Shown here: one piece after another, positions 1 through 50,390 of the stretch | How the letters are laid out: each line of letters begins with the position of its first letter | Numbering within the stretch: position 1 is the first letter of the stretch | Origin: Verrucomicrobiia bacterium | Lineage (GTDB): Bacteria > Verrucomicrobiota > Verrucomicrobiia > Limisphaerales > UBA8199 | Assembly (NCBI GenBank): GCA_035946615.1 | Contig: DASYZB010000065.1 | Coordinates: forward strand, 1-50,390 | DNA: 50,390 bases | Direction of reading: 5' to 3' | Translations under genes and position numbers: made by a program | Notes under the pieces: generated by a model | Databases searched by the model: none | Told to the model about the DNA's origin: nothing | Seen by the model: only the letters and a program-made list of their open reading frames with translations

Positions 1-103
1 GCGAAGGCCGGCGCGAAGCGTTTGGATCTCAGTTCCGCCTACCGCCCTCCAGCGTGCAATCATACCGTTCCAACCGCCTTCATTCTAAAAGCTCCTTCCC
101 CTT

Positions 104-1818
104 CTACCCAAACTCAGCCACTAAATTCCCCGAATATCCTAGAATCGGGGAAGGGTCACCGGAGGGTTGCTGAACGAAGTCCAAGTCGAACGCTAGCAAG
201 CTATACTCATCTCCAACGTACCACGGGTATGGCCCTTCCTGAACATACCTCGCCGACGCGTAGGTAATCGGGCTCGTGGGTGTTCCCTGACTGATGAACT
301 GGGACCCCTCCCAAACATCAAATCCGAGGTAATATATCCATGGTTGATAATGCCCATGGCCAACATAAAAATCCGTCCTTAGGCCAATAGCGGTTCCGGG
401 CAGAACGGTAATGGTCGCACCCTCCACCACCATCCCGCCGGACGTGAAATCCAAAACATCATAATAATAGCCAAGGTCAGGAGAGCCAGAGATATAGCGG
501 GGAGTCTGTGGGAAAAACGTGAGTTGGCCGGATAGGGACATCTGCGGCATGAGCGAGATTGGCGGAGAAGTTGTGCGGCCCTTCAAGTCGGACAAGAGGC
601 CCGATGGGATTGAGGTGGTCCCTTGTGTCCTGAAGGGTGAGTTGCCGCTGAGATAGTGAGCCCCAAAATCGACGACCTGGAAGGGCGAAGGGCTTGCTGG
701 CGCAACCGTCCTGCTCGCAGTATTCCCGAACTGAACCGCCGTCGGGCAGTTCCAAAAACCCAGGTTGTTCCCGAGGCATGCGGCGCAACCTGAAGTTTGA
801 ATTGAGATATTAGCGACGATCGAGTTGACAAAAGTCAACGCTCCGTAAGAGCCCGTCTCGGTAATCAACTGGGATGGCGGGGTGGTTGTTCCGTCAACCG
901 TGCAGTGGTAAAACGAAGCGCTGTGTGTGAACGGGAGACTCGATGTAATGGGGTATTGGACCTGTGCCATCAGGATGTTCTCTCCCGTAAGGAAGGTGCC
1001 ACAGCAGCCGCAACCGCAGCCGCTTCCCCCTTCAAGCTTGATTGCCCTTAAGCAATCCACAAATTGGGCATGTTTGATTGTAAACGCGCTGGTCTGCGTT
1101 CCGCCGGCTTTCACCGCTTCCTGGCAGTATAGAAATCGCATGTTGCTGAGGGAGGCCGAATTATAGGTGAGGTTGAGGGACGGGTTGGCGTACCAAGCGC
1201 CTGCGGTCATCCCGGAATAGTTGTTCCAGGTTCCATCCAGGGTCAGGCCAACGCTGTCATCATCGCCGGCTGTAAAAATCGCTGGACAATAGCTTGACGT
1301 TTTTAACGTGAGCGCGCCGCTGACCTCGATAAAGGCCGTAACAGCGCCGTTGCCTGTCGAGTTGGGATACTTAAATACCGCGGACTCCATCACCACAAAA
1401 CCACAATAAACCGGGCCCGACACGAAATAGGTGGTACCGGCTGAAAATGTGGCGGGCGTCGAATAACCAGGGCCTACAGTTTGGATGTAATCGATAGTAA
1501 GCCCAGTGGGGATTGTTGCTAAGTTGGCCGATGCCATACGGACCTGCCCGGAGAGCGACTTGGATGAACCCTGCCGGCCCGGTCTCGGGATACCCGCGTA
1601 TCCAGCGGACCATGTAGTGCGATTCTGGCTTCCTCTATTAGAGCCGCAGTCTGGCAGCGTTTGGAGGCTCGCTTGAACGGGTACGCAGGGAGCGGCGGCA
1701 AGTTGGTCATTTGAGCGGGTACGGACGGAGGCAAAATCAGAGGAATCAGTATCAGCAGCCATGTGCGCGCAGGCGGCGGCAATGTGCCGCTCTTTTCTCT
1801 GGTTATCGGTTTATTCAT
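104..1818 (-). pseudogene. Secreted beta-helix-like protein gene, frameshifted
   Basis: The start at 1818 is convincing: an AAGGAA Shine-Dalgarno stretch lies about 8 nt upstream and the first 36 residues form a signal peptide (hydrophobic LLILIPLILPP, then VPAQ). That frame closes at 1519. The body of the protein is read in another frame, open from 1762 down to the stop at 104. At least one frameshift must therefore lie between about 1530 and 1700. The body is rich in Thr, Ser, Gly and Asn, with short repeated strands such as SASLSNMRFLYC and FVNSIVANISI that suggest a parallel beta-helix, and a Cys cluster (GCGCGCC) near 1005-1025. It ends abruptly at 104 without a recognisable C-terminal domain, so the 3' end may also be damaged. 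No function is assigned. A sequencing error instead of true decay is possible. Confidence 0.5.
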
Positions 1819-1833
1819 TTGTCGGTTCCTTGG

Positions 1834-2064
1834 TTACTGAATCGCGCACACCTCGCAAAAAGACAACGGCCCGGAGGCAACATTGGCGTAAAGCCCGAAG
1901 CCCGTGCGGTCAAGGCTTGAAATCTCTATATTGCAGACGGCCTGGAATGCCGGGTTATGGGCGCAACCCACATTGTCAGCTGGTGAAAGAGATTCAGCCG
2001 TAGCGAACGACCCTAACGCCATAGATTTCACACATTGGTTTCCCACAGTAAATCCTTTGCGCAC
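1834..2064 (-). CDS. Small hypothetical ORF upstream of the frameshifted secreted gene
   Basis: A 76-residue GTG-initiated frame ends 15 nt before the secreted-protein start at 1818, on the same strand. It has four cysteines and no signal peptide or recognisable domain. The frame stays open a further 35 codons upstream, so the start is uncertain. It may be a real small gene, the tail of a decayed gene, or chance. Between 2065 and 2331 I see no other gene or RNA. Confidence 0.2.
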   Translation of the reverse strand: MRKGFTVGNQCVKSMALGSFATAESLSPADNVGCAHNPAFQAVCNIEISSLDRTGFGLYANVASGPLSFCEVCAIQ

Positions 2065-2331
2065 GCTGTCGGTGATCTGCTTCGCTTGTAGATCAGACCC
2101 CGAACGGAAGCAAGAGAAATCTTTGGAAATATTCGATCCTGACGATCCTGATCGATTGTGTTGTGTTTAATAATCTTGCAACTCGGCGGCAGGTTTGGAA
2201 TGGATTAATGCTTGCCAACGAACGAGGTTTCTTGGGCGAGGCCCGCTGCGGGAGCTTAGGGTTTGTGCGAAAATAAAGGCCGAAGTTGAGGCGTCATTCT
2301 AACATTTTGGAACGATGACTGGCTACGAAAA

Positions 2332-2420
2332 CGGCGGGATGCGCCGCGCTCCAAACGCTTCGCGAAACAGGGACGCGCGACCGCAATCGCGAAGCGTCTG
2401 GAGCGCGCGGTATTCCCGCG
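2332..2420. repeat. Imperfect palindromic repeat (family C, inverted pair)
   Basis: Two 34-nt arms, 2332-2365 and 2387-2420, are inverted copies with 27 of 34 positions matching. The inner halves are nearly perfect (GCGCTCCAAACGCTTCGCGA against TCGCGAAGCGTCTGGAGCGC). The right arm followed by TATTCCCGCGCTTTGG resembles the single copies at 26291 and 44541. It lies 52 nt upstream of the DUF1015 start, so it may form a hairpin in that leader. It is not followed by a T-run and is not a standard terminator. Confidence 0.7.
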
Positions 2421-2472
2421 CTTTGGTCACGCCCAGCGTCGCAAGGATCGGAAACAATTGCACGGGAGCTTA

Positions 2473-3705
2473 ATGGCCACAATTAAACCATTTGCCGCCC
2501 TGCGACCCAAACCGGAACTGGCAGCCCGGATTTGCGAACTGCCTTACGACGTCATGTCGGCGGAAGAGGCCCGCCGCCTTGCGACCGATAACCCGCTGAG
2601 CTTTCTCCACGTCAGCAAACCGGAGATCGATCTGCCGCCCTCCACCGATCCTTATGCGCCGCAGGTTTATGAAACAGGCCGGCAGAATTTCCAGCGGCTG
2701 GTTGCTCAAGGCGCGTTAAGACAGGACCCGCAGCCATGTTTCTATTTATACCGCCAGGTGATGGGCGCTCACACCCAGGTCGGACTCGCGGCCGTTGCCA
2801 GTTGCGAGGATTACCTCAAGGGCGCGATTAAAAAACACGAACTGACGCGGCCCGAAAAGGAAGATGATCGGGTCCGCCACATCGAGACGCTGAATGCTCA
2901 AACCGGCCCCGTGTTTTTGGTTTATCGCGCCAATGCGGCCCTGGATGAGTTGTTTGGCCGGCGCCTGGCGTTGCCGCCTCACATTGATTTCACCGCGGCG
3001 GATGGGATTCGCCACACCGCCTGGGTTATCGAGGAACACCCCGACATTGACTTTATCCAAGCCGAATTCGGTCGAATCCCGTCTTTATACATCGCCGATG
3101 GCCACCACCGGTGCGCCGCCGCGGCCCGTGTTTATGAGGCCCGGAAAGGCCATGGCCATAGCGCCTGGTTCCTAAGCGTCATTTTTCCTCATAACCAGGC
3201 GCAGATTCTTTCTTATAACCGCGTGGTCAAGGACCTTAACGGACTCGTAGCTGAACAACTCCTCGAACGGCTCGATGGTATTTTCAGCATCTATCACGCT
3301 TCCTCTGTTCTGCACCCAGCCGTTCCGGCGCCGGCTCGCAAACATCACGTCAGCCTGTACGTGGCCGGCCAATGGCACACATTGCATTTTCGCAATCGGT
3401 TTTTGGCCTCAAGCGAGCCTGCCGAGAACCTAGATGTCACGTTACTCCAACGCCACGTGCTGGACCCAATCCTCGGTATTGACAATCCCCGCACCAGCCA
3501 CCGGCTCAATTTCGTCGGCGGCATCCGGGGCACAGCGGAGCTCGAGCAGTTGGTCGATAGCGGCGAATACGCCTGCGCGTTTTCAATGTACCCAACCGGC
3601 ATCGAAGACCTGATGGCCATTGCCGATGCCAATGGGCTCATGCCGCCCAAAAGCACCTGGTTCGAACCGAAATTGCGGGATGCAACGTTCTGTCACCTGA
3701 TCTAA
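2473..3705 (+). CDS. DUF1015 family protein
   Basis: The protein has 410 residues from the ATG at 2473, which has GGGAG 5 nt upstream; a TTG at 2458 is in frame but poorly placed. Full-length similarity to the DUF1015 family (PF06245) is seen: the opening IKPFAALRP, the PYDVMS motif near residue 23, the KHELTRPEKEDDR block near 122, and IADGHHRCAAA near 205. Length is normal for the family. It has no signal peptide and should be cytoplasmic. The biochemical role of the family is not established. In many genomes it lies beside serine biosynthesis genes, but here no serA or serC neighbour is visible. It is preceded by a palindromic repeat and followed by a 108-nt gap before the acyltransferase. 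Confidence 0.9.
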   Translation: MATIKPFAALRPKPELAARICELPYDVMSAEEARRLATDNPLSFLHVSKPEIDLPPSTDPYAPQVYETGRQNFQRLVAQGALRQDPQPCFYLYRQVMGAHTQVGLAAVASCEDYLKGAIKKHELTRPEKEDDRVRHIETLNAQTGPVFLVYRANAALDELFGRRLALPPHIDFTAADGIRHTAWVIEEHPDIDFIQAEFGRIPSLYIADGHHRCAAAARVYEARKGHGHSAWFLSVIFPHNQAQILSYNRVVKDLNGLVAEQLLERLDGIFSIYHASSVLHPAVPAPARKHHVSLYVAGQWHTLHFRNRFLASSEPAENLDVTLLQRHVLDPILGIDNPRTSHRLNFVGGIRGTAELEQLVDSGEYACAFSMYPTGIEDLMAIADANGLMPPKSTWFEPKLRDATFCHLI

Positions 3706-3813
3706 ATTAGCGTCAGAAGTCTCGCCGTGTGAGGGCAGGCGGCCTGCAGAGTTCTGTCAGACCGGGTTGACCCCGGCGCAATTGCTTTCGGCGCTTGCAT
3801 TACAAGTTTGCAG

Positions 3814-5040
3814 ATGGCCGCGGAAAACGAATCGCAAACAGTCTTGGGAACCGGCCCGATGGGTTCCGTCACCAAGGCGACGCCCGCCTTTCAGAGCGCG
3901 CCCCCGAGAGCCCGGTTGGAGTTTATTGATAATCTGCGCTGGGTTATGATCCTGGGGGTCGTCAGCATGCACGCCGCGGTTACCTACGGGCACCTGGGCA
4001 GTTGGTATTTCATGGAAGACCCCAAACCCGGGTTGGTGACCTTGCTCATTTTCGCCACCTACCAGACCTTTCTCCAGGCCTTCTTCATGGGATTGTTGTT
4101 CCTGATTGCGGGTTATTTCGTTCCAGGGGCTTTCGAGCGAAAGGGCTTGGCGAAATTCCTGCGCGACCGGGCGGCGCGCCTTGGCATTCCTTCGCTGATT
4201 TTCATGGTCATCATCCAGCCCGTCACGGTTTATTGGTTGTTGCGCGATTTTTCCGATCTTTCCCGCCCGCCGCTTTCCCGGGCCTACGGGCCCTACTTAA
4301 TCAGCGGGCGGTTTCTCGGGGGTTCGGGGCCGATGTGGTTCGCTGTGGCGCTGCTTCTCTTCAGCGTGGTATATGGCATGGCAAGGACAGTCAGCCGCAG
4401 AACTCCCCAAAACCAGCTCAACGCCCCATTGCCCGGGCATCGCCAACTCATGGGACTGGCAGCCGTTATGGGGCTTTGCACGTTCCTGGTGCGCATAGTG
4501 CAGCCCATGGGCACGAGCATCCTTAATATGCAGCTCTGTTACTTCTCCCAATACATCCTGCTTTTCACTGTGGGAATTTTTGCCTGGCGCCGAAATTGGC
4601 TCCTGCGCATTCCTTACACTTTCGGCATGCGCTGGCTGATTCTGTCCCTGACGCTGGGCACCCTGGTTTGGTTCGGATTGCTCTGGGCCCTTCTTAAGAC
4701 CCATACCGAATCGAAGCTGCCGGGCGGCTTTACCTGGCAAAGCGCGGTGCTCAGTTTCTGGGAAGCCTTCTTTTGTGTGGGTATTTGCGCCGGGCTGTTG
4801 GTCCTGTTCCGTGAAAAATGCAACCGGCAAGGGCCCCTGGCGCGCTGGCTGAGCGACAACTGCTTTGCGGTCTATATGTTTCACACGCCCATTCTGATAG
4901 CAATCACCCTGGGCATGCGCGGCTTCGAGGCGCCTAAACTGATCAAATTTGCTTGCGCCACCGTTTTGGGGATTACGGCGACATACCTGGCCAGTAGCCT
5001 GGTCTTACGCCGCCTGGCCGGCCTCAAACGCGTGCTGTGA
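3814..5040 (+). CDS. Membrane acyltransferase, acyltransferase-3 family
   Basis: The protein has 408 residues from the ATG at 3814; a TTG two codons earlier is also possible. It matches the acyltransferase-3 family (PF01757, OafA/OpgC-like): the opening RLEFIDNLRW, then MHAAVTYGH with the expected catalytic His near residue 52, and about ten hydrophobic spans. The RDRAARLGIP segment after the second or third span is typical. Such enzymes O-acylate surface glycans, peptidoglycan or membrane-derived sugars in the inner membrane. The substrate cannot be inferred because no polysaccharide cluster is adjacent. Its roughly 35-residue hydrophilic N-terminus has no signal peptide. Confidence 0.88.
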   Translation: MAAENESQTVLGTGPMGSVTKATPAFQSAPPRARLEFIDNLRWVMILGVVSMHAAVTYGHLGSWYFMEDPKPGLVTLLIFATYQTFLQAFFMGLLFLIAGYFVPGAFERKGLAKFLRDRAARLGIPSLIFMVIIQPVTVYWLLRDFSDLSRPPLSRAYGPYLISGRFLGGSGPMWFAVALLLFSVVYGMARTVSRRTPQNQLNAPLPGHRQLMGLAAVMGLCTFLVRIVQPMGTSILNMQLCYFSQYILLFTVGIFAWRRNWLLRIPYTFGMRWLILSLTLGTLVWFGLLWALLKTHTESKLPGGFTWQSAVLSFWEAFFCVGICAGLLVLFREKCNRQGPLARWLSDNCFAVYMFHTPILIAITLGMRGFEAPKLIKFACATVLGITATYLASSLVLRRLAGLKRVL

Positions 5041-5147
5041 CTTTGACAAAGTACCTGGCGAGCCTTGGCAACCGACAAGGTCCGTAGCGCGCCCTGGTAG
5101 TCTGACGCATCGCCGATTGGCTCGGGCCAAACCTGGGCGAAGCCAGT

Positions 5148-5892
5148 TTATTTTGGGTGTCGCAACCGTTCCAACTCGCTGAGAAGCGGCAACCAGTAGG
5201 CCTTGTCCTGGGTCCGTTGTCGCTTTTCTTCATCGTCCAGTGCGCGTTCCAATTTTGCGAGGTGGCTGGCGCTCGCGTGGAGGAGCAATGAACGGCGAGC
5301 GGCGAGCCGGTCTGCCAAATCCCGGTGTTTCCGGGCAAGTTCCAACAATAACTGCGGTGTGCGGAGTTCCAAGAGCCAGAACTTTAGCGCCGCCGCGTCT
5401 TCCTCTTGCTGATGCTGGAAGTAGTGGGCTTCCAACAGTCGCCGGATCATGGACCAGTCTTTGTCCCGCTGAGTTTTCTTGGCCTGGACAAGGTCGGGCA
5501 ATGAGAGCAGATCGCACTGCGTGCCGTCGGGGAGTTTGACCGTCGTGCGTCGCTTCCAGAGGTGCGCGAAGGACTCCACACCACGCATTTTGGACATCAC
5601 GTCCACTCGCAGGCGCAAGGCTTCAGGATGATGACAGCGAAAACGAAGGGCATGGCCGCGTTCGAGGTATTTTAACTCAAAGGGGGGGCACGGCGATGAG
5701 TTCGGCGCGCAACTCCGCCAGGGCTTTGCGCAAACGGGAAATGTTGGCGGCGTTCGCGTGGATGGCGAAATCCGTGTCGCGGCTAAACTCTGCCGCGCCG
5801 TAGAACACGCAGGCCTGGCCGCCCATGAGCAGGGGGCGAACGCGGTGCGCGCTCATCGAAGAAAGGACTTTGCGTATCGGGTTCGGGATCAA
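5148..5892 (-). pseudogene. Nucleotidyltransferase-fold protein, frameshifted at a homopolymer
   Basis: The first segment (TTG at 5892 or ATG at 5856) encodes LLMGGQACVFYG followed by SRDTDFAI, the usual GG..A-(x)n-D-x-D signature of AbiEii/DUF6036-like nucleotidyltransferases. It stops after ELIAVPPL at 5677. Removing one base from the G7 run at 5682-5688 (C7 on the coding strand) restores PPFELKYLERGHALRFRCHH, which continues unbroken into the second segment and the stop at 5148. The repaired product has about 247 residues, with a helical C-terminal half rich in Leu, Glu and Arg. The gene overlaps the end of the small gene at 5783-6019. The frameshift could be a real mutation, a phase-variable tract or a sequencing error. 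Confidence 0.75.
5682..5688. other. G7 homopolymer at the frameshift site
   Basis: Seven consecutive G on the plus strand (C7 in the coding sense) mark the exact place where the nucleotidyltransferase reading frame is lost. A length of six restores an intact gene. This is either a slippage hot spot or a base-calling error. Confidence 0.8.
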
Positions 5893-6019
5893 GTGAGCCT
5901 CCGAGGTTGAGGTAGATTTGCCAGAGCTTCTCGCTTTCCAGCCAACGCTGCACGGGGGAGAGCCGATACCATTCGGCCCACTCCTCGCCCACCAGTTGTT
6001 CCGACGAAATCACGGCCAA
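5783..6019 (-). CDS. Small protein overlapping the nucleotidyltransferase gene
   Basis: The frame of 78 residues begins MAVISSEQL, is rich in Trp, Glu and Tyr in its first half, and carries GGSLDPEPDTQSPFFD followed by AHGRPGLRVLRR at the end. The last 110 nt overlap the start of the nucleotidyltransferase in a different frame, so the same DNA encodes GRPGLRVLRR and MGGQACVFYG. I believe the same pairing and C-terminal motif occur with similar nucleotidyltransferases in other Planctomycetes-Verrucomicrobia genomes, but I cannot check this here. The role may be as partner or antitoxin-like regulator; that is inference from adjacency alone. Confidence 0.6.
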   Translation of the reverse strand: MAVISSEQLVGEEWAEWYRLSPVQRWLESEKLWQIYLNLGGSLDPEPDTQSPFFDERAPRSPPAHGRPGLRVLRRGRV

Positions 6020-6083
6020 GGAGTAACAAATCTACGCCCTCGGTGCAAACCTATAGCAAGGCCATCTTTGAAGTGGACATCTG

Positions 6084-9000
6084 TTACTGCTCGATAGCCC
6101 GGTAGAAGCGCACGGGGAAATCTGTGCTGTGAGGGTCCACCAGGTTGAATAGCGGGGTCGAGGCGACATTAGTGCTGAGCGACACCCAATTCAGCAAATC
6201 CGTGCTTCCCTGGAAAATGTAATTCCCCCCGGCCATGCCTGCGGCCTCCAACTGGAACACGCCATTACTAAAGTACCCCGAGGGGGTAAAGAACACGGGC
6301 GGCAGAGTGGTGATTGGATACAACTGATTTTGGGGGATGATGGAGAGGGACGTCGAAGGGCTGCTCCAGGCAAGCTGGGCCACGGCCCCGCCGAGGGCCT
6401 GGAAATAGTCCATCTCGATGGCGTAATGCTGAAAGGCCTGCAGGTTAATGGACCCGCCCCAAGTCGTGGGTGCTTGCCGCGACCAATGATCGATCAGCAA
6501 CTGATTGTTCACCCACAACCGCACGCCATCGTCGGTGGTGGTGTAAAAGGTGTAGGTCTCACTGAAGAGCGGCTGGATCATGCCAGTCCAACGGATGGTG
6601 TAGTTGGTCGGCGGGATGGAGGGATCGGGAGAGGCGGTATTCCAGTTGAAATCGATGACCGCATCAGTGCGGACCAGCGGTGAGCCCACAAAGGGATTCG
6701 ATGACAGGGTATTGGGGTAGTATTGGCCCAAGAGCCCCGCGCCATGGCCTTCGACGGCGCTGTTGATGAAGGTAGCCTGGGCGATGCTGCTATTGGATGC
6801 GCCGGGCATCACCGCGATGGCTTGTACCCCGGCGTTCTGCGTCAGCACGAACGGGCCGGTGTAGAGAAGCGAGTTGGTCGTTGGGGTCGAGCCATCGACA
6901 GTGTAATAGAGCGTCGCTCCAGGAACCCCCTCGGTTAAGCTGACGCTGACTGAGTTTGTAAACGGGCCGCCGTTGGGAGTAATAAGCGGAAGGGCCAGAA
7001 ACGTATTGTTACCATAAACCGCCAGCGAACCCACTGTGCCGGCATATACTTTGCCATTGGCCACCGTGGGCACCGTAAATCGAATCGGCGAGCCAGGATT
7101 ATCCCGGGCGAGATTTTGGCTGCTGTTATAAAGTTCCTGGGCGACGTTGGTGGCGTTATAGGCGTGGAGCACGGCGGGGTTGGCGGCCTGCATTGCCCAG
7201 ACAATCGCATTGGCATTGCCATTGGCCGAGATGCTGGGTGTCGAGGACCCGATAGCATTGGGTCCCACGCCGATGGGCGTTGGGTTGATAACCCCGTTGG
7301 ATAGAGAGAAGGCCTTCAGCTTGTCTCCCGAGGCGATGTAATAAAACACCCCGTTAAACCACGCGGGCGTACACCACATCCCGTTGACCGCGCCATTGAC
7401 CGATTGCACGATCTGGGTATCGCCGGAGGCGTTGAAATGGCCCAGGTTATCCCGGTCCAGCAAGTAGATCGTTCCGGCTTTGCTCCCAGCCAGCAGCAGA
7501 TGCCGATGCGTCGCGCTCCCTGCGGAATCCGGCAAAACAACTTGCCCAGCGGAGCCGAGGTCAATATCGCGCAGGTTCAGATCAAGCTGGTTATAAGGTG
7601 TAAACCAATCCGCTAACGCCAGCCCATTGGTAGTCGAGAGTTTAAGCACCGAATCGCCAAAATTGCTGTTGGTTGAATCCCAGTTCCCATTGCCGCTTTC
7701 GAGATAAATCGCTCCGGTCGCATCGGCGGCGGGGCCGCAGCCTGATTCCCAGAAGCCACCGCCTGAACCGTTGGGGTTGGCATTGAAGAGGCCCGTCTGC
7801 GCCAGGGTGTAGGCATCGTACGAAAACACCCAGCCATGATAGGGCGGATAATCGAAATGCCCGGTAAAGGCAATATAGACATGTCCATTGAGCAGCAGAA
7901 GGGACGAGCGCTGATGGTGCTTCAACTGGATAAACGGGACATTCCCGTGCCCATCGTTTCCGTCCCCTACGCCCGGCACACTCCCTTGGATAACCACTGG
8001 CCCGCCAAATTTCTCGGCGCCTGTGGTCACATCCAAAGCGTGCAGCCGGTTATAGAAGTTGGTCACGCTATTGACCACCTCCTTGGTAATGGAAACCACA
8101 TAGAGCGTCCCCGAAACAGGGTCAATGACCGGGGTGCCCGTGATGCCCAGTTCCGGCCCGACAAATCCCCCTGCGATGCTGGCCAGATCGGCTACCGCAT
8201 TGATGGGATAGATTCCTGCTGAGGGGTTAATGAAACTGGCGTGCCACAGCGGTTGAGAGTTTGCGCCACTGTTGTTATCGGCGTCCAATGCATAAACCGA
8301 GTCGTGCTCAGTGGCGGCAAACACGACGTTGTGGACCCCTTTGCCGGGGATCGTCACGTTTGGCAACACCAGCGGTTGGGCGACCAGGTAACCATCCAAA
8401 GCGTATGAGAACAGTTTGCCAAAGGTATTGGTATTCACGTTCGCCACCGTCAGCGCGGTCTCGTTTGTATTCTGGCCGGTCCGGGCGGCATCATTGCGAT
8501 AAGTGAGCACTGCGACCAGGGGTGAGGGCGCCAGATTGGTGGCAGGTGTTGTGAAGCTCGCGACAGGCATCCAGGCAGCTCCGGCAGCATTGACCGCTTC
8601 CGCCGTGAAATAAAAAGGCGTGTTAGGTGTTAGACCGTTGATCAGTTGCGCGAAGCGCCCCACTTGCGTCCCTAGCGGGACGCTGTTTGCCCAGGCGGCG
8701 GGATTATTCGCGCCATTGAGCGGACCATAATAAAGTGTCACCGCCGGCGCATCGTCTCCGGTCGAGAGCACCTGTCCGGAGAGCAAAGCGGAATTGGTTG
8801 TCACATTGGCCACCGGCAAGTTGGTGAGGCTCGCAAGAGAAGCCGCAGCCGTAGTGAAGCTTTGAGAAGGAGTCGCCCAGGCAGTTCCCGCGGAATTGAT
8901 TGCGACCGCCGTAAAATAATAGGTCGCATCGACAGCCAGGCCGCTGAGCGGCAGGGCAAAGGAACCGCTCTGGGCGCCCAACCAAACCCTTTGCGCCCAG

Positions 9001-10547
9001 GCGGCGGCATCCGTGCCTCCGTTGGCCGGTCCGTAGTAAATCAGCACCTCGGGGGTGTCGCCGCCGGTGGCTACGACGTTTCCAAGCAACGTTGCAGAGC
9101 GGGCAGCAATGGCTTGTGCAGGCGCATTGGTGACCGACGCCACAGCGAATGGCCCGTTGCTTTGGTCTCCCTGAGTGCCACTGACGGCGTAAACCGCGGT
9201 GGCCCCTGCGCCGGGGGCCTGGTTAAAGGTCAAGCTGGCCAGCGGTTTGTTCGTTGCGCCCAGCAAAGCCACCAAATCAAGGATAGTCTGGTAAAATCGC
9301 GGGTTGTCTGGCGCCCCTTGCAACGCGCCGGTTGTCAGGTTGATTCCTTCCACTCCGCTGAGCGCAAATCCGCTGTTCCCAAACCAGTCGGGGGCATAAT
9401 AGGTGGTGGTGAACGAGGTCCCGTCGGTAAAACTCAGCGTCAAATTCGGCGAACCCCCGCCGGCGCCCGAGTTGGCCAGGATGGCCAATGTGTTATAGGT
9501 CGATGGCGTGCTCAGAGTGAGAGTTGCGGTGCTGGTTCCGGTGTCGCTGCTCAATACCAACGCATTGTTCGCCGTATAAGGCTGAAGCTGAAACAGTGCG
9601 CCATCGAGCGCGCTGGCGAAGGCGCCTGAGAGCGGCAGACCATTGGATGTGCCCGGCAAGCCCTTTTGATAAAACGCCGTGCCTTCGCCGGGAACCAGTT
9701 CCGCCGCGTCGCTGGTGTAAGGCAAGCCTGTAGCAGTGTTTTCGACCACCACATCCCGATTCCAGCCGGTCAAAGCGATTGGCCCTGCGCTGCTGGCTGC
9801 CAACTGCCCACTCACCGCGTAAATAGCCGTCGAGCGGGCTAGGGGCTTGCCGAAAGTCAGACTAGCCAGCGGTTTATTGGTCGCCCCGAGCAACGTCGCC
9901 AGATTGATCGTGGTTTCATAAAATCGGGGGTTTTGCGTTCCACCGTCATCGGCGCCGGTGGTCAGGTTGATGCGGCCATTGCCGAACCAGGCGACATTGG
10001 TGGCGCCGTTAAACCAATCGGGCGCGATATAGGTGGTCATAAAGCTGGTGCCATCTGCGAAATGCAGCGTCAAGAGACCGGTTATATTCGTGGCATTCCC
10101 GGAATGGGCAAGGATGGCCAGCCGCGCGTAAGTCGCCGGCGCGGCAAGGGTCAGCGTGCCGCTGGTCAGCCCCGTATCACTGCTGAGCACCAGCGCATTG
10201 CTCGACGTATAAGGCTGAAACTGGAAAATCGTGTTGTCCCCAACCATGCTCACGAATGCCCCGGAGGGCGGCAGCCCCCAGGCGTAGCTGGGCAACCCCG
10301 TTTGATAACACGCGGCGCCCTCGCCGGCGTTCATCTCGCTGGCGTACTTGGTGAACGGCGGACCAACTGCCGTGCTTTCAACGATAATGTCCCGATTCCA
10401 TCCGGTCACCGCAACCGGCATCATATTCGTCGCGGCAGGTGCAGCCGAAAGACGGCCGCTAAGCAAAAAGCTCCAAAGGAACAGCGTGGGAAAAAAGGCC
10501 AGACGAACGCAGTCAGACTGCCTCCAGCCTACTCTAATGAGGGTCAT
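6084..10547 (-). CDS. Very large secreted multidomain protein (PQQ-like propeller, HEX-C, PA14)
   Basis: The protein has 1487 residues with AAAAAAAGG just before the ATG and a signal peptide (residues 1-37, ending SAAPA). Domains in order: two copies of a roughly 210-residue module starting AVTGWNRDIIVES and ALTGWNRDVVVEN (about 40-250 and 254-465); two Fn3-like modules with TLLGNVVATGGD and ALLSGQVLSTGDD (about 470-670); a PQQ/quinoprotein-like beta-propeller opening TYRNDAARTGQN (about 672-1180); a chitobiase C-terminal-like module with YYTVDGSTPTTNS (about 1186-1265); a PA14 domain with GLLGQYYPN and TTDDGVRLWVNN (about 1267-1400); and a C-terminal module ending FYRAIEQ. It probably acts outside the cell on carbohydrate, but no catalytic residues are evident. 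It lies 53 nt downstream of the YVTN gene on the same strand. Confidence 0.88.
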   Translation of the reverse strand: MTLIRVGWRQSDCVRLAFFPTLFLWSFLLSGRLSAAPAATNMMPVAVTGWNRDIIVESTAVGPPFTKYASEMNAGEGAACYQTGLPSYAWGLPPSGAFVSMVGDNTIFQFQPYTSSNALVLSSDTGLTSGTLTLAAPATYARLAILAHSGNATNITGLLTLHFADGTSFMTTYIAPDWFNGATNVAWFGNGRINLTTGADDGGTQNPRFYETTINLATLLGATNKPLASLTFGKPLARSTAIYAVSGQLAASSAGPIALTGWNRDVVVENTATGLPYTSDAAELVPGEGTAFYQKGLPGTSNGLPLSGAFASALDGALFQLQPYTANNALVLSSDTGTSTATLTLSTPSTYNTLAILANSGAGGGSPNLTLSFTDGTSFTTTYYAPDWFGNSGFALSGVEGINLTTGALQGAPDNPRFYQTILDLVALLGATNKPLASLTFNQAPGAGATAVYAVSGTQGDQSNGPFAVASVTNAPAQAIAARSATLLGNVVATGGDTPEVLIYYGPANGGTDAAAWAQRVWLGAQSGSFALPLSGLAVDATYYFTAVAINSAGTAWATPSQSFTTAAASLASLTNLPVANVTTNSALLSGQVLSTGDDAPAVTLYYGPLNGANNPAAWANSVPLGTQVGRFAQLINGLTPNTPFYFTAEAVNAAGAAWMPVASFTTPATNLAPSPLVAVLTYRNDAARTGQNTNETALTVANVNTNTFGKLFSYALDGYLVAQPLVLPNVTIPGKGVHNVVFAATEHDSVYALDADNNSGANSQPLWHASFINPSAGIYPINAVADLASIAGGFVGPELGITGTPVIDPVSGTLYVVSITKEVVNSVTNFYNRLHALDVTTGAEKFGGPVVIQGSVPGVGDGNDGHGNVPFIQLKHHQRSSLLLLNGHVYIAFTGHFDYPPYHGWVFSYDAYTLAQTGLFNANPNGSGGGFWESGCGPAADATGAIYLESGNGNWDSTNSNFGDSVLKLSTTNGLALADWFTPYNQLDLNLRDIDLGSAGQVVLPDSAGSATHRHLLLAGSKAGTIYLLDRDNLGHFNASGDTQIVQSVNGAVNGMWCTPAWFNGVFYYIASGDKLKAFSLSNGVINPTPIGVGPNAIGSSTPSISANGNANAIVWAMQAANPAVLHAYNATNVAQELYNSSQNLARDNPGSPIRFTVPTVANGKVYAGTVGSLAVYGNNTFLALPLITPNGGPFTNSVSVSLTEGVPGATLYYTVDGSTPTTNSLLYTGPFVLTQNAGVQAIAVMPGASNSSIAQATFINSAVEGHGAGLLGQYYPNTLSSNPFVGSPLVRTDAVIDFNWNTASPDPSIPPTNYTIRWTGMIQPLFSETYTFYTTTDDGVRLWVNNQLLIDHWSRQAPTTWGGSINLQAFQHYAIEMDYFQALGGAVAQLAWSSPSTSLSIIPQNQLYPITTLPPVFFTPSGYFSNGVFQLEAAGMAGGNYIFQGSTDLLNWVSLSTNVASTPLFNLVDPHSTDFPVRFYRAIEQ

Positions 10548-10600
10548 AGCCTTTTTTTATCATAAAAACGCTCCCCCGGGCAAGATCGAAGCAAAGCGCA

Positions 10601-11734
10601 TTATGGAACCACCGCGACGCCCCAGGGGCTTGCGCCGACTTTGATTCGCCGGGCCTCTTTACCGGCGGCGAGGTCCACGACCGAAAGATCATTCGAAGGC
10701 CCGTTTGCCACGTAGAGTGTCTGGCCGTCGGGCGACAGCGCAATCCCCCATGGACGCGGTCCAACTTTGATTATATGAGTGACCTGCTGGCGCCCGGTAT
10801 CAAACGAGCAAACGGTCCCCGCCCACCCCATGCTGACGTAAAGCGTTTTACCGTCTGTTGTCATGGCTAAGCCCATCGGGCGCGAGTTGGGTGGAAGCCG
10901 CACCTGGCCGAGAATGCTTCTGTCCGCCGTGTCAACGACATGGAGGACGCCGGTTGACTCCGATGGGATGAACGCGCGGCTCCCGTCTGGCAGGAACGCC
11001 ACATTGCGAGGGCGCCCGCCAACAATGAAATGTCCGATGCTCTTGTTCTCCTTCGTATCGATCACGAAGATTTCGCCTCTGGTTTCGCAGGTGACGTAAA
11101 CGAACCTGCCATCCGGGCTAAAGGCCACTCCTTCGGGCTCTTCTCCGACCGGGATAGATTGTTCGACCTTGCCGTCGGCGGCATTGAGAACGCTCAGCAG
11201 CCCCGCATCCTCGTTCGAAACATAGAGCATCGAGCCGTCAGCGCTCACAGCGAATTGCTCCGGGTCCGAACCGGCGGGGATTTTGCGCAGGAACTTCCTC
11301 GTACCCAGATCAATGATTCCGATGCCATCGGCGGAGTGGTCGGCCTTTTTGGCGTTGTCATCGTCGTCAACCGTGCCGGGGCCCTGATGCCGGGGGCCCC
11401 CAATAGGGCTTCCGCTGAGCGCGACAAAGAGCAACCTGCCATCCGGGCTGGGGTGGATGCCGCGTGGCCGCTTGCCAACCGAAATGGTGGTCAACACCTG
11501 GCCGGCCTGGCCATCGATGAGGGTTACATTCCCGGAGCGCTCGTTGCTGACGCAGACCATCGGGGTGGAGTTCGCCACGACAGGGGTCAGGACTGCGAGC
11601 AGGACAAGCAACCAGAGCAGCGGTGCCTTATCAGTCGGTGGCGCAACGCAATTCTGCCCTGCGCAGGGGTCCATGGCATGACCGGCGGGCGCTTCCCCGC
11701 TCCAATCGGTGGTGACAACAAGTCTCAATTTCAT
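10601..11734 (-). CDS. YVTN beta-propeller repeat protein
   Basis: The protein has 377 residues from the ATG at 11734 (GAAAG upstream). A membrane-targeting segment (LLWLLVLLAVLTPVVA) follows an unusually long 39-residue polar leader. The mature part consists of about seven repeats of the type YVSNEDAGLLSVLNAADGKV and SPDGRFVYVT. The first blade, CVSNERSGNVTLID followed by VGKRPRGIHPSPDGRLLFVALSGSP, resembles the PQQ-dependent-catabolism-associated propeller family (TIGR03866). That family usually sits beside quinoprotein alcohol dehydrogenases. None is present here, although the downstream gene contains a PQQ-like propeller, so a functional link is possible but unproven. The likely site is periplasmic or extracellular. 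Confidence 0.85.
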   Translation of the reverse strand: MKLRLVVTTDWSGEAPAGHAMDPCAGQNCVAPPTDKAPLLWLLVLLAVLTPVVANSTPMVCVSNERSGNVTLIDGQAGQVLTTISVGKRPRGIHPSPDGRLLFVALSGSPIGGPRHQGPGTVDDDDNAKKADHSADGIGIIDLGTRKFLRKIPAGSDPEQFAVSADGSMLYVSNEDAGLLSVLNAADGKVEQSIPVGEEPEGVAFSPDGRFVYVTCETRGEIFVIDTKENKSIGHFIVGGRPRNVAFLPDGSRAFIPSESTGVLHVVDTADRSILGQVRLPPNSRPMGLAMTTDGKTLYVSMGWAGTVCSFDTGRQQVTHIIKVGPRPWGIALSPDGQTLYVANGPSNDLSVVDLAAGKEARRIKVGASPWGVAVVP

Positions 11735-11816
11735 GATATCTTTCTTTAATAACAATGTTCAGTGGTAAACTCCAGACCCGACCCAGGGCCAATTACAAGG
11801 TCAGTTCCAAACCTTT

Positions 11817-11925
11817 GTAGGAGACGACGTAAGGAGGGAGTCGAGCCTCTGACCAAGATTGTCGGCTGGCCGCCTTTGGTTCACTCGGAAGTCGCTGATC
11901 AGAGACTCCTTACGTCGTCCCCTAC
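11817..11925. repeat. 109-nt palindromic element, family B copy 1
   Basis: Left arm 11817-11836 (GTAGGAGACGACGTAAGGAG) and right arm 11906-11925 are inverted copies with 19 of 20 matches. Both extend inward into related CTCTGA(C/T)C segments. The element has the same length and the same arm pattern (GTAG..G.CGACG..AGGAG) as the one at 38684-38792. It occupies the gap between the YVTN gene and lpdA. The rest of this 300-nt gap holds only the direct repeat at 11927. Confidence 0.8.
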
Positions 11926-11926
11926 A

Positions 11927-11967
11927 CTCAGGAATGGCGGCGCGTTGCTTCGACTCTGTCATTAGCC
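11927..11967. repeat. Dispersed 41-nt direct repeat, copy 1
   Basis: The stretch beginning CTCAGGAATGGCGGC and ending TGTCATTAGCC matches 21929-21969 at 37 of 41 positions, in the same orientation. Both copies are intergenic. It abuts the right end of the family B palindrome. No coding sense is apparent. Confidence 0.65.
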
Positions 11968-12037
11968 TCGACGCGACCGATTGTCCGCAATACACTCGTA
12001 ACCTCCCATTGGCGTTGAATTGAGCTGTCGATGAGCG

Positions 12038-13432
12038 TTACGCGTTAATGGTCTGGCCGCTCACGGCCAGGGCGGCTTCACGGAGCGCCTCGCCCAAAGT
12101 CGGATGCACATGACAGGTGCGCGCCAAATCCTCGCTGCTCGCGCCGAAGGCAATCGACACGGCCACCTCGTTGATCAGGTCCCCCGCATGCGGCCCCAGA
12201 ATGTGCGCCCCAATAATCCGATCGGTTGTGGCATCCGCCAGGATTTTGATGAAGCCATCCACCTGGTCCAGGGTCCGCGCGCGGCCATTGGCTCGGAAAG
12301 GGAAAACGCCTTTGCGGTACTTCGTTCCAGCCTCCTTCAACTGCTCTTCAGTTTTGCCAACCGATGCTATTTCGGGCTGGGTATAGACCACTGCGGCAAT
12401 TGCGTCATAATTAACATGGCCATGGCCGGTGGCCAGGTACTCGACACAAGCCATGCCTTCCTCCTCGGCTTTGTGCGCCAGCATCGGACCGGCGATGACA
12501 TCGCCAATGGCGTAAAGGCCTTCGGCGCTGGTTGCAAACCGCTGGTTAACGGGGATAAACCCCTTTTTGTGCAGTTCGATACCGGCGCTCTCGGTACCGA
12601 GGTTCTCTGTGTTGGGCACCCGCCCAACCGCCACCAGAACACGATCACAGGTAATGGGTTCCTGTCCCTGGATTTCCACCAGGCACTGCCCGTCCTGCGC
12701 TCGCGCAGCGGTCACTTTCGAGTTGAGTCGAAATTCCAAGCCTTGCTTTTGGTAGAGCTTTCTGGCCGCGGCGGCAATTTCAACATCCATTCCAAACAGA
12801 ATTCTATCCAGGTACTCGAGGACGGTGACGCGCGCCCCGAGCCGCCGCCAAACGGAGCCCAGCTCCAGCCCGATGTAGCCTGCGCCAATGACCACCAGGT
12901 GTGCGGGGACCTCGGGGTACGAAAGGGCTTGGGTACTCGTCCCAATGCGGTCCTGGTCGAGATTGACTCCGGGCAGGGTGGCCGGTTTGCTGCCGGTGGC
13001 GATGAGGACCCATTTGGCCTTCAATTCCAAAGCGCCCTGGGCCGAATCAATCCGCACACAACCCGGTCCTTCGATTTTACCGTGCCCAAGGTAGCGGGTG
13101 ATTTTATTTTTCTTAAACAGGACTTCAACCCCACGGGTCAGTGCGCTCACAATCTGGTCTTTGCGCCGCAGCAGCGCAGGCAAGTCGAGCTTCAGGCCTT
13201 CAAAGTGGATACCGTGGACGGCCAGCCTTTCCTTGGCCTCGCGGAACCGCTCGCTGGATTCGAGCAGGGCCTTGCTGGGAATGCATCCGATGCGCAGGCA
13301 GGTGCCACCCAGGACCGGCTCCTCCTCGATGCAGGCGACGTTCAAGCCCAATTGCGCCGCCCGAATAGCTGCAACGTAGCCGCCTGGCCCGGCCCCGATA
13401 ATGACCAAATCATATTCCTGTGCTTTTGCCAT
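12038..13432 (-). CDS. lpdA: Dihydrolipoyl dehydrogenase (E3)
   Basis: The protein has 464 residues, the normal length. It shows the FAD-binding GAGPGGYVAAIRAAQLG near the N-terminus, the redox disulfide GGTCLRIGCIPSK (Cys near 44 and 49), the NAD-binding VIGAGYIGLELGSV near 180, the second FAD motif YAIGDVIAGPMLAHKAEEEG near 315, and the C-terminal catalytic HVHPTLGEAL (His-Pro-Thr, Glu). It reoxidises dihydrolipoamide of pyruvate, 2-oxoglutarate or branched-chain dehydrogenase complexes, or of the glycine cleavage system. No E1 or E2 gene is in the window, so the partner complex is encoded elsewhere. Two small genes precede it on the same strand, 187 nt away. Confidence 0.97.
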   Translation of the reverse strand: MAKAQEYDLVIIGAGPGGYVAAIRAAQLGLNVACIEEEPVLGGTCLRIGCIPSKALLESSERFREAKERLAVHGIHFEGLKLDLPALLRRKDQIVSALTRGVEVLFKKNKITRYLGHGKIEGPGCVRIDSAQGALELKAKWVLIATGSKPATLPGVNLDQDRIGTSTQALSYPEVPAHLVVIGAGYIGLELGSVWRRLGARVTVLEYLDRILFGMDVEIAAAARKLYQKQGLEFRLNSKVTAARAQDGQCLVEIQGQEPITCDRVLVAVGRVPNTENLGTESAGIELHKKGFIPVNQRFATSAEGLYAIGDVIAGPMLAHKAEEEGMACVEYLATGHGHVNYDAIAAVVYTQPEIASVGKTEEQLKEAGTKYRKGVFPFRANGRARTLDQVDGFIKILADATTDRIIGAHILGPHAGDLINEVAVSIAFGASSEDLARTCHVHPTLGEALREAALAVSGQTINA

Positions 13433-13619
13433 AAGTCCCTATCCTCCTCGCGTCGCCTTCTGGCGCTCACCTGGAACACTCTAGCGAGGCGCAAACCCCC
13501 AGAAAACCAGCCCCGTGGAAAACCGTCTGCTCTGCCGTGCTGGATCGGCAGAAAGGGGCGGCGGTTCTGGGTCTGTCGAATCCTTCCTGGCCCAGCACGG
13601 GCGCTTATGAAAACGGCCT

Positions 13620-13781
13620 CTATTTGCGCCGGATGCCCGCCAGTGTTTTGTGGGCGTACGAGAGCCAAAGCAGACTCAGCAGGCCAATAATGGCGATCTG
13701 ACTGATGATGGGGAAACTGTAAATCAGGAAGGCACTGAGTCCACAAAGGACCGTTGCTTTGATCAAATCGAACACGTTCAT
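13620..13781 (-). CDS. Small hydrophobic membrane protein (53 aa)
   Basis: The ATG at 13781 starts a 53-residue frame ending in TAG at 13620. It begins MNVFDLIKATVLCGL and contains two closely spaced hydrophobic stretches (about 8-24 and 26-44) before a positively charged tail ending GIRRK. Its start overlaps the stop of the upstream gene in an ATGA arrangement, which argues for translational coupling and for a real gene. It is followed by lpdA. The family and function are not recognised. Confidence 0.6.
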   Translation of the reverse strand: MNVFDLIKATVLCGLSAFLIYSFPIISQIAIIGLLSLLWLSYAHKTLAGIRRK

Positions 13782-13987
13782 AAAAACTGCACAACTTCTA
13801 ACTGCGCATCAGGGTCCCTGGCGATCTCGTCCACCCGTTCCACACGCGGGTAGCCGCCGGTCCTGATAAACACACCGCATCGCCCTATAATTTTCTTTAC
13901 GCCCTCTTTTGCAGGATGCCAAGTTAAAACCGAGATAAATTGAAAAAAATCGCTTGAACCGGGGCAGGAAAAATGGTCTAAAGACAC
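13778..13987 (-). CDS. Small conserved-looking protein coupled to the membrane protein
   Basis: The frame ends at 13778 with EVVQFL and a TGA that overlaps the next ATG. The C-terminal half, from VKKIIGRCGVFIRTGGYPRVE to RDPDAQLEVVQFL, has the look of a compact folded domain. The N-terminus is uncertain: the GTG at 13987 is only 10 nt from the divergent receiver gene and no good internal start or Shine-Dalgarno is visible. Function unknown. The two small genes and lpdA may form an operon. Confidence 0.45.
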   Translation of the reverse strand: MSLDHFSCPGSSDFFQFISVLTWHPAKEGVKKIIGRCGVFIRTGGYPRVERVDEIARDPDAQLEVVQFL

Positions 13988-13997
13988 CTAAAATCTG

Positions 13998-14513
13998 ATG
14001 GAGCGAGAATCAGACAAAAAAACATTAAAAATCCTGGTCGCCGAGGATGATCCCAATGACGCCTTCCTCTTGCAGTATGCCTTCTCCAGGGCCGCCCTGA
14101 GGCCCCAGCTCGATTTTGTTCAGGACGGGCAGGAGGCGGTGGATTATTTGAACGGGACGGGCCAAGCGGGGGCCAGACGCGCTCCGGACCTGCTGTTGCT
14201 GGATTTGAAGATGCCGCGCCTGAATGGGTTCGATCTGCTCAAATGGCTCAACCGCCAGCCGAAGTTGCGTCTGGTGCCAGTCATTATCTTCAGCGCCTCC
14301 CAGGAGCCAAGCGACATCGAGCGCGCGTATGGCCTAGGCGCGAGTTCGTTTCTGGTGAAGCCGCCCACGTCGGAGGGCCTGGACCAGCTCATCGGTTGTT
14401 TCCACAGGTACTGGGCCGAGTGGAACCGCGCCGCGGAGCAGGCCTCACATGTACATGCCGCCGTTGACTCCCAGCACTTGGCCGGTGACGTAACTGGCCC
14501 TGTGGCTGGCTAG
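13998..14513 (+). CDS. Stand-alone response-regulator receiver protein
   Basis: The protein has 171 residues and a single receiver domain (residues 10-140): acidic pocket AEDDPNDA, phosphoacceptor Asp in LLLLDLKMPRLNGF near 76, SAS near 104 and the switch Lys in FLVKPP near 123. It has no output domain. The form ILVAEDDPNDAFLLQYAF resembles the Rcp1-like group of receivers that serve phytochrome-type or multi-step kinases. The last 69 nt overlap the 3' end of the opposite-strand reductase gene, so the final roughly 25 residues share DNA with that gene's C-terminus. The cognate kinase is not obvious; the kinase at 16.1-17.9 kb already has its own regulator. Confidence 0.9.
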   Translation: MERESDKKTLKILVAEDDPNDAFLLQYAFSRAALRPQLDFVQDGQEAVDYLNGTGQAGARRAPDLLLLDLKMPRLNGFDLLKWLNRQPKLRLVPVIIFSASQEPSDIERAYGLGASSFLVKPPTSEGLDQLIGCFHRYWAEWNRAAEQASHVHAAVDSQHLAGDVTGPVAG

Positions 14514-15221
14514 AAAGACGACAGCGTCGGCGATCTCCTCCGGTTTGCCCAGCCGCCCCATAGGGGTCATGGCCTTAACCTGGTTGACAGCCGCCTCAGG
14601 CATCCCGTTGACCATATCCGTCTCGATAAAGCCCGGGGCGACGGCATTGACCGTTATCCCCTTGCGGGCGAGTTCTCGGGCAAGACTTTCTGTAAGGGAA
14701 ATGATGGCCCCTTTGGTAGCCGCGTAGTTGGCCTGACCGAAGTTGCCAGTCTGGCCGACGATTGAGGAGATGTTGATGATGCGGCCCCAGCCGGCGCCGA
14801 CCATGTCTTGGGCGACCAGTTGCGTGGTGTAAAAGACACCATCGAGGTTGACGCGCATGACCTCATCCCACATGGCGCGGGTCATTTTCAGGAAAGACTT
14901 GTCGCGAGTGATGCCGGCATTATTGACCAGGATGGCGATAGGCCCCAAATCACGGAGCACCTGTTGAATGACATTCTGCATCTCCTCGGAGTTGGCAACA
15001 TTGGCCTGATAACACCGGCAACGCACCCCTTTCTCAGCCATGATGCTGTTGGCCAGCGCCTCAGCCTGCTCTTTGGAAGCCTGAAACGTGAACGCCACAT
15101 CCGCACCCGCCTCGGCCATGGCCATCACCGTCGCTCTCCCGATGCCCCGGCTCCCTCCGGTCACCAGGCACACTTTGTTCTCCAGTTCTTTGCTCGAATG
15201 ATTGTTGTTGGAATTGTTCAT
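14445..15221 (-). CDS. fabG: Short-chain reductase, FabG/PhaB type
   Basis: The protein has 258 residues from the ATG at 15221, preceded by GGAAG at good spacing. It is a classical short-chain dehydrogenase: cofactor motif VTGGSRGIGRA near 20, NNAG near 100, catalytic Ser in NISSIVGQTGNFGQ and YAATKGA (Tyr, Lys) near 165-170, and APGFIETDM. It would reduce 3-oxoacyl-ACP (fatty acid synthesis) or acetoacetyl-CoA (polyhydroxyalkanoate synthesis). The C-terminus GVNGGMYM is close to both groups, so I cannot separate them. An unusual Asn/Ser-rich leader of 10-15 residues precedes the domain. No other fatty acid or PHA genes are nearby. Confidence 0.92.
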   Translation of the reverse strand: MNNSNNNHSSKELENKVCLVTGGSRGIGRATVMAMAEAGADVAFTFQASKEQAEALANSIMAEKGVRCRCYQANVANSEEMQNVIQQVLRDLGPIAILVNNAGITRDKSFLKMTRAMWDEVMRVNLDGVFYTTQLVAQDMVGAGWGRIINISSIVGQTGNFGQANYAATKGAIISLTESLARELARKGITVNAVAPGFIETDMVNGMPEAAVNQVKAMTPMGRLGKPEEIADAVVFLASHRASYVTGQVLGVNGGMYM

Positions 15222-15396
15222 TGTTGCTTCCTTCCGCGTTTTGACTGTTTGCCGCGCGCCAGCCAGCTCCAGGACCACTTCCCCAGTCCGGAAGGCGCAA
15301 GCCCCTTGTTCCCTAGTTACCTTGTTACTAGAGCAGAAAGGAGGGGCTAATGGCTAGGTAGGTAATCGCCCCAGGCATTCCAAAGTCTAATGTTGA

Positions 15397-16062
15397 TTAT
15401 TCCTGTGAGATCAGCCCGGTTTGCAGCGCGAACCGGACCAGGCCGGGGATATCGTAGATATTCAAACGTTCCATAAGTTTAGCCCGGTGGTACTCGACGG
15501 TTTTGGGACTCACCTTGAGGATGAGGGCGATGGCCTTAGTCGTCTGGCCCTCGGCGATAAGTTGGAGAATCTCTCGCTGCCGGTCGGTGAGCTTTTCGAG
15601 GGGGCTTTTTTGATGAGCTATTTGCTGGAGCGGGAGTTTTTTCAGCAGGCGGCTGGAGATTTCCCGGGTGAGGTAGATTTCTCCTCCCGCTACCCGATCG
15701 AGAGCGGCGCCCAGTTCGGCGGTGGCCGCTTTCTTGAGCAGGTACCCTGCGGCGCCGGCTTTGAGGGCTTGCCAGAAGTACTCTTCGTTCTGGTGCATCG
15801 AAAGAATAATGACACGGGTTTTGGGAAATTCTTTGGTAATACGGGCAGTGGTTTCCAAGCCGTTGAGGCCCCGCATCGAGATGTCCATGAAAACGATATC
15901 GGGTTGCCGTGCCTGGAGCAGTTCAAGGGCTTCACGGCCATCGCTGGCCTCGGCGACGATTTCGACCTGAGGCAGTTTCTCGAGTTCGGCGCGAATGCCC
16001 GCCCGGACAATCGGATGATCGTCGGCGAGCATGACCCGAAGGCGTTTGGCGGTATCATTCAT
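15397..16062 (-). CDS. NarL/FixJ-type response regulator
   Basis: The protein has 221 residues from the ATG at 16062, which lies inside the end of the kinase gene (8-nt overlap), indicating translational coupling. An N-terminal receiver (VMLADDHPIVRAG, phosphoacceptor in DIVFMDISMRG near 58, SMHQ near 86, LLKKA near 108) is followed by a LuxR-type helix-turn-helix (LTDRQREILQLIAEGQTTK near 155-175, SPKTVEYHRAKLMERL near 182-197). It is a DNA-binding transcription factor phosphorylated by the adjacent kinase. The target genes are unknown. Confidence 0.95.
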   Translation of the reverse strand: MNDTAKRLRVMLADDHPIVRAGIRAELEKLPQVEIVAEASDGREALELLQARQPDIVFMDISMRGLNGLETTARITKEFPKTRVIILSMHQNEEYFWQALKAGAAGYLLKKAATAELGAALDRVAGGEIYLTREISSRLLKKLPLQQIAHQKSPLEKLTDRQREILQLIAEGQTTKAIALILKVSPKTVEYHRAKLMERLNIYDIPGLVRFALQTGLISQE

Positions 16063-17857
16063 CGAATTCAGAGGTTGTTTTGAGGCCCTGCGACTCCAGC
16101 GGGAACCAGGCATGGACCTCGGTGCCACGGCCCGGAGAGGAATTGAATTCCAGGCCGCCCCCAGCCAGGGAGGCGCGCTCCTCCATGCTCAAGAGCCCCA
16201 GGCTTGCCCCCTGCACGGCCTCGCCGCGAGAAGCATGGACATCAAACCCAACCCCATCATCACGCACCGAGAGGTGCAGATGACCGTTCAGGCGGGTCAG
16301 TTCCACTTTGACTGCATGGGCCTGGGCATGGCGCACCACGTTCGTCAGGGCCTCCTGGGCGACGCGGAAACATTCCGTTTCGACAACCGGGTTGAACCGT
16401 TCATCGAGGGCCTCGGCGCAGAATTCCGCCTTCATGCCGGTGAGGGCGGCTTGACGCTGGGTGTACCAGCGCAAGGCAGGAGCAAGGCCCAAATCATCCA
16501 GAATTGAGGGGCGCAAGTTGAGCGAGAGATCATGCACCTGTTCGAGGACCCGTTCAACGGCCCGAATGCCCTCCTGAAGCCGGCGGTCGAGCGCGGCGCG
16601 GCTCGAGGTTTGGAGGGCCGCCTGCAAGTTCATCTCAGCCACGGTGAGGCTCTGGCCGATTTCGTCGTGCAGCTCGCGCGCAATATGGCGCCGCTCGCTC
16701 TCCTGGACCTCAACCAAACGCTGAGAGAGGGCTTGGAGTTTGCGATTCGCTCGTTCGCGCTCGCGCTCGCGATGCTCCAAAGCCCCGGCCATCTTATCGA
16801 AAGCGAAGGTCAGTTGGCCCAATTCGTCATGGCCATGAGCCAGTCCGGTTCGCGCGCCCAGATCGCCTGCGGCCAGCCGCGCGCTGGTGCGCACTAGCGC
16901 ATGTACAGGATGCAAGATGAGCAATTGACTGCCAATCCAGCCCAAGGCGATAGCGACGCAGGCCGCGATTCCGAGCCAGGTCAGATTCCGTTGCAGCAGG
17001 AGGTCCGCGCGCGCGAAGATTGCCCGTTGTGGAATGGCCAGAATGGTCCCTTCGTCGCCAGAAGCTAAATGACTTGGCGCCGCTCTAAAGGCATACACCA
17101 TCGGCACGCCGGCCTGGGTTCGCTGCACGACTTGGCCGGGGTGAACAAAAGCGCTGTCCACCAGCGACCGATCTGTCATTTGGCGGCCTACCCATTGTTC
17201 GGGCGCCGGAAAGCGGGCGAGGATCGTGCCGCGCCGGTCGATTTGTGTCCAGCTCGCCTGAGGCGGCAATTGCCCCCGCAGTTGGGTGCGGGGCCCAGAC
17301 TTTCTCAAATCCAAATCGGCATACAGGACTGCCAGCATTCTGTCCGAATCGTCCAGAATCGGGTAACCGAAAGCGACGACAGCCGGATTCCTCTCAGCAT
17401 CAGAGGAAAGAGCCCCCAAAGCAAACGTGCGGGTCTCGAGGACCTTTCTAAAGAGTTGAGGCGCGGTCTGGTCCCGGTTTAAAACAGGCCGGGCGCTGGC
17501 CAGAAGAGTCCCATTGGTGCTGATGATCCCCAAATTGGAATAGCGCGGATAGGTCTTCAACAAATCGCTCAAGTATTCCGCCGCCTTCCCCGGATCGAGC
17601 GAATGGACGGGAGAAGATTCCGAGATGGCCAGGAGCAATTGGCGTCCGGCCGCGACGGCTGCCTGCTCCTCCTGCTGAGAGATTTGGAGCATTCTTTGTG
17701 AGCGCTGCCGCCAGTTTTCCAAAGCGCGCCGGCGCTCTTCGCCCGCCGTGTGCAAAGTCAATGCCACAAGCGGCGCGCAGGTCAGCAACACCAGCAAGAA
17801 TAGCCGGAACCTCAAGCCGGAGAAGACCCGAATCATAAAATGCCAAGGGGCTCTCAT
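16055..17857 (-). CDS. Membrane sensor histidine kinase, HisKA_3 (NarX/DesK-like)
   Basis: The protein has 600 residues. It has transmembrane segments near 17-36 and 298-318 flanking a periplasmic sensor of about 260 residues with Cache-like features (SNLGIISTNGTLLASA near 110, ILDDSDRMLAVLYADLD near 170). A HAMP region follows (RTSARLAAGDLGARTG). The HisKA_3 phosphoacceptor is in ERRHIARELHDEIGQSL near 400, and the ATPase domain has the N box QEALTNVVRHAQA, DDGVGFD and GLLSMEERA. It phosphorylates the regulator encoded immediately downstream in the same operon. The ligand is unknown; small organic molecules are common for Cache sensors. Confidence 0.94.
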   Translation of the reverse strand: MRAPWHFMIRVFSGLRFRLFLLVLLTCAPLVALTLHTAGEERRRALENWRQRSQRMLQISQQEEQAAVAAGRQLLLAISESSPVHSLDPGKAAEYLSDLLKTYPRYSNLGIISTNGTLLASARPVLNRDQTAPQLFRKVLETRTFALGALSSDAERNPAVVAFGYPILDDSDRMLAVLYADLDLRKSGPRTQLRGQLPPQASWTQIDRRGTILARFPAPEQWVGRQMTDRSLVDSAFVHPGQVVQRTQAGVPMVYAFRAAPSHLASGDEGTILAIPQRAIFARADLLLQRNLTWLGIAACVAIALGWIGSQLLILHPVHALVRTSARLAAGDLGARTGLAHGHDELGQLTFAFDKMAGALEHRERERERANRKLQALSQRLVEVQESERRHIARELHDEIGQSLTVAEMNLQAALQTSSRAALDRRLQEGIRAVERVLEQVHDLSLNLRPSILDDLGLAPALRWYTQRQAALTGMKAEFCAEALDERFNPVVETECFRVAQEALTNVVRHAQAHAVKVELTRLNGHLHLSVRDDGVGFDVHASRGEAVQGASLGLLSMEERASLAGGGLEFNSSPGRGTEVHAWFPLESQGLKTTSEFDE

Positions 17858-17986
17858 TGCAGATAGCTTACCACAAACATGCCCGCGATAAACAGGCTTT
17901 TCAAACGAGCCCCGAAAGGCGGCCCGCTTGTCTGGCCTGCTATTGTTATTGATAAAAGGTTCTGCCGGCCCACCGGATTGCTGATA

Positions 17987-19540
17987 CTACTGCTGGAGGA
18001 GACGATAAAAGATCAGCGGATTAGTCCCGCCCGGAAGGAGGCTTTGGACCAGATTGGTTTGAGCATAAGTTAAAAGCGGGTTCCAATTGGCCAGCCCAAT
18101 GGAGTTGGTGCAAAACTGAAGTTGATAGCTGACTCCCGGGTTGCCAAACACGGTCAGGGTGCGCGGACTTGCGTTTGCCACTGCCTGGAGAATCGGTTGA
18201 CCAGCCACAACCACTACCTGGCCAGCCTGAGAGAAATAGTTGGCATAGCTTGCGCCGTTTGGCTTCAACGCATTGAGATTCCGAATCGGCAAGCTAATGA
18301 TGGCGGAACTCTGATTGGAGGCGCTCTGAAATCTCAATTGCGCGACAACATTCGAGCCGATTAAGGAGTTTCCCGAAACGGTTTGGAACGAGAGGACGAG
18401 ATTGGTTGGTTGGGTCTGGACCGAGCTTGAGGAGATTCCCGGCACAGCAATAAACAGGGACGGATTGAGGAAACGATTGGTATCCCAATCCATCGCAAAC
18501 ATCAGGTTGGTGGCGCCGTCGCTGCACGACAGCCAAAGAGGCGCCACACCGCTCTGCCCGGCTTTGAGCACAGTCGAGCCGGCGCCGACCGCCAGGTAAT
18601 CCAGCACAATAACCTGCACCGTTTCGTTCGTGCTTAACGAAACCGTGGTGGTATCGCTCAGGACGATTTGGATGAGGTTTGTTGTCGAGGCTTGAGCGCT
18701 GGTGGGGGTCCAAACCAGTCGCGAAACTCCCTTTTTGGTGGTAATTTTTGCGCCGGCGGGTGCTCCTGAACCAAGACTGTAGGAAAACTTGTCTCCGTTG
18801 GTAAAAGGCGGATTGATTGGGAATACGAAAGAGGTGTAGGGCGCTATGACAGCATTTGTAACGGGCGGGGGCGGCGCGGGAGGCGCGATGACAGTGACAT
18901 TGAACGAGCGGATGGTCGTATTGCTGACGGTTGCCCCGTCATCAACCATGACTGTCATGAGCACCGAGCCATAGGAGTTTGCAGCGGGGGTAAAGGAGAT
19001 TGTGCCGTTTGTGTTGGGGCTCGTGTAATTGACGGTGGGATTTGGAACCAGTCCGGGGTTGCTGGAGAAGGCGCTCACGGAAAGGGTTTGGACCTCATTG
19101 CTCGAGCCGGAAGTAATCCCGGTGAGGTTGACGATTTGCATTGGAGCATTCTCAGGAATGCTCATATCAGCAATTGGGTCCAGAGTTGGTGGCAGATTGG
19201 AAGCCCCATTAGGAACCGTGTAGGAGGCCTCAACCGAATAATCGCTTTCCAGCCCAGTGGCCGTGAAGGTCGTTGCCGCAAAATAATAAGTGGCCCCAGG
19301 GGCCAGGTTGGAGAGGGTAAGCGAGGTCGCCAAGCCCGCGGGCGTCAGATTCGTGTAAACACGCGAAGCAGTGCCTGAATAGACATTATACCCGACTACT
19401 GTTGCATCGGTTGTCGCATCCCAGGCCAGGGTCACATTGCTGGCGATGCAAAGAGAAGGTGCAAAGAATGCGAGGCCGGCAATAAAACACGTACGCTGGA
19501 CCGCCTTGCTCATCCGGCCCAAAACTCCTGCAAATCTCAT
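17987..19540 (-). CDS. Secreted Fn3/cadherin-like protein
   Basis: The protein has 517 residues from the ATG at 19540 with AGAGGG upstream, and a signal peptide to about residue 33. Domains: Fn3 (SNVTLAWDATTD to EASYTVP, about 34-118), a cadherin-like module (PPTLDPIADMSIPENAP to VTVIAP, about 122-215), a Pro-rich linker, a second Ig/cadherin-like unit (FVFPINPPFTNGDKFSYSLG), a cohesin-like module (GQSGVAPLWLSCSDGATNL, about 335-450), and a C-terminal module ending FYRLLQQ. It is probably surface-attached or exported. The N-terminal third is paralogous to the next gene upstream. Function unknown; binding or adhesion is a guess from domain type. Confidence 0.82.
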   Translation of the reverse strand: MRFAGVLGRMSKAVQRTCFIAGLAFFAPSLCIASNVTLAWDATTDATVVGYNVYSGTASRVYTNLTPAGLATSLTLSNLAPGATYYFAATTFTATGLESDYSVEASYTVPNGASNLPPTLDPIADMSIPENAPMQIVNLTGITSGSSNEVQTLSVSAFSSNPGLVPNPTVNYTSPNTNGTISFTPAANSYGSVLMTVMVDDGATVSNTTIRSFNVTVIAPPAPPPPVTNAVIAPYTSFVFPINPPFTNGDKFSYSLGSGAPAGAKITTKKGVSRLVWTPTSAQASTTNLIQIVLSDTTTVSLSTNETVQVIVLDYLAVGAGSTVLKAGQSGVAPLWLSCSDGATNLMFAMDWDTNRFLNPSLFIAVPGISSSSVQTQPTNLVLSFQTVSGNSLIGSNVVAQLRFQSASNQSSAIISLPIRNLNALKPNGASYANYFSQAGQVVVVAGQPILQAVANASPRTLTVFGNPGVSYQLQFCTNSIGLANWNPLLTYAQTNLVQSLLPGGTNPLIFYRLLQQ

Positions 19541-19786
19541 AGTGCCCTCTTTGCAATGCATAACCATTGCCAACCCGACAGGAAGGCTCCGGCATGTTCA
19601 TTAGGTTAGCTACCAAACCGGTTGGATGTCCTTTTTACGCGAGGAAAACCGGCAAAAAAGCAGGGGAATTAAACTCATGAGAGAGTTCGATGAGCTTCCC
19701 TATTATTGTCAGAGATGATCATCCGAGGGCAAGTGGTGTCCCGTCCTGAAATGGTTTAGGACATATTGTCCCGAACGGAGACCCGG

Positions 19787-21520
19787 TCACCGAGGGCCGA
19801 CGATTCTCCAGGCAGTCCCCACGTTGCCCGGACTGAGCAGACCACTTCGGAGCCGATTGGTCCCCGTCATCTGCCAGTAACCCAGCAGCCCGCTATCCTG
19901 CTGCCATAGAATGGCAACTTGGCCATCGCCATTGAGGTCCACCGTTCCCCTCATTTTCCAACTGGGGTCCACCTTTGGGGGATTCAACCACGCTGTTTGA
20001 GTCCGGTTTGTGCCGTTCATAAACCAAACATTCAGCGAGCCGTCATTCTTTTCCCAGAGAATGTCCATTTGACCGTCGGCGTTTAAATCTGCTATGCCCG
20101 TCAAACGCCAACTCGGATCGACCTGCGACGGATTCAGGTAGGCCGTTTGAACGCAGTTTGTGCCGTTCATGAACCAAACCCCGACCCAGCCATTTGTATG
20201 CTCGAGCAGCAAATCCTTTTGTCCATCCCCGTTCAAATCCCCCGTTGCCATCACATTCCAGCCTGGCTGCAATTGAGGAGACAAATAGACCCCGCGCGTA
20301 TTGGTCGGACCATTCATGAACCAGGCCGCCAACTGGCCACTGGTATTTTGCAGAATGATGTCTTCGTTGCCGGTGCCGCCGAAATGGCCACTGCCAACGA
20401 TCTTCCATTGGGTACCGATATTTGCGGGTTGCAGCAGGCTGGCGCTGAGGCGTGTGCTGCTTTTCATTGTCCATTGCCCTAATGTCCCGCTGCTCTGTTG
20501 CCACCACAACGTCCAGGTCGCCGGAGCACTATTTGTAGAGGTTTGGTTGACGGTGACGCCAAACGAGGTGGTGGCTGTGTTGTTGGCCGGTTGGCCGTCA
20601 TTGACAGTGACGGTAATGGTGGCTGACCCAAAAGCGTTGGCGGCGGGAGTGAAGGTCAGCGTGCCTGTCGGGTTAGGACTGGTAAAATTGACGGCAGGGG
20701 CGGGTATGAGGCCGGGGTTACTGGAAACCGCCGTCACAACAAGCGACTGATTTGAATTGGTGTCACCTGAAGAGATGCCAGAGAGGTTGACTATTTGAAG
20801 GCTGGCATTTTCATTGAGAACGAGGTTCGCCAACGGATCGATGGTGGGTGGATTATTGATCGAGTTAATGGTCACCGTGAACGTGCGGATAACTGTGTTA
20901 CTAACTGACCCGCCGTTATCGACCATGACCGTGATCACGACCGAGCCATAGGAGTTGGAGGCTGGGGTGAAGGTGAGCGTGCCGGTCGTGTTAGGACTGG
21001 TGTAATTGACGGCGGGATTTGGGACCAGACCCGGATTGCTCGAGAAGGCGCTCACGGTGAGGGTTTGGGTCTGATTGGTCGAGCCAGAGGTAATGCCCGT
21101 CAGGTTGATTATTTGTGACGGGCCGTTCTCGTTGAGGGAGACGTTATTGAGCGGGTCCAAGGTCGGCGGCTGGTTGGTTGCTCCGCCCGGCACGGTGTAA
21201 GAGGCCTCGACGGAATAATCGCTTTCCAAGCCGGTGGCGGTGAATGTCGTCGCCGCAAAATAATAAGTTGCGCCAGGGGCGAGATTGGAAAGAGTCAAAG
21301 AAGTGGCCAACCCAGCGGGAGTAACATTGGTGTACGCTCTTGATGTAACACCGGAATAGACGTTGTAGCCTACGACGGTCGGGTCGGTTGTGGGGTCCCA
21401 CGCCAGTGACACACTGTTTCCGTATGCAGTCGATGCCGCCAAAGCCGCCCCCGCCAGCACCAGGGTGAAAACAAGATAAACCCTGGCTCTGGCTGAGCCC
21501 AAAACTGCCGAAAATCGCAT
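19787..21520 (-). CDS. Secreted Fn3/cadherin/VCBS-repeat protein
   Basis: The protein has 577 residues from the ATG at 21520; the frame is open further upstream but that stretch has no signal peptide and does not align with the paralogue. It has a signal peptide (ARVYLVFTLVLAGAALAA), an Fn3 domain (about 33-118) identical over 45 residues to the neighbouring paralogue, two cadherin-like modules (about 120-310), and a C-terminal set of VCBS/FG-GAP-like repeats with GDLNGDGQKDLLLEHTNGWV, ADLNADGQMDILWEKNDGSL and DLNGDGQVAILWQQDSGLL (about 325-577). The repeats carry DxNxDGxxD calcium-binding loops. Likely extracellular. No Shine-Dalgarno is visible at the start. Confidence 0.8.
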   Translation of the reverse strand: MRFSAVLGSARARVYLVFTLVLAGAALAASTAYGNSVSLAWDPTTDPTVVGYNVYSGVTSRAYTNVTPAGLATSLTLSNLAPGATYYFAATTFTATGLESDYSVEASYTVPGGATNQPPTLDPLNNVSLNENGPSQIINLTGITSGSTNQTQTLTVSAFSSNPGLVPNPAVNYTSPNTTGTLTFTPASNSYGSVVITVMVDNGGSVSNTVIRTFTVTINSINNPPTIDPLANLVLNENASLQIVNLSGISSGDTNSNQSLVVTAVSSNPGLIPAPAVNFTSPNPTGTLTFTPAANAFGSATITVTVNDGQPANNTATTSFGVTVNQTSTNSAPATWTLWWQQSSGTLGQWTMKSSTRLSASLLQPANIGTQWKIVGSGHFGGTGNEDIILQNTSGQLAAWFMNGPTNTRGVYLSPQLQPGWNVMATGDLNGDGQKDLLLEHTNGWVGVWFMNGTNCVQTAYLNPSQVDPSWRLTGIADLNADGQMDILWEKNDGSLNVWFMNGTNRTQTAWLNPPKVDPSWKMRGTVDLNGDGQVAILWQQDSGLLGYWQMTGTNRLRSGLLSPGNVGTAWRIVGPR

Positions 21521-21928
21521 ATTAAACCGCGCTAATGCATAAGTGCTGCCAACAATTCTGAGCCCTCCAGGAACTCCTCGCTGTCCGGCGGAAGAGCAGA
21601 GAAATGCCCGATCCGACATGTCGAAGATGCTGGTGAGTAGATGGTTATAACCGATTTCGAGAACCTCCGTCTTGGGCAAGCCAAACAGGCTCGTTTGGCC
21701 TCTAATCCAACCATTGTTAGGACCCCTTCCGATATAGGACAACCTGTCTCGCAAACATTCAGAGAGGACGGTCTGCCGCCGACTCCCCAGACAAAGGTTT
21801 AATCAAGAAATAGAATCAGCTCCTTTTCCAACTCAGTCCCCAGAAGCCCGAGTTCAAAGCGGTCCCGAATTGGGACAAAGAGTGTCTCGTTTCACCACAA
21901 AACTGCTGAGTAAAACGAGCATAGATCG

Positions 21929-21969
21929 CTCAGGAATGGCGGCTTGTTGCTTCGACTTTGTCATTACCC
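21929..21969. repeat. Dispersed 41-nt direct repeat, copy 2
   Basis: It matches 11927-11967 at 37 of 41 positions in the same orientation. It lies in the roughly 900-nt gap between the secreted-protein gene and the glycosyltransferase. Apart from this repeat and the small open frame at 22048, I see nothing recognisable between 21521 and 22417. Confidence 0.65.
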
Positions 21970-22047
21970 CCGCGGAAACTCCCAGAGAAAACGCTCGTTT
22001 GTGCGTTCGGCCAGAGGCCAAGGCACAGTTTGTGCTTTCTTAAAGGT

Positions 22048-22233
22048 ATGGCAATCGTAATTGTTTCCTGGCTTTGTCTCTCCGTTGTTATCCTTCTTGC
22101 CATTTTGGGAGCAGCCGCGCGTCCGCGGCCCGTTCATGATGAATCCTTCATCACTCAGCCAAAGGTTGGAACCCAACGCGGGGGCTCAGTCGCAGGTCGG
22201 CCTTCTCGGCCAATGGCAGTGCAAACGGCCTGA
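22048..22233 (+). CDS. Possible small single-span membrane protein
   Basis: A 61-residue frame starts at the ATG at 22048 with AAAGG just upstream. Residues 2-24 are strongly hydrophobic (IVIVSWLCLSVVILLAILGA) and the rest is polar and basic. No family is recognised and no neighbour supports it, so it may be a chance frame. It lies 185 nt before the glycosyltransferase-PHP gene on the same strand. Confidence 0.3.
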   Translation: MAIVIVSWLCLSVVILLAILGAAARPRPVHDESFITQPKVGTQRGGSVAGRPSRPMAVQTA

Positions 22234-22417
22234 CTTGAGATCTATTTAAGGCTTCTTCCAGCTCGCGGCGAGGGTTCCCTGGACCTCGTTTAGCGCGGCT
22301 TTTTTAGGACGCACCTTGGAACGGTTAGCAGTAATTATCCCCAGTGCATGGGGTAAACGTCGCCCAAGTGTCACCGCTTTGCCATCCAAGCGTAACCCGC
22401 AGAAGTTAAACTTTTGC

Positions 22418-24475
22418 ATGGTCGCGAGAAATGTTCTAATACTGACTGCTGGTTTTGGCGACGGCCACGACGCCGCCGCATCGAGCTTGCGCGATGCCTT
22501 GGAGCAGGTCTGTCCGGAGGCAGAAGTGACCGTCGCTGATGTTTATGAGCGCAGCTATAAACGCCTCAATCATCTGGCGCGCAAGGCCTATCTGGGCGCC
22601 GTGCGTTACGCCCCGGCTTTGTGGGCCGGAATTTTCAAGCTGGTGGACCGCACTCCCTGGCTGACGGACAGCCACCACGGAATGGGCCGCGTGCTCGCCT
22701 CCCTGGCTGAGCTGCTTCAAGCCACTCAACCCGATTGCGTGGTCTGCACCTACCCGACCTATCCCGGTTTGATTAATACTTTGTTTCGCGACCATTGCGA
22801 AAAGCCTTTCCGTCTCGTGACCGTTATCACTGACGCACGTTCCATCAATTCGGTTTGGTACCGTTCGCCCAGTGACCGTTATGTTGTCTGTGATACAGAA
22901 ACCGCCAAGGTCCTCGCCCGCGCCGGCGTCCCGGAGGAAAGAATGCAGCCGCTGGGCTTTCCGGTTAGCCCCCGTTTTGCCGGACCCGTAGCCGACCCGC
23001 CGCCGGCCCCGCGGGCGGGTTTGGGTTATCGAGTGCTGTACGTGATTAACACGGGCAAAAAGAAACTCGGCAAGAGCATCGATCGATTGCTCGAGCTGCC
23101 CAATATCGATTTGACCATCACGGTAGGCCGGCACGCCGAGCTGAAGGAAAAGCTCGCCAAACGCGCCCGGCGCTACGGCGCGCGGCTCCACTTGCTGGGC
23201 TGGACCAACCAGATGCCGGAGCTGATGATGCGCAGCCATCTAATTGTCGGCAAAGCCGGCGGCGCGGCCGTTCAGGAAGCCCTGGCCGCGCGCTGCCCGC
23301 TGATTATCAACCAGGTGATTCCAGGACAGGAAGAGGGCAACGCCCGGTTAGTCGAGCAACTCGGTGTCGGAATCGTTGCCGATAAGAACAAGGAAGTCGC
23401 CCGCGCCGTCGAGCGCGCCTTTGCCGATAATGGCGCTTTATGGCGTGAATGGCGCGCGCGGTTGGAACAACATGGCCGCCCCGACGCTTCGCTGCGCATT
23501 GCCCGGCTGGTGCTCGATGAATGCGAGCTGGCCAACCATTGCAGCGGGCGGCCCGAGGCCTATACCGCTGCGCCCAACGGCACGAAGCAAAGCGCGCCCC
23601 TCCTTCAGCCGTGCAGGACGGACCCCTCGAACCACCGCGCCTTGCTATGCGATTTCCACATCCATACCAATTACTCCGACGGCAAGCTCACGGTCCCTGA
23701 GGTGGTGGATTTCTACGGCTCGCGCGGGTTTGACTGCATCTGTATCACCGACCATTGGACCGACCCGCGCCGGCTCATTGGGAAGCTGTCCAGGTTAACC
23801 CCATTCACCTTGAGCTATGATCAGATCGAAGAATATTTCGAGGTCATCGCCCGCGAAGCCAAGCGCGCCTGGCGCCGTTACTGGATGCTGGTGCTGACCG
23901 GTCTTGAATTCAACAAGGATGGGCCGACAAAGCGGTCCTCAGCCCATCTGCTGGGGATTGACCTCAAAACGCCGATCAGTCCCCGGCTGGATTTGCCCGA
24001 AACCGTTGAAGCCATTCACGCCCAGGGCGGGCTGGCCGTTGCCTCGCACCCGCATGTGATGAAGTCCGAATGGACGAAAGACACGCTTTATCTCTGGGAG
24101 AACCAGGACCGGTTCGCGCCGTTAATTGATGCATGGGAAATCGCCAATCGCAATAACCTGTTCACCCCCGTGAGCCTCAAGCGGCTGCCGTTCCTGGCCA
24201 ATAGCGACTTTCATAAGCCCAAACACATCTACTCCTGGAAAACCCTGTTGCATTGCGAGAAAGAAGCCGAGGCCATCAAGCGATGCATCCGCCTCAACGA
24301 GCGCATCTCGATAACCCTGTATCGCGACGAACCGGTGGGACCTTCAGTTCCCGCCTTGGCCCACGCGCCTCGCGCGAAAAAAATCCCGGCCCAAAAGGAA
24401 GTTATCAGGCTGGAAGCTCTCTCGACGATTCCGGCGCCCACGCCCGAACTGGCGCTGAAGGCAGAGGGGCATTGA
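22418..24475 (+). CDS. Glycosyltransferase (MGDG synthase/UgtP-like) fused to PHP phosphoesterase
   Basis: The protein has 685 residues from the ATG at 22418. The N-terminal half is a two-lobe GT28-type glycosyltransferase: acceptor lobe with LTAGFGDGHDAAASSL (residues 8-23), then GLGYRVLYVINTGKKKLGKS near 205, and the donor motif VGKAGGAAVQEALAARCP to PGQEEGNARL near 285-310. This is the pattern of diacylglycerol glucosyltransferases and MGDG synthases. After a Pro/Ser-rich linker (about 370-405) comes a PHP domain: DFHIHTNYSDGKLTV near 410, ITDHW, LTGLEFNKDG, ASHPH and NSDFHKP, which supply the expected His, Asp and Glu metal ligands. The two activities in one chain could couple lipid glycosylation with phosphoester hydrolysis. 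That is inference; I know of no characterised example. Confidence 0.88.
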   Translation: MVARNVLILTAGFGDGHDAAASSLRDALEQVCPEAEVTVADVYERSYKRLNHLARKAYLGAVRYAPALWAGIFKLVDRTPWLTDSHHGMGRVLASLAELLQATQPDCVVCTYPTYPGLINTLFRDHCEKPFRLVTVITDARSINSVWYRSPSDRYVVCDTETAKVLARAGVPEERMQPLGFPVSPRFAGPVADPPPAPRAGLGYRVLYVINTGKKKLGKSIDRLLELPNIDLTITVGRHAELKEKLAKRARRYGARLHLLGWTNQMPELMMRSHLIVGKAGGAAVQEALAARCPLIINQVIPGQEEGNARLVEQLGVGIVADKNKEVARAVERAFADNGALWREWRARLEQHGRPDASLRIARLVLDECELANHCSGRPEAYTAAPNGTKQSAPLLQPCRTDPSNHRALLCDFHIHTNYSDGKLTVPEVVDFYGSRGFDCICITDHWTDPRRLIGKLSRLTPFTLSYDQIEEYFEVIAREAKRAWRRYWMLVLTGLEFNKDGPTKRSSAHLLGIDLKTPISPRLDLPETVEAIHAQGGLAVASHPHVMKSEWTKDTLYLWENQDRFAPLIDAWEIANRNNLFTPVSLKRLPFLANSDFHKPKHIYSWKTLLHCEKEAEAIKRCIRLNERISITLYRDEPVGPSVPALAHAPRAKKIPAQKEVIRLEALSTIPAPTPELALKAEGH

Positions 24476-24542
24476 AGGGGCCGTGATCTCTGGTCCGAGC
24501 TTGCCCGCACCGCGCGCCAGCCTGGGATTGATGTCGAGCGAA

Positions 24543-24839
24543 TCAAGCAAGCTTGCCTTTAAACTCAAAAACCTTTCCGGCTTTACGCGCGGCTTGGATT
24601 TCCGCCAGCGCCTTGTCTTCGGCGACCTCGGCATCGGCAAGCGTAGCCCCATATTCTTCCAAAACCGGAAACTCCGATGGCCGAATCGGGAGTGCACGAA
24701 GTTTGACCATTTGTGCGAAAAACAAAGAGATCATTTGCGATGATGACAGGCCGATCTCCGTGCCTACCTGTTCGGCTTTCTTGACCAGTTCCCGATCAAT
24801 TCGATAAAGCTTGCTCAGTAATGCCTCGATTGTCCTCAC
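24543..24839 (-). CDS. RelB/DinJ-like antitoxin, apparently orphan
   Basis: The protein has 98 residues from a GTG at 24839. The segment VGTEIGLSSSQMISLFFAQ matches the ribbon-helix-helix core of RelB/DinJ antitoxins (PF04221 type), and a longer C-terminal half (about 55-98, rich in Glu, Ala and Lys) would be the toxin-binding part. The usual partner, a RelE/YafQ toxin, should lie immediately downstream on this strand, but only 67 nt separate this gene from the opposing glycosyltransferase-PHP gene. No toxin frame is visible on either side. It may be a solitary remnant or act on a toxin elsewhere. Confidence 0.7.
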   Translation of the reverse strand: MRTIEALLSKLYRIDRELVKKAEQVGTEIGLSSSQMISLFFAQMVKLRALPIRPSEFPVLEEYGATLADAEVAEDKALAEIQAARKAGKVFEFKGKLA

Positions 24840-24914
24840 TCTTGCGCCTTGTCAACCAATCCGCCAAGGGCGAGGAGTTCGCATTGCTAATCTCAATCAA
24901 ATATTGCGAGCGGC

Positions 24915-26219
24915 TTAGCGCCGGCCCTTCCGCCGCGGCTTTGGCTTGCGTGACCTGGTTTTCAGAGCTGCTTTTGCCCTCACACGTTTCTTAATCCGTT
25001 TTGGTTTCATAATCCGTTTTTTGGACACCTTGGCCACCTTTTTCCTGGCCGGACGCTTCTTCACCGGGGCTTTTTTGGGCTTTTTCCGGGCAGGCGGCTT
25101 GCGAATCCTTGTTATGCGCAGTTCGAGCGATTCCGGCGCAGTGGCTTGCGGCGCCTCAGCCTCCTCGTGCCAGCCATGCGCGTCCCGCACCGCAATCATC
25201 GCCCGCAGAATGCTGTTCCAAGTCTCTGGCTGGCTCATGACGGCGTTAGGGAACATGCACCCGTCCCAGCAAATGTGGCGGAAGGCCTTGGTGGCCTGAC
25301 CGTCGGGTCCCCGAAGCCAGTATCCAGCATGGCGCGCGATCGTCAGCTTTCCGTTGGGATCAGTGGGCAGACAATGATGGCCCGTCTTGTCATGTGTGCC
25401 GGACCCTTTCACCGTTCCGTCATTCTGGGCAACGTGAAAATCAATCGTCCACGGACGAAGGGCATCGGTGAGTGTCCGGAGGGCGGCATCCAGGCGGCTG
25501 GCGATGGACCAATCCCAATCCGCAGGCAAAATCGCGTCCTCGGGCGCATTATAACCCAAGATATAAAGGAGCGTATGGGCCATGTCGGCTTGAAAACCCA
25601 GGGTCTGGGGCCGATTCACCCGCTCGAGCAAATCGACCATCTTTCGCCAACTGTGCATCCCGCCCCAGCAAATCTCGCCTTCGGCGGCGAGGCGCTCGCC
25701 GGATTGCTCGGCGACATTGCAGGCCTCTTTAAATGTTTCTGCAATCCGTTCCTGGTGCGTGGCAGGGTCTTTGGCCCAGTCCTCGACGCCGCAGGCTGAA
25801 TCGAGCCGCACCACGCCATAAGGCCGCGCTCCCAGTTCACGCAGCCTTTGCCCGATGCGGCAGGCCTTGCGCACCTGCCCGACAAAACGCCGCCGTTCCT
25901 CTTCGCTGCCCATCGCCGAACCGCCTCCGGTGGGCGCCCATACCGGGGCCACGATCGAGCCCACAACAAATCCTCTGGACTGCACCTTGTCCGCAACACG
26001 CTTCAGCCCATCATCATCGATGTCGATGCTGATGTGCGGATCAAACAGGAATAGGTCCACCCCATCGAATTTGGCCCCATTCACCTGTGCGCTCGCGGTG
26101 AGATCAAGCATCGTATCCAAATCAATGCAGGGTTCAGCCCCTGGACTGCCCTTTCCAACCAGCCCAGGCCACATCGCATTATGAATTTTAGGGAAGGTGT
26201 TTTGTTGTTGGGCGCTCAT
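24915..26219 (-). CDS. Xylose-isomerase-like TIM barrel with a Lys/Arg-rich C-terminal tail
   Basis: The protein has 434 residues. Residues 1-345 form a sugar phosphate isomerase/epimerase (AP-endonuclease 2-like) barrel: [48 protein letters not shown] (candidate metal Glu near 185), [11 protein letters not shown] (Asp, His near 215), [20 protein letters not shown] (His near 265) and WDGCMF. The last roughly 75 residues are extraordinarily basic, with repeated RKK, KKAP and KPKR motifs resembling histone H1 or bacterial Hc1-type tails. The barrel probably acts on a sugar or inositol derivative. The tail suggests nucleic-acid or polyanion binding but may be a lineage-specific extension. Confidence 0.85.
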
Positions 26220-26290
26220 AAACTCGGAAATCTCGTGAGGAAGCTACAAACCCGCTCGGCGCCGGGCAAACTGAAAATTGTACGGGGCCG

Positions 26291-26336
26291 CGGCGCGAAG
26301 CGTCGTGGAGTGCGTCCAGTCCTCTGGCGTTTTGGG
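26291..26336. repeat. Family C repeat, single copy
   Basis: CGGCGCGAAGCGTCGTGGAG followed by TGCGTCCAGTCCTCTGGCGTTTTGG matches the element at 44541-44586 (shared GCGTC-TGGA-TGCG-CCAGTCCTCTG core and TTTTGG end) and half of the palindrome at 2332. It is intergenic, upstream of both flanking divergent genes. Confidence 0.6.
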
Positions 26337-26412
26337 GCCTAACATTTGGAACAGGGTTCCACCCCATTTCAACTGGCATCCGAGTAGGTGCGAAGTGCGC
26401 TGCCGTGGTCGC

Positions 26413-26427
26413 CAGACTGTTAGTCTG
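26413..26427. repeat. Short stem-loop
   Basis: CAGACT-GTT-AGTCTG forms a perfect 6-bp stem with a 3-nt loop. It sits between two other palindromic elements in the same 370-nt intergenic region. It has no T-run, so it is not a terminator. Confidence 0.5.
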
Positions 26428-26466
26428 CCGTATCGCCGGATGAAGTAATGCCTCAGTGACTACGGG

Positions 26467-26522
26467 GCTGCCGGCTGAAGCCGGCGTTCCGGACGCGCGG
26501 AACGCCGCCTTTAGGCGGCAGC
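26467..26522. repeat. Large palindrome with two internal hairpins
   Basis: Arms 26467-26491 and 26498-26522 are inverted copies (21 of 25 match) around a 6-nt centre. Each arm is itself a hairpin (GCCGGCTGAAGCCGGC and GCCGCCTTTAGGCGGC), so the DNA can fold as one long stem or as a cloverleaf. It lies 68 nt upstream of the start at 26591. Confidence 0.75.
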
Positions 26523-26590
26523 GCCCGCCGTCACTAACCGATTACCGGATGAACCGTTTGCCTCCTGGAACAAGCGGAGCTAAGATTGTG

Positions 26591-27268
26591 ATGATGACAA
26601 ACGTCGTTTCCAAGCCGTCGTTGCAACGGCATTTCGGACCTGGTGCGGCCATTTCACTGGCCCTTCTCTGTGCTGCATTCGTCCTGGTTCCGGTTTGTGT
26701 CCATGGCGACCAGGTGCAAATGCAAAATGGGGATAGCTACTATGGACGCGTGCTCTCTTTATCCCAAGAGACGCTGGTGATTCAAAGCGAGGTGCTCGGA
26801 ACGCTCCTCTTGCCGCGCGCCAAAGTCGCGCATATCATTTTGGGGACCAATACCGTGACCAACGCGGCAGTTCTGCCTGTTGCAACGAACCGCCTCGCAC
26901 AGCTCCACTCGCCTTTAATTGGCGCAACCAATTCCGTGTCGCCGGCTTCCTCCTCACTGGCTCAACTCGGAGCCAGTTCGAATATCCTTCACCAAATCGA
27001 GGCCCAGTTCCTGAGCGACGCCGGGCCTGAGGCGAAGGCAAAATTCAACGAATTAGCCGGCGGCCTGCTCAATGGCTCATTGTCCATGGACAACCTTCGC
27101 GCCGAAGCCAAGTCGGCTGCTGACCAACTCCGCTCGATGCGAAAGGATGGAGGCAGCGAGGGGGGGCGGACCATGGATGCCTATCTGGCGATTCTGGATA
27201 ATTTCCTCAAAGAAACGGCTCCAGCAAATGGACCTTCAACCAACGCTCCTGCTCTCGCGCCTAAATAA
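26591..27268 (+). CDS. Secreted protein of unknown function
   Basis: The protein has 225 residues from the ATG at 26591; a second ATG follows directly. The frame is open further upstream, but that part runs through the palindrome and is unlikely to be coding. A signal peptide (about 20-42: ISLALLCAAFVLVPVCVHG) precedes a small beta-rich domain, MQNGDSYYGRVLSLSQETLVI to RAKVAHI (about 45-85), typical of short SH3-like modules in Verrucomicrobiota and Planctomycetes. The C-terminal part is helical with DAGPEAKAKFNELAGGLLNG. No catalytic motif is seen. Periplasmic or surface location is inferred. The entericidin-like gene follows 91 nt later. Confidence 0.75.
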   Translation: MMTNVVSKPSLQRHFGPGAAISLALLCAAFVLVPVCVHGDQVQMQNGDSYYGRVLSLSQETLVIQSEVLGTLLLPRAKVAHIILGTNTVTNAAVLPVATNRLAQLHSPLIGATNSVSPASSSLAQLGASSNILHQIEAQFLSDAGPEAKAKFNELAGGLLNGSLSMDNLRAEAKSAADQLRSMRKDGGSEGGRTMDAYLAILDNFLKETAPANGPSTNAPALAPK

Positions 27269-27359
27269 CCCCGCCGCGCAGTAAAAGACCCCATGGCATT
27301 GGCGGCAGTCATGCCGGAGTTTGGCCACGTAAAAAATTACTGAGAACCAATAGTGAATT

Positions 27360-27497
27360 ATGCTCAAACGAATTCTGCTTACAGGATTGGCTTTGGCGGC
27401 GCTGATAATCGGTGTCAGCGCGTGCCACACCGTACACGGCGCCGGTGAAGATATCTCAAGCGCCGGCCAAAAAATTCAGGAGAACACGCCCCCTTGA
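27360..27497 (+). CDS. Entericidin A/B-like small lipoprotein
   Basis: This 45-residue frame starts MLKRILLTGLALAALIIG and has a lipobox GVSAC, so the mature lipoprotein would begin at Cys22. The sequence HTVHGAGEDISSAGQKIQ after the Cys is the entericidin signature (PF08085, where GxGxDIxxAGxxI is typical). Entericidins are membrane lipoproteins linked in E. coli to stationary-phase lysis, but in most bacteria their role is unknown. A terminator hairpin overlaps its stop codon. Confidence 0.85.
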   Translation: MLKRILLTGLALAALIIGVSACHTVHGAGEDISSAGQKIQENTPP

Positions 27498-27526
27498 AAA
27501 AATCGCGCTGTATTCGAGCGATTTTT
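27497..27526. terminator. Probable bidirectional terminator
   Basis: AAAAAATCGC (27497-27506) pairs with GCGATTTTT (27518-27526) around an 11-nt loop. The A-run and T-run let it act for both the entericidin-like gene and the convergent flippase gene whose stop lies at 27580. Confidence 0.7.
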
Positions 27527-27579
27527 CTCTGGGAACAGGGACGAGAACGACAGTAGCTCGGCCGCGAGTTTGTTGTGTC

Positions 27580-28881
27580 TCAGAGCGTGGTTACAGGCTC
27601 ATGAGCCTGAGATTGGCCGGTCTTGTGGGACCAGGAAAACCAGGCGCAGAGGGCGAGGAGGATGAGGTTGAAGACGCCCAAGGTCTGTAGGACCATTACC
27701 AGGCTGGCATGGAAATGGGAAAGGGCGACCAAGTAACCAACAGCAACGCCAAACACGCACAGGGCCAGGCCCAGTTTTGATGCGGGCCGCGCCAGCAAAT
27801 CGTTGAGCAACACATTTGCCAGCGCCAGGGGCACCATGGCCGAAACGTACCAGGGAAGGATCGACGAGGTCACTGCCACATAACTGTGCTTGTACACCAG
27901 GCCCACCACCCACGGCCCCAGCAGGCTCAGGCCCAATGCACCCGCTGCAGCCAGGACCCCTGTGCCCACGAATACCAGCCCCAGCAGATTGCTTTTCTCC
28001 CCTTTCGCAGCGGTATGCACCAGGCGGGGGAACATGACCGTAGCCAACGGAAGGACCAGCCACATCAACGCGCGCGACATCGTCCCGGCGCTGACATAGA
28101 AATCGACAGTGTCTTTATTAAAATAGCTCTTCACCAGCAAGGTGTCTGCCGTGAAGAGAATCTGGAACCCAAAAAATGCCAAGAGCATGGGCAGGACCTG
28201 GCCGCCCAAGCCGCGCCAATCGGATGGGGCGGGCTTTGCCAGCCACAGCTCGCGCGTTTGCCAGGCGCCTATGGCCGTGGCGGCCAAAATGCCCAGCAGA
28301 ACTCCGCCCATCATCCCCGGCGCATAGATATGCAAGACCAGAACCGCCACGGCAGCTATCCCCAGGCGCCCAGCCGAGTTGATAATCATGCTCCAGCCCA
28401 GCCACAGAAAACTCTGCTTCCCTTGCAGCACCCCCCAAAACATGGGAAGCCAGACAGACAACAACACAATCGGCATGGTGATCCAAAGCCCGGTGGCTTG
28501 ATTCATCTGCCAGCTCGCGAGAATCTGGCGCTGAAAAACGAAAACTGCCCCCGCTCCAACCAGCCAGACCATGGTGGTCACCCACCAAAAGAGGCGTATC
28601 ACACCTGAGAGTTCGCCCCGGTGACCCGTTGCCAGGGCTTTGGCCGTCTGCTGGGCCAGTATCATTTGCAGCGGCATGGTGGGCAACAACATCACAATGG
28701 CAAGAAAAGCGCCGAAACTGCCGTATTCCCCGGGAGGGATGGCCTTATTCAGCAGATGCACCGCATACATCAACACACCGCCGCCGATATTCGCTATCAT
28801 CAGCCAGCCGCTTTGCCGGAAAAACGACGCCCGGTGAATCTCTTGCGCCGGCAGGGGGCTTTGGACTTTCTCAATAACCAT
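27580..28881 (-). CDS. Oligosaccharide flippase-like membrane protein
   Basis: The protein has 433 residues with about 12 hydrophobic spans and no signal peptide. The opening FFRQSGWLMIANIGGGVLMY and the LNKAIPPGEYGSFGAFLA loop are typical of the polysaccharide biosynthesis/MATE-like flippase superfamily (Wzx, PF01943/PF13440), as is VKSYFNKDTVDFYVSAGTMSRAL near 260. It would move lipid-linked glycans across the inner membrane. A sugar-nucleotide epimerase lies 3 kb away, but no glycosyltransferase is adjacent. It lies 30 nt downstream of the M20 gene, likely in one transcript. Confidence 0.87.
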   Translation of the reverse strand: MVIEKVQSPLPAQEIHRASFFRQSGWLMIANIGGGVLMYAVHLLNKAIPPGEYGSFGAFLAIVMLLPTMPLQMILAQQTAKALATGHRGELSGVIRLFWWVTTMVWLVGAGAVFVFQRQILASWQMNQATGLWITMPIVLLSVWLPMFWGVLQGKQSFLWLGWSMIINSAGRLGIAAVAVLVLHIYAPGMMGGVLLGILAATAIGAWQTRELWLAKPAPSDWRGLGGQVLPMLLAFFGFQILFTADTLLVKSYFNKDTVDFYVSAGTMSRALMWLVLPLATVMFPRLVHTAAKGEKSNLLGLVFVGTGVLAAAGALGLSLLGPWVVGLVYKHSYVAVTSSILPWYVSAMVPLALANVLLNDLLARPASKLGLALCVFGVAVGYLVALSHFHASLVMVLQTLGVFNLILLALCAWFSWSHKTGQSQAHEPVTTL

Positions 28882-28911
28882 TGGACTTGGACGTATGTGG
28901 GGATTTTTAGT

Positions 28912-30045
28912 TCAAGGCAGCGAGCGAAAAAAAGCGGTCAACTTTCGCCGGGCTTTCTCGACCTGGTCGAGCGAAACCCATTCGTCAGCGGTGTGGGCCT
29001 GGGCGATGTCACCCGGGCCAAAGACGACACTCGGAATGCCGCCCTCAGCCAGCACCGCCGCGTCGCAAAAGTAATACACCCCCGCCGGACGCCGCTGGCC
29101 GAGGCTGCGCAAGAAGGCAGGCACCAAGCCCGAGCGCGCATCTGTTTCCAGAGGCGGGCAGGGCGCCGCTTTGTCCCCGATGCAAGTGGCCGCCAAGCCG
29201 TGCTTGCGCAATAGCCCCCGCAGTTCGCGCAGGACGCCGTGTTCTGTCTCACCGGGCAATGTGCGGCGATCGATAGAAATGCAGCAATGGTCGGGAACAA
29301 TGTTGGGCTGTGTGCCCCCGGAAATGACGCCCACACTCACGGTAGCATGGCCCAAAAGAGGGTGTCGCCGCCGAGCCAATTGTGTGGCGTACTCCGTTTC
29401 CAACAAATCGACAATGCGCGCCATGGCGTGGACGGCATTGCGCCCCAACTCGGGCCGTGAGCCGTGGGCGGAGCGCCCGCTGGTTTCGATGCGCAGCCAG
29501 AGGCTGCCCTTGTGCGCAGTAACTGCTTTGAGGCCAGTGGGCTCGCCAACGATCGCCAGGTCCGCTTTGAACCGGCTTCGGACCAAAGCTCGCGAGCCGC
29601 GCTGGGCATTCTCCTCGTCCATCAAGCCTGAGAAAACGATCTCGGTCGCCTGCGGTCGAGGGCCGACCTGTGCCAGGCCGAATAGCGCCCCCAGCATAGC
29701 GGCCACAGACCCCTTTGTATCGCATGCCCCGCGGCCGTAAAGCCGGCCTTGGCGAATGCGGGGAGTGAATTGCTCGTCGGCGCCGTTGACGGTATCGAGG
29801 TGAGGCGCCAGTAAAACTTTTTGGCGCGATTTGCTTCGAGGTTTTAGGCGCAGCAGAACATTGGCCCGCCCAGGCGAGACCGGCAGCCAATCGACTTCCA
29901 AACCAAGAGCGGCCCCTCGGTCGGCAATGAATTTGGCAATGGCTTGTTCACCCGCGCGCGGGTGAGTGGGGGGCAGAAAGGCCGGGTTAACGCTTGCTAA
30001 CGCTACCAATTCGCTCAACAATTTTGTAAGGCTATCCTGCCGCAA
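28912..30045 (-). CDS. M20 family deacylase/peptidase (ArgE/DapE-like)
   Basis: The protein has 377 residues. The TTG at 30045 is the first start after an in-frame TAG; no ATG is available nearby, so the start is uncertain. Di-zinc site motifs: LLAPHLDTVNG near 80, GRGACDTKGSVAAM near 107, GLMDEENAQRGS near 142 (catalytic and ligand Glu), IVGEPTG near 166 and AQAHTADEWVS near 350. A dimerisation domain (SGRSAHGS, GGTQPNIVPD) lies between. It cleaves an N-acyl or peptide bond. Acetylornithine deacetylase and succinyl-diaminopimelate desuccinylase are the closest well-known types, and the sequence alone does not decide. No arginine or lysine genes are adjacent. Confidence 0.88.
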   Translation of the reverse strand: MRQDSLTKLLSELVALASVNPAFLPPTHPRAGEQAIAKFIADRGAALGLEVDWLPVSPGRANVLLRLKPRSKSRQKVLLAPHLDTVNGADEQFTPRIRQGRLYGRGACDTKGSVAAMLGALFGLAQVGPRPQATEIVFSGLMDEENAQRGSRALVRSRFKADLAIVGEPTGLKAVTAHKGSLWLRIETSGRSAHGSRPELGRNAVHAMARIVDLLETEYATQLARRRHPLLGHATVSVGVISGGTQPNIVPDHCCISIDRRTLPGETEHGVLRELRGLLRKHGLAATCIGDKAAPCPPLETDARSGLVPAFLRSLGQRRPAGVYYFCDAAVLAEGGIPSVVFGPGDIAQAHTADEWVSLDQVEKARRKLTAFFRSLP

Positions 30046-30201
30046 AGGAAGCTCAGGCTACGTCAGGCCACTGCACGAGGGCAAGTACGGAAGGCCCCCA
30101 GGCAAATTGCCGGGACGAGATTTGGTAGTCATGCCGATTGTGGAAAAGTGGGGCAAGCCTTACAAATAGGAGCAGATGAAGTTAGTGAATGACCTGGCTT
30201 T

Positions 30202-30924
30202 ATGAAGATCGGCTCGATACTGATTCCGGTGGCGGTTGGATTATCGGTGGTTTATTGCTCGTATTGGCGGTTGGAGCGGGTGTATGACCAAACCCGCGCC
30301 CTCCAGGGAGACCGGGAGGCCCAATACCGGCTGGGCCAATCTTACCTTAAAGGTGAGGGCGCTTCGCGCAGCTATCCTGAAGCGATCAAATGGTTCCGCC
30401 AGGCCGCTGAACATGGCCAACCCGGGGCCCAAACGGCTCTCGGGTTGCTTTACTTTCAAGGCGATATTGTTCCCCGCAAAGATTCTGAGGCAATCAAATG
30501 GCTGCGCAAAGCCGCCCAACAGGGCGTGGCACTCGCCCAGAACCAACTGGGCATCATGTGCGCCCAGGGCCGTGGGACTACCCGCAATCTGGATGAAGCC
30601 ATCGACTGGTTCAGTCGCGCTGCTCGCCAGGAGTTCCCTGGGGCCCAGAAGAATTTGAGGATTGCCAGGGCAGCAAAATGCAATTTCCTGCCCCGGGTCA
30701 GGACGCGGGATGGAAGAACCTACACCTGCGCGAGGGTTCAGAAGATTGAGCCCGACGGCATTACGGTTTCCTATGTGCCGCAAAAGGGAGCGGTGGGAGT
30801 GGCGAAACTAAAGTTCAAGAATTTGCCGGCGGATGTGCAGGAGCGCTACGGATATGACCCCACTGCCGCAGGTGCTCTTTCTTCCGCGGGCCAAATGGGT
30901 GTTGTGATTGCCCAGCAGCTTTAG
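30202..30924 (+). CDS. Sel1-repeat protein with N-terminal membrane anchor
   Basis: The protein has 240 residues. A hydrophobic segment (1-20) is followed by three Sel1-like TPR repeats: AQYRLGQSYLKGEGASRSYP, AQTALGLLYFQGDIVPRKDS and AQNQLGIMCAQGRGTTRNLD (about 40-145). A small C-terminal domain, RTRDGRTYTCARVQKIEPDG to VQERYGYDP, is of a kind often found in Verrucomicrobiota and Lentisphaerae secreted or anchored proteins. Such proteins act as protein-interaction scaffolds. No partner is evident in the neighbourhood. Confidence 0.85.
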   Translation: MKIGSILIPVAVGLSVVYCSYWRLERVYDQTRALQGDREAQYRLGQSYLKGEGASRSYPEAIKWFRQAAEHGQPGAQTALGLLYFQGDIVPRKDSEAIKWLRKAAQQGVALAQNQLGIMCAQGRGTTRNLDEAIDWFSRAARQEFPGAQKNLRIARAAKCNFLPRVRTRDGRTYTCARVQKIEPDGITVSYVPQKGAVGVAKLKFKNLPADVQERYGYDPTAAGALSSAGQMGVVIAQQL

Positions 30925-30932
30925 AACATTTG

Positions 30933-31520
30933 CTAGTGGGGATGCCGCAGGAAGCGCCCCCAGAGATGCAACACCCGCAGCGCGTAACGCTCGTAGGCGG
31001 TGAGGACGCGCCCATGGGCCAGGGTTTCGTGAATCGCCCGCAGAGTCATGCAGAAATCCAGGTCGTGCAGTGGCCGGTCGCGAACCAGGCGCTTTTCCCA
31101 GCGCTGCCGGTCGGTAACCTCCTCGACCTGGTCCTCGGGCTTGCCCGGACGGAATGAGGCCAGCCACTCGTCCCGGCGCACGAAGCCTTCTGACTCGCCT
31201 TTATTTTCAAACCATTCATCGCACAACATCAGGCACACTGATTTGCCCTGGAACGAGCCGACCCGGTAAAACACAAGGCGCGCGCCGAAATCGGTAAAAT
31301 GGTCATAGGCGATTCGCTCCGCATTGAGCGGAGGGGGTGTGAAGCGGGTTTGAAAACCGAGGCGAAAACCTGTGGGACTTGTTGGGTCCTTTTCATAACA
31401 AAGGTTTTCCTCGAAAATCCAGAGCGGCTCGGCGGCCAAGCCGCGCTGGTGGAGCAGGTCCTTCCATGCGTGCAAGGCCTGCTCGAAAGAAGGCCGGATG
31501 TATGGCGCGTTGTGCTGCAT
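30933..31520 (-). CDS. Conserved-looking hypothetical protein
   Basis: The protein has 195 residues from the ATG at 31520, which lies 5 nt after the epimerase stop; an ATG at 31544 overlaps the epimerase and is less likely. It is soluble and rich in aromatic and charged residues, with motifs FRLGFQTRFTPPP, RLVFYRVGSFQGKSVCLMLCDEWFENKGES and YERYALRVLHLWGRF. I do not recognise a family. Position directly behind the epimerase suggests co-transcription. Confidence 0.7.
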   Translation of the reverse strand: MQHNAPYIRPSFEQALHAWKDLLHQRGLAAEPLWIFEENLCYEKDPTSPTGFRLGFQTRFTPPPLNAERIAYDHFTDFGARLVFYRVGSFQGKSVCLMLCDEWFENKGESEGFVRRDEWLASFRPGKPEDQVEEVTDRQRWEKRLVRDRPLHDLDFCMTLRAIHETLAHGRVLTAYERYALRVLHLWGRFLRHPH

Positions 31521-31525
31521 AGGAG

Positions 31526-32473
31526 TCAGGTCTGTTTGAACCATTCAATGAACCTCGGAATGCCCTGCTCGATACCAATACGGGGAGTATATTCAAGTCT
31601 TTTGCGGGCTTTGGAAATATCGGCGCAGGTTAGTGGCACGTCCCCAGGCTGAAGCGGCTGCCGCTCCAAAATGGCCCTGGTGCCCAGCGCCTCTTCCAGT
31701 AATTCAATGAGTCGATTGAGCTTCACGGTTTGCGATTCGCCTAGGTTCAATACCTCATAACCGAATTCCTGCCTTGTGCAAGCCATCAGCCCGTCCAGGA
31801 TATCGCTGATGAAGGTATAATCCCGGGCAGTCGAGCCGTCTCCAAAAACTGGGATAGGTCTGCCCTCGCGCATGAGGCGGGCGAATTTGTGAATAGCCAG
31901 GTCGGGGCGCTGCCGCGGGCCATACACCGTAAAAAAGCGCAACATCACTACGTCCAGCCCATATACATGATGATACACATGCCCTAGGGCCTCACAGGCC
32001 AGCTTGCTGGCCGCATAAGGGGAAATGGGATGAAAAATCGGGTCGCTCTCGGCGAAAGGGACCTTTGCGTTCACCCCGTAAACGGAGGATGACGAAGCAA
32101 GGACAAGCTTTTTGACGCCATGCGAGCGGGCCGCTTCGAGCAAATGGGTTGTGCCCTCGACATTGACGCGCTGATAAGCCGCGGGGGCCTCCAGGCTTGG
32201 GCGTACTCCCGCGCGCGCCGCCAAATGAATGATTTGATCGAAGCGAACGCTGCTGAAAAGCTCATCGAGTGTTGCCCGGTCCGTCACATCCCCCAGGACA
32301 AACTCGAACGGTTTGGCAAGCGCCTGGATTTGCCGGATGTTGCGGCTTTTGAGTTGTGGATCGTAAAAGGGGTCCAGGTTGTCCAACGCCCAAACCGAGT
32401 GGCCATCGAGCAGCAGGCGCTCGCAGACATGCGAGCCGATAAACCCAGCGCCGCCGGTAACGAGGAAATTCAT
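31526..32473 (-). CDS. NAD-dependent sugar-nucleotide epimerase, UDP-glucuronate 4-epimerase-like
   Basis: The protein has 315 residues from the ATG at 32473. Extended SDR: NAD motif VTGGAGFIGSHV near 5-16, LDNLDPFYDPQLKSRN (the NDYYD-like motif of UDP-glucuronate 4-epimerases) near 31-46, GDVTD, AARAGVRPS near 82, catalytic SSSSVYG and YAASK (Tyr, Lys near 145), YGPRQRPDLAIHKF near 180-193, and RDYTFISD. The last two motifs are characteristic of the UDP-GlcA to UDP-GalA epimerase subgroup. It would supply nucleotide sugars for surface polysaccharide, in keeping with the flippase nearby. The gene has no SD-like start in view. Confidence 0.88.
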   Translation of the reverse strand: MNFLVTGGAGFIGSHVCERLLLDGHSVWALDNLDPFYDPQLKSRNIRQIQALAKPFEFVLGDVTDRATLDELFSSVRFDQIIHLAARAGVRPSLEAPAAYQRVNVEGTTHLLEAARSHGVKKLVLASSSSVYGVNAKVPFAESDPIFHPISPYAASKLACEALGHVYHHVYGLDVVMLRFFTVYGPRQRPDLAIHKFARLMREGRPIPVFGDGSTARDYTFISDILDGLMACTRQEFGYEVLNLGESQTVKLNRLIELLEEALGTRAILERQPLQPGDVPLTCADISKARKRLEYTPRIGIEQGIPRFIEWFKQT

Positions 32474-32578
32474 CAATTGATCGGCAGCATGACCCCAGAA
32501 CCGGGCACCCAAGTCAAGCCTGCGGATCAGTGGCTGGACGCTCCGGTGATAAACCCAGGGGGCGCCCCAGTTGCAAGA

Positions 32579-33436
32579 TCAGTTTTGGCCGCTCAGAGGC
32601 AACTGATCTTGTTCGTTGGGTTCGTTCACGGGACTGTTGGCGGGTTGCGTGGAAGCAACGCCGCCGTTTGTGAGCCGGACGATGGCCTGGCGCAGGAGCC
32701 GTCCTTGAAACGTGTAGCCGGTGGCGACGGTTTCAGCAACCAGCGCCCCGGGCTCAGGGGCGCCGTTGCCATCCACAAGCTGATGGCGCTGGGCGTCGAA
32801 TGGTTCGGAAGCAACGGCCAGAAAAGGCGTGAGGCCCACGCGCCGGGCGGCCTCGCGGCAGGCATTCTGGAATTGGCCGAGTTGCTCGATGAGGTTGGGC
32901 TGGCCGGACCGCAGGGCGCCGTTGTGCAAGGCATACACGTGATCGAGCATCCGAACCAGCACCTGGAGCCAATCCCCTTCCGCGCGACGCAGCTTTTCAA
33001 CCTCCAGCCGCAAGGTAGCTCGCTCGCTGTCGTTGATACGTTGCATGAATTCCTTGAATGCCTTCGCCTCCGCTCCGATTCGTTCCGCAATGGCCTTGGC
33101 GTCGAGGGTCGTTTTGTCAGCAGCGTCCTGCACATTCTGCCAACTCCCCGTTGCGCTGCTGATTTGGGAGGCCACCGTTTCGAGCTTTTGAATCTGTTCG
33201 ATTACGGTCGTCAGCGCGCCGGCCTCCACCATCTTGGCCAGCGCCCGGTATTCAAGGATAAAGGGCACAACAGCAAGTGCTGCCCCAAAAGCAACACAAA
33301 GGGTTGCCAGGGCCACCGAGGTGGTCTCCACCGGCGTCTTGCTCGAAGTTGAAATCCAATAAGCCGTGCCAAGCAACAAAAGGTCGCCTGCAAAAAATGG
33401 CCATTTGGCCGCCTTGAGTGGCGTCGGATCATGCAT
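32579..33436 (-). CDS. Membrane-anchored GrpE-like protein
   Basis: The protein has 285 residues. Two hydrophobic spans near 13-31 and 38-60 are followed by a predicted coiled coil (about 65-165: VIEQIQKLETVASQISSA and IAERIGAEAKAFKEFM) and a C-terminal domain resembling the GrpE head: HQLVDGNGAPEPGALVAETVATGY followed by TFQGRLLRQAIVRL. Canonical GrpE is soluble and about 190 residues; here a membrane anchor replaces the N-terminus. It could be a nucleotide-exchange factor for a dedicated DnaK or only a structural relative. No dnaK or dnaJ gene is in the window. Confidence 0.6.
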   Translation of the reverse strand: MHDPTPLKAAKWPFFAGDLLLLGTAYWISTSSKTPVETTSVALATLCVAFGAALAVVPFILEYRALAKMVEAGALTTVIEQIQKLETVASQISSATGSWQNVQDAADKTTLDAKAIAERIGAEAKAFKEFMQRINDSERATLRLEVEKLRRAEGDWLQVLVRMLDHVYALHNGALRSGQPNLIEQLGQFQNACREAARRVGLTPFLAVASEPFDAQRHQLVDGNGAPEPGALVAETVATGYTFQGRLLRQAIVRLTNGGVASTQPANSPVNEPNEQDQLPLSGQN

Positions 33437-33552
33437 CGAGTCAAGATTAAGTGTAAAGCCTCCTGGGGTTCAAGCTTAGAAGCGGATGGCACAGAGCGCC
33501 TGGAGCGCCAAGAATCGCAGGTTGGCAAACCATGTGCTAGTGTACTCTTGAG

Positions 33553-33584
33553 GCCGGCACGGGCGGGAAAGCCCGCTGGCCGGC
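33553..33584. repeat. Strong stem-loop upstream of the baeRF-like gene
   Basis: GCCGGC (33553-33558) pairs with GCCGGC (33579-33584), enclosing an inner stem GCGGG/CCCGC (33563-33567, 33572-33576) with an AAAG loop. It ends 18 nt before the ATG at 33603 and could hinder or time translation initiation, or be another palindromic repeat. There is no T-run. Confidence 0.5.
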
Positions 33585-33602
33585 TTGGTTCTCAACGCTA
33601 AT

Positions 33603-34049
33603 ATGAAGAACACATTGCTTGTTGTAGCTGACTTGGGAGGGTTCAAAGCCTTTAAACTCGAAAATAATCAACTCAACCGCGCGCCGCGCCTGGAATTCCT
33701 CGAGGAATTCGATAACAAGGCCGCCCATGGGCGTTTAGTGGACCGGGTCACTGATTTGGCCGGGCGTTTCCCGCGCCGGACGGGGACCAGCGCCGGCTGC
33801 GCGATGTCGGATGGCGAACGGCACAACATTGAGCTGGAATCGCGCAGACGACTGGTTCGCCAACTGGCCCAGCGTCTCAACACCCTGGCCCGCGGGCAGG
33901 AAATTGAGCGCTGTTTCCTGGCCGCCAGCAGGGAAATCAATCATCAGCTCATCGACGAGCTTGACCCTGCGGTGCGCGCAAAAATAGCCAAAAATGTGCC
34001 TGCGGACCTGACGAAATTGGAGCGAACCGACATCCTAAGCCATTTCTAG
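33603..34049 (+). CDS. baeRF/host-attachment family protein
   Basis: The protein has 148 residues from the ATG at 33603. It begins TLLVVADLGGFKAFKLEN and ends ADLTKLERTDILSHF, the form of the Host_attach/baeRF families (PF10116-like), which share a fold with eRF1 domains. The central part HNIELESRRRLVRQLAQRL is helical. Proteins of this group were first tied to plant attachment in Agrobacterium, but a ribosome- or RNA-related role has been proposed from the fold; neither is settled. Its stop TAG overlaps, on the opposite strand, the stop of the GreA-like gene (shared CTAG). Confidence 0.72.
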   Translation: MKNTLLVVADLGGFKAFKLENNQLNRAPRLEFLEEFDNKAAHGRLVDRVTDLAGRFPRRTGTSAGCAMSDGERHNIELESRRRLVRQLAQRLNTLARGQEIERCFLAASREINHQLIDELDPAVRAKIAKNVPADLTKLERTDILSHF

Positions 34050-35869
34050 ACGGTTGGCTTATAGACCTCGATCGAGTCGATCCGGTGATGATGCTGGACT
34101 CCGTGAACCTCGAACTCGACCTCATCGCCGATCTTGTGATTGAGCAGCGCTTGGGCCATGGGGGATAGATAGCTCACGACCCCTTTATCCGGGTCTGAAT
34201 CCCACGCGCCCAGAATGGTGAAGAGTTCAGGCTGATTGGCCTCCAGATCGGTAGCGCGGACGATCGTCCCGATGCTTGCCACATCCGTGCGCGGGTTGGC
34301 AAAATCCGTCCCGCGCGCTCGAACAAGCTGTGTCTCGAGCTCGGCCTTTTGCTTCATCAGGAGCTTTTGCATCTCCTTGGCGGCTTTGTATTCGTGGTTC
34401 TCACGCAGGTCCCCGTAGCTGCGGGCAATGGCGATTTCCTTGGAATTGGCGGGAATCTTCTTCTCGACCAGTTCGTGATACTCGTTTTTGCGCCGTTCGA
34501 GGCTCTCCCAGGAGACGACCAAGTGTGATTCCTGCTTGGTTTGCTCGCCGGAAATGAGCGACTGGATGGCCGGGTAGCTCTTGACGATACGCGCCAGGAG
34601 CGAACGTTTATCCATGTCATCAAACGACGGAGAGAGCTGCAAGGCCCGAGTGAGGTCCTTGATGATTTCCAGGTCAGCCGACCCGATGAGTTCGACGAGT
34701 AGTTCCTGGTCGTCGAGGATAAAATCGCGCAAGCGGTTCGAGCGCCGCTCGTTGAACTGGTCTCGTTCCATGGCCGTCAGCATGGCGCGGAAGACCTCCG
34801 GCCCCAGGATATCGGCGAAGGAATCGTTGCGGTCTTTGGCCAGCCAGAGCAGCAGTTCGCTGCTGGCGGTGTGCTGGCTTATGAGCCGGGCCAGGGTCTC
34901 CTTGAGCTGGTCCATCTTGCCTTCATGGATGAGCAAGCCGGCAAATTCACGGCAGAGTTTGGCCGAAACCGAATTGAGCGTGTTCTCCAGCACCTGGGGC
35001 CAATGCTCGGGATTGGCAGCTTTGAAGGAATCGAGCGACCGCCGATGTTTGGCGGCAGGCAATTGCTCCATCAAGGCGCCCAGCTTCATGTCCTGTGACC
35101 AGATGGCCGTTGCATCCAGCTCGCCCGGGGTGGGGTCCACGGCGGCGTTGGCGCGAATATCATCCCGCAAGAAAATGGCCTCGAGGGCAACCGCCGGCTG
35201 GGTGCGCTGGTAGCTGGGGATTTCGTTATTGAAGGCCGAGATAACCTCGGTAGCAACAACTTTCTTATCCGACAAATCCTCGGCGTTCTTCAGTACCTCG
35301 CCAGCCACGGCAATACGGGCCTTGAGCCCTTTGGCGTCGCGGAATTCCTGCACCAATCGTTCCTGTAATGAGACTTCCTTTACCTGATAAATAATCGGGT
35401 CGCTCTTTTTAACCGGCACTTGAAAGTGTCCGTCCTTTTTCAATTCCCTTTTGGCAGCCTCCCACCATTTCTTCCAGTCATCGCGAATAATATCCGGCAC
35501 CAGCACCTGCTGGATTTGGTCGGCGGTGGCTTTGCCACCGTAGCTGTTGAGGACGAGCTTGACCAATTCCAGATGGTTGGTGGCGGCCATCTGGCGCAGT
35601 CCCTCCAAATCGGCGGCCTTGCGGGCCAGGATGTGGTCCTTGGAAATGGGCTTGAGGGATTCGGCGGCGAAGGCCAGGTCCATAGTGTGGCCTGCCTTGT
35701 TGGGAAAGTCGATGGTGAATCGAGCAAAAACAGTATCGACGGTCTTGATCCTGCCAAACCCCCAGCTCCGGTGCATGCAAAAGCCGCTATTGGTCAGTTG
35801 CACCAACGCTTCGATATGGTGGCGATCCAGCTTGCCTGCTGTCGCCATTTTCTCGAATTCTTCTTTCAT
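34046..35869 (-). CDS. GreA-like elongation factor with a ~440-residue N-terminal extension
   Basis: The protein has 607 residues, nearly four times normal GreA. The C-terminal 165 residues are a complete GreA: coiled-coil tip GDLRENHEYKAAKEMQ (acidic residues that reach the RNA polymerase active site) near 490-505, and an FKBP-like domain ending VEFEVHGVQHHHRIDSIEV. The first 440 residues are all-helical with a conserved-looking start (NSGFCMHRSWGFGRIKT, about 27-43). Chlamydial GreA proteins also carry long N-terminal extensions, so this is likely a PVC-superphylum form. It rescues backtracked RNA polymerase; the role of the extension is unknown. No second GreA is in the window. Confidence 0.9.
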   Translation of the reverse strand: MKEEFEKMATAGKLDRHHIEALVQLTNSGFCMHRSWGFGRIKTVDTVFARFTIDFPNKAGHTMDLAFAAESLKPISKDHILARKAADLEGLRQMAATNHLELVKLVLNSYGGKATADQIQQVLVPDIIRDDWKKWWEAAKRELKKDGHFQVPVKKSDPIIYQVKEVSLQERLVQEFRDAKGLKARIAVAGEVLKNAEDLSDKKVVATEVISAFNNEIPSYQRTQPAVALEAIFLRDDIRANAAVDPTPGELDATAIWSQDMKLGALMEQLPAAKHRRSLDSFKAANPEHWPQVLENTLNSVSAKLCREFAGLLIHEGKMDQLKETLARLISQHTASSELLLWLAKDRNDSFADILGPEVFRAMLTAMERDQFNERRSNRLRDFILDDQELLVELIGSADLEIIKDLTRALQLSPSFDDMDKRSLLARIVKSYPAIQSLISGEQTKQESHLVVSWESLERRKNEYHELVEKKIPANSKEIAIARSYGDLRENHEYKAAKEMQKLLMKQKAELETQLVRARGTDFANPRTDVASIGTIVRATDLEANQPELFTILGAWDSDPDKGVVSYLSPMAQALLNHKIGDEVEFEVHGVQHHHRIDSIEVYKPTV

Positions 35870-35919
35870 AAAAGGTTCTTAGCGCTCGCGTCCCCCGAGC
35901 AGAATGTCTATTAAAGATT

Positions 35920-37422
35920 GTGAGCGGGGAAAAACCAAGAGAAATTGCGGCTCGGGTCCTGGGGCGCCGGGGTGGGGCAGAGTTCATCGAGGCCCTACTG
36001 GATAGGGCGCTGGCGAAGGCGGGACTGACTGGGCCAGACCGCAGGCTCTGCCAGGAACTGGTTTATGGCGTGGTCCGCTGGCAGGCGACGCTCGATTGGC
36101 TGATAGCCCGTAAAACGGGCGCCCGCACCCAAAAGCCTGCCCTTCAGGACCTCCTCCAGTTGGGGCTCTACCAGGTCTTTTGGCTTGAGAGCATTCCCAA
36201 CCATGCGGCTGTACATGAAACCGTCGAGATGGCCAAACGCGCCGGATTCGGTCCCCAAGCCGGGTTTATCAACGCGGTGCTTCGGGGGTACCTGCGCGAG
36301 TTTGAGCCAACCAGGCAACTGCTGGCAGACCTCAAAGTCACTCAGCCGCATCTGGGCTATTCCCATCCGGAATGGCTGGTAAAGCGTTGGCAACAACGAT
36401 GGGGCGCCGAACAAACGGGACAATTGATGACCTGGAATAATACACCGCCCAAGACATTCGCCCGCGTTAACACTCTGAAAGCTGACGCCGGCAAGCTGGT
36501 GGCCCAATGGCGGGAAGAAGGGGTCGAGTACGATTTCGTGCGCGCCGATTGGCTCGAAGAGAACCTGGTCTTCGAGTTAAAATCCCACCCGCCCCTGGCG
36601 CGGCTGCCCAGTTTTCAACAGGGATTCTTTTATATCCAGGACCCCAGCACGTTGCTGGCTGTGGATGTGTTGCAGCCTCGCCCAGGCGAAGCGGTGCTGG
36701 ACATGTGCGCAGCCCCGGGAGGCAAGTTGACGCACATCGCGCAACAGATGCGTAATGAAGGCCGCCTTGTCGCTCATGATATTTCACGGGAGCGCATCGG
36801 CTTAATCGAGGAGAATTGTGCGCGGCTTGGCGTCAAGCAGGTCGAGACAGTCTGCTCGGGGCCTCAAACCACGCCGAAGGGCGCGTTTACTAAACCGGGC
36901 TTGCCCTATCCGCAGCATCGCAAGAGCAACCTGTACCTGGACGGTCCTCAGGGCCCGATGGACCTGAATCCGGACGATTGCCCGCCCCAAAGCCAGATCT
37001 CGTTGCCTGGTGAAGGGCAACTGGGTTTGGCGGCAGCAGGCCTTTCACGCAAGGGCTTAGGCCCAAGTCCGCAATTCGACCGGGTCCTGGTGGATGCTCC
37101 GTGCTCAAATACCGGCGTGATGCGCCGGCGTGTGGACCTGCGCTGGCGAATCCGGCCAGAGGAAATCACACGGCTAAAGCGGGCGCAGATTGGGTTATTG
37201 CGCCAGGCAGCGCCGCTTCTGAAGCCCGGGGGGACCCTGATTTATAGCACGTGCAGCCTCGAACCGGAGGAAAATGAGGAGGTGGTCGCGGAGTTTTTAG
37301 CCGAGAACCGCGGTTTTCAAATGAACTTAGCCCGTGCGCTCTGGCCCGTCAGGGACCGTGTGGACGGGGCGTATGTGGCAAGAATAGTTGGGCCGGTTGC
37401 CGGCTCTTTTTCCGTGCCATAG
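35920..37422 (+). CDS. rsmB: 16S rRNA m5C967 methyltransferase with an internal insertion
   Basis: The protein has 500 residues from a GTG start (normal is about 430-450). The N-terminal NusB-like RNA-binding domain (RRLCQELVYGVVRWQATLD near 42-60) is followed by a Rossmann methyltransferase: DMCAAPGGK near 262, ISRERIGLIEENCARLG near 288, DAPCSNTGVMRR near 390 (catalytic Cys) and STCSLEPEENEEV near 445 (second Cys). Between VETVCSG (about 310) and FDRVLVDAPC (about 385), where the sequence should run on directly, lies a Pro/Gly/Gln-rich stretch of about 74 residues. It methylates C967 of 16S rRNA. The next gene follows 27 nt later. Confidence 0.92.
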   Translation: MSGEKPREIAARVLGRRGGAEFIEALLDRALAKAGLTGPDRRLCQELVYGVVRWQATLDWLIARKTGARTQKPALQDLLQLGLYQVFWLESIPNHAAVHETVEMAKRAGFGPQAGFINAVLRGYLREFEPTRQLLADLKVTQPHLGYSHPEWLVKRWQQRWGAEQTGQLMTWNNTPPKTFARVNTLKADAGKLVAQWREEGVEYDFVRADWLEENLVFELKSHPPLARLPSFQQGFFYIQDPSTLLAVDVLQPRPGEAVLDMCAAPGGKLTHIAQQMRNEGRLVAHDISRERIGLIEENCARLGVKQVETVCSGPQTTPKGAFTKPGLPYPQHRKSNLYLDGPQGPMDLNPDDCPPQSQISLPGEGQLGLAAAGLSRKGLGPSPQFDRVLVDAPCSNTGVMRRRVDLRWRIRPEEITRLKRAQIGLLRQAAPLLKPGGTLIYSTCSLEPEENEEVVAEFLAENRGFQMNLARALWPVRDRVDGAYVARIVGPVAGSFSVP

Positions 37423-37449
37423 GGCCGCCCGCGCTGTCAAACTGATGTC

Positions 37450-38667
37450 ATGACCGCGACAGCCGGCATCATTCACACAGTGCTTACCCTGGTGCTGTTT
37501 GCTGGGCTGCTGGGCTGGCTGGTGTTTGTTTCCATCAAAACCGCCGATGACCCGGCGCGGATGGTTTTTAAATGGGTCATTACCATTCCGATTGTGGCTT
37601 ATATGATTTGGGTGGTGGCGCCCTTGGTCGCCCGGGGAGGTTATTCAGGCGCTTTTGGTGGCATTCCCATGGCCGCAATCTGCGGGTTGGCATTGGCCAT
37701 TATCTGGCGCAGAAGCATCGCCGAGATTGTCGCCAATCCGCTGTCCCACCTCTACGACGGGGGCAACGTGCCGCCCGAGCCGCGCCCGGCCTATTCGACT
37801 GCCCAGGCACGGCAGAAGTCGGGCAAATACCTCGAGGCAATCGCCGAGGTTCGCAAGCAACTCGAAAAGTTCCCGACTGATTTCGAGGGCCACATGCTCC
37901 TGGCCCAGATTCAAGCGGAGGATTTGAAAGACCTCCCCGGGGCTGAGCTAACGATTCAGCGCCTTTGCTCGCAGCCAGGTCATGCCCCGGCTAACATTAC
38001 TTTCGCCCTGCTTTCCCTGGCCGATTGGCAGCTCCAGGTGGCTCAGGATCGGGAGGCCGCTCAGCGCGCCCTCGAACAAATCCTCACGCTGCTGCCGGAT
38101 TCAGAATTTGCTCTCACCGCCGCGCAAAGAATCGCCCACCTGACCAGCCCGGAAATGCTGCGGGAACGCAACGAAGAGAAGAAATATGCGCTGGCAGAAG
38201 GGATTCAGAACGTGGGCCTGGCAAAGAACCTGAAATCACTTCAGCCAATCGAGAAGGACCCGAGCCAGGCGGCGCTCGATTATGTCCAACACCTCGAGGA
38301 ACACCCGTTGGACAGCGAGGCGCGGGAGAAACTGGCCATTCTTTACGCCGACCATTACCATCGCCTGGATTTGGCAACGGACCAGTTGGAGCAGATGATC
38401 CAGCAACCCAATCAACCCGCCAAACTCGTGACGCGCTGGCTCAATTTGCTGGCGGACCTGCAAATCCGTTGCGGAGCCGATTATGACACCATCCGCTCGA
38501 GCCTCGAACGCATCGTCGAACGCGGACCGAACCTGGCCCCAGCCGAAAATGCGCGCAACCGCATTAGCCTGCTCAAGCTCGAACTAAAGGGAAAACAGAA
38601 AACGGATTCTGTAAAGATGGGCACTTACGAGCAGAACATCGGATTAAAACGCGGCACAAGACCTTAG
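37450..38667 (+). CDS. Membrane-anchored TPR protein
   Basis: The protein has 405 residues. Two or three hydrophobic spans (about 9-27, 42-60, 70-86) precede a cytoplasmic or periplasmic helical repeat region (110-390) with TPR-like units such as ARQKSGKYLEAIAEVRKQLE, GHMLLAQIQAEDLKDLPGAE and AALDYVQHLEEHPLDSEARE. It has no catalytic domain. It is 27 nt downstream of rsmB and probably co-transcribed. Scaffold or assembly functions are typical of the class, but none is indicated here. A family B palindrome follows its stop within 17 nt. Confidence 0.82.
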   Translation: MTATAGIIHTVLTLVLFAGLLGWLVFVSIKTADDPARMVFKWVITIPIVAYMIWVVAPLVARGGYSGAFGGIPMAAICGLALAIIWRRSIAEIVANPLSHLYDGGNVPPEPRPAYSTAQARQKSGKYLEAIAEVRKQLEKFPTDFEGHMLLAQIQAEDLKDLPGAELTIQRLCSQPGHAPANITFALLSLADWQLQVAQDREAAQRALEQILTLLPDSEFALTAAQRIAHLTSPEMLRERNEEKKYALAEGIQNVGLAKNLKSLQPIEKDPSQAALDYVQHLEEHPLDSEAREKLAILYADHYHRLDLATDQLEQMIQQPNQPAKLVTRWLNLLADLQIRCGADYDTIRSSLERIVERGPNLAPAENARNRISLLKLELKGKQKTDSVKMGTYEQNIGLKRGTRP

Positions 38668-38683
38668 TGGGTGTTTTGAAATC

Positions 38684-38792
38684 GTAGCAGCCGACGCCAG
38701 GAGGCTCTGATTTCAGCCCTGAGTTTCACCGGGCCGAGCCAGCGTGTTGACCAACAGAAGAAGGATCAGAGCCTCCTGGCGTCGGCTGCTAC
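38684..38792. repeat. 109-nt palindromic element, family B copy 2
   Basis: Arms 38684-38711 and 38765-38792 are perfect 28-bp inverted repeats (starting GTAGCAGCCGACGCCAGGAG). Length and arm pattern match 11817-11925. The right arm contains the stop codon (TAG, 38789-38791) of queG on the minus strand. The element also lies just after the TPR gene's stop, between two convergent genes, so it could end transcription of both as a hairpin. Confidence 0.85.
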
Positions 38793-39871
38793 GGACCAGG
38801 GCGAGAGCGGATTTGTTCTATTGCCCAGTGGGCGTGTTCGGCGATAAGCGGCTCCTGGTCATTCGCCGCCTGCTGCAACGCGGGAAGGGCGCTCGCGTCG
38901 CCCGTATTGCCCAGCGCCACACAAACATTTCTCTGCAAACCGCGCCGGCGCGCGCGAGCGATGGGAGTGGCGCCAAAACGTTTTTTGAAACCGGCCTCAT
39001 CCAGCGCCAGCAACTCCAACAGGTTCGGCCGCTCGAGACCGACTTGCGCAGACGCGCGCATCAAATGGCCTTGATGCGCAAATCGGTTCCAGGGACAAGC
39101 GGCGAGACAATCGTCGCAACCATAAATCCGGTTGCCGATCGCCGGGCGCAACTCGATGGGGATTGGCCCCTTCAATTCGATTGTCAGATAGGAGATGCAG
39201 CGGCGGGCATCCAATCGGAATGGGGCTGTTATGGCCGCAGTAGGGCAGGCGCTCATGCAACGCGTGCAGGAGCCGCAGTGGTTTCTCTCGGGCGCGTCCG
39301 GTTCGAGTTCAAGCGTGGTGAGGATTTCAGCGAGAAAAATCCAGTTCCCAAGCCGGCGGCTGATGAGGTTGGTGTGCTTGCCGATAAAACCCAGGCCGGC
39401 GCGCTGGGCGTAGTCCCGTTCCAACACCGGGCCGGTATCCACATACCATAACGAGCGCGTGCGCGGTCCACCGAGGTCATTGAGGAATTCAGTGAGGGCC
39501 CGAAGCGGTTTGCGCAGCACCTGGTGGTAATCGGCATAACGCGCGTAGCGCGCCACCACGCCCGCAGGCAGGTGCGCACTTATCCCTGAGCCTGCTCCCT
39601 TACTGGGAGAACCGTGGGATGGACTCCCGTTGCTTACCATCGCGGGCGAAGCGTAAGAGGCTGCCAAAGTGATGATGCTCCTGGCTCCGGGCAGGACTTT
39701 TTGCGGATCGAACCGCTTTGCGGCATTGCGTTCGAGGTAAAGCATCTCGCCATGGCGCTCTTGGGATAACCAGCTTTGCAATCTGGCCGCAGACTCGGGC
39801 GGGTGCGCCGTGGTGACCCGGCAATCATCGAACCCCAACTCCCGTGCGCGCTGCCGAAGACCGCTTTTCAT
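38789..39871 (-). CDS. queG: Epoxyqueuosine reductase
   Basis: The protein has 360 residues. It has the QueG N-terminal cobalamin-binding region (ITLAASY, RYARYADYH, and the VDTGPVLERDYAQRAGLGFIGKHTNL stretch near 145-170), then two 4Fe-4S clusters CGSCTRCMSACP near 197 and YGCDDCLAACPWN near 250, and a C-terminal HEAT-like tail RGLQRNVCVALGN. It makes the last step of queuosine biosynthesis in tRNA. Its ATG overlaps the aroK stop (ATGA). An unusual Ser/Gly-rich stretch SNGSPSHGSPSKGAGSG lies near 80-96. Its stop codon is provided by a palindromic repeat. Confidence 0.95.
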   Translation of the reverse strand: MKSGLRQRARELGFDDCRVTTAHPPESAARLQSWLSQERHGEMLYLERNAAKRFDPQKVLPGARSIITLAASYASPAMVSNGSPSHGSPSKGAGSGISAHLPAGVVARYARYADYHQVLRKPLRALTEFLNDLGGPRTRSLWYVDTGPVLERDYAQRAGLGFIGKHTNLISRRLGNWIFLAEILTTLELEPDAPERNHCGSCTRCMSACPTAAITAPFRLDARRCISYLTIELKGPIPIELRPAIGNRIYGCDDCLAACPWNRFAHQGHLMRASAQVGLERPNLLELLALDEAGFKKRFGATPIARARRRGLQRNVCVALGNTGDASALPALQQAANDQEPLIAEHAHWAIEQIRSRPGP

Positions 39872-40407
39872 CGATAGGCCGCCTGCGCCATGTGAAACTG
39901 GTGTATGACCTGTGTCGCCACTTCCCGCACGGTGCGCAACTCGGTATTCACGAGCACATCGGCCTGACGATAATATGGCTCACGCTCGGCCAGCAGGCTG
40001 CGAATTTTTTCAAGCGGGTCCGCTCCATGCAACAGGGGCCGGTGATCGTGGTCGCGGACGCGCTCGAAGATGGCTTCGGCTGAGGCCCACAAACAGACGA
40101 CCAGCGAATGACTCTTGAGGCTCGTCAGATTGCTCGGGGTTGCCGGCAGACCGCCTCCGGTCGAGATGACCGTTTTGGTGCGCTTTGCCACGTCCTGGAC
40201 GATGCGCCGCTCCCAGTCGCGAAAGGCAGGTTCACCATCTTGTTGGAAAATATTGGCCACAGACTTGCCGGCCCAGGCCTCAATGACCTGATCGGTGTCA
40301 AGGTATGTGAAATGCAAGTGAGAGGCAACCAGCCGGCCCACAGAAGATTTGCCGGTCCCCATGAAGCCAATCAACGCGAGATTGTGGATTGGCCGGGTGC
40401 TGTTCAC
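39868..40407 (-). CDS. aroK: Shikimate kinase
   Basis: The protein has 179 residues from a GTG start. P-loop GFMGTGKSSVG (residues 14-24), substrate-binding DTDQVIE near 38, GEPAFRDWE near 58, TGGGLPA near 83, lid RDHDHRPLLHGADPLEKI near 118, and EREPYYRQAD near 140. It phosphorylates shikimate in the chorismate pathway. It shares an ATGA overlap with queG downstream, so they are translationally coupled, an unusual pair with no known metabolic link. thiD lies 54 nt upstream on the same strand. Confidence 0.95.
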   Translation of the reverse strand: MNSTRPIHNLALIGFMGTGKSSVGRLVASHLHFTYLDTDQVIEAWAGKSVANIFQQDGEPAFRDWERRIVQDVAKRTKTVISTGGGLPATPSNLTSLKSHSLVVCLWASAEAIFERVRDHDHRPLLHGADPLEKIRSLLAEREPYYRQADVLVNTELRTVREVATQVIHQFHMAQAAYR

Positions 40408-40460
40408 ACTCTGGATTAGCGGATTTTGGCGCGATTAGCACGTGGATTTTGCCTGGTCTT

Positions 40461-41255
40461 TCAGAAGCCCTCCCAATGGAGCACCCAATGCCCTGCCACT
40501 CTCCTGCTTTTCGCGATAGCTTTAGTAATAAACCCTTTGGCCTTGGTAACGGCTTGCACCATCCCCAGGCCACGTGCCAAATAGGCCGTCACCGCTGCCG
40601 AGTAGGTGCACCCGGTGCCGTGCGTGAGCACACCCCGCACCAACGGGGCGCTGAGAAGCAGTTCCTGGCGACCGTCGTAAAAGATGTCCATGGCGTCCCG
40701 GCCTCGACGCAAATGGCCGCCTTTGACAAGAACCGCGCAGCCAAAGCGGGAATGCAGTTGCCTGGCCGCGGTGCGCAGGTCTTCAGGCGAACGCAGCCGT
40801 TCTCCCACGAGGACTTCCGCTTCGTGCAGGTTGGGCGTGACCAACGCCGCCAAGGGCAGCAACTCGTCGCAAAGGGCGCGGACCGCGCTGGGCCTGATCA
40901 AGGGTCTGCCGCTGGTCGAAATCATAACCGGATCGACCACCAGCGGGATGGGATGCCGCGCCAGAAATTCGGCTATTATTCGAACAATGGCGGCTGAGTA
41001 GAGCATTCCGGTTTTGGCAGCGGCCGGGTGCAAGTCATTGATGACTGCCTTGAGTTGTTGCTGAAGGATGACCGTGCTGCAAGGCTGGATGCCCAGGATG
41101 CCACGAGGCGATTGGGCGGTGAGGCAGGTAATGGCGCAAGTTCCATGCACGCCCAGGGCGGCAAACGTTTTCAAATCCGCCTGGATTCCGGCGCCGCCGC
41201 CGCTATCGGACCCGGCGATGGTCAGGGCTGCGCGCATATTTCGGGAAGAGGGCAT
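40461..41255 (-). CDS. thiD: Hydroxymethylpyrimidine/phosphomethylpyrimidine kinase
   Basis: The protein has 264 residues, standard length. Motifs: [20 protein letters not shown] near 12-31, [19 protein letters not shown] near 80, [11 protein letters not shown] near 105, [10 protein letters not shown] near 138, VLVKGGHL near 172 and the anion-hole [13 protein letters not shown] near 212-225. It phosphorylates HMP and HMP-P in thiamine synthesis. I saw no TPP riboswitch in the short upstream gap. It is first in a likely thiD-aroK-queG operon. Confidence 0.95.
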
Positions 41256-41368
41256 CAGGAGTTCAGGCTACCATGAACGATGACGGAGGAAAGGCAAACC
41301 AAAAGCCTGAACTCTCCCTTGAATTCCCTCCTCCACAAGCGGATGATGGACAGGACTAAAGAATAGCC

Positions 41369-42034
41369 GTGAAAAGGCCCCTGTATATCGGTCTAGGTCT
41401 CCTGGGAACCATAATCCTGGGTGGCCTTTTGGCGTCTGTCCCCCATTCCAGCCGCCCAACTTACCAGGGCAAGACCGTAACCGAATGGGCATTACTTGCC
41501 TACAGCGGTGATGGAAGGGCAGCTCTCGAATTGAAGGCGCTCGGATCAAATGTTGTCCCCGAGTTGGTCCAGATGCTGGATGCGAAAGACCCGGTGATTG
41601 AAAAAGAGATGTGGGATTTGCAGCCAAAAATACCGCACCCATTTCGGTCCATGGCGCATGTCAAGGCGCCTCAGGCAGCGGCAATGCGCGGGGCAGGGGC
41701 GCGGTCGTTGGGCATCCTGGGCCCCGCTGCTGGCGCGGCGGTCGCTGCCCTCGGTAAAGCGCTCTGCGGCAATGATCACCAACTCCGGTGGGACGCCTCG
41801 GCGGCGCTGGGAAGGATTGGCAAGAAATCCGTGCCGGTCTTGACGGAGGCGCTAAAGGGTCAGGACCCGGATGTGCGGCGGGCGTCTGTCTATGCGCTCG
41901 CCGAGATAGGGACACAAGCTGAGGCCTCGCTGCCCACGCTGGCCAAATTGCTCAACGATCCGGACGCGAACGTGCGAGCCGCAGCGGCCTACAGTATGCA
42001 CCAGATAACCGGGCCGCACATCCTGGCCAATTGA
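41369..42034 (+). CDS. HEAT-repeat protein with N-terminal membrane anchor
   Basis: The protein has 221 residues from a GTG start. One hydrophobic segment near 6-22 (IGLGLLGTIILGGLLA), then HEAT repeats: LGPAAGAAVAALGKALCGND, WDASAALGRIGKKSVPVLTE, VRRASVYALAEIGTQAEASL and VRAAAAYSMHQITG (about 110-215). An earlier segment YQGKTVTEWALLAY is common in Verrucomicrobiota HEAT proteins of this shape. Probably an exported or anchored protein-interaction module. Diverges from thiD. Confidence 0.8.
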   Translation: MKRPLYIGLGLLGTIILGGLLASVPHSSRPTYQGKTVTEWALLAYSGDGRAALELKALGSNVVPELVQMLDAKDPVIEKEMWDLQPKIPHPFRSMAHVKAPQAAAMRGAGARSLGILGPAAGAAVAALGKALCGNDHQLRWDASAALGRIGKKSVPVLTEALKGQDPDVRRASVYALAEIGTQAEASLPTLAKLLNDPDANVRAAAAYSMHQITGPHILAN

Positions 42035-42039
42035 TTTGA

Positions 42040-42447
42040 TTATTTCGACCCCGAATCCAGGGCCTTATAGGCCTTGGCAATGCCATCGTCGATCGAGCTT
42101 GAATGGCTTTCGTGCGGGTATTTTTGCCGGTAAGCACGAAACTCCTGAATGATCTTTAAAAGCTGGGGATTTCCCTCCGCAGCCGGTTGGGCGGCGAGAG
42201 CAGCGCCTAACTTGGCAACGTCGGCGTCGAGGTGATTCTCCATGAGTGACATCGCTTCGGCGGTTTTGCCTGCTCGCAATTGATTCAAATAGGAAATTGT
42301 GACACTGGCCTGCTGCGCCCACAGCAGGGTTGTCATCGTGGTTTGGGCAGGCGCTTGCGCATCGGTACTGGTGTTGAGCAGCAAACCTACCAGGACACCG
42401 CAGCCAAAGAGCATTGAGGCAAGTCCCAAAGGGAGTTTTCGTTTCAT
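42040..42447 (-). CDS. Small exported protein of unknown function
   Basis: The protein has 135 residues from the ATG at 42447 (an ATG four codons earlier is also possible). A signal peptide or anchor (LASMLFGCGVLVGLLLNTSTDAQA) is followed by a helical domain with LLWAQQASVTISYLNQLRAGK and EFRAYRQKYPHESHSSSIDDG. No family is recognised. It converges on the HEAT gene with 5 nt between stops, and no palindromic repeat separates them. Confidence 0.65.
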   Translation of the reverse strand: MKRKLPLGLASMLFGCGVLVGLLLNTSTDAQAPAQTTMTTLLWAQQASVTISYLNQLRAGKTAEAMSLMENHLDADVAKLGAALAAQPAAEGNPQLLKIIQEFRAYRQKYPHESHSSSIDDGIAKAYKALDSGSK

Positions 42448-42605
42448 AAAAATAGCCATTTCGGTTTAGCAATCCATTTCAGCTTAGTCCACCCCATCGA
42501 GCAGGCTCGCTTATTAGAAAGGAGTGTAGTTTCCCATTCCTCGACTGTCAATTACAACACGGCAGCTTGCCGGCGAGAGCCGAATTGGTCAGCATCCCAG
42601 TCCTG

Positions 42606-44528
42606 ATGTCCCGGAACGGCAATACTCGCTGGGCAATCGTCTGTTGCGCAATACTGGCGGGCCTGGTGCTAGCCGCATTTGGGCCGGTCGCAGGCAACGG
42701 GTTTATTAATTACGACGACCCGGACTACGTCGTGCGCAATGAGCGGGTGCTGTCGGGACTAACGTGGGACAACACGGTTTGGGCCTTTCAAACCTTTCAT
42801 GCCGGCAATTGGCATCCCATCACGTGGCTCTCGCATATGGTGGATTGCCAGTTCTTTGGCCTGAACGCCCGCGCTCACCACCTGACCAGCCTCCTTTTTC
42901 ACCTGGCCAACAGCCTGATTTTGTTCTTCCTCATGCTGCGTCTGACGGCCACCCTCTGGCGCAGCGCGTTTGTGGCCGCGTTGTTTGCTCTGCATCCATT
43001 GCACGTCGAATCGGTCGCCTGGATTTCCGAGCGCAAGGACGTGTTGAGCGCATTCTTCGGGCTCCTCTCCATCTGGTTTTATGCCAGTTACGCGAGACGC
43101 ACCTCCGACGCTCCACGCTCCACGCTGCATGCTTTACTGCCCTTTCTCCTCTCTCTCGTCCTGTTCGCCCTCGGCCTGATGAGCAAAGCGATGCTCGTGA
43201 CGTTGCCATTCTTGCTCCTTCTGCTGGACTTCTGGCCTCTTCAACGAACCCGGTTGCCAATTGTGCACGAAGAATTATCACTCGCGAACGAGGTCTCATC
43301 CAAGAGTTCCTGCCCGGTCGCCTTTAGCCGGCTGGTTCTTGAAAAACTTCCATTCCTCACGCTGGCCGCAATCTCTGGCGTAATCACCTTTTGCGCGCAG
43401 AAGCGCCAAGGCGCTGTGGTGCCGGTCACGCTTCTCTCGCTGGGTTCGCGCTTCGAGCACGCATTGGTTTCTTACGGTATTTACCTGATGAAGACATTTT
43501 GGCCGGTTCGCCTGGCTGTCTATTATCCATTGCCTGACCAGGAGCCACTAGGCGCGGTAGCTTTGGCAGGCGCGGGGCTGACGCTAATCTCGCTGAGTGC
43601 GGTGCTTTTGTGGCGCACCCGGCCATACCTGGCGGTTGGATGGCTCTGGTTCGTGGGCATGCTGGCGCCTGTGAGCGGGCTGGTCCAAACGGGCCTGCAG
43701 GCCCAAGCGGACCGATACAGTTATCTCCCATCGATTGGCTTGTTCATTGTGGTGGCCTGGGGCTTGGCCGACATTGCACGGGCTTCTCGAATTCGCCAAA
43801 TCAGCTTTGCCTCGGGTTCTGCGGCAATCCTCGTCCTTTGCGGGATTCTGACCAATGCCCAAACGCGCTTGTGGAAGGACAGCGAAACCCTTTTCCGCCA
43901 CACGATTGATATTACCCCTGAGAATCCCGTCGCCAGGGTGAATCTCGGTTCTGCGCTCATCGAGGAGGGCAAATTTGCAGAGGCAAAGCAGCAATTCGCG
44001 GAAGCCGTCAGGCTCAAGCCCGGATATGCCGAGGCGCAAAGCAACCTCGGGTTTGCCCTGGCCATGCAGGGCAAAAGCGGAGATGCGGTTGCCCAGTATA
44101 GGCTCGCATTAGGCATTAACGCCCGCCTGGTGCGCACTCGTTCTTTGCTCGGCAGCGCGCTTCTGGCCCAAGGAAAACGCGCCGAAGCCGTCGCCGAGTA
44201 CAGAACCGCTCTGAGAGAGGACCCCGACTGGCCGGCCGCCTTGAATGATCTTGCCTGGGTTCTTGCCACCAGTCCTGAAAAATCCCCCGACAACGGCGCG
44301 GAGGCCGTGCGCCTTGCGGAGAAGGCCTGCACCCTCACTAAGTTCCATGAACCGCTGTTCATCGGCACTTTGGCTGCCGCCTACGCGCGGGCCAACCGCT
44401 TCAAGGAAGCAATCATGACGGCTGAAAGAGCAAAGACCCTCGCGGCCAAACTCGGAGAGAAAGCGATTGTCGAGCGCAATGAACACCTGCTGGAACTTTA
44501 CCATGCCGGAAAGCCTTACACGGAGTAG
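42606..44528 (+). CDS. Multi-pass membrane protein with C-terminal TPR (GT-C/TMTC-like)
   Basis: The protein has 640 residues from the ATG at 42606. About ten transmembrane spans (10-405) include NGFINYDDPDYVVRN with an acidic pair near 35-40, HPLHVESVAWISERKDVLSA near 138-157, and LGLMSKAMLVTLPFLLLLLD. This is the pattern of GT-C glycosyltransferase relatives (protein O-mannosyltransferase/TMTC-like) common in Verrucomicrobiota and Planctomycetes. The C-terminal 210 residues have three or four TPRs (ALIEEGKFAEAKQQFAEAVR, LGFALAMQGKSGDAVAQY), ending YHAGKPYTE. It probably glycosylates proteins or lipids. A close paralogue lies at 47847-49649 in the opposite orientation. Confidence 0.85.
   Translation: MSRNGNTRWAIVCCAILAGLVLAAFGPVAGNGFINYDDPDYVVRNERVLSGLTWDNTVWAFQTFHAGNWHPITWLSHMVDCQFFGLNARAHHLTSLLFHLANSLILFFLMLRLTATLWRSAFVAALFALHPLHVESVAWISERKDVLSAFFGLLSIWFYASYARRTSDAPRSTLHALLPFLLSLVLFALGLMSKAMLVTLPFLLLLLDFWPLQRTRLPIVHEELSLANEVSSKSSCPVAFSRLVLEKLPFLTLAAISGVITFCAQKRQGAVVPVTLLSLGSRFEHALVSYGIYLMKTFWPVRLAVYYPLPDQEPLGAVALAGAGLTLISLSAVLLWRTRPYLAVGWLWFVGMLAPVSGLVQTGLQAQADRYSYLPSIGLFIVVAWGLADIARASRIRQISFASGSAAILVLCGILTNAQTRLWKDSETLFRHTIDITPENPVARVNLGSALIEEGKFAEAKQQFAEAVRLKPGYAEAQSNLGFALAMQGKSGDAVAQYRLALGINARLVRTRSLLGSALLAQGKRAEAVAEYRTALREDPDWPAALNDLAWVLATSPEKSPDNGAEAVRLAEKACTLTKFHEPLFIGTLAAAYARANRFKEAIMTAERAKTLAAKLGEKAIVERNEHLLELYHAGKPYTE
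43108..43128. repeat. Heptanucleotide tandem repeat inside the membrane-TPR gene
   Basis: ACGCTCC ACGCTCC ACGCTGC: two perfect 7-nt units and one degenerate unit, in the coding strand. A change of one unit would shift the reading frame. The paralogue has a similar tract in the homologous loop (49094-49117). Confidence 0.75.
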
Positions 44529-44540
44529 AACTGGCAGCGC

Positions 44541-44586
44541 TCCTCGCCAAGCGTCTTGGACTGCGCCAGTCCTCTGATACTTTTGG
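44541..44586. repeat. Family C repeat, single copy
   Basis: It shares GCGTC-TGGA-TGCG-CCAGTCCTCTG and the end TTTTGG with 26291-26336. The 3' end TTTTGG is also the first six bases of the family A element that starts at 44581, so the two are nested or fused. Confidence 0.6.
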
Positions 44587-44699
44587 AGTGGGGTGGCAAG
44601 CGCAGCGCGACACCGCTTTTGGTCTGCAACTTTCACGCAACTGAGTCTGCTGCCTTCTCAAAGCGCCGTCGCCGCTGCGCTCTGCCGGCGCACTCCAAA
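44581..44699. repeat. Family A palindromic element, copy 1
   Basis: TTTTGGAGTG at the left end and CACTCCAAAG at the right end bracket two inverted arms (44581-44622 and 44659-44699) with the GACACCGCTTTTGG and CAAAGCGCCGTCGCC motifs. This copy is in the opposite orientation to the other three. It occupies most of the gap between the membrane-TPR gene and the protease gene and ends 40 nt before the protease start. Confidence 0.8.
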
Positions 44700-44739
44700 G
44701 AGATTGTTGCGGGAATTATTCCCCACTATACTGGCTTTG

Positions 44740-45720
44740 GTGAAGAACTTTGCTTTGTTTGCCCTTGCCACCTTACTGATGGCTCAGATCCCGGTTTCCG
44801 CGCAGGAGATTTCGTCCAACCCTCAGCCTGTTTCGACAAGGTTTGCCGGCTGGGCCACTAATGCGCCTGCGGTTTACAAGTTATTCAGCCAAGCCGTTAC
44901 AAACCCGGCACACCAACTCCGGTTCACGACGAATCCGGTTTTCGATCACTTCATTCCAGGGACACTCAGTTGCGAGACTTGGACGAATTTCATGGCCCAC
45001 ACCAACGGCGCGAGCATCGGTTTGTGGTCCGTCCGCTTGCGCCCGGCGGGCTGGCCGGCCATGCCGCCCGTCGTGAGGTGGAACACCCATTGCATCGCCT
45101 GGGGCATGGCGGGTTTGACGGCTATCAGTCCTTGTTGGGAGGGCGAGGGAGGCCCAGGGCAAGTGCCTATCACCGCATTGACAAAACGGCATGGGTACAC
45201 CCGAGGCCATGGGATGGGCCCTGAAGGGTTCAGGAAGGTTTATGCCGGGAAGAAGGTCTGGTTTCTCGAAGCGGACGACACCCTCATCGAGCGCAGGATA
45301 GTTGAGAGTGTGACCCGCATCACTCAGGGCCGCGATTACACCATCATGCTCTTTAACAAAGACCTGCCCGACTCGATTGCCCCTATGCGCGTCGTTTCGA
45401 CTGACATGGCCTGTATCAAGTGCCCCTACCGCCCCAATGCTCCTTGGTTGATTTTTCGCACCGAACAGGGCGGCTGCATCAGCACTACCATCCCCGGCTT
45501 CTCGACCATCACCTGGAAGGGGGGCGACTCTGGCTCACCCGACATGCTACCGCTGCCTGGAGAGCTGGTTTTTTTCCGGGGTCGAACCACAACGGGCCCA
45601 AGCCCCGAGATGCAAAAGGACATGGACGCGCTCTGCAAATCCGCCAGGCTTAACCCATCGAGATACCAACTCGATTGGGCCGATTTGTCCATGTACCCGT
45701 CTTTCGCTTCTGGGTTCTGA
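44740..45720 (+). CDS. Secreted trypsin-like serine protease
   Basis: The protein has 326 residues from the GTG at 44740; an open frame continues upstream through the repeat but has no plausible signal. A signal peptide (NFALFALATLLMAQIPVSAQ) precedes a chymotrypsin-fold-like domain: candidate catalytic His in ALTKRHGYTRGHGM near 155-170, candidate Asp in GRDYTIMLFNKDLPDSI near 205, and the classic Ser motif KGGDSGSPDMLPLPGELVFF near 262. Two cysteine pairs (NTHCIAWG, SPCWEG, ACIKCPY) may form disulfides. Substrates unknown. Exported or periplasmic. The GDSGSP motif is the main support. Confidence 0.72.
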   Translation: MKNFALFALATLLMAQIPVSAQEISSNPQPVSTRFAGWATNAPAVYKLFSQAVTNPAHQLRFTTNPVFDHFIPGTLSCETWTNFMAHTNGASIGLWSVRLRPAGWPAMPPVVRWNTHCIAWGMAGLTAISPCWEGEGGPGQVPITALTKRHGYTRGHGMGPEGFRKVYAGKKVWFLEADDTLIERRIVESVTRITQGRDYTIMLFNKDLPDSIAPMRVVSTDMACIKCPYRPNAPWLIFRTEQGGCISTTIPGFSTITWKGGDSGSPDMLPLPGELVFFRGRTTTGPSPEMQKDMDALCKSARLNPSRYQLDWADLSMYPSFASGF

Positions 45721-45751
45721 GGCCACGCGCGCTTGGGCTTCGTCCCCAGCC

Positions 45752-45793
45752 CTTACTCTCACTCTTACTCTTACTCCTGCACTTGCTCCCACT
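45752..45793. repeat. Degenerate hexanucleotide repeat
   Basis: Seven consecutive 6-nt units read CTTACT, CTCACT, CTTACT, CTTACT, CCTGCA, CTTGCT, CCCACT. It lies just after the protease stop. The rest of the 250-nt gap up to 45972 has no gene. Confidence 0.55.
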
Positions 45794-45960
45794 CGGCCTC
45801 CGAGGGGGACGTTCCCGGCGCCCGGAGGACGATTCTGAAAGGCCATCGTAAAAGTAAGATAGCCAGACCCTCTGGTTTCCACCGTTCTTTGTGCTCTTTG
45901 TATTCTTTTGCGGCTTTCAGAAAACTTCCATTTTGATGTGGTGTTTTATTTTGACAAAAG

Positions 45961-45966
45961 TATAAT
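45961..45966 (+). promoter_or_regulatory. Possible -10 element giving a leaderless transcript
   Basis: A perfect TATAAT lies with exactly 6 nt (AAAAGC) between it and the ATG at 45973. A start site at the usual distance would fall on the ATG, so the transcript could be leaderless. There is no Shine-Dalgarno. A clear -35 at 17 nt is not visible; TTGACA at 45951 is too close. Confidence 0.4.
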
Positions 45967-45972
45967 AAAAGC

Positions 45973-46896
45973 ATGAAGAATGGTGGAAAGGTGTGGGTAT
46001 GCATGGTCGGCAGCCTTGCTCTTTGCACGGCGGCAAACGCCATTACTGACACTGCCCCTTACCAGGGGATTGTCGAGCGCAACGCGTTCGGGCTCAAGCC
46101 CCCGCCCCCGCCGCCTGACCCCGAGGCCACCAAACCGCCCCCGCCGAAAATCATTCTCACGGGCATTCTTGCCGGAAGCGTATTTGGCGGCAAACGCGCG
46201 CTCATGAAAACGCCCCCGGCGCCGGTCAAACCCGGCCAAAAACCCGGTACGGAGGAGTATTACATCCTCAATATCGGCCAACGCCAGGGAGACATCGAGG
46301 TTCTGGATATTGATGATAAAGCCGGCAGCGTTAAGGTGAACAATGGCGGAACGGTTGAAACGCTGACGCTGGATAAAGACGGCCAAAAGTTGCCCACTAC
46401 AACACCGCCAGCCGGGATTCCCACGCCAACCGGTATCGTGCCCCCGCCGATGTCCATTCCAGGCCGCGGCTTTAACCCGAGCGGCGGCGCCCCCGGCTTC
46501 ACGATGCCCACGCGTGCTATGCGCTCCAATACCACCACGCCTGGAAGCCCTGGAATGAACCCGGGAATGGCTAATGGAATGGTTAATGGAATGGCCAATG
46601 GCGTGGCTCTTCCTGGTTTCGGTACGGCGCAAAGCGCGGCATCCGCGCAATTTCCTGAATCAAACTTGAGTCCGGAGGAGCAGGATGTCCTTATCGCAGC
46701 GCAGTATCAAAATGCCAAAATGAAAGGCGATCCCTCTGCAGCCTTATTCCCTCCAACCCGGCTTACACCTAACGTGAACACGGTCCCGATGCCCGGCGCT
46801 CCCGGCAGCGGAACTCCGAACCCGGGTGCGGGTCCGCAGGTGATGCCGCCTTCACCCTTCAACTTCGGCAGAGGGCTGCCCCCGGCCCCGCAATAA
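45973..46896 (+). CDS. Exported Pro/Gly-rich protein with GspC-like N-terminus
   Basis: The protein has 307 residues. Signal peptide (WVCMVGSLALCTAANA), then a domain of about 110 residues with GIVERNAFGLKPPPPPPDP, IILTGILAGSVFGGKRALM and YYILNIGQRQGDIEVLDID. This is the pattern of GspC/PilP homology-region domains of type II secretion or type IV pilus assembly (R-(N/P)-(P/A)-F, beta-strands of a Gly-containing lock). The remainder is Pro/Gly/Met-rich with a low-complexity GMNPGMANGMVNGMANG stretch near 195-211, and is probably unstructured. A secretion role is inferred from the N-terminal domain; no other secretion genes are present. Confidence 0.6.
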   Translation: MKNGGKVWVCMVGSLALCTAANAITDTAPYQGIVERNAFGLKPPPPPPDPEATKPPPPKIILTGILAGSVFGGKRALMKTPPAPVKPGQKPGTEEYYILNIGQRQGDIEVLDIDDKAGSVKVNNGGTVETLTLDKDGQKLPTTTPPAGIPTPTGIVPPPMSIPGRGFNPSGGAPGFTMPTRAMRSNTTTPGSPGMNPGMANGMVNGMANGVALPGFGTAQSAASAQFPESNLSPEEQDVLIAAQYQNAKMKGDPSAALFPPTRLTPNVNTVPMPGAPGSGTPNPGAGPQVMPPSPFNFGRGLPPAPQ

Positions 46897-46920
46897 GATT
46901 CCCTCGCGTAAGAGCTTTGT

Positions 46921-47029
46921 CTTTGGAGCGCAGCGGCGACGGCGCTTTGGAAAGGCGGCAGGATTCAATCCCCGTGAAAGTCACAGCCCCAAAGCGGTGT
47001 CGCGCTTCGCTTGCCACCGCACTCCAAAA
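46921..47029. repeat. Family A palindromic element, copy 2
   Basis: CTTTGGAG at 46921 and CCGCACTCCAAAA ending at 47029 bracket arms carrying CGACGGCGCTTTGG and CAAAGCGGTGTCGCG. The left arm has lost about 13 nt relative to copies 3 and 4. It ends 4 nt from the transposase stop codon. Confidence 0.8.
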
Positions 47030-47033
47030 CACG

Positions 47034-47603
47034 TCACCATTCGTTCACGACATCGTACTCGTCAGGGATTTGCAGCCGGTCTGTCTTAAAACGATAGATT
47101 GTCCTTACCTGGGCTGGAGTGGCTGTACGCTCGAACCATCTGGCCGAACACCACGGATACAGGCTTGCGAGGGGCGCCAATCCGTGCTTTACGGGATTCC
47201 TATGGACATAGTTCAGCCGCGCCAAATACGATTTCTCGTAAGTCAGTCGTGTTTCCCGAAAATTGTGCCAAACCTTCCGACCCGGCGTGCCATCCAGACG
47301 ATTAAGCCACTTCGCGGTTTTCTCGTGCAGTTTACCGAGCATCCGCCGAAGGTTGGCTGCATCAGGTTCTTTTGGCGGTGAATGCGCGACGAAATGATAA
47401 TGGTTCGAGAACACCGCCCAAGCCTCCAGGCGCCATTTAAATTCTGACGCTACAACAAGCAGACCACGATGCAGCACGCGCAGCCGCTCGGCGCCACGGA
47501 AGTGATGAGATTTCAAATAGGTTCCTGCGGTAACAAAATAAGTCCCGCCTTGAGAAAGCTGGTGAGTGGGTGCGCGCGGCCAGGGTATTTTCGGCTCCTG
47601 CAT
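47034..47603 (-). CDS. REP-associated tyrosine transposase (RAYT, Y1/HUH)
   Basis: About 189 residues from the ATG at 47603. ATGs at 47621 and 47642 are possible; the open frame beyond runs through repeat DNA. It has the IS200/RAYT pattern: PIPWPRAPTHQL-like start, YFVTAGTYLKSHHFR near 20-35, the HUH-type pair in FSNHYHFVAHSP near 75, a helix ending YLARLNYVHRNPVKHGLA near 140 that carries the nucleophilic Tyr, and YPWCSARWFER near 160. RAYTs nick single-stranded palindromic ends and are linked to dispersal of REP elements. It is bracketed by two family A palindromes, the likely substrates. Length is typical and no frameshift is visible, so it could be active. Confidence 0.88.
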   Translation of the reverse strand: MQEPKIPWPRAPTHQLSQGGTYFVTAGTYLKSHHFRGAERLRVLHRGLLVVASEFKWRLEAWAVFSNHYHFVAHSPPKEPDAANLRRMLGKLHEKTAKWLNRLDGTPGRKVWHNFRETRLTYEKSYLARLNYVHRNPVKHGLAPLASLYPWCSARWFERTATPAQVRTIYRFKTDRLQIPDEYDVVNEW

Positions 47604-47646
47604 TCGCCAAAAGATGGGCATTCGGCGCAAATTCACCAGCATTTTT

Positions 47647-47683
47647 TGAGTGAGCGCCGGCAGAGCGCAGCGGCCGCTTTTGC
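47647..47683. repeat. Partial family A arm
   Basis: GAGTGAGCGCCGGCAGAGCG and the following CAGCGGCCGCTTTTGC match the left arm of the adjacent full copy 3, as a truncated tandem duplicate. It lies between the RAYT start region and copy 3. Confidence 0.6.
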
Positions 47684-47824
47684 CTTTGGAGTGCGCCGGC
47701 AGAGCGCAGCGACGACGGCGCTTTGGGAAGGCGGACAGTCCCAAGGCCAAATCGCAGGGGTAAACCTCGTTGGGCGCTACCAGGCAAAGCGGTGTCGCGC
47801 TTCGCTTGCCACCGAACTCCAAAA
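47684..47824. repeat. Family A palindromic element, copy 3
   Basis: CTTTGGAGTGCG at the left and CGAACTCCAAAA at the right, with inner arms CGACGGCGCTTTGG and CAAAGCGGTGTCGCGC. It is 141 nt long and lies directly upstream of the RAYT gene, 23 nt from the stop of the membrane-TPR paralogue. The loop (GGCGGACAG to CTACCAGG) resembles that of copy 4, so the whole element, not only the arms, is conserved. Confidence 0.8.
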
Positions 47825-47846
47825 CAGGTCACCAGCAATCCTATGG

Positions 47847-49649
47847 TCACTGGGTCCGGTACGGCTTTCCTGCGCGGTAGAGTTCAAGAAGGTCCTTGTT
47901 CTTCTGCGCCAATTCGGATTCATGCCAAAGCTGGGCGTGGTCGCAGGCCATTTGGGCAGTGGCAACCGCCGCATCGAACTGCCCCGCTTCGGCGTACGCT
48001 GCAGCCAATGTCCCGATAAAAACCGTTCTTTGGTAATCGGTTAGCTGGCAAGCGCGTTGGGCCAATCGAACGGCTTCAGTCCCGTTCTGCAGCTTGGGAT
48101 CAGGGGAGGTTGCGCGCAACCACGCCAGGTTGTTGAGGGCCTCGGGAACATTCGGGTCGCTTTGAAGCGCCAATTCATAGTGGTGGATCGCCTCTGCGCA
48201 TCTACCTTCGTCAGCGAGGACAGAAGCCAACTGGCCCTGGGCCTTCGCAAAACCCGGATCGATCTGGAGAGCTCTTTGTAATTCATAAGATGCTTCATTG
48301 AGTTTTCCCTGTTCGGCAAGGGCTTTGCCGAGGCTGAAGCGAGCAACGGAATTGTCAGGCGTGACCGACAGGGCATGCTGAAACAAGGTCAGTGTGTCCT
48401 TCCAGTAGCGAGTCTGCACATTACTCGCCATGGCACAGGCCGCCAGCAACATGAACCCCAGAGCAAAGGTGAGCTTCCTTGGAATGGCATGCTGGGAGGC
48501 CATTTCTGCAGTCAGCCAGGTGAGAGCGATGAACAAACCGACGAACGGCAAATAGCTGTATCGGTCTGCCATCGATTGGGCGCCGACTTGAACGATGCCG
48601 ATTACGGGTATTAGCATGCCCAAAAACCAAAACCAGCCGGTTGCCAAGAATGGAAAACGCCGTGTCCCAAACAGGACGGCAATGCTGATCGCCAGCAATA
48701 GTGCAGCCGCCGCAGCGACTTGCCACAAAGCCCAATTCGCCGGCTGCGGATAAAACACTGTCAGGTCTGCTGGCCAGAATAGCTTCCCAAGATAACGGCA
48801 ATATGAAACCAGGGCATTGGCCAGGCGCGCCGATAGCGGCAGCGCGTTGAGCGTAGCCACCGCGCCGCCGGCCTGTTGTACGCGTAACGTGACAAAGCTC
48901 GATATGGCGCTCAGCGCCAGAAATGGGAGTTTCTCGATCAGAATCCTTGGCGAAACGGACCGGAGCGAGGGCTGGAGGCGCTGCAAGGGCCAAAAATCCA
49001 GCAGCAGGAGAACGAAAGGCAGGGTTACCAGCATGGGCTTGCTCATCAAGCCAAGGGCGAACAAGGCCAGGGAAAGGAGGTAGGGCGGCAAAACGTCGAG
49101 CGTCGAGCGTCGAGCGTGGGGCGCCTTTGCGGCGTAGTTCGCGTAGGCCCAAATGGTTAGAAAGCCGAAAAACGCGCTAAGCAGGTCCTTTCGCTCAGAA
49201 ACCCAGGCGACCGTTTGGACGTGCATGGGATGAACCGCAAAAAGCCCCGCCACGAGCGCGCTGCGCCAGAGCGACCCGGTCAATCGCTTAAGCAAAAAAA
49301 ACAGAAGCAAGGTATTGGTGACGTGGAGGAGCAAGTTGACCGCGTGATGGGCACCGGGGCTGACGCCAAAGAGGGTCACATCCAGCATGTGCGAGGCCCA
49401 GGTTAAGGGGTGCCAATTGCCAGCCCAACCGGTGGTGAAGGCCCAAGCCAATCCCCGCCAGGTGAGCCCGGCCAGAACCTGGGGGGTTTGGGTGACGTAA
49501 TCAGGGTCATCATAGTTGATGAACCCGTTGCGGAGCACCGGCCAGAAGGCGGCCACGGCGAGAGCAATCAGCAACGCGCTGAGCAGGAGGATGCAGACAA
49601 AAACGTCCAAATGCCTTCGATCATTTGCGCGCAGGTCTTCCAACATCAT
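47847..49649 (-). CDS. Multi-pass membrane protein with C-terminal TPR, paralogue
   Basis: About 600 residues from the ATG at 49649; a second ATG follows directly. Same plan as the gene at 42606: NGFINYDDPDYVTQT near 40, HPLTWASHMLDVTLFG, HPMHVQTVAWVSERKDLLSA near 137-156, LGLMSKPMLVTLPFVLLLLD, then TPRs (LGKALAEQGKLNEASYELQR, EGRCAEAIHHYELAL) and the tail YRAGKPYRTQ. The two proteins align end to end. The predicted role is the same, a GT-C-type glycosyltransferase relative. The two genes form a widely spaced inverted pair around the RAYT region, which could allow recombination. Confidence 0.85.
   Translation of the reverse strand: MMLEDLRANDRRHLDVFVCILLLSALLIALAVAAFWPVLRNGFINYDDPDYVTQTPQVLAGLTWRGLAWAFTTGWAGNWHPLTWASHMLDVTLFGVSPGAHHAVNLLLHVTNTLLLFFLLKRLTGSLWRSALVAGLFAVHPMHVQTVAWVSERKDLLSAFFGFLTIWAYANYAAKAPHARRSTLDVLPPYLLSLALFALGLMSKPMLVTLPFVLLLLDFWPLQRLQPSLRSVSPRILIEKLPFLALSAISSFVTLRVQQAGGAVATLNALPLSARLANALVSYCRYLGKLFWPADLTVFYPQPANWALWQVAAAAALLLAISIAVLFGTRRFPFLATGWFWFLGMLIPVIGIVQVGAQSMADRYSYLPFVGLFIALTWLTAEMASQHAIPRKLTFALGFMLLAACAMASNVQTRYWKDTLTLFQHALSVTPDNSVARFSLGKALAEQGKLNEASYELQRALQIDPGFAKAQGQLASVLADEGRCAEAIHHYELALQSDPNVPEALNNLAWLRATSPDPKLQNGTEAVRLAQRACQLTDYQRTVFIGTLAAAYAEAGQFDAAVATAQMACDHAQLWHESELAQKNKDLLELYRAGKPYRTQ
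49094..49117. repeat. Heptanucleotide tandem repeat inside the paralogue
   Basis: Three perfect 7-nt units (CGTCGAG on the plus strand, ACGCTCG in the coding sense) plus a CGT start of a fourth. It corresponds in position and near-sequence to 43108-43128 of the other paralogue. Loss or gain of a unit would shift the frame. Confidence 0.8.
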
Positions 49650-49704
49650 GACTTTAGCAGGACGCAATGAGATGGCAAAGCACAAGAATACGTTTGTTTC
49701 TTTG

Positions 49705-49846
49705 TTTTGGAGTGCGCCGGCAGAGCGCAGCGGCGACGGCGCTTTGGGCTAGCCGGACAGGGCCAACTGCGAATTGCGAAGGTTAAACCTTGCGGAAACT
49801 CCCAGGCAAAGCGGTGTCGCGCTTCGCTTGCCACCGCACTCCAAAA
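49705..49846. repeat. Family A palindromic element, copy 4
   Basis: This is the best-preserved copy: TTTTGGAGTGCG at the left and CGCACTCCAAAA at the right are perfect 12-bp inverted repeats, and the whole element is 142 nt. Inner arms match copy 3. It lies in the gap between the membrane-TPR paralogue start and the terminator at 49859. Confidence 0.85.
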
Positions 49847-49858
49847 GGGCGCGTGTAC

Positions 49859-49890
49859 AAAAAAAGAAGCCGCCCGTTTCCGAGCGGCTT
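49859..49890 (-). terminator. Rho-independent terminator for the PEP-CTERM gene
   Basis: On the minus strand AAGCCGC (49884-49890) pairs with GCGGCTT (49867-49873) around a 10-nt loop, followed by C and a seven-T run (49859-49865). It is 25 nt after the stop codon at 49915. Confidence 0.9.
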
Positions 49891-49914
49891 GTGTGTGATT
49901 TAAAGAGCCTTCTC

Positions 49915-50390
49915 TTACTTGCGACGGCGGAAGATCAGCAGCGCAGCAGCGCCGAGACCAGCCAATGCGAAGGTGCCCGGTTCAGGCACCGCTGCGATAA
50001 CATACAGTGAGAAGGGTGAGGTGATTGGTGTGCCTGCCGCTGTCGGTACTGTTCCAAACAACGGGAATGGAGGTAGTCCCTGCGCTCCGCCACCAGCTTC
50101 ACCAAAGCCAACGCTTGAGAGACCAAAGAAGGCCGAGCCATTCTTGACAGTCCAATTTCCACCATTCCACTGACCACCACTGAAGGTCGAGCCGTTGAGC
50201 TCTGCGGCAATGGTGCTCCAATCATGGCCGAGGTTTGAGGACCAACCAACAACTGCAAATGAGTTGGTGACACCTGGTGCCCAACCAGTTGTCGTCGCGG
50301 CGGTACTGCCTCCGCTCAAGCGACCACCCGCTGGTATATTTGTAGCATAGCTGCCAGTAAATGTCCAAGTGCCCCCAAGTAAGGCAGCAC
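49915..50390 (-). CDS. PEP-CTERM sorting-domain protein, partial at the window edge
   Basis: The frame is open from the window end to TAA at 49915, giving 157 or more residues with the N-terminus missing. It is rich in Gly, Ser, Thr and Trp (for example WTFTGSYATNIPAGG, ELNGSTFSGGQWNGGNWTVK) and ends in a PEP-CTERM signal: VPEPGTFALAGLG, a hydrophobic stretch, then FRRRK. The PEP-CTERM/exosortase system anchors such proteins to the surface or biofilm matrix in many Gram-negatives. No exosortase gene is in this window. A terminator follows. Confidence 0.88.
   Translation of the reverse strand, partial: AALLGGTWTFTGSYATNIPAGGRLSGGSTAATTTGWAPGVTNSFAVVGWSSNLGHDWSTIAAELNGSTFSGGQWNGGNWTVKNGSAFFGLSSVGFGEAGGGAQGLPPFPLFGTVPTAAGTPITSPFSLYVIAAVPEPGTFALAGLGAAALLIFRRRK

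Follow-up and report, generated by a model that had tools for sequence, protein, structure and literature searches.

A RAYT branch found mainly in Verrucomicrobiota and its dispersed TGGASTGC-tagged hairpins

A stretch of 50,390 nucleotides of verrucomicrobial DNA (the window, by which the whole analysed stretch is meant) contains a gene for a Y1 transposase of the RAYT type with palindromic elements close by on both sides, which raises the question of whether the enzyme and the palindromes belong together and what kind of system they form. The original prediction had taken the palindrome to be unlike a plain REP hairpin and perhaps a MITE-like element moved by the enzyme.

The RAYT gene and the palindromes beside it

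The span 46921-47824 comprises two elements plus the gene, the coding part of which is considerably shorter (Table 1). As predicted, this open frame carries an HYH motif (residues 68-70) and the motif NYVHRNPVKHG, with Tyr132 and Asn136-P137. Its ATG lies about where homology to relatives, including a paralog in the same genome, begins; a TTG start at 47822 was rejected, since the homology to the paralog begins near the ATG and the TTG frame reads through the palindrome. H70, Y132 and N136 are invariant in 63 aligned RAYT rows and H68 and Y69 are conserved in at least 90%, and some relatives have NA where the window protein has NP in the Y---NP motif. The matches to NF047646 (73.5 bits, curated cut-off 80) and to Pfam Y1_Tnp (E 0.017, 15.7 bits, cut-off 23) fall below thresholds that are model cut-offs and not biological features. 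An AlphaFold model of the protein (pLDDT 90.2) finds its best solved match in E. coli TnpA-REP (4er8; Z 17.2 over 161 residues), followed by the IS608 transposase (Z 9.8), and the profile match to 4er8 has an E value of 2.3e-14. The HUH motif, Y---NP, the predicted TnpA-REP fold and the flanking dispersed hairpin repeats, all present here, are features of class 2 TnpAY1 proteins. A role as a defence-system protein was also considered and rejected, with 0 PADLOC families matching the RAYT. Around the RAYT region, two similar large membrane proteins (42567-44528 on the plus strand and 47847-49685 on the minus strand; 69% blastn identity over 566 nt) face each other, with C-termini that look TPR-like by eye.

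Table 1. Positions of the RAYT gene and the palindromic copies in the window
Feature	Position	Strand	Details
REPIN copy, opposite orientation	44580..44700	-	arm a 44660-44698 (-)
REPIN copy beside the RAYT stop codon (4 nt away)	46922..47029	+	short left arm; complete right arm b, 46991-47027 (-)
RAYT (TnpA-REP-like HUH/Y1 enzyme), 189 aa	47034..47603	-	most likely start ATG 47603; stop codon 47034-47036
Single decayed arm-a remnant, immediately upstream of the RAYT start	47641..47680 (limits approximate)	+	repeat family D3, inverted pair I7
REPIN copy upstream of the RAYT	47684..47825	+	arm a 47686-47724 (+), arm b about 47786-47824 (-), spacer between
REPIN copy	49705..49847	+	arms 49707-49745 (+) and 49808-49844 (-); exact 12-bp ends

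The two palindromes expected next to the gene, one of them 4 nt from it and the other adjoining it upstream in the same orientation, are both present. The perfect 12-bp ends ascribed to the element belong to the 49705 copy only, and the other three window copies have exact end repeats of 9, 7 and 8 bp. In the copy upstream of the RAYT, arm b carries one change in its tag; the shortened left arm of the 46922 copy appears as a gap in the alignment of the window copies. Folded as single-stranded DNA, the copies reach z-scores of -5.4 (44580), -4.0 (46922), -4.9 (47684) and -5.8 (49705), and 0 of 200 shuffles folded as well as the window copy in each of the four cases; single arms folded alone gave z-scores of -0.9 and -1.3 against shuffles, without significance. 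A REPIN can fold in two alternative ways, either with its halves paired end to end or with one small hairpin per arm. Judged by eye from the list of open reading frames, the copies sit between likely genes, and a GTG-start frame at 44593 would begin inside the first of them. A known RNA family was rejected as an explanation, since Rfam gave 3 chance-level matches in 44400-50000, none near the gathering score.

Other repeats occur in the window. A segment adjoining one of the REPINs (49841-50389) recurs with 79% identity at the beginning of another contig of this genome, C77. It includes a frame (49915-50319) whose C-terminal end resembles that of a PEP-CTERM protein. Further away, 18894-21416 contains repeats of about 260 nt with 63-76% identity (families D1 and D2), perhaps repeated protein domains.

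Tagged hairpins in the host genome and at related loci

A blastn search of the genome with the 142-nt copy returned 39 matches, mostly to one arm. In an alignment of these arms the layout is constant: TTGGASTGC leads into a stem-loop whose returning strand is followed by CTTT. The corresponding pattern TTGGASTGCN{8,38}CGCTTT has 61 matches in the 5.6-Mb genome as compared with 0 for the reversed pattern, so that the element is not confined to the surroundings of the gene. The matches fall into two classes by tag base: GGAG hairpins measure 37-39 nt in 18 of 19 matches with G, and GGAC hairpins 27-28 nt in 39 of 42 matches with C. The loop of the element, conserved according to the original prediction, is a spacer that varies in length and sequence among doublets, and the conserved parts are the two REP-like arms. 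The element is a REPIN because these conserved parts are two inverted hairpins, and an inverted doublet of tagged hairpins is a known companion of RAYTs, which removes the reason for calling it MITE-like.

When all 61 strict sites and the earlier loci were grouped by flanking context, 55 hairpin groups resulted (42 single, 10 pairs and 3 triplets). The 17 GGAG groups comprise 6 inverted pairs, all with their tags outward, and 11 single hairpins, and the 35 GGAC groups comprise 3 outward pairs, 1 reverse-order pair, 3 triplets and 28 single hairpins; 3 further single hairpins have A or T as tag base. A decayed second arm was found on the tail side of 8 of the 11 GGAG singles and of 5 of the 28 GGAC singles, as compared with 0 of 47 control windows, and a decayed head-side partner beside 1 GGAC single. 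If decayed arms are included, 14 of the 17 GGAG groups are doublets (6 full and 8 decayed), and 22 of the 35 GGAC groups have no partner that could be found. Hence, the GGAG class beside the window RAYT has the REPIN layout, and the GGAC class of the paralog consists mostly of single REPs.

Larger arrangements were seen elsewhere. In another genome (G276) the REPIN is part of a larger repeat (about 245 nt, L187:1654-1898) that recurs there at 81-91% identity, so that larger composite elements may exist, and in the RAYT flanks of loci L062 and L059 whole REPINs are repeated in tandem every 156 nt.

The association extends to related genes. A contig scan with the two RAYTs of this genome yielded 68 relatives and, with the window and the paralog, 70 loci; the relatives are mostly labelled Verrucomicrobiota and some Acidobacteria, Hydrogenedentes, Planctomycetota, Poribacteria or Stahlbacteria, labels that come from record titles, mostly of MAGs, in which binning errors are possible. 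A de novo comparison of 8-mers, in which no motif was assumed, covered 300-nt proximal flanks at 68 loci (39.8 kb proximal and 32.6 kb distal sequence). Proximal flanks contained the 8-mer TGGAGTGC at 46 loci and TGGACTGC at 31, both with 0 distal loci, and CGCACTCC, GCCGCTTT and ACCGCTTT occurred proximally in 42, 33 and 32 loci, respectively, each with 2 distal ones. With the tag fixed, 63 of the 70 loci have a tagged hairpin within 400 nt of the RAYT, and tagged units number 224 in 53.9 kb of proximal sequence versus 30 in 239 kb of distal sequence. If no hairpin is required, 51 of the 70 loci have a tag both upstream and downstream of the gene within 500 nt.

A stem of at least 6 bp begins at 178 of 220 proximal tags and at 32 of 220 after shuffling of the downstream sequence, and 142 of those 178 stem-forming tags are followed by TTT after the hairpin, as compared with 0 of 220 after shuffling (the shuffles ignore phylogeny). 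In a logo of 191 units from 60 loci, for which the tag itself was imposed and the T-run pre-filtered, position -2 before TGGA, which was not imposed, is a pyrimidine in 190 units. The hairpin stems covary at RAYT loci: in the 24-nt class (49 distinct units from 28 loci, selected by length and ends alone), 5 inner stem pairs vary among G-C, C-G, T-A and A-T and are paired in 45-49 of the 49 units, and the two outer pairs never vary.

The strict tag is absent from 7 of the 70 loci. Three of these (L089, L090 and L093) have near-variant hairpins with CGGACTGC or TAGACTGC when inspected by eye, L102 is a fragment and L105 a distant relative. Weaker RAYT matches in the phylum (L140-L166) have no tagged hairpin close by, and in the 3 of 27 that have one it lies about 0.8-1.4 kb away; among the weaker matches L197-L200 one has a tagged hairpin, about 0.75 kb away, and none a nearer one. 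The clade loci L137-L139, L189-L196 and L201 have tagged hairpins within 400 nt, as do 27 of 33 further clade loci with a clear open reading frame (37 fetched).

Pairing and distribution of enzymes and hairpins

The genome of the window contains two RAYTs of the clade, which are 67% identical. The window RAYT has long GGAG hairpins on both sides, and the paralog on contig C113 is flanked by short GGAC hairpins. Across 57 loci, RAYT distance correlates with hairpin distance (Mantel r 0.43, p 0.0001), and for 30 of the 57 the locus with the closest enzyme also ranks among the five with the closest hairpin sets, as compared with about 5 expected by chance. Co-inheritance of the partners would be expected to give such a correlation with or without any action of the enzyme on the hairpins.

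A survey of 387 genomes of the phylum compared RAYT presence with matches to the pattern TTGGASTGCN{8,38}GCTTT. At least 10 tagged copies were found in 29 of 42 genomes with a clade RAYT (E 1e-45 or better) versus 25 of 345 others, at a cut that was picked after the list had been viewed and that counts 11 genomes with matches between 1e-45 and 1e-25 as lacking the RAYT; Fisher's test gives 4e-19, with relatedness ignored. The element is thus far commoner where the clade RAYT is present, but the 25 exceptions (including G221, G256 and G009) carry 11 to 135 copies although no clade RAYT passes the cut. A search of 24 of them at E 1e-5 found only weaker RAYT matches (best 2.6e-25), with none in 4 genomes. 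Conversely, 13 of the 42 genomes have fewer than 10 copies despite a clade RAYT. Candidate reasons for the exceptions are loss of the enzyme, MAG or assembly gaps at repeats, strictness of the pattern and another enzyme, and the hairpin-rich genomes without a clade RAYT are candidates for orphan populations or assembly gaps.

Empty sites were sought among relatives. The nearest of 40 relatives searched belongs to the same family as the window genome but to another genus, and therefore there is no base-exact empty site for the window REPINs. Two REPIN sites of G276 have counterparts in the sister G139 in which both flanks align and no tagged unit is present; at the second of these sites, G362 and G427 likewise have no tagged unit, with only one flank aligned. 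Flank identity between the sister species is 75-83% at the G276 sites, which precludes a base-exact junction.

Could the hairpins be host elements, such as terminators, RNA-stability sites or nucleoid sites, with the RAYT as an incidental neighbour? The window hairpins lie between likely genes and some directly follow stop codons (44580 and 46922), T-runs follow a G+C stem as in intrinsic terminators, GGAC hairpins are mostly single, and the copy-rich genomes without a clade RAYT at the cut used would fit as well. However, tags on both sides of the gene in most of the 70 loci are not expected of plain terminators, the hairpin class tracks the RAYT, with two paralog-specific classes in one genome, and the GGAG class forms inverted doublets, all of which makes this explanation improbable, though a secondary use of the hairpins as terminators is possible. 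Computation shows a low-copy HUH/Y1 enzyme that is flanked by and co-distributed with hairpins of the form 5' YNTGGASTGC-stem-loop-stem-GCTTT 3', and a hairpin class that follows the enzyme across species and differs between paralogs in one genome. The predicted tie between dispersed element and RAYT is hence well supported by proximity, by association throughout the family and by specificity within a genome.

Tag recognition and comparison with known systems

In this RAYT clade, computation shows TGGASTGC in place of GT[AG]G at the start of the hairpin. A canonical GTAG-type system with a merely displaced or degenerate tag would share the predicted fold and the doublet layout, and it gains some appeal from Opitutus terrae, a member of the same phylum described with GTAG/GTGG repeats (PMC3733652), and from the GT[AG]G REPs attributed to the nearest published subclass by motif, 2.8 (PMC6006769). 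Yet TGGA[CG]T hairpins are about 25-fold enriched near the 70 loci (2.01 per kb proximal vs 0.08 distal), and neither GTAG hairpins (0.26 vs 0.41 per kb) nor GTGG hairpins (0.95 vs 0.94) are; CGTC hairpins (1.21 vs 0.91) were counted as not enriched, and GGGGWSAS hairpins are scarce, with 4 proximal ones in 3 of the 70 loci and 3 distal ones. The guide region differs as well. For E. coli TnpA-REP, the discussion in PMC6006769 names W94, Q95, E100, H101 and R104 in connection with GTAG. H101 aligns to T118 (Thr in 63 of 74 rows) and R104 to T121 (68 of 74), and Q95 aligns at 113-114, where Gln occurs in 2 and 8 of the 74 rows, respectively. At W112 and E117 the residue type is conserved (73 W; 56 E and 18 D), and the residue after W is H in 44 and F in 18 of the 74 rows. 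If recognition has switched, guide region and tag would be expected to differ together, as they do here; a GTAG system in disguise is very unlikely. Least credible of all is a classical MITE moved by some DDE transposase from another part of the genome, the RAYT being a chance neighbour. This would account for a short element with terminal inverted repeats but not for end repeats that are imperfect in 3 of 4 window copies, nor for the same tag with unrelated stems beside RAYTs down to 34% identity (L100 and L104, the latter with a broken frame).

The locus is thus probably, and with good confidence, to be read as a RAYT-REPIN system with a non-canonical tag. Its enzyme would most likely nick tagged hairpins in single-stranded form and disperse them in trans. 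By analogy with the E. coli enzyme, for which in vitro work as reported in PMC8266576 is the source for the cutting, joining and spreading assumed here, the RAYT would bind a REP arm as single-stranded DNA, with the hairpin giving the shape and the GGASTGC tag serving as guide, and Tyr132 would nick near the hairpin foot. The two arms of one REPIN would presumably be processed together, so that the doublet would be copied or moved to new sites in trans, and the RAYT gene itself would stay put as REPINs spread. The long hairpin formed by end-to-end pairing of a REPIN has been proposed, according to PMC3116915, as a form poorly recognised by RAYTs.

How the tag base might be read was explored on a RAYT tree of 75 rows, from which 7 rows with stops or short length had been dropped beforehand. 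The survey used 53 labelled rows (34 G and 19 C), leaving out 10 mixed and 12 unlabelled ones. The tag base is clustered on the tree (9 changes versus 15.8 in shuffles) and switches often. In an exploratory comparison, Gly occupies position 27 in 29 of 34 G-tag rows and 3 of 19 C-tag rows, and Ser does so in 16 of 19 C-tag rows; at position 31, Arg is found in 12 of 19 C-tag rows and 1 of 34 G-tag rows. The tree offered too few independent pairs for this association between residue and tag to reach significance. A held-out set of 37 further loci contained 4 without a clear open reading frame, 2 redundant and 13 unlabelled or mixed loci, which left 18 to be scored (14 G and 4 C). The prediction of Ser27 and Arg31 failed there, with 0 of 4 C-tag rows for each. 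Gly27 was found in 13 of 14 G-tag and 1 of 4 C-tag rows (one-sided Fisher about 0.02, post hoc), Arg27 in 3 of the 4 C-tag rows, and Lys31 in 14 of 14 G-tag and 2 of 4 C-tag rows. Because half of the prediction failed in the held-out loci, residue 27 stays only a lead as a candidate tag-reading residue.

Among known systems, the window RAYT appears nearest to subclass 2.8 of TnpAY1 class 2, a placement based on motifs. According to PMC6006769, proteins of that subclass share HYH, W[YH], Y-H-NP, a proline-rich N-terminus, a length of about 190-200 aa, low copy number and flanking hairpin repeats that are present elsewhere in the genome, and have close relatives in other phyla; the subclass as described there differs in comprising 8 cyanobacterial proteins with GT[AG]G REPs, as opposed to TGGASTGC in the window system. 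The E. coli TnpA-REP (4er8) shares the predicted fold, the catalytic motifs and inverted REP pairs but differs in its GTAG tag and in the residues at guide contacts Q95, H101 and R104. A precedent for hairpins other than GT[AG]G is given by class 3 of Planctomycetes and Acidobacteria, in which PMC6006769 describes a CnGA 5' foot and up to about 600 copies, although this class has Y----Q and not Y---NP. The Bacteroidetes subclass 2.6 is likewise described with atypical structures and a similar Y motif, YIH[QN]NP, but differs in NH[LIV]H and WQ; the main text of PMC6006769 reports TGGASTGC with neither class 3 nor subclass 2.6. CGTC repeats were reported in 2013 without an enzyme.

REPINs as described in PMC3116915 share the two inverted REPs, the variable spacer, the two alternative folds and the occurrence of distinct groups beside distinct RAYTs in one genome; the differences are the tag and the modest copy number of 61 strict hairpins in the window genome, as compared with about six hundred REPs given for E. 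coli K12 in PMC8266576. The TIRYT/TIRtron arrangement (PMC3733652) resembles the locus in that a RAYT-like gene lies between long inverted repeats without GTAG, which are likewise dispersed in some genomes according to the same source, but its repeats are GGGGWSAS, and the 189-aa window protein has no long C-terminal extension.

Among the open-licence papers listed, no description of the TGGASTGC tag was recognised in the main-text passages covered, and six 11-12-base strings of the element had matches in 3 papers that are unrelated by title. RAYT groups are reportedly the subject of a study by Bertels et al. from 2017. In Nunvar 2010 (PMC2817692), there is no mention of verrucomicrobi, Opitutus, GGAG or Planctomyc. 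As far as the literature consulted goes, the original prediction was fair in calling such systems little described in the phylum, with Opitutus terrae (PMC3733652) as the one verrucomicrobial case there. What is known, then, is the RAYT-REPIN kind and the existence of precedents other than GT[AG]G, and what is new is the TGGASTGC tag with one RAYT branch mainly in Verrucomicrobiota.

A more far-reaching proposal, which as a whole is tentative and rather doubtful, would make GGASTGC a further REP tag superfamily beside GTAG, CGTC and CnGA, with a dedicated class 2 clade that is centred on Verrucomicrobiota and reaches genomes labelled Acidobacteria, Poribacteria and Stahlbacteria; the tag base would be read near residue 27, with Gly27 going with GGAG and Ser27 or Arg27 with GGAC, and paralogs would keep separate hairpin populations. 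If true, a one-base, one-residue code would separate the hairpin populations of paralogs within one genome.

Taken together, the RAYT-REPIN reading explains a class of palindromes in Verrucomicrobiota genomes through which reading frames can run to give spurious peptide ends, the TTG-started frame being an example. In the literature consulted, GT[AG]G is the only tag whose recognition by class 2 RAYTs has been worked out, others being noted (class 3) or called atypical (subclass 2.6), and the combination of another tag, other residues at the guide contacts and two enzyme-hairpin pairs in one genome is a natural experiment on how RAYTs choose their REPs.
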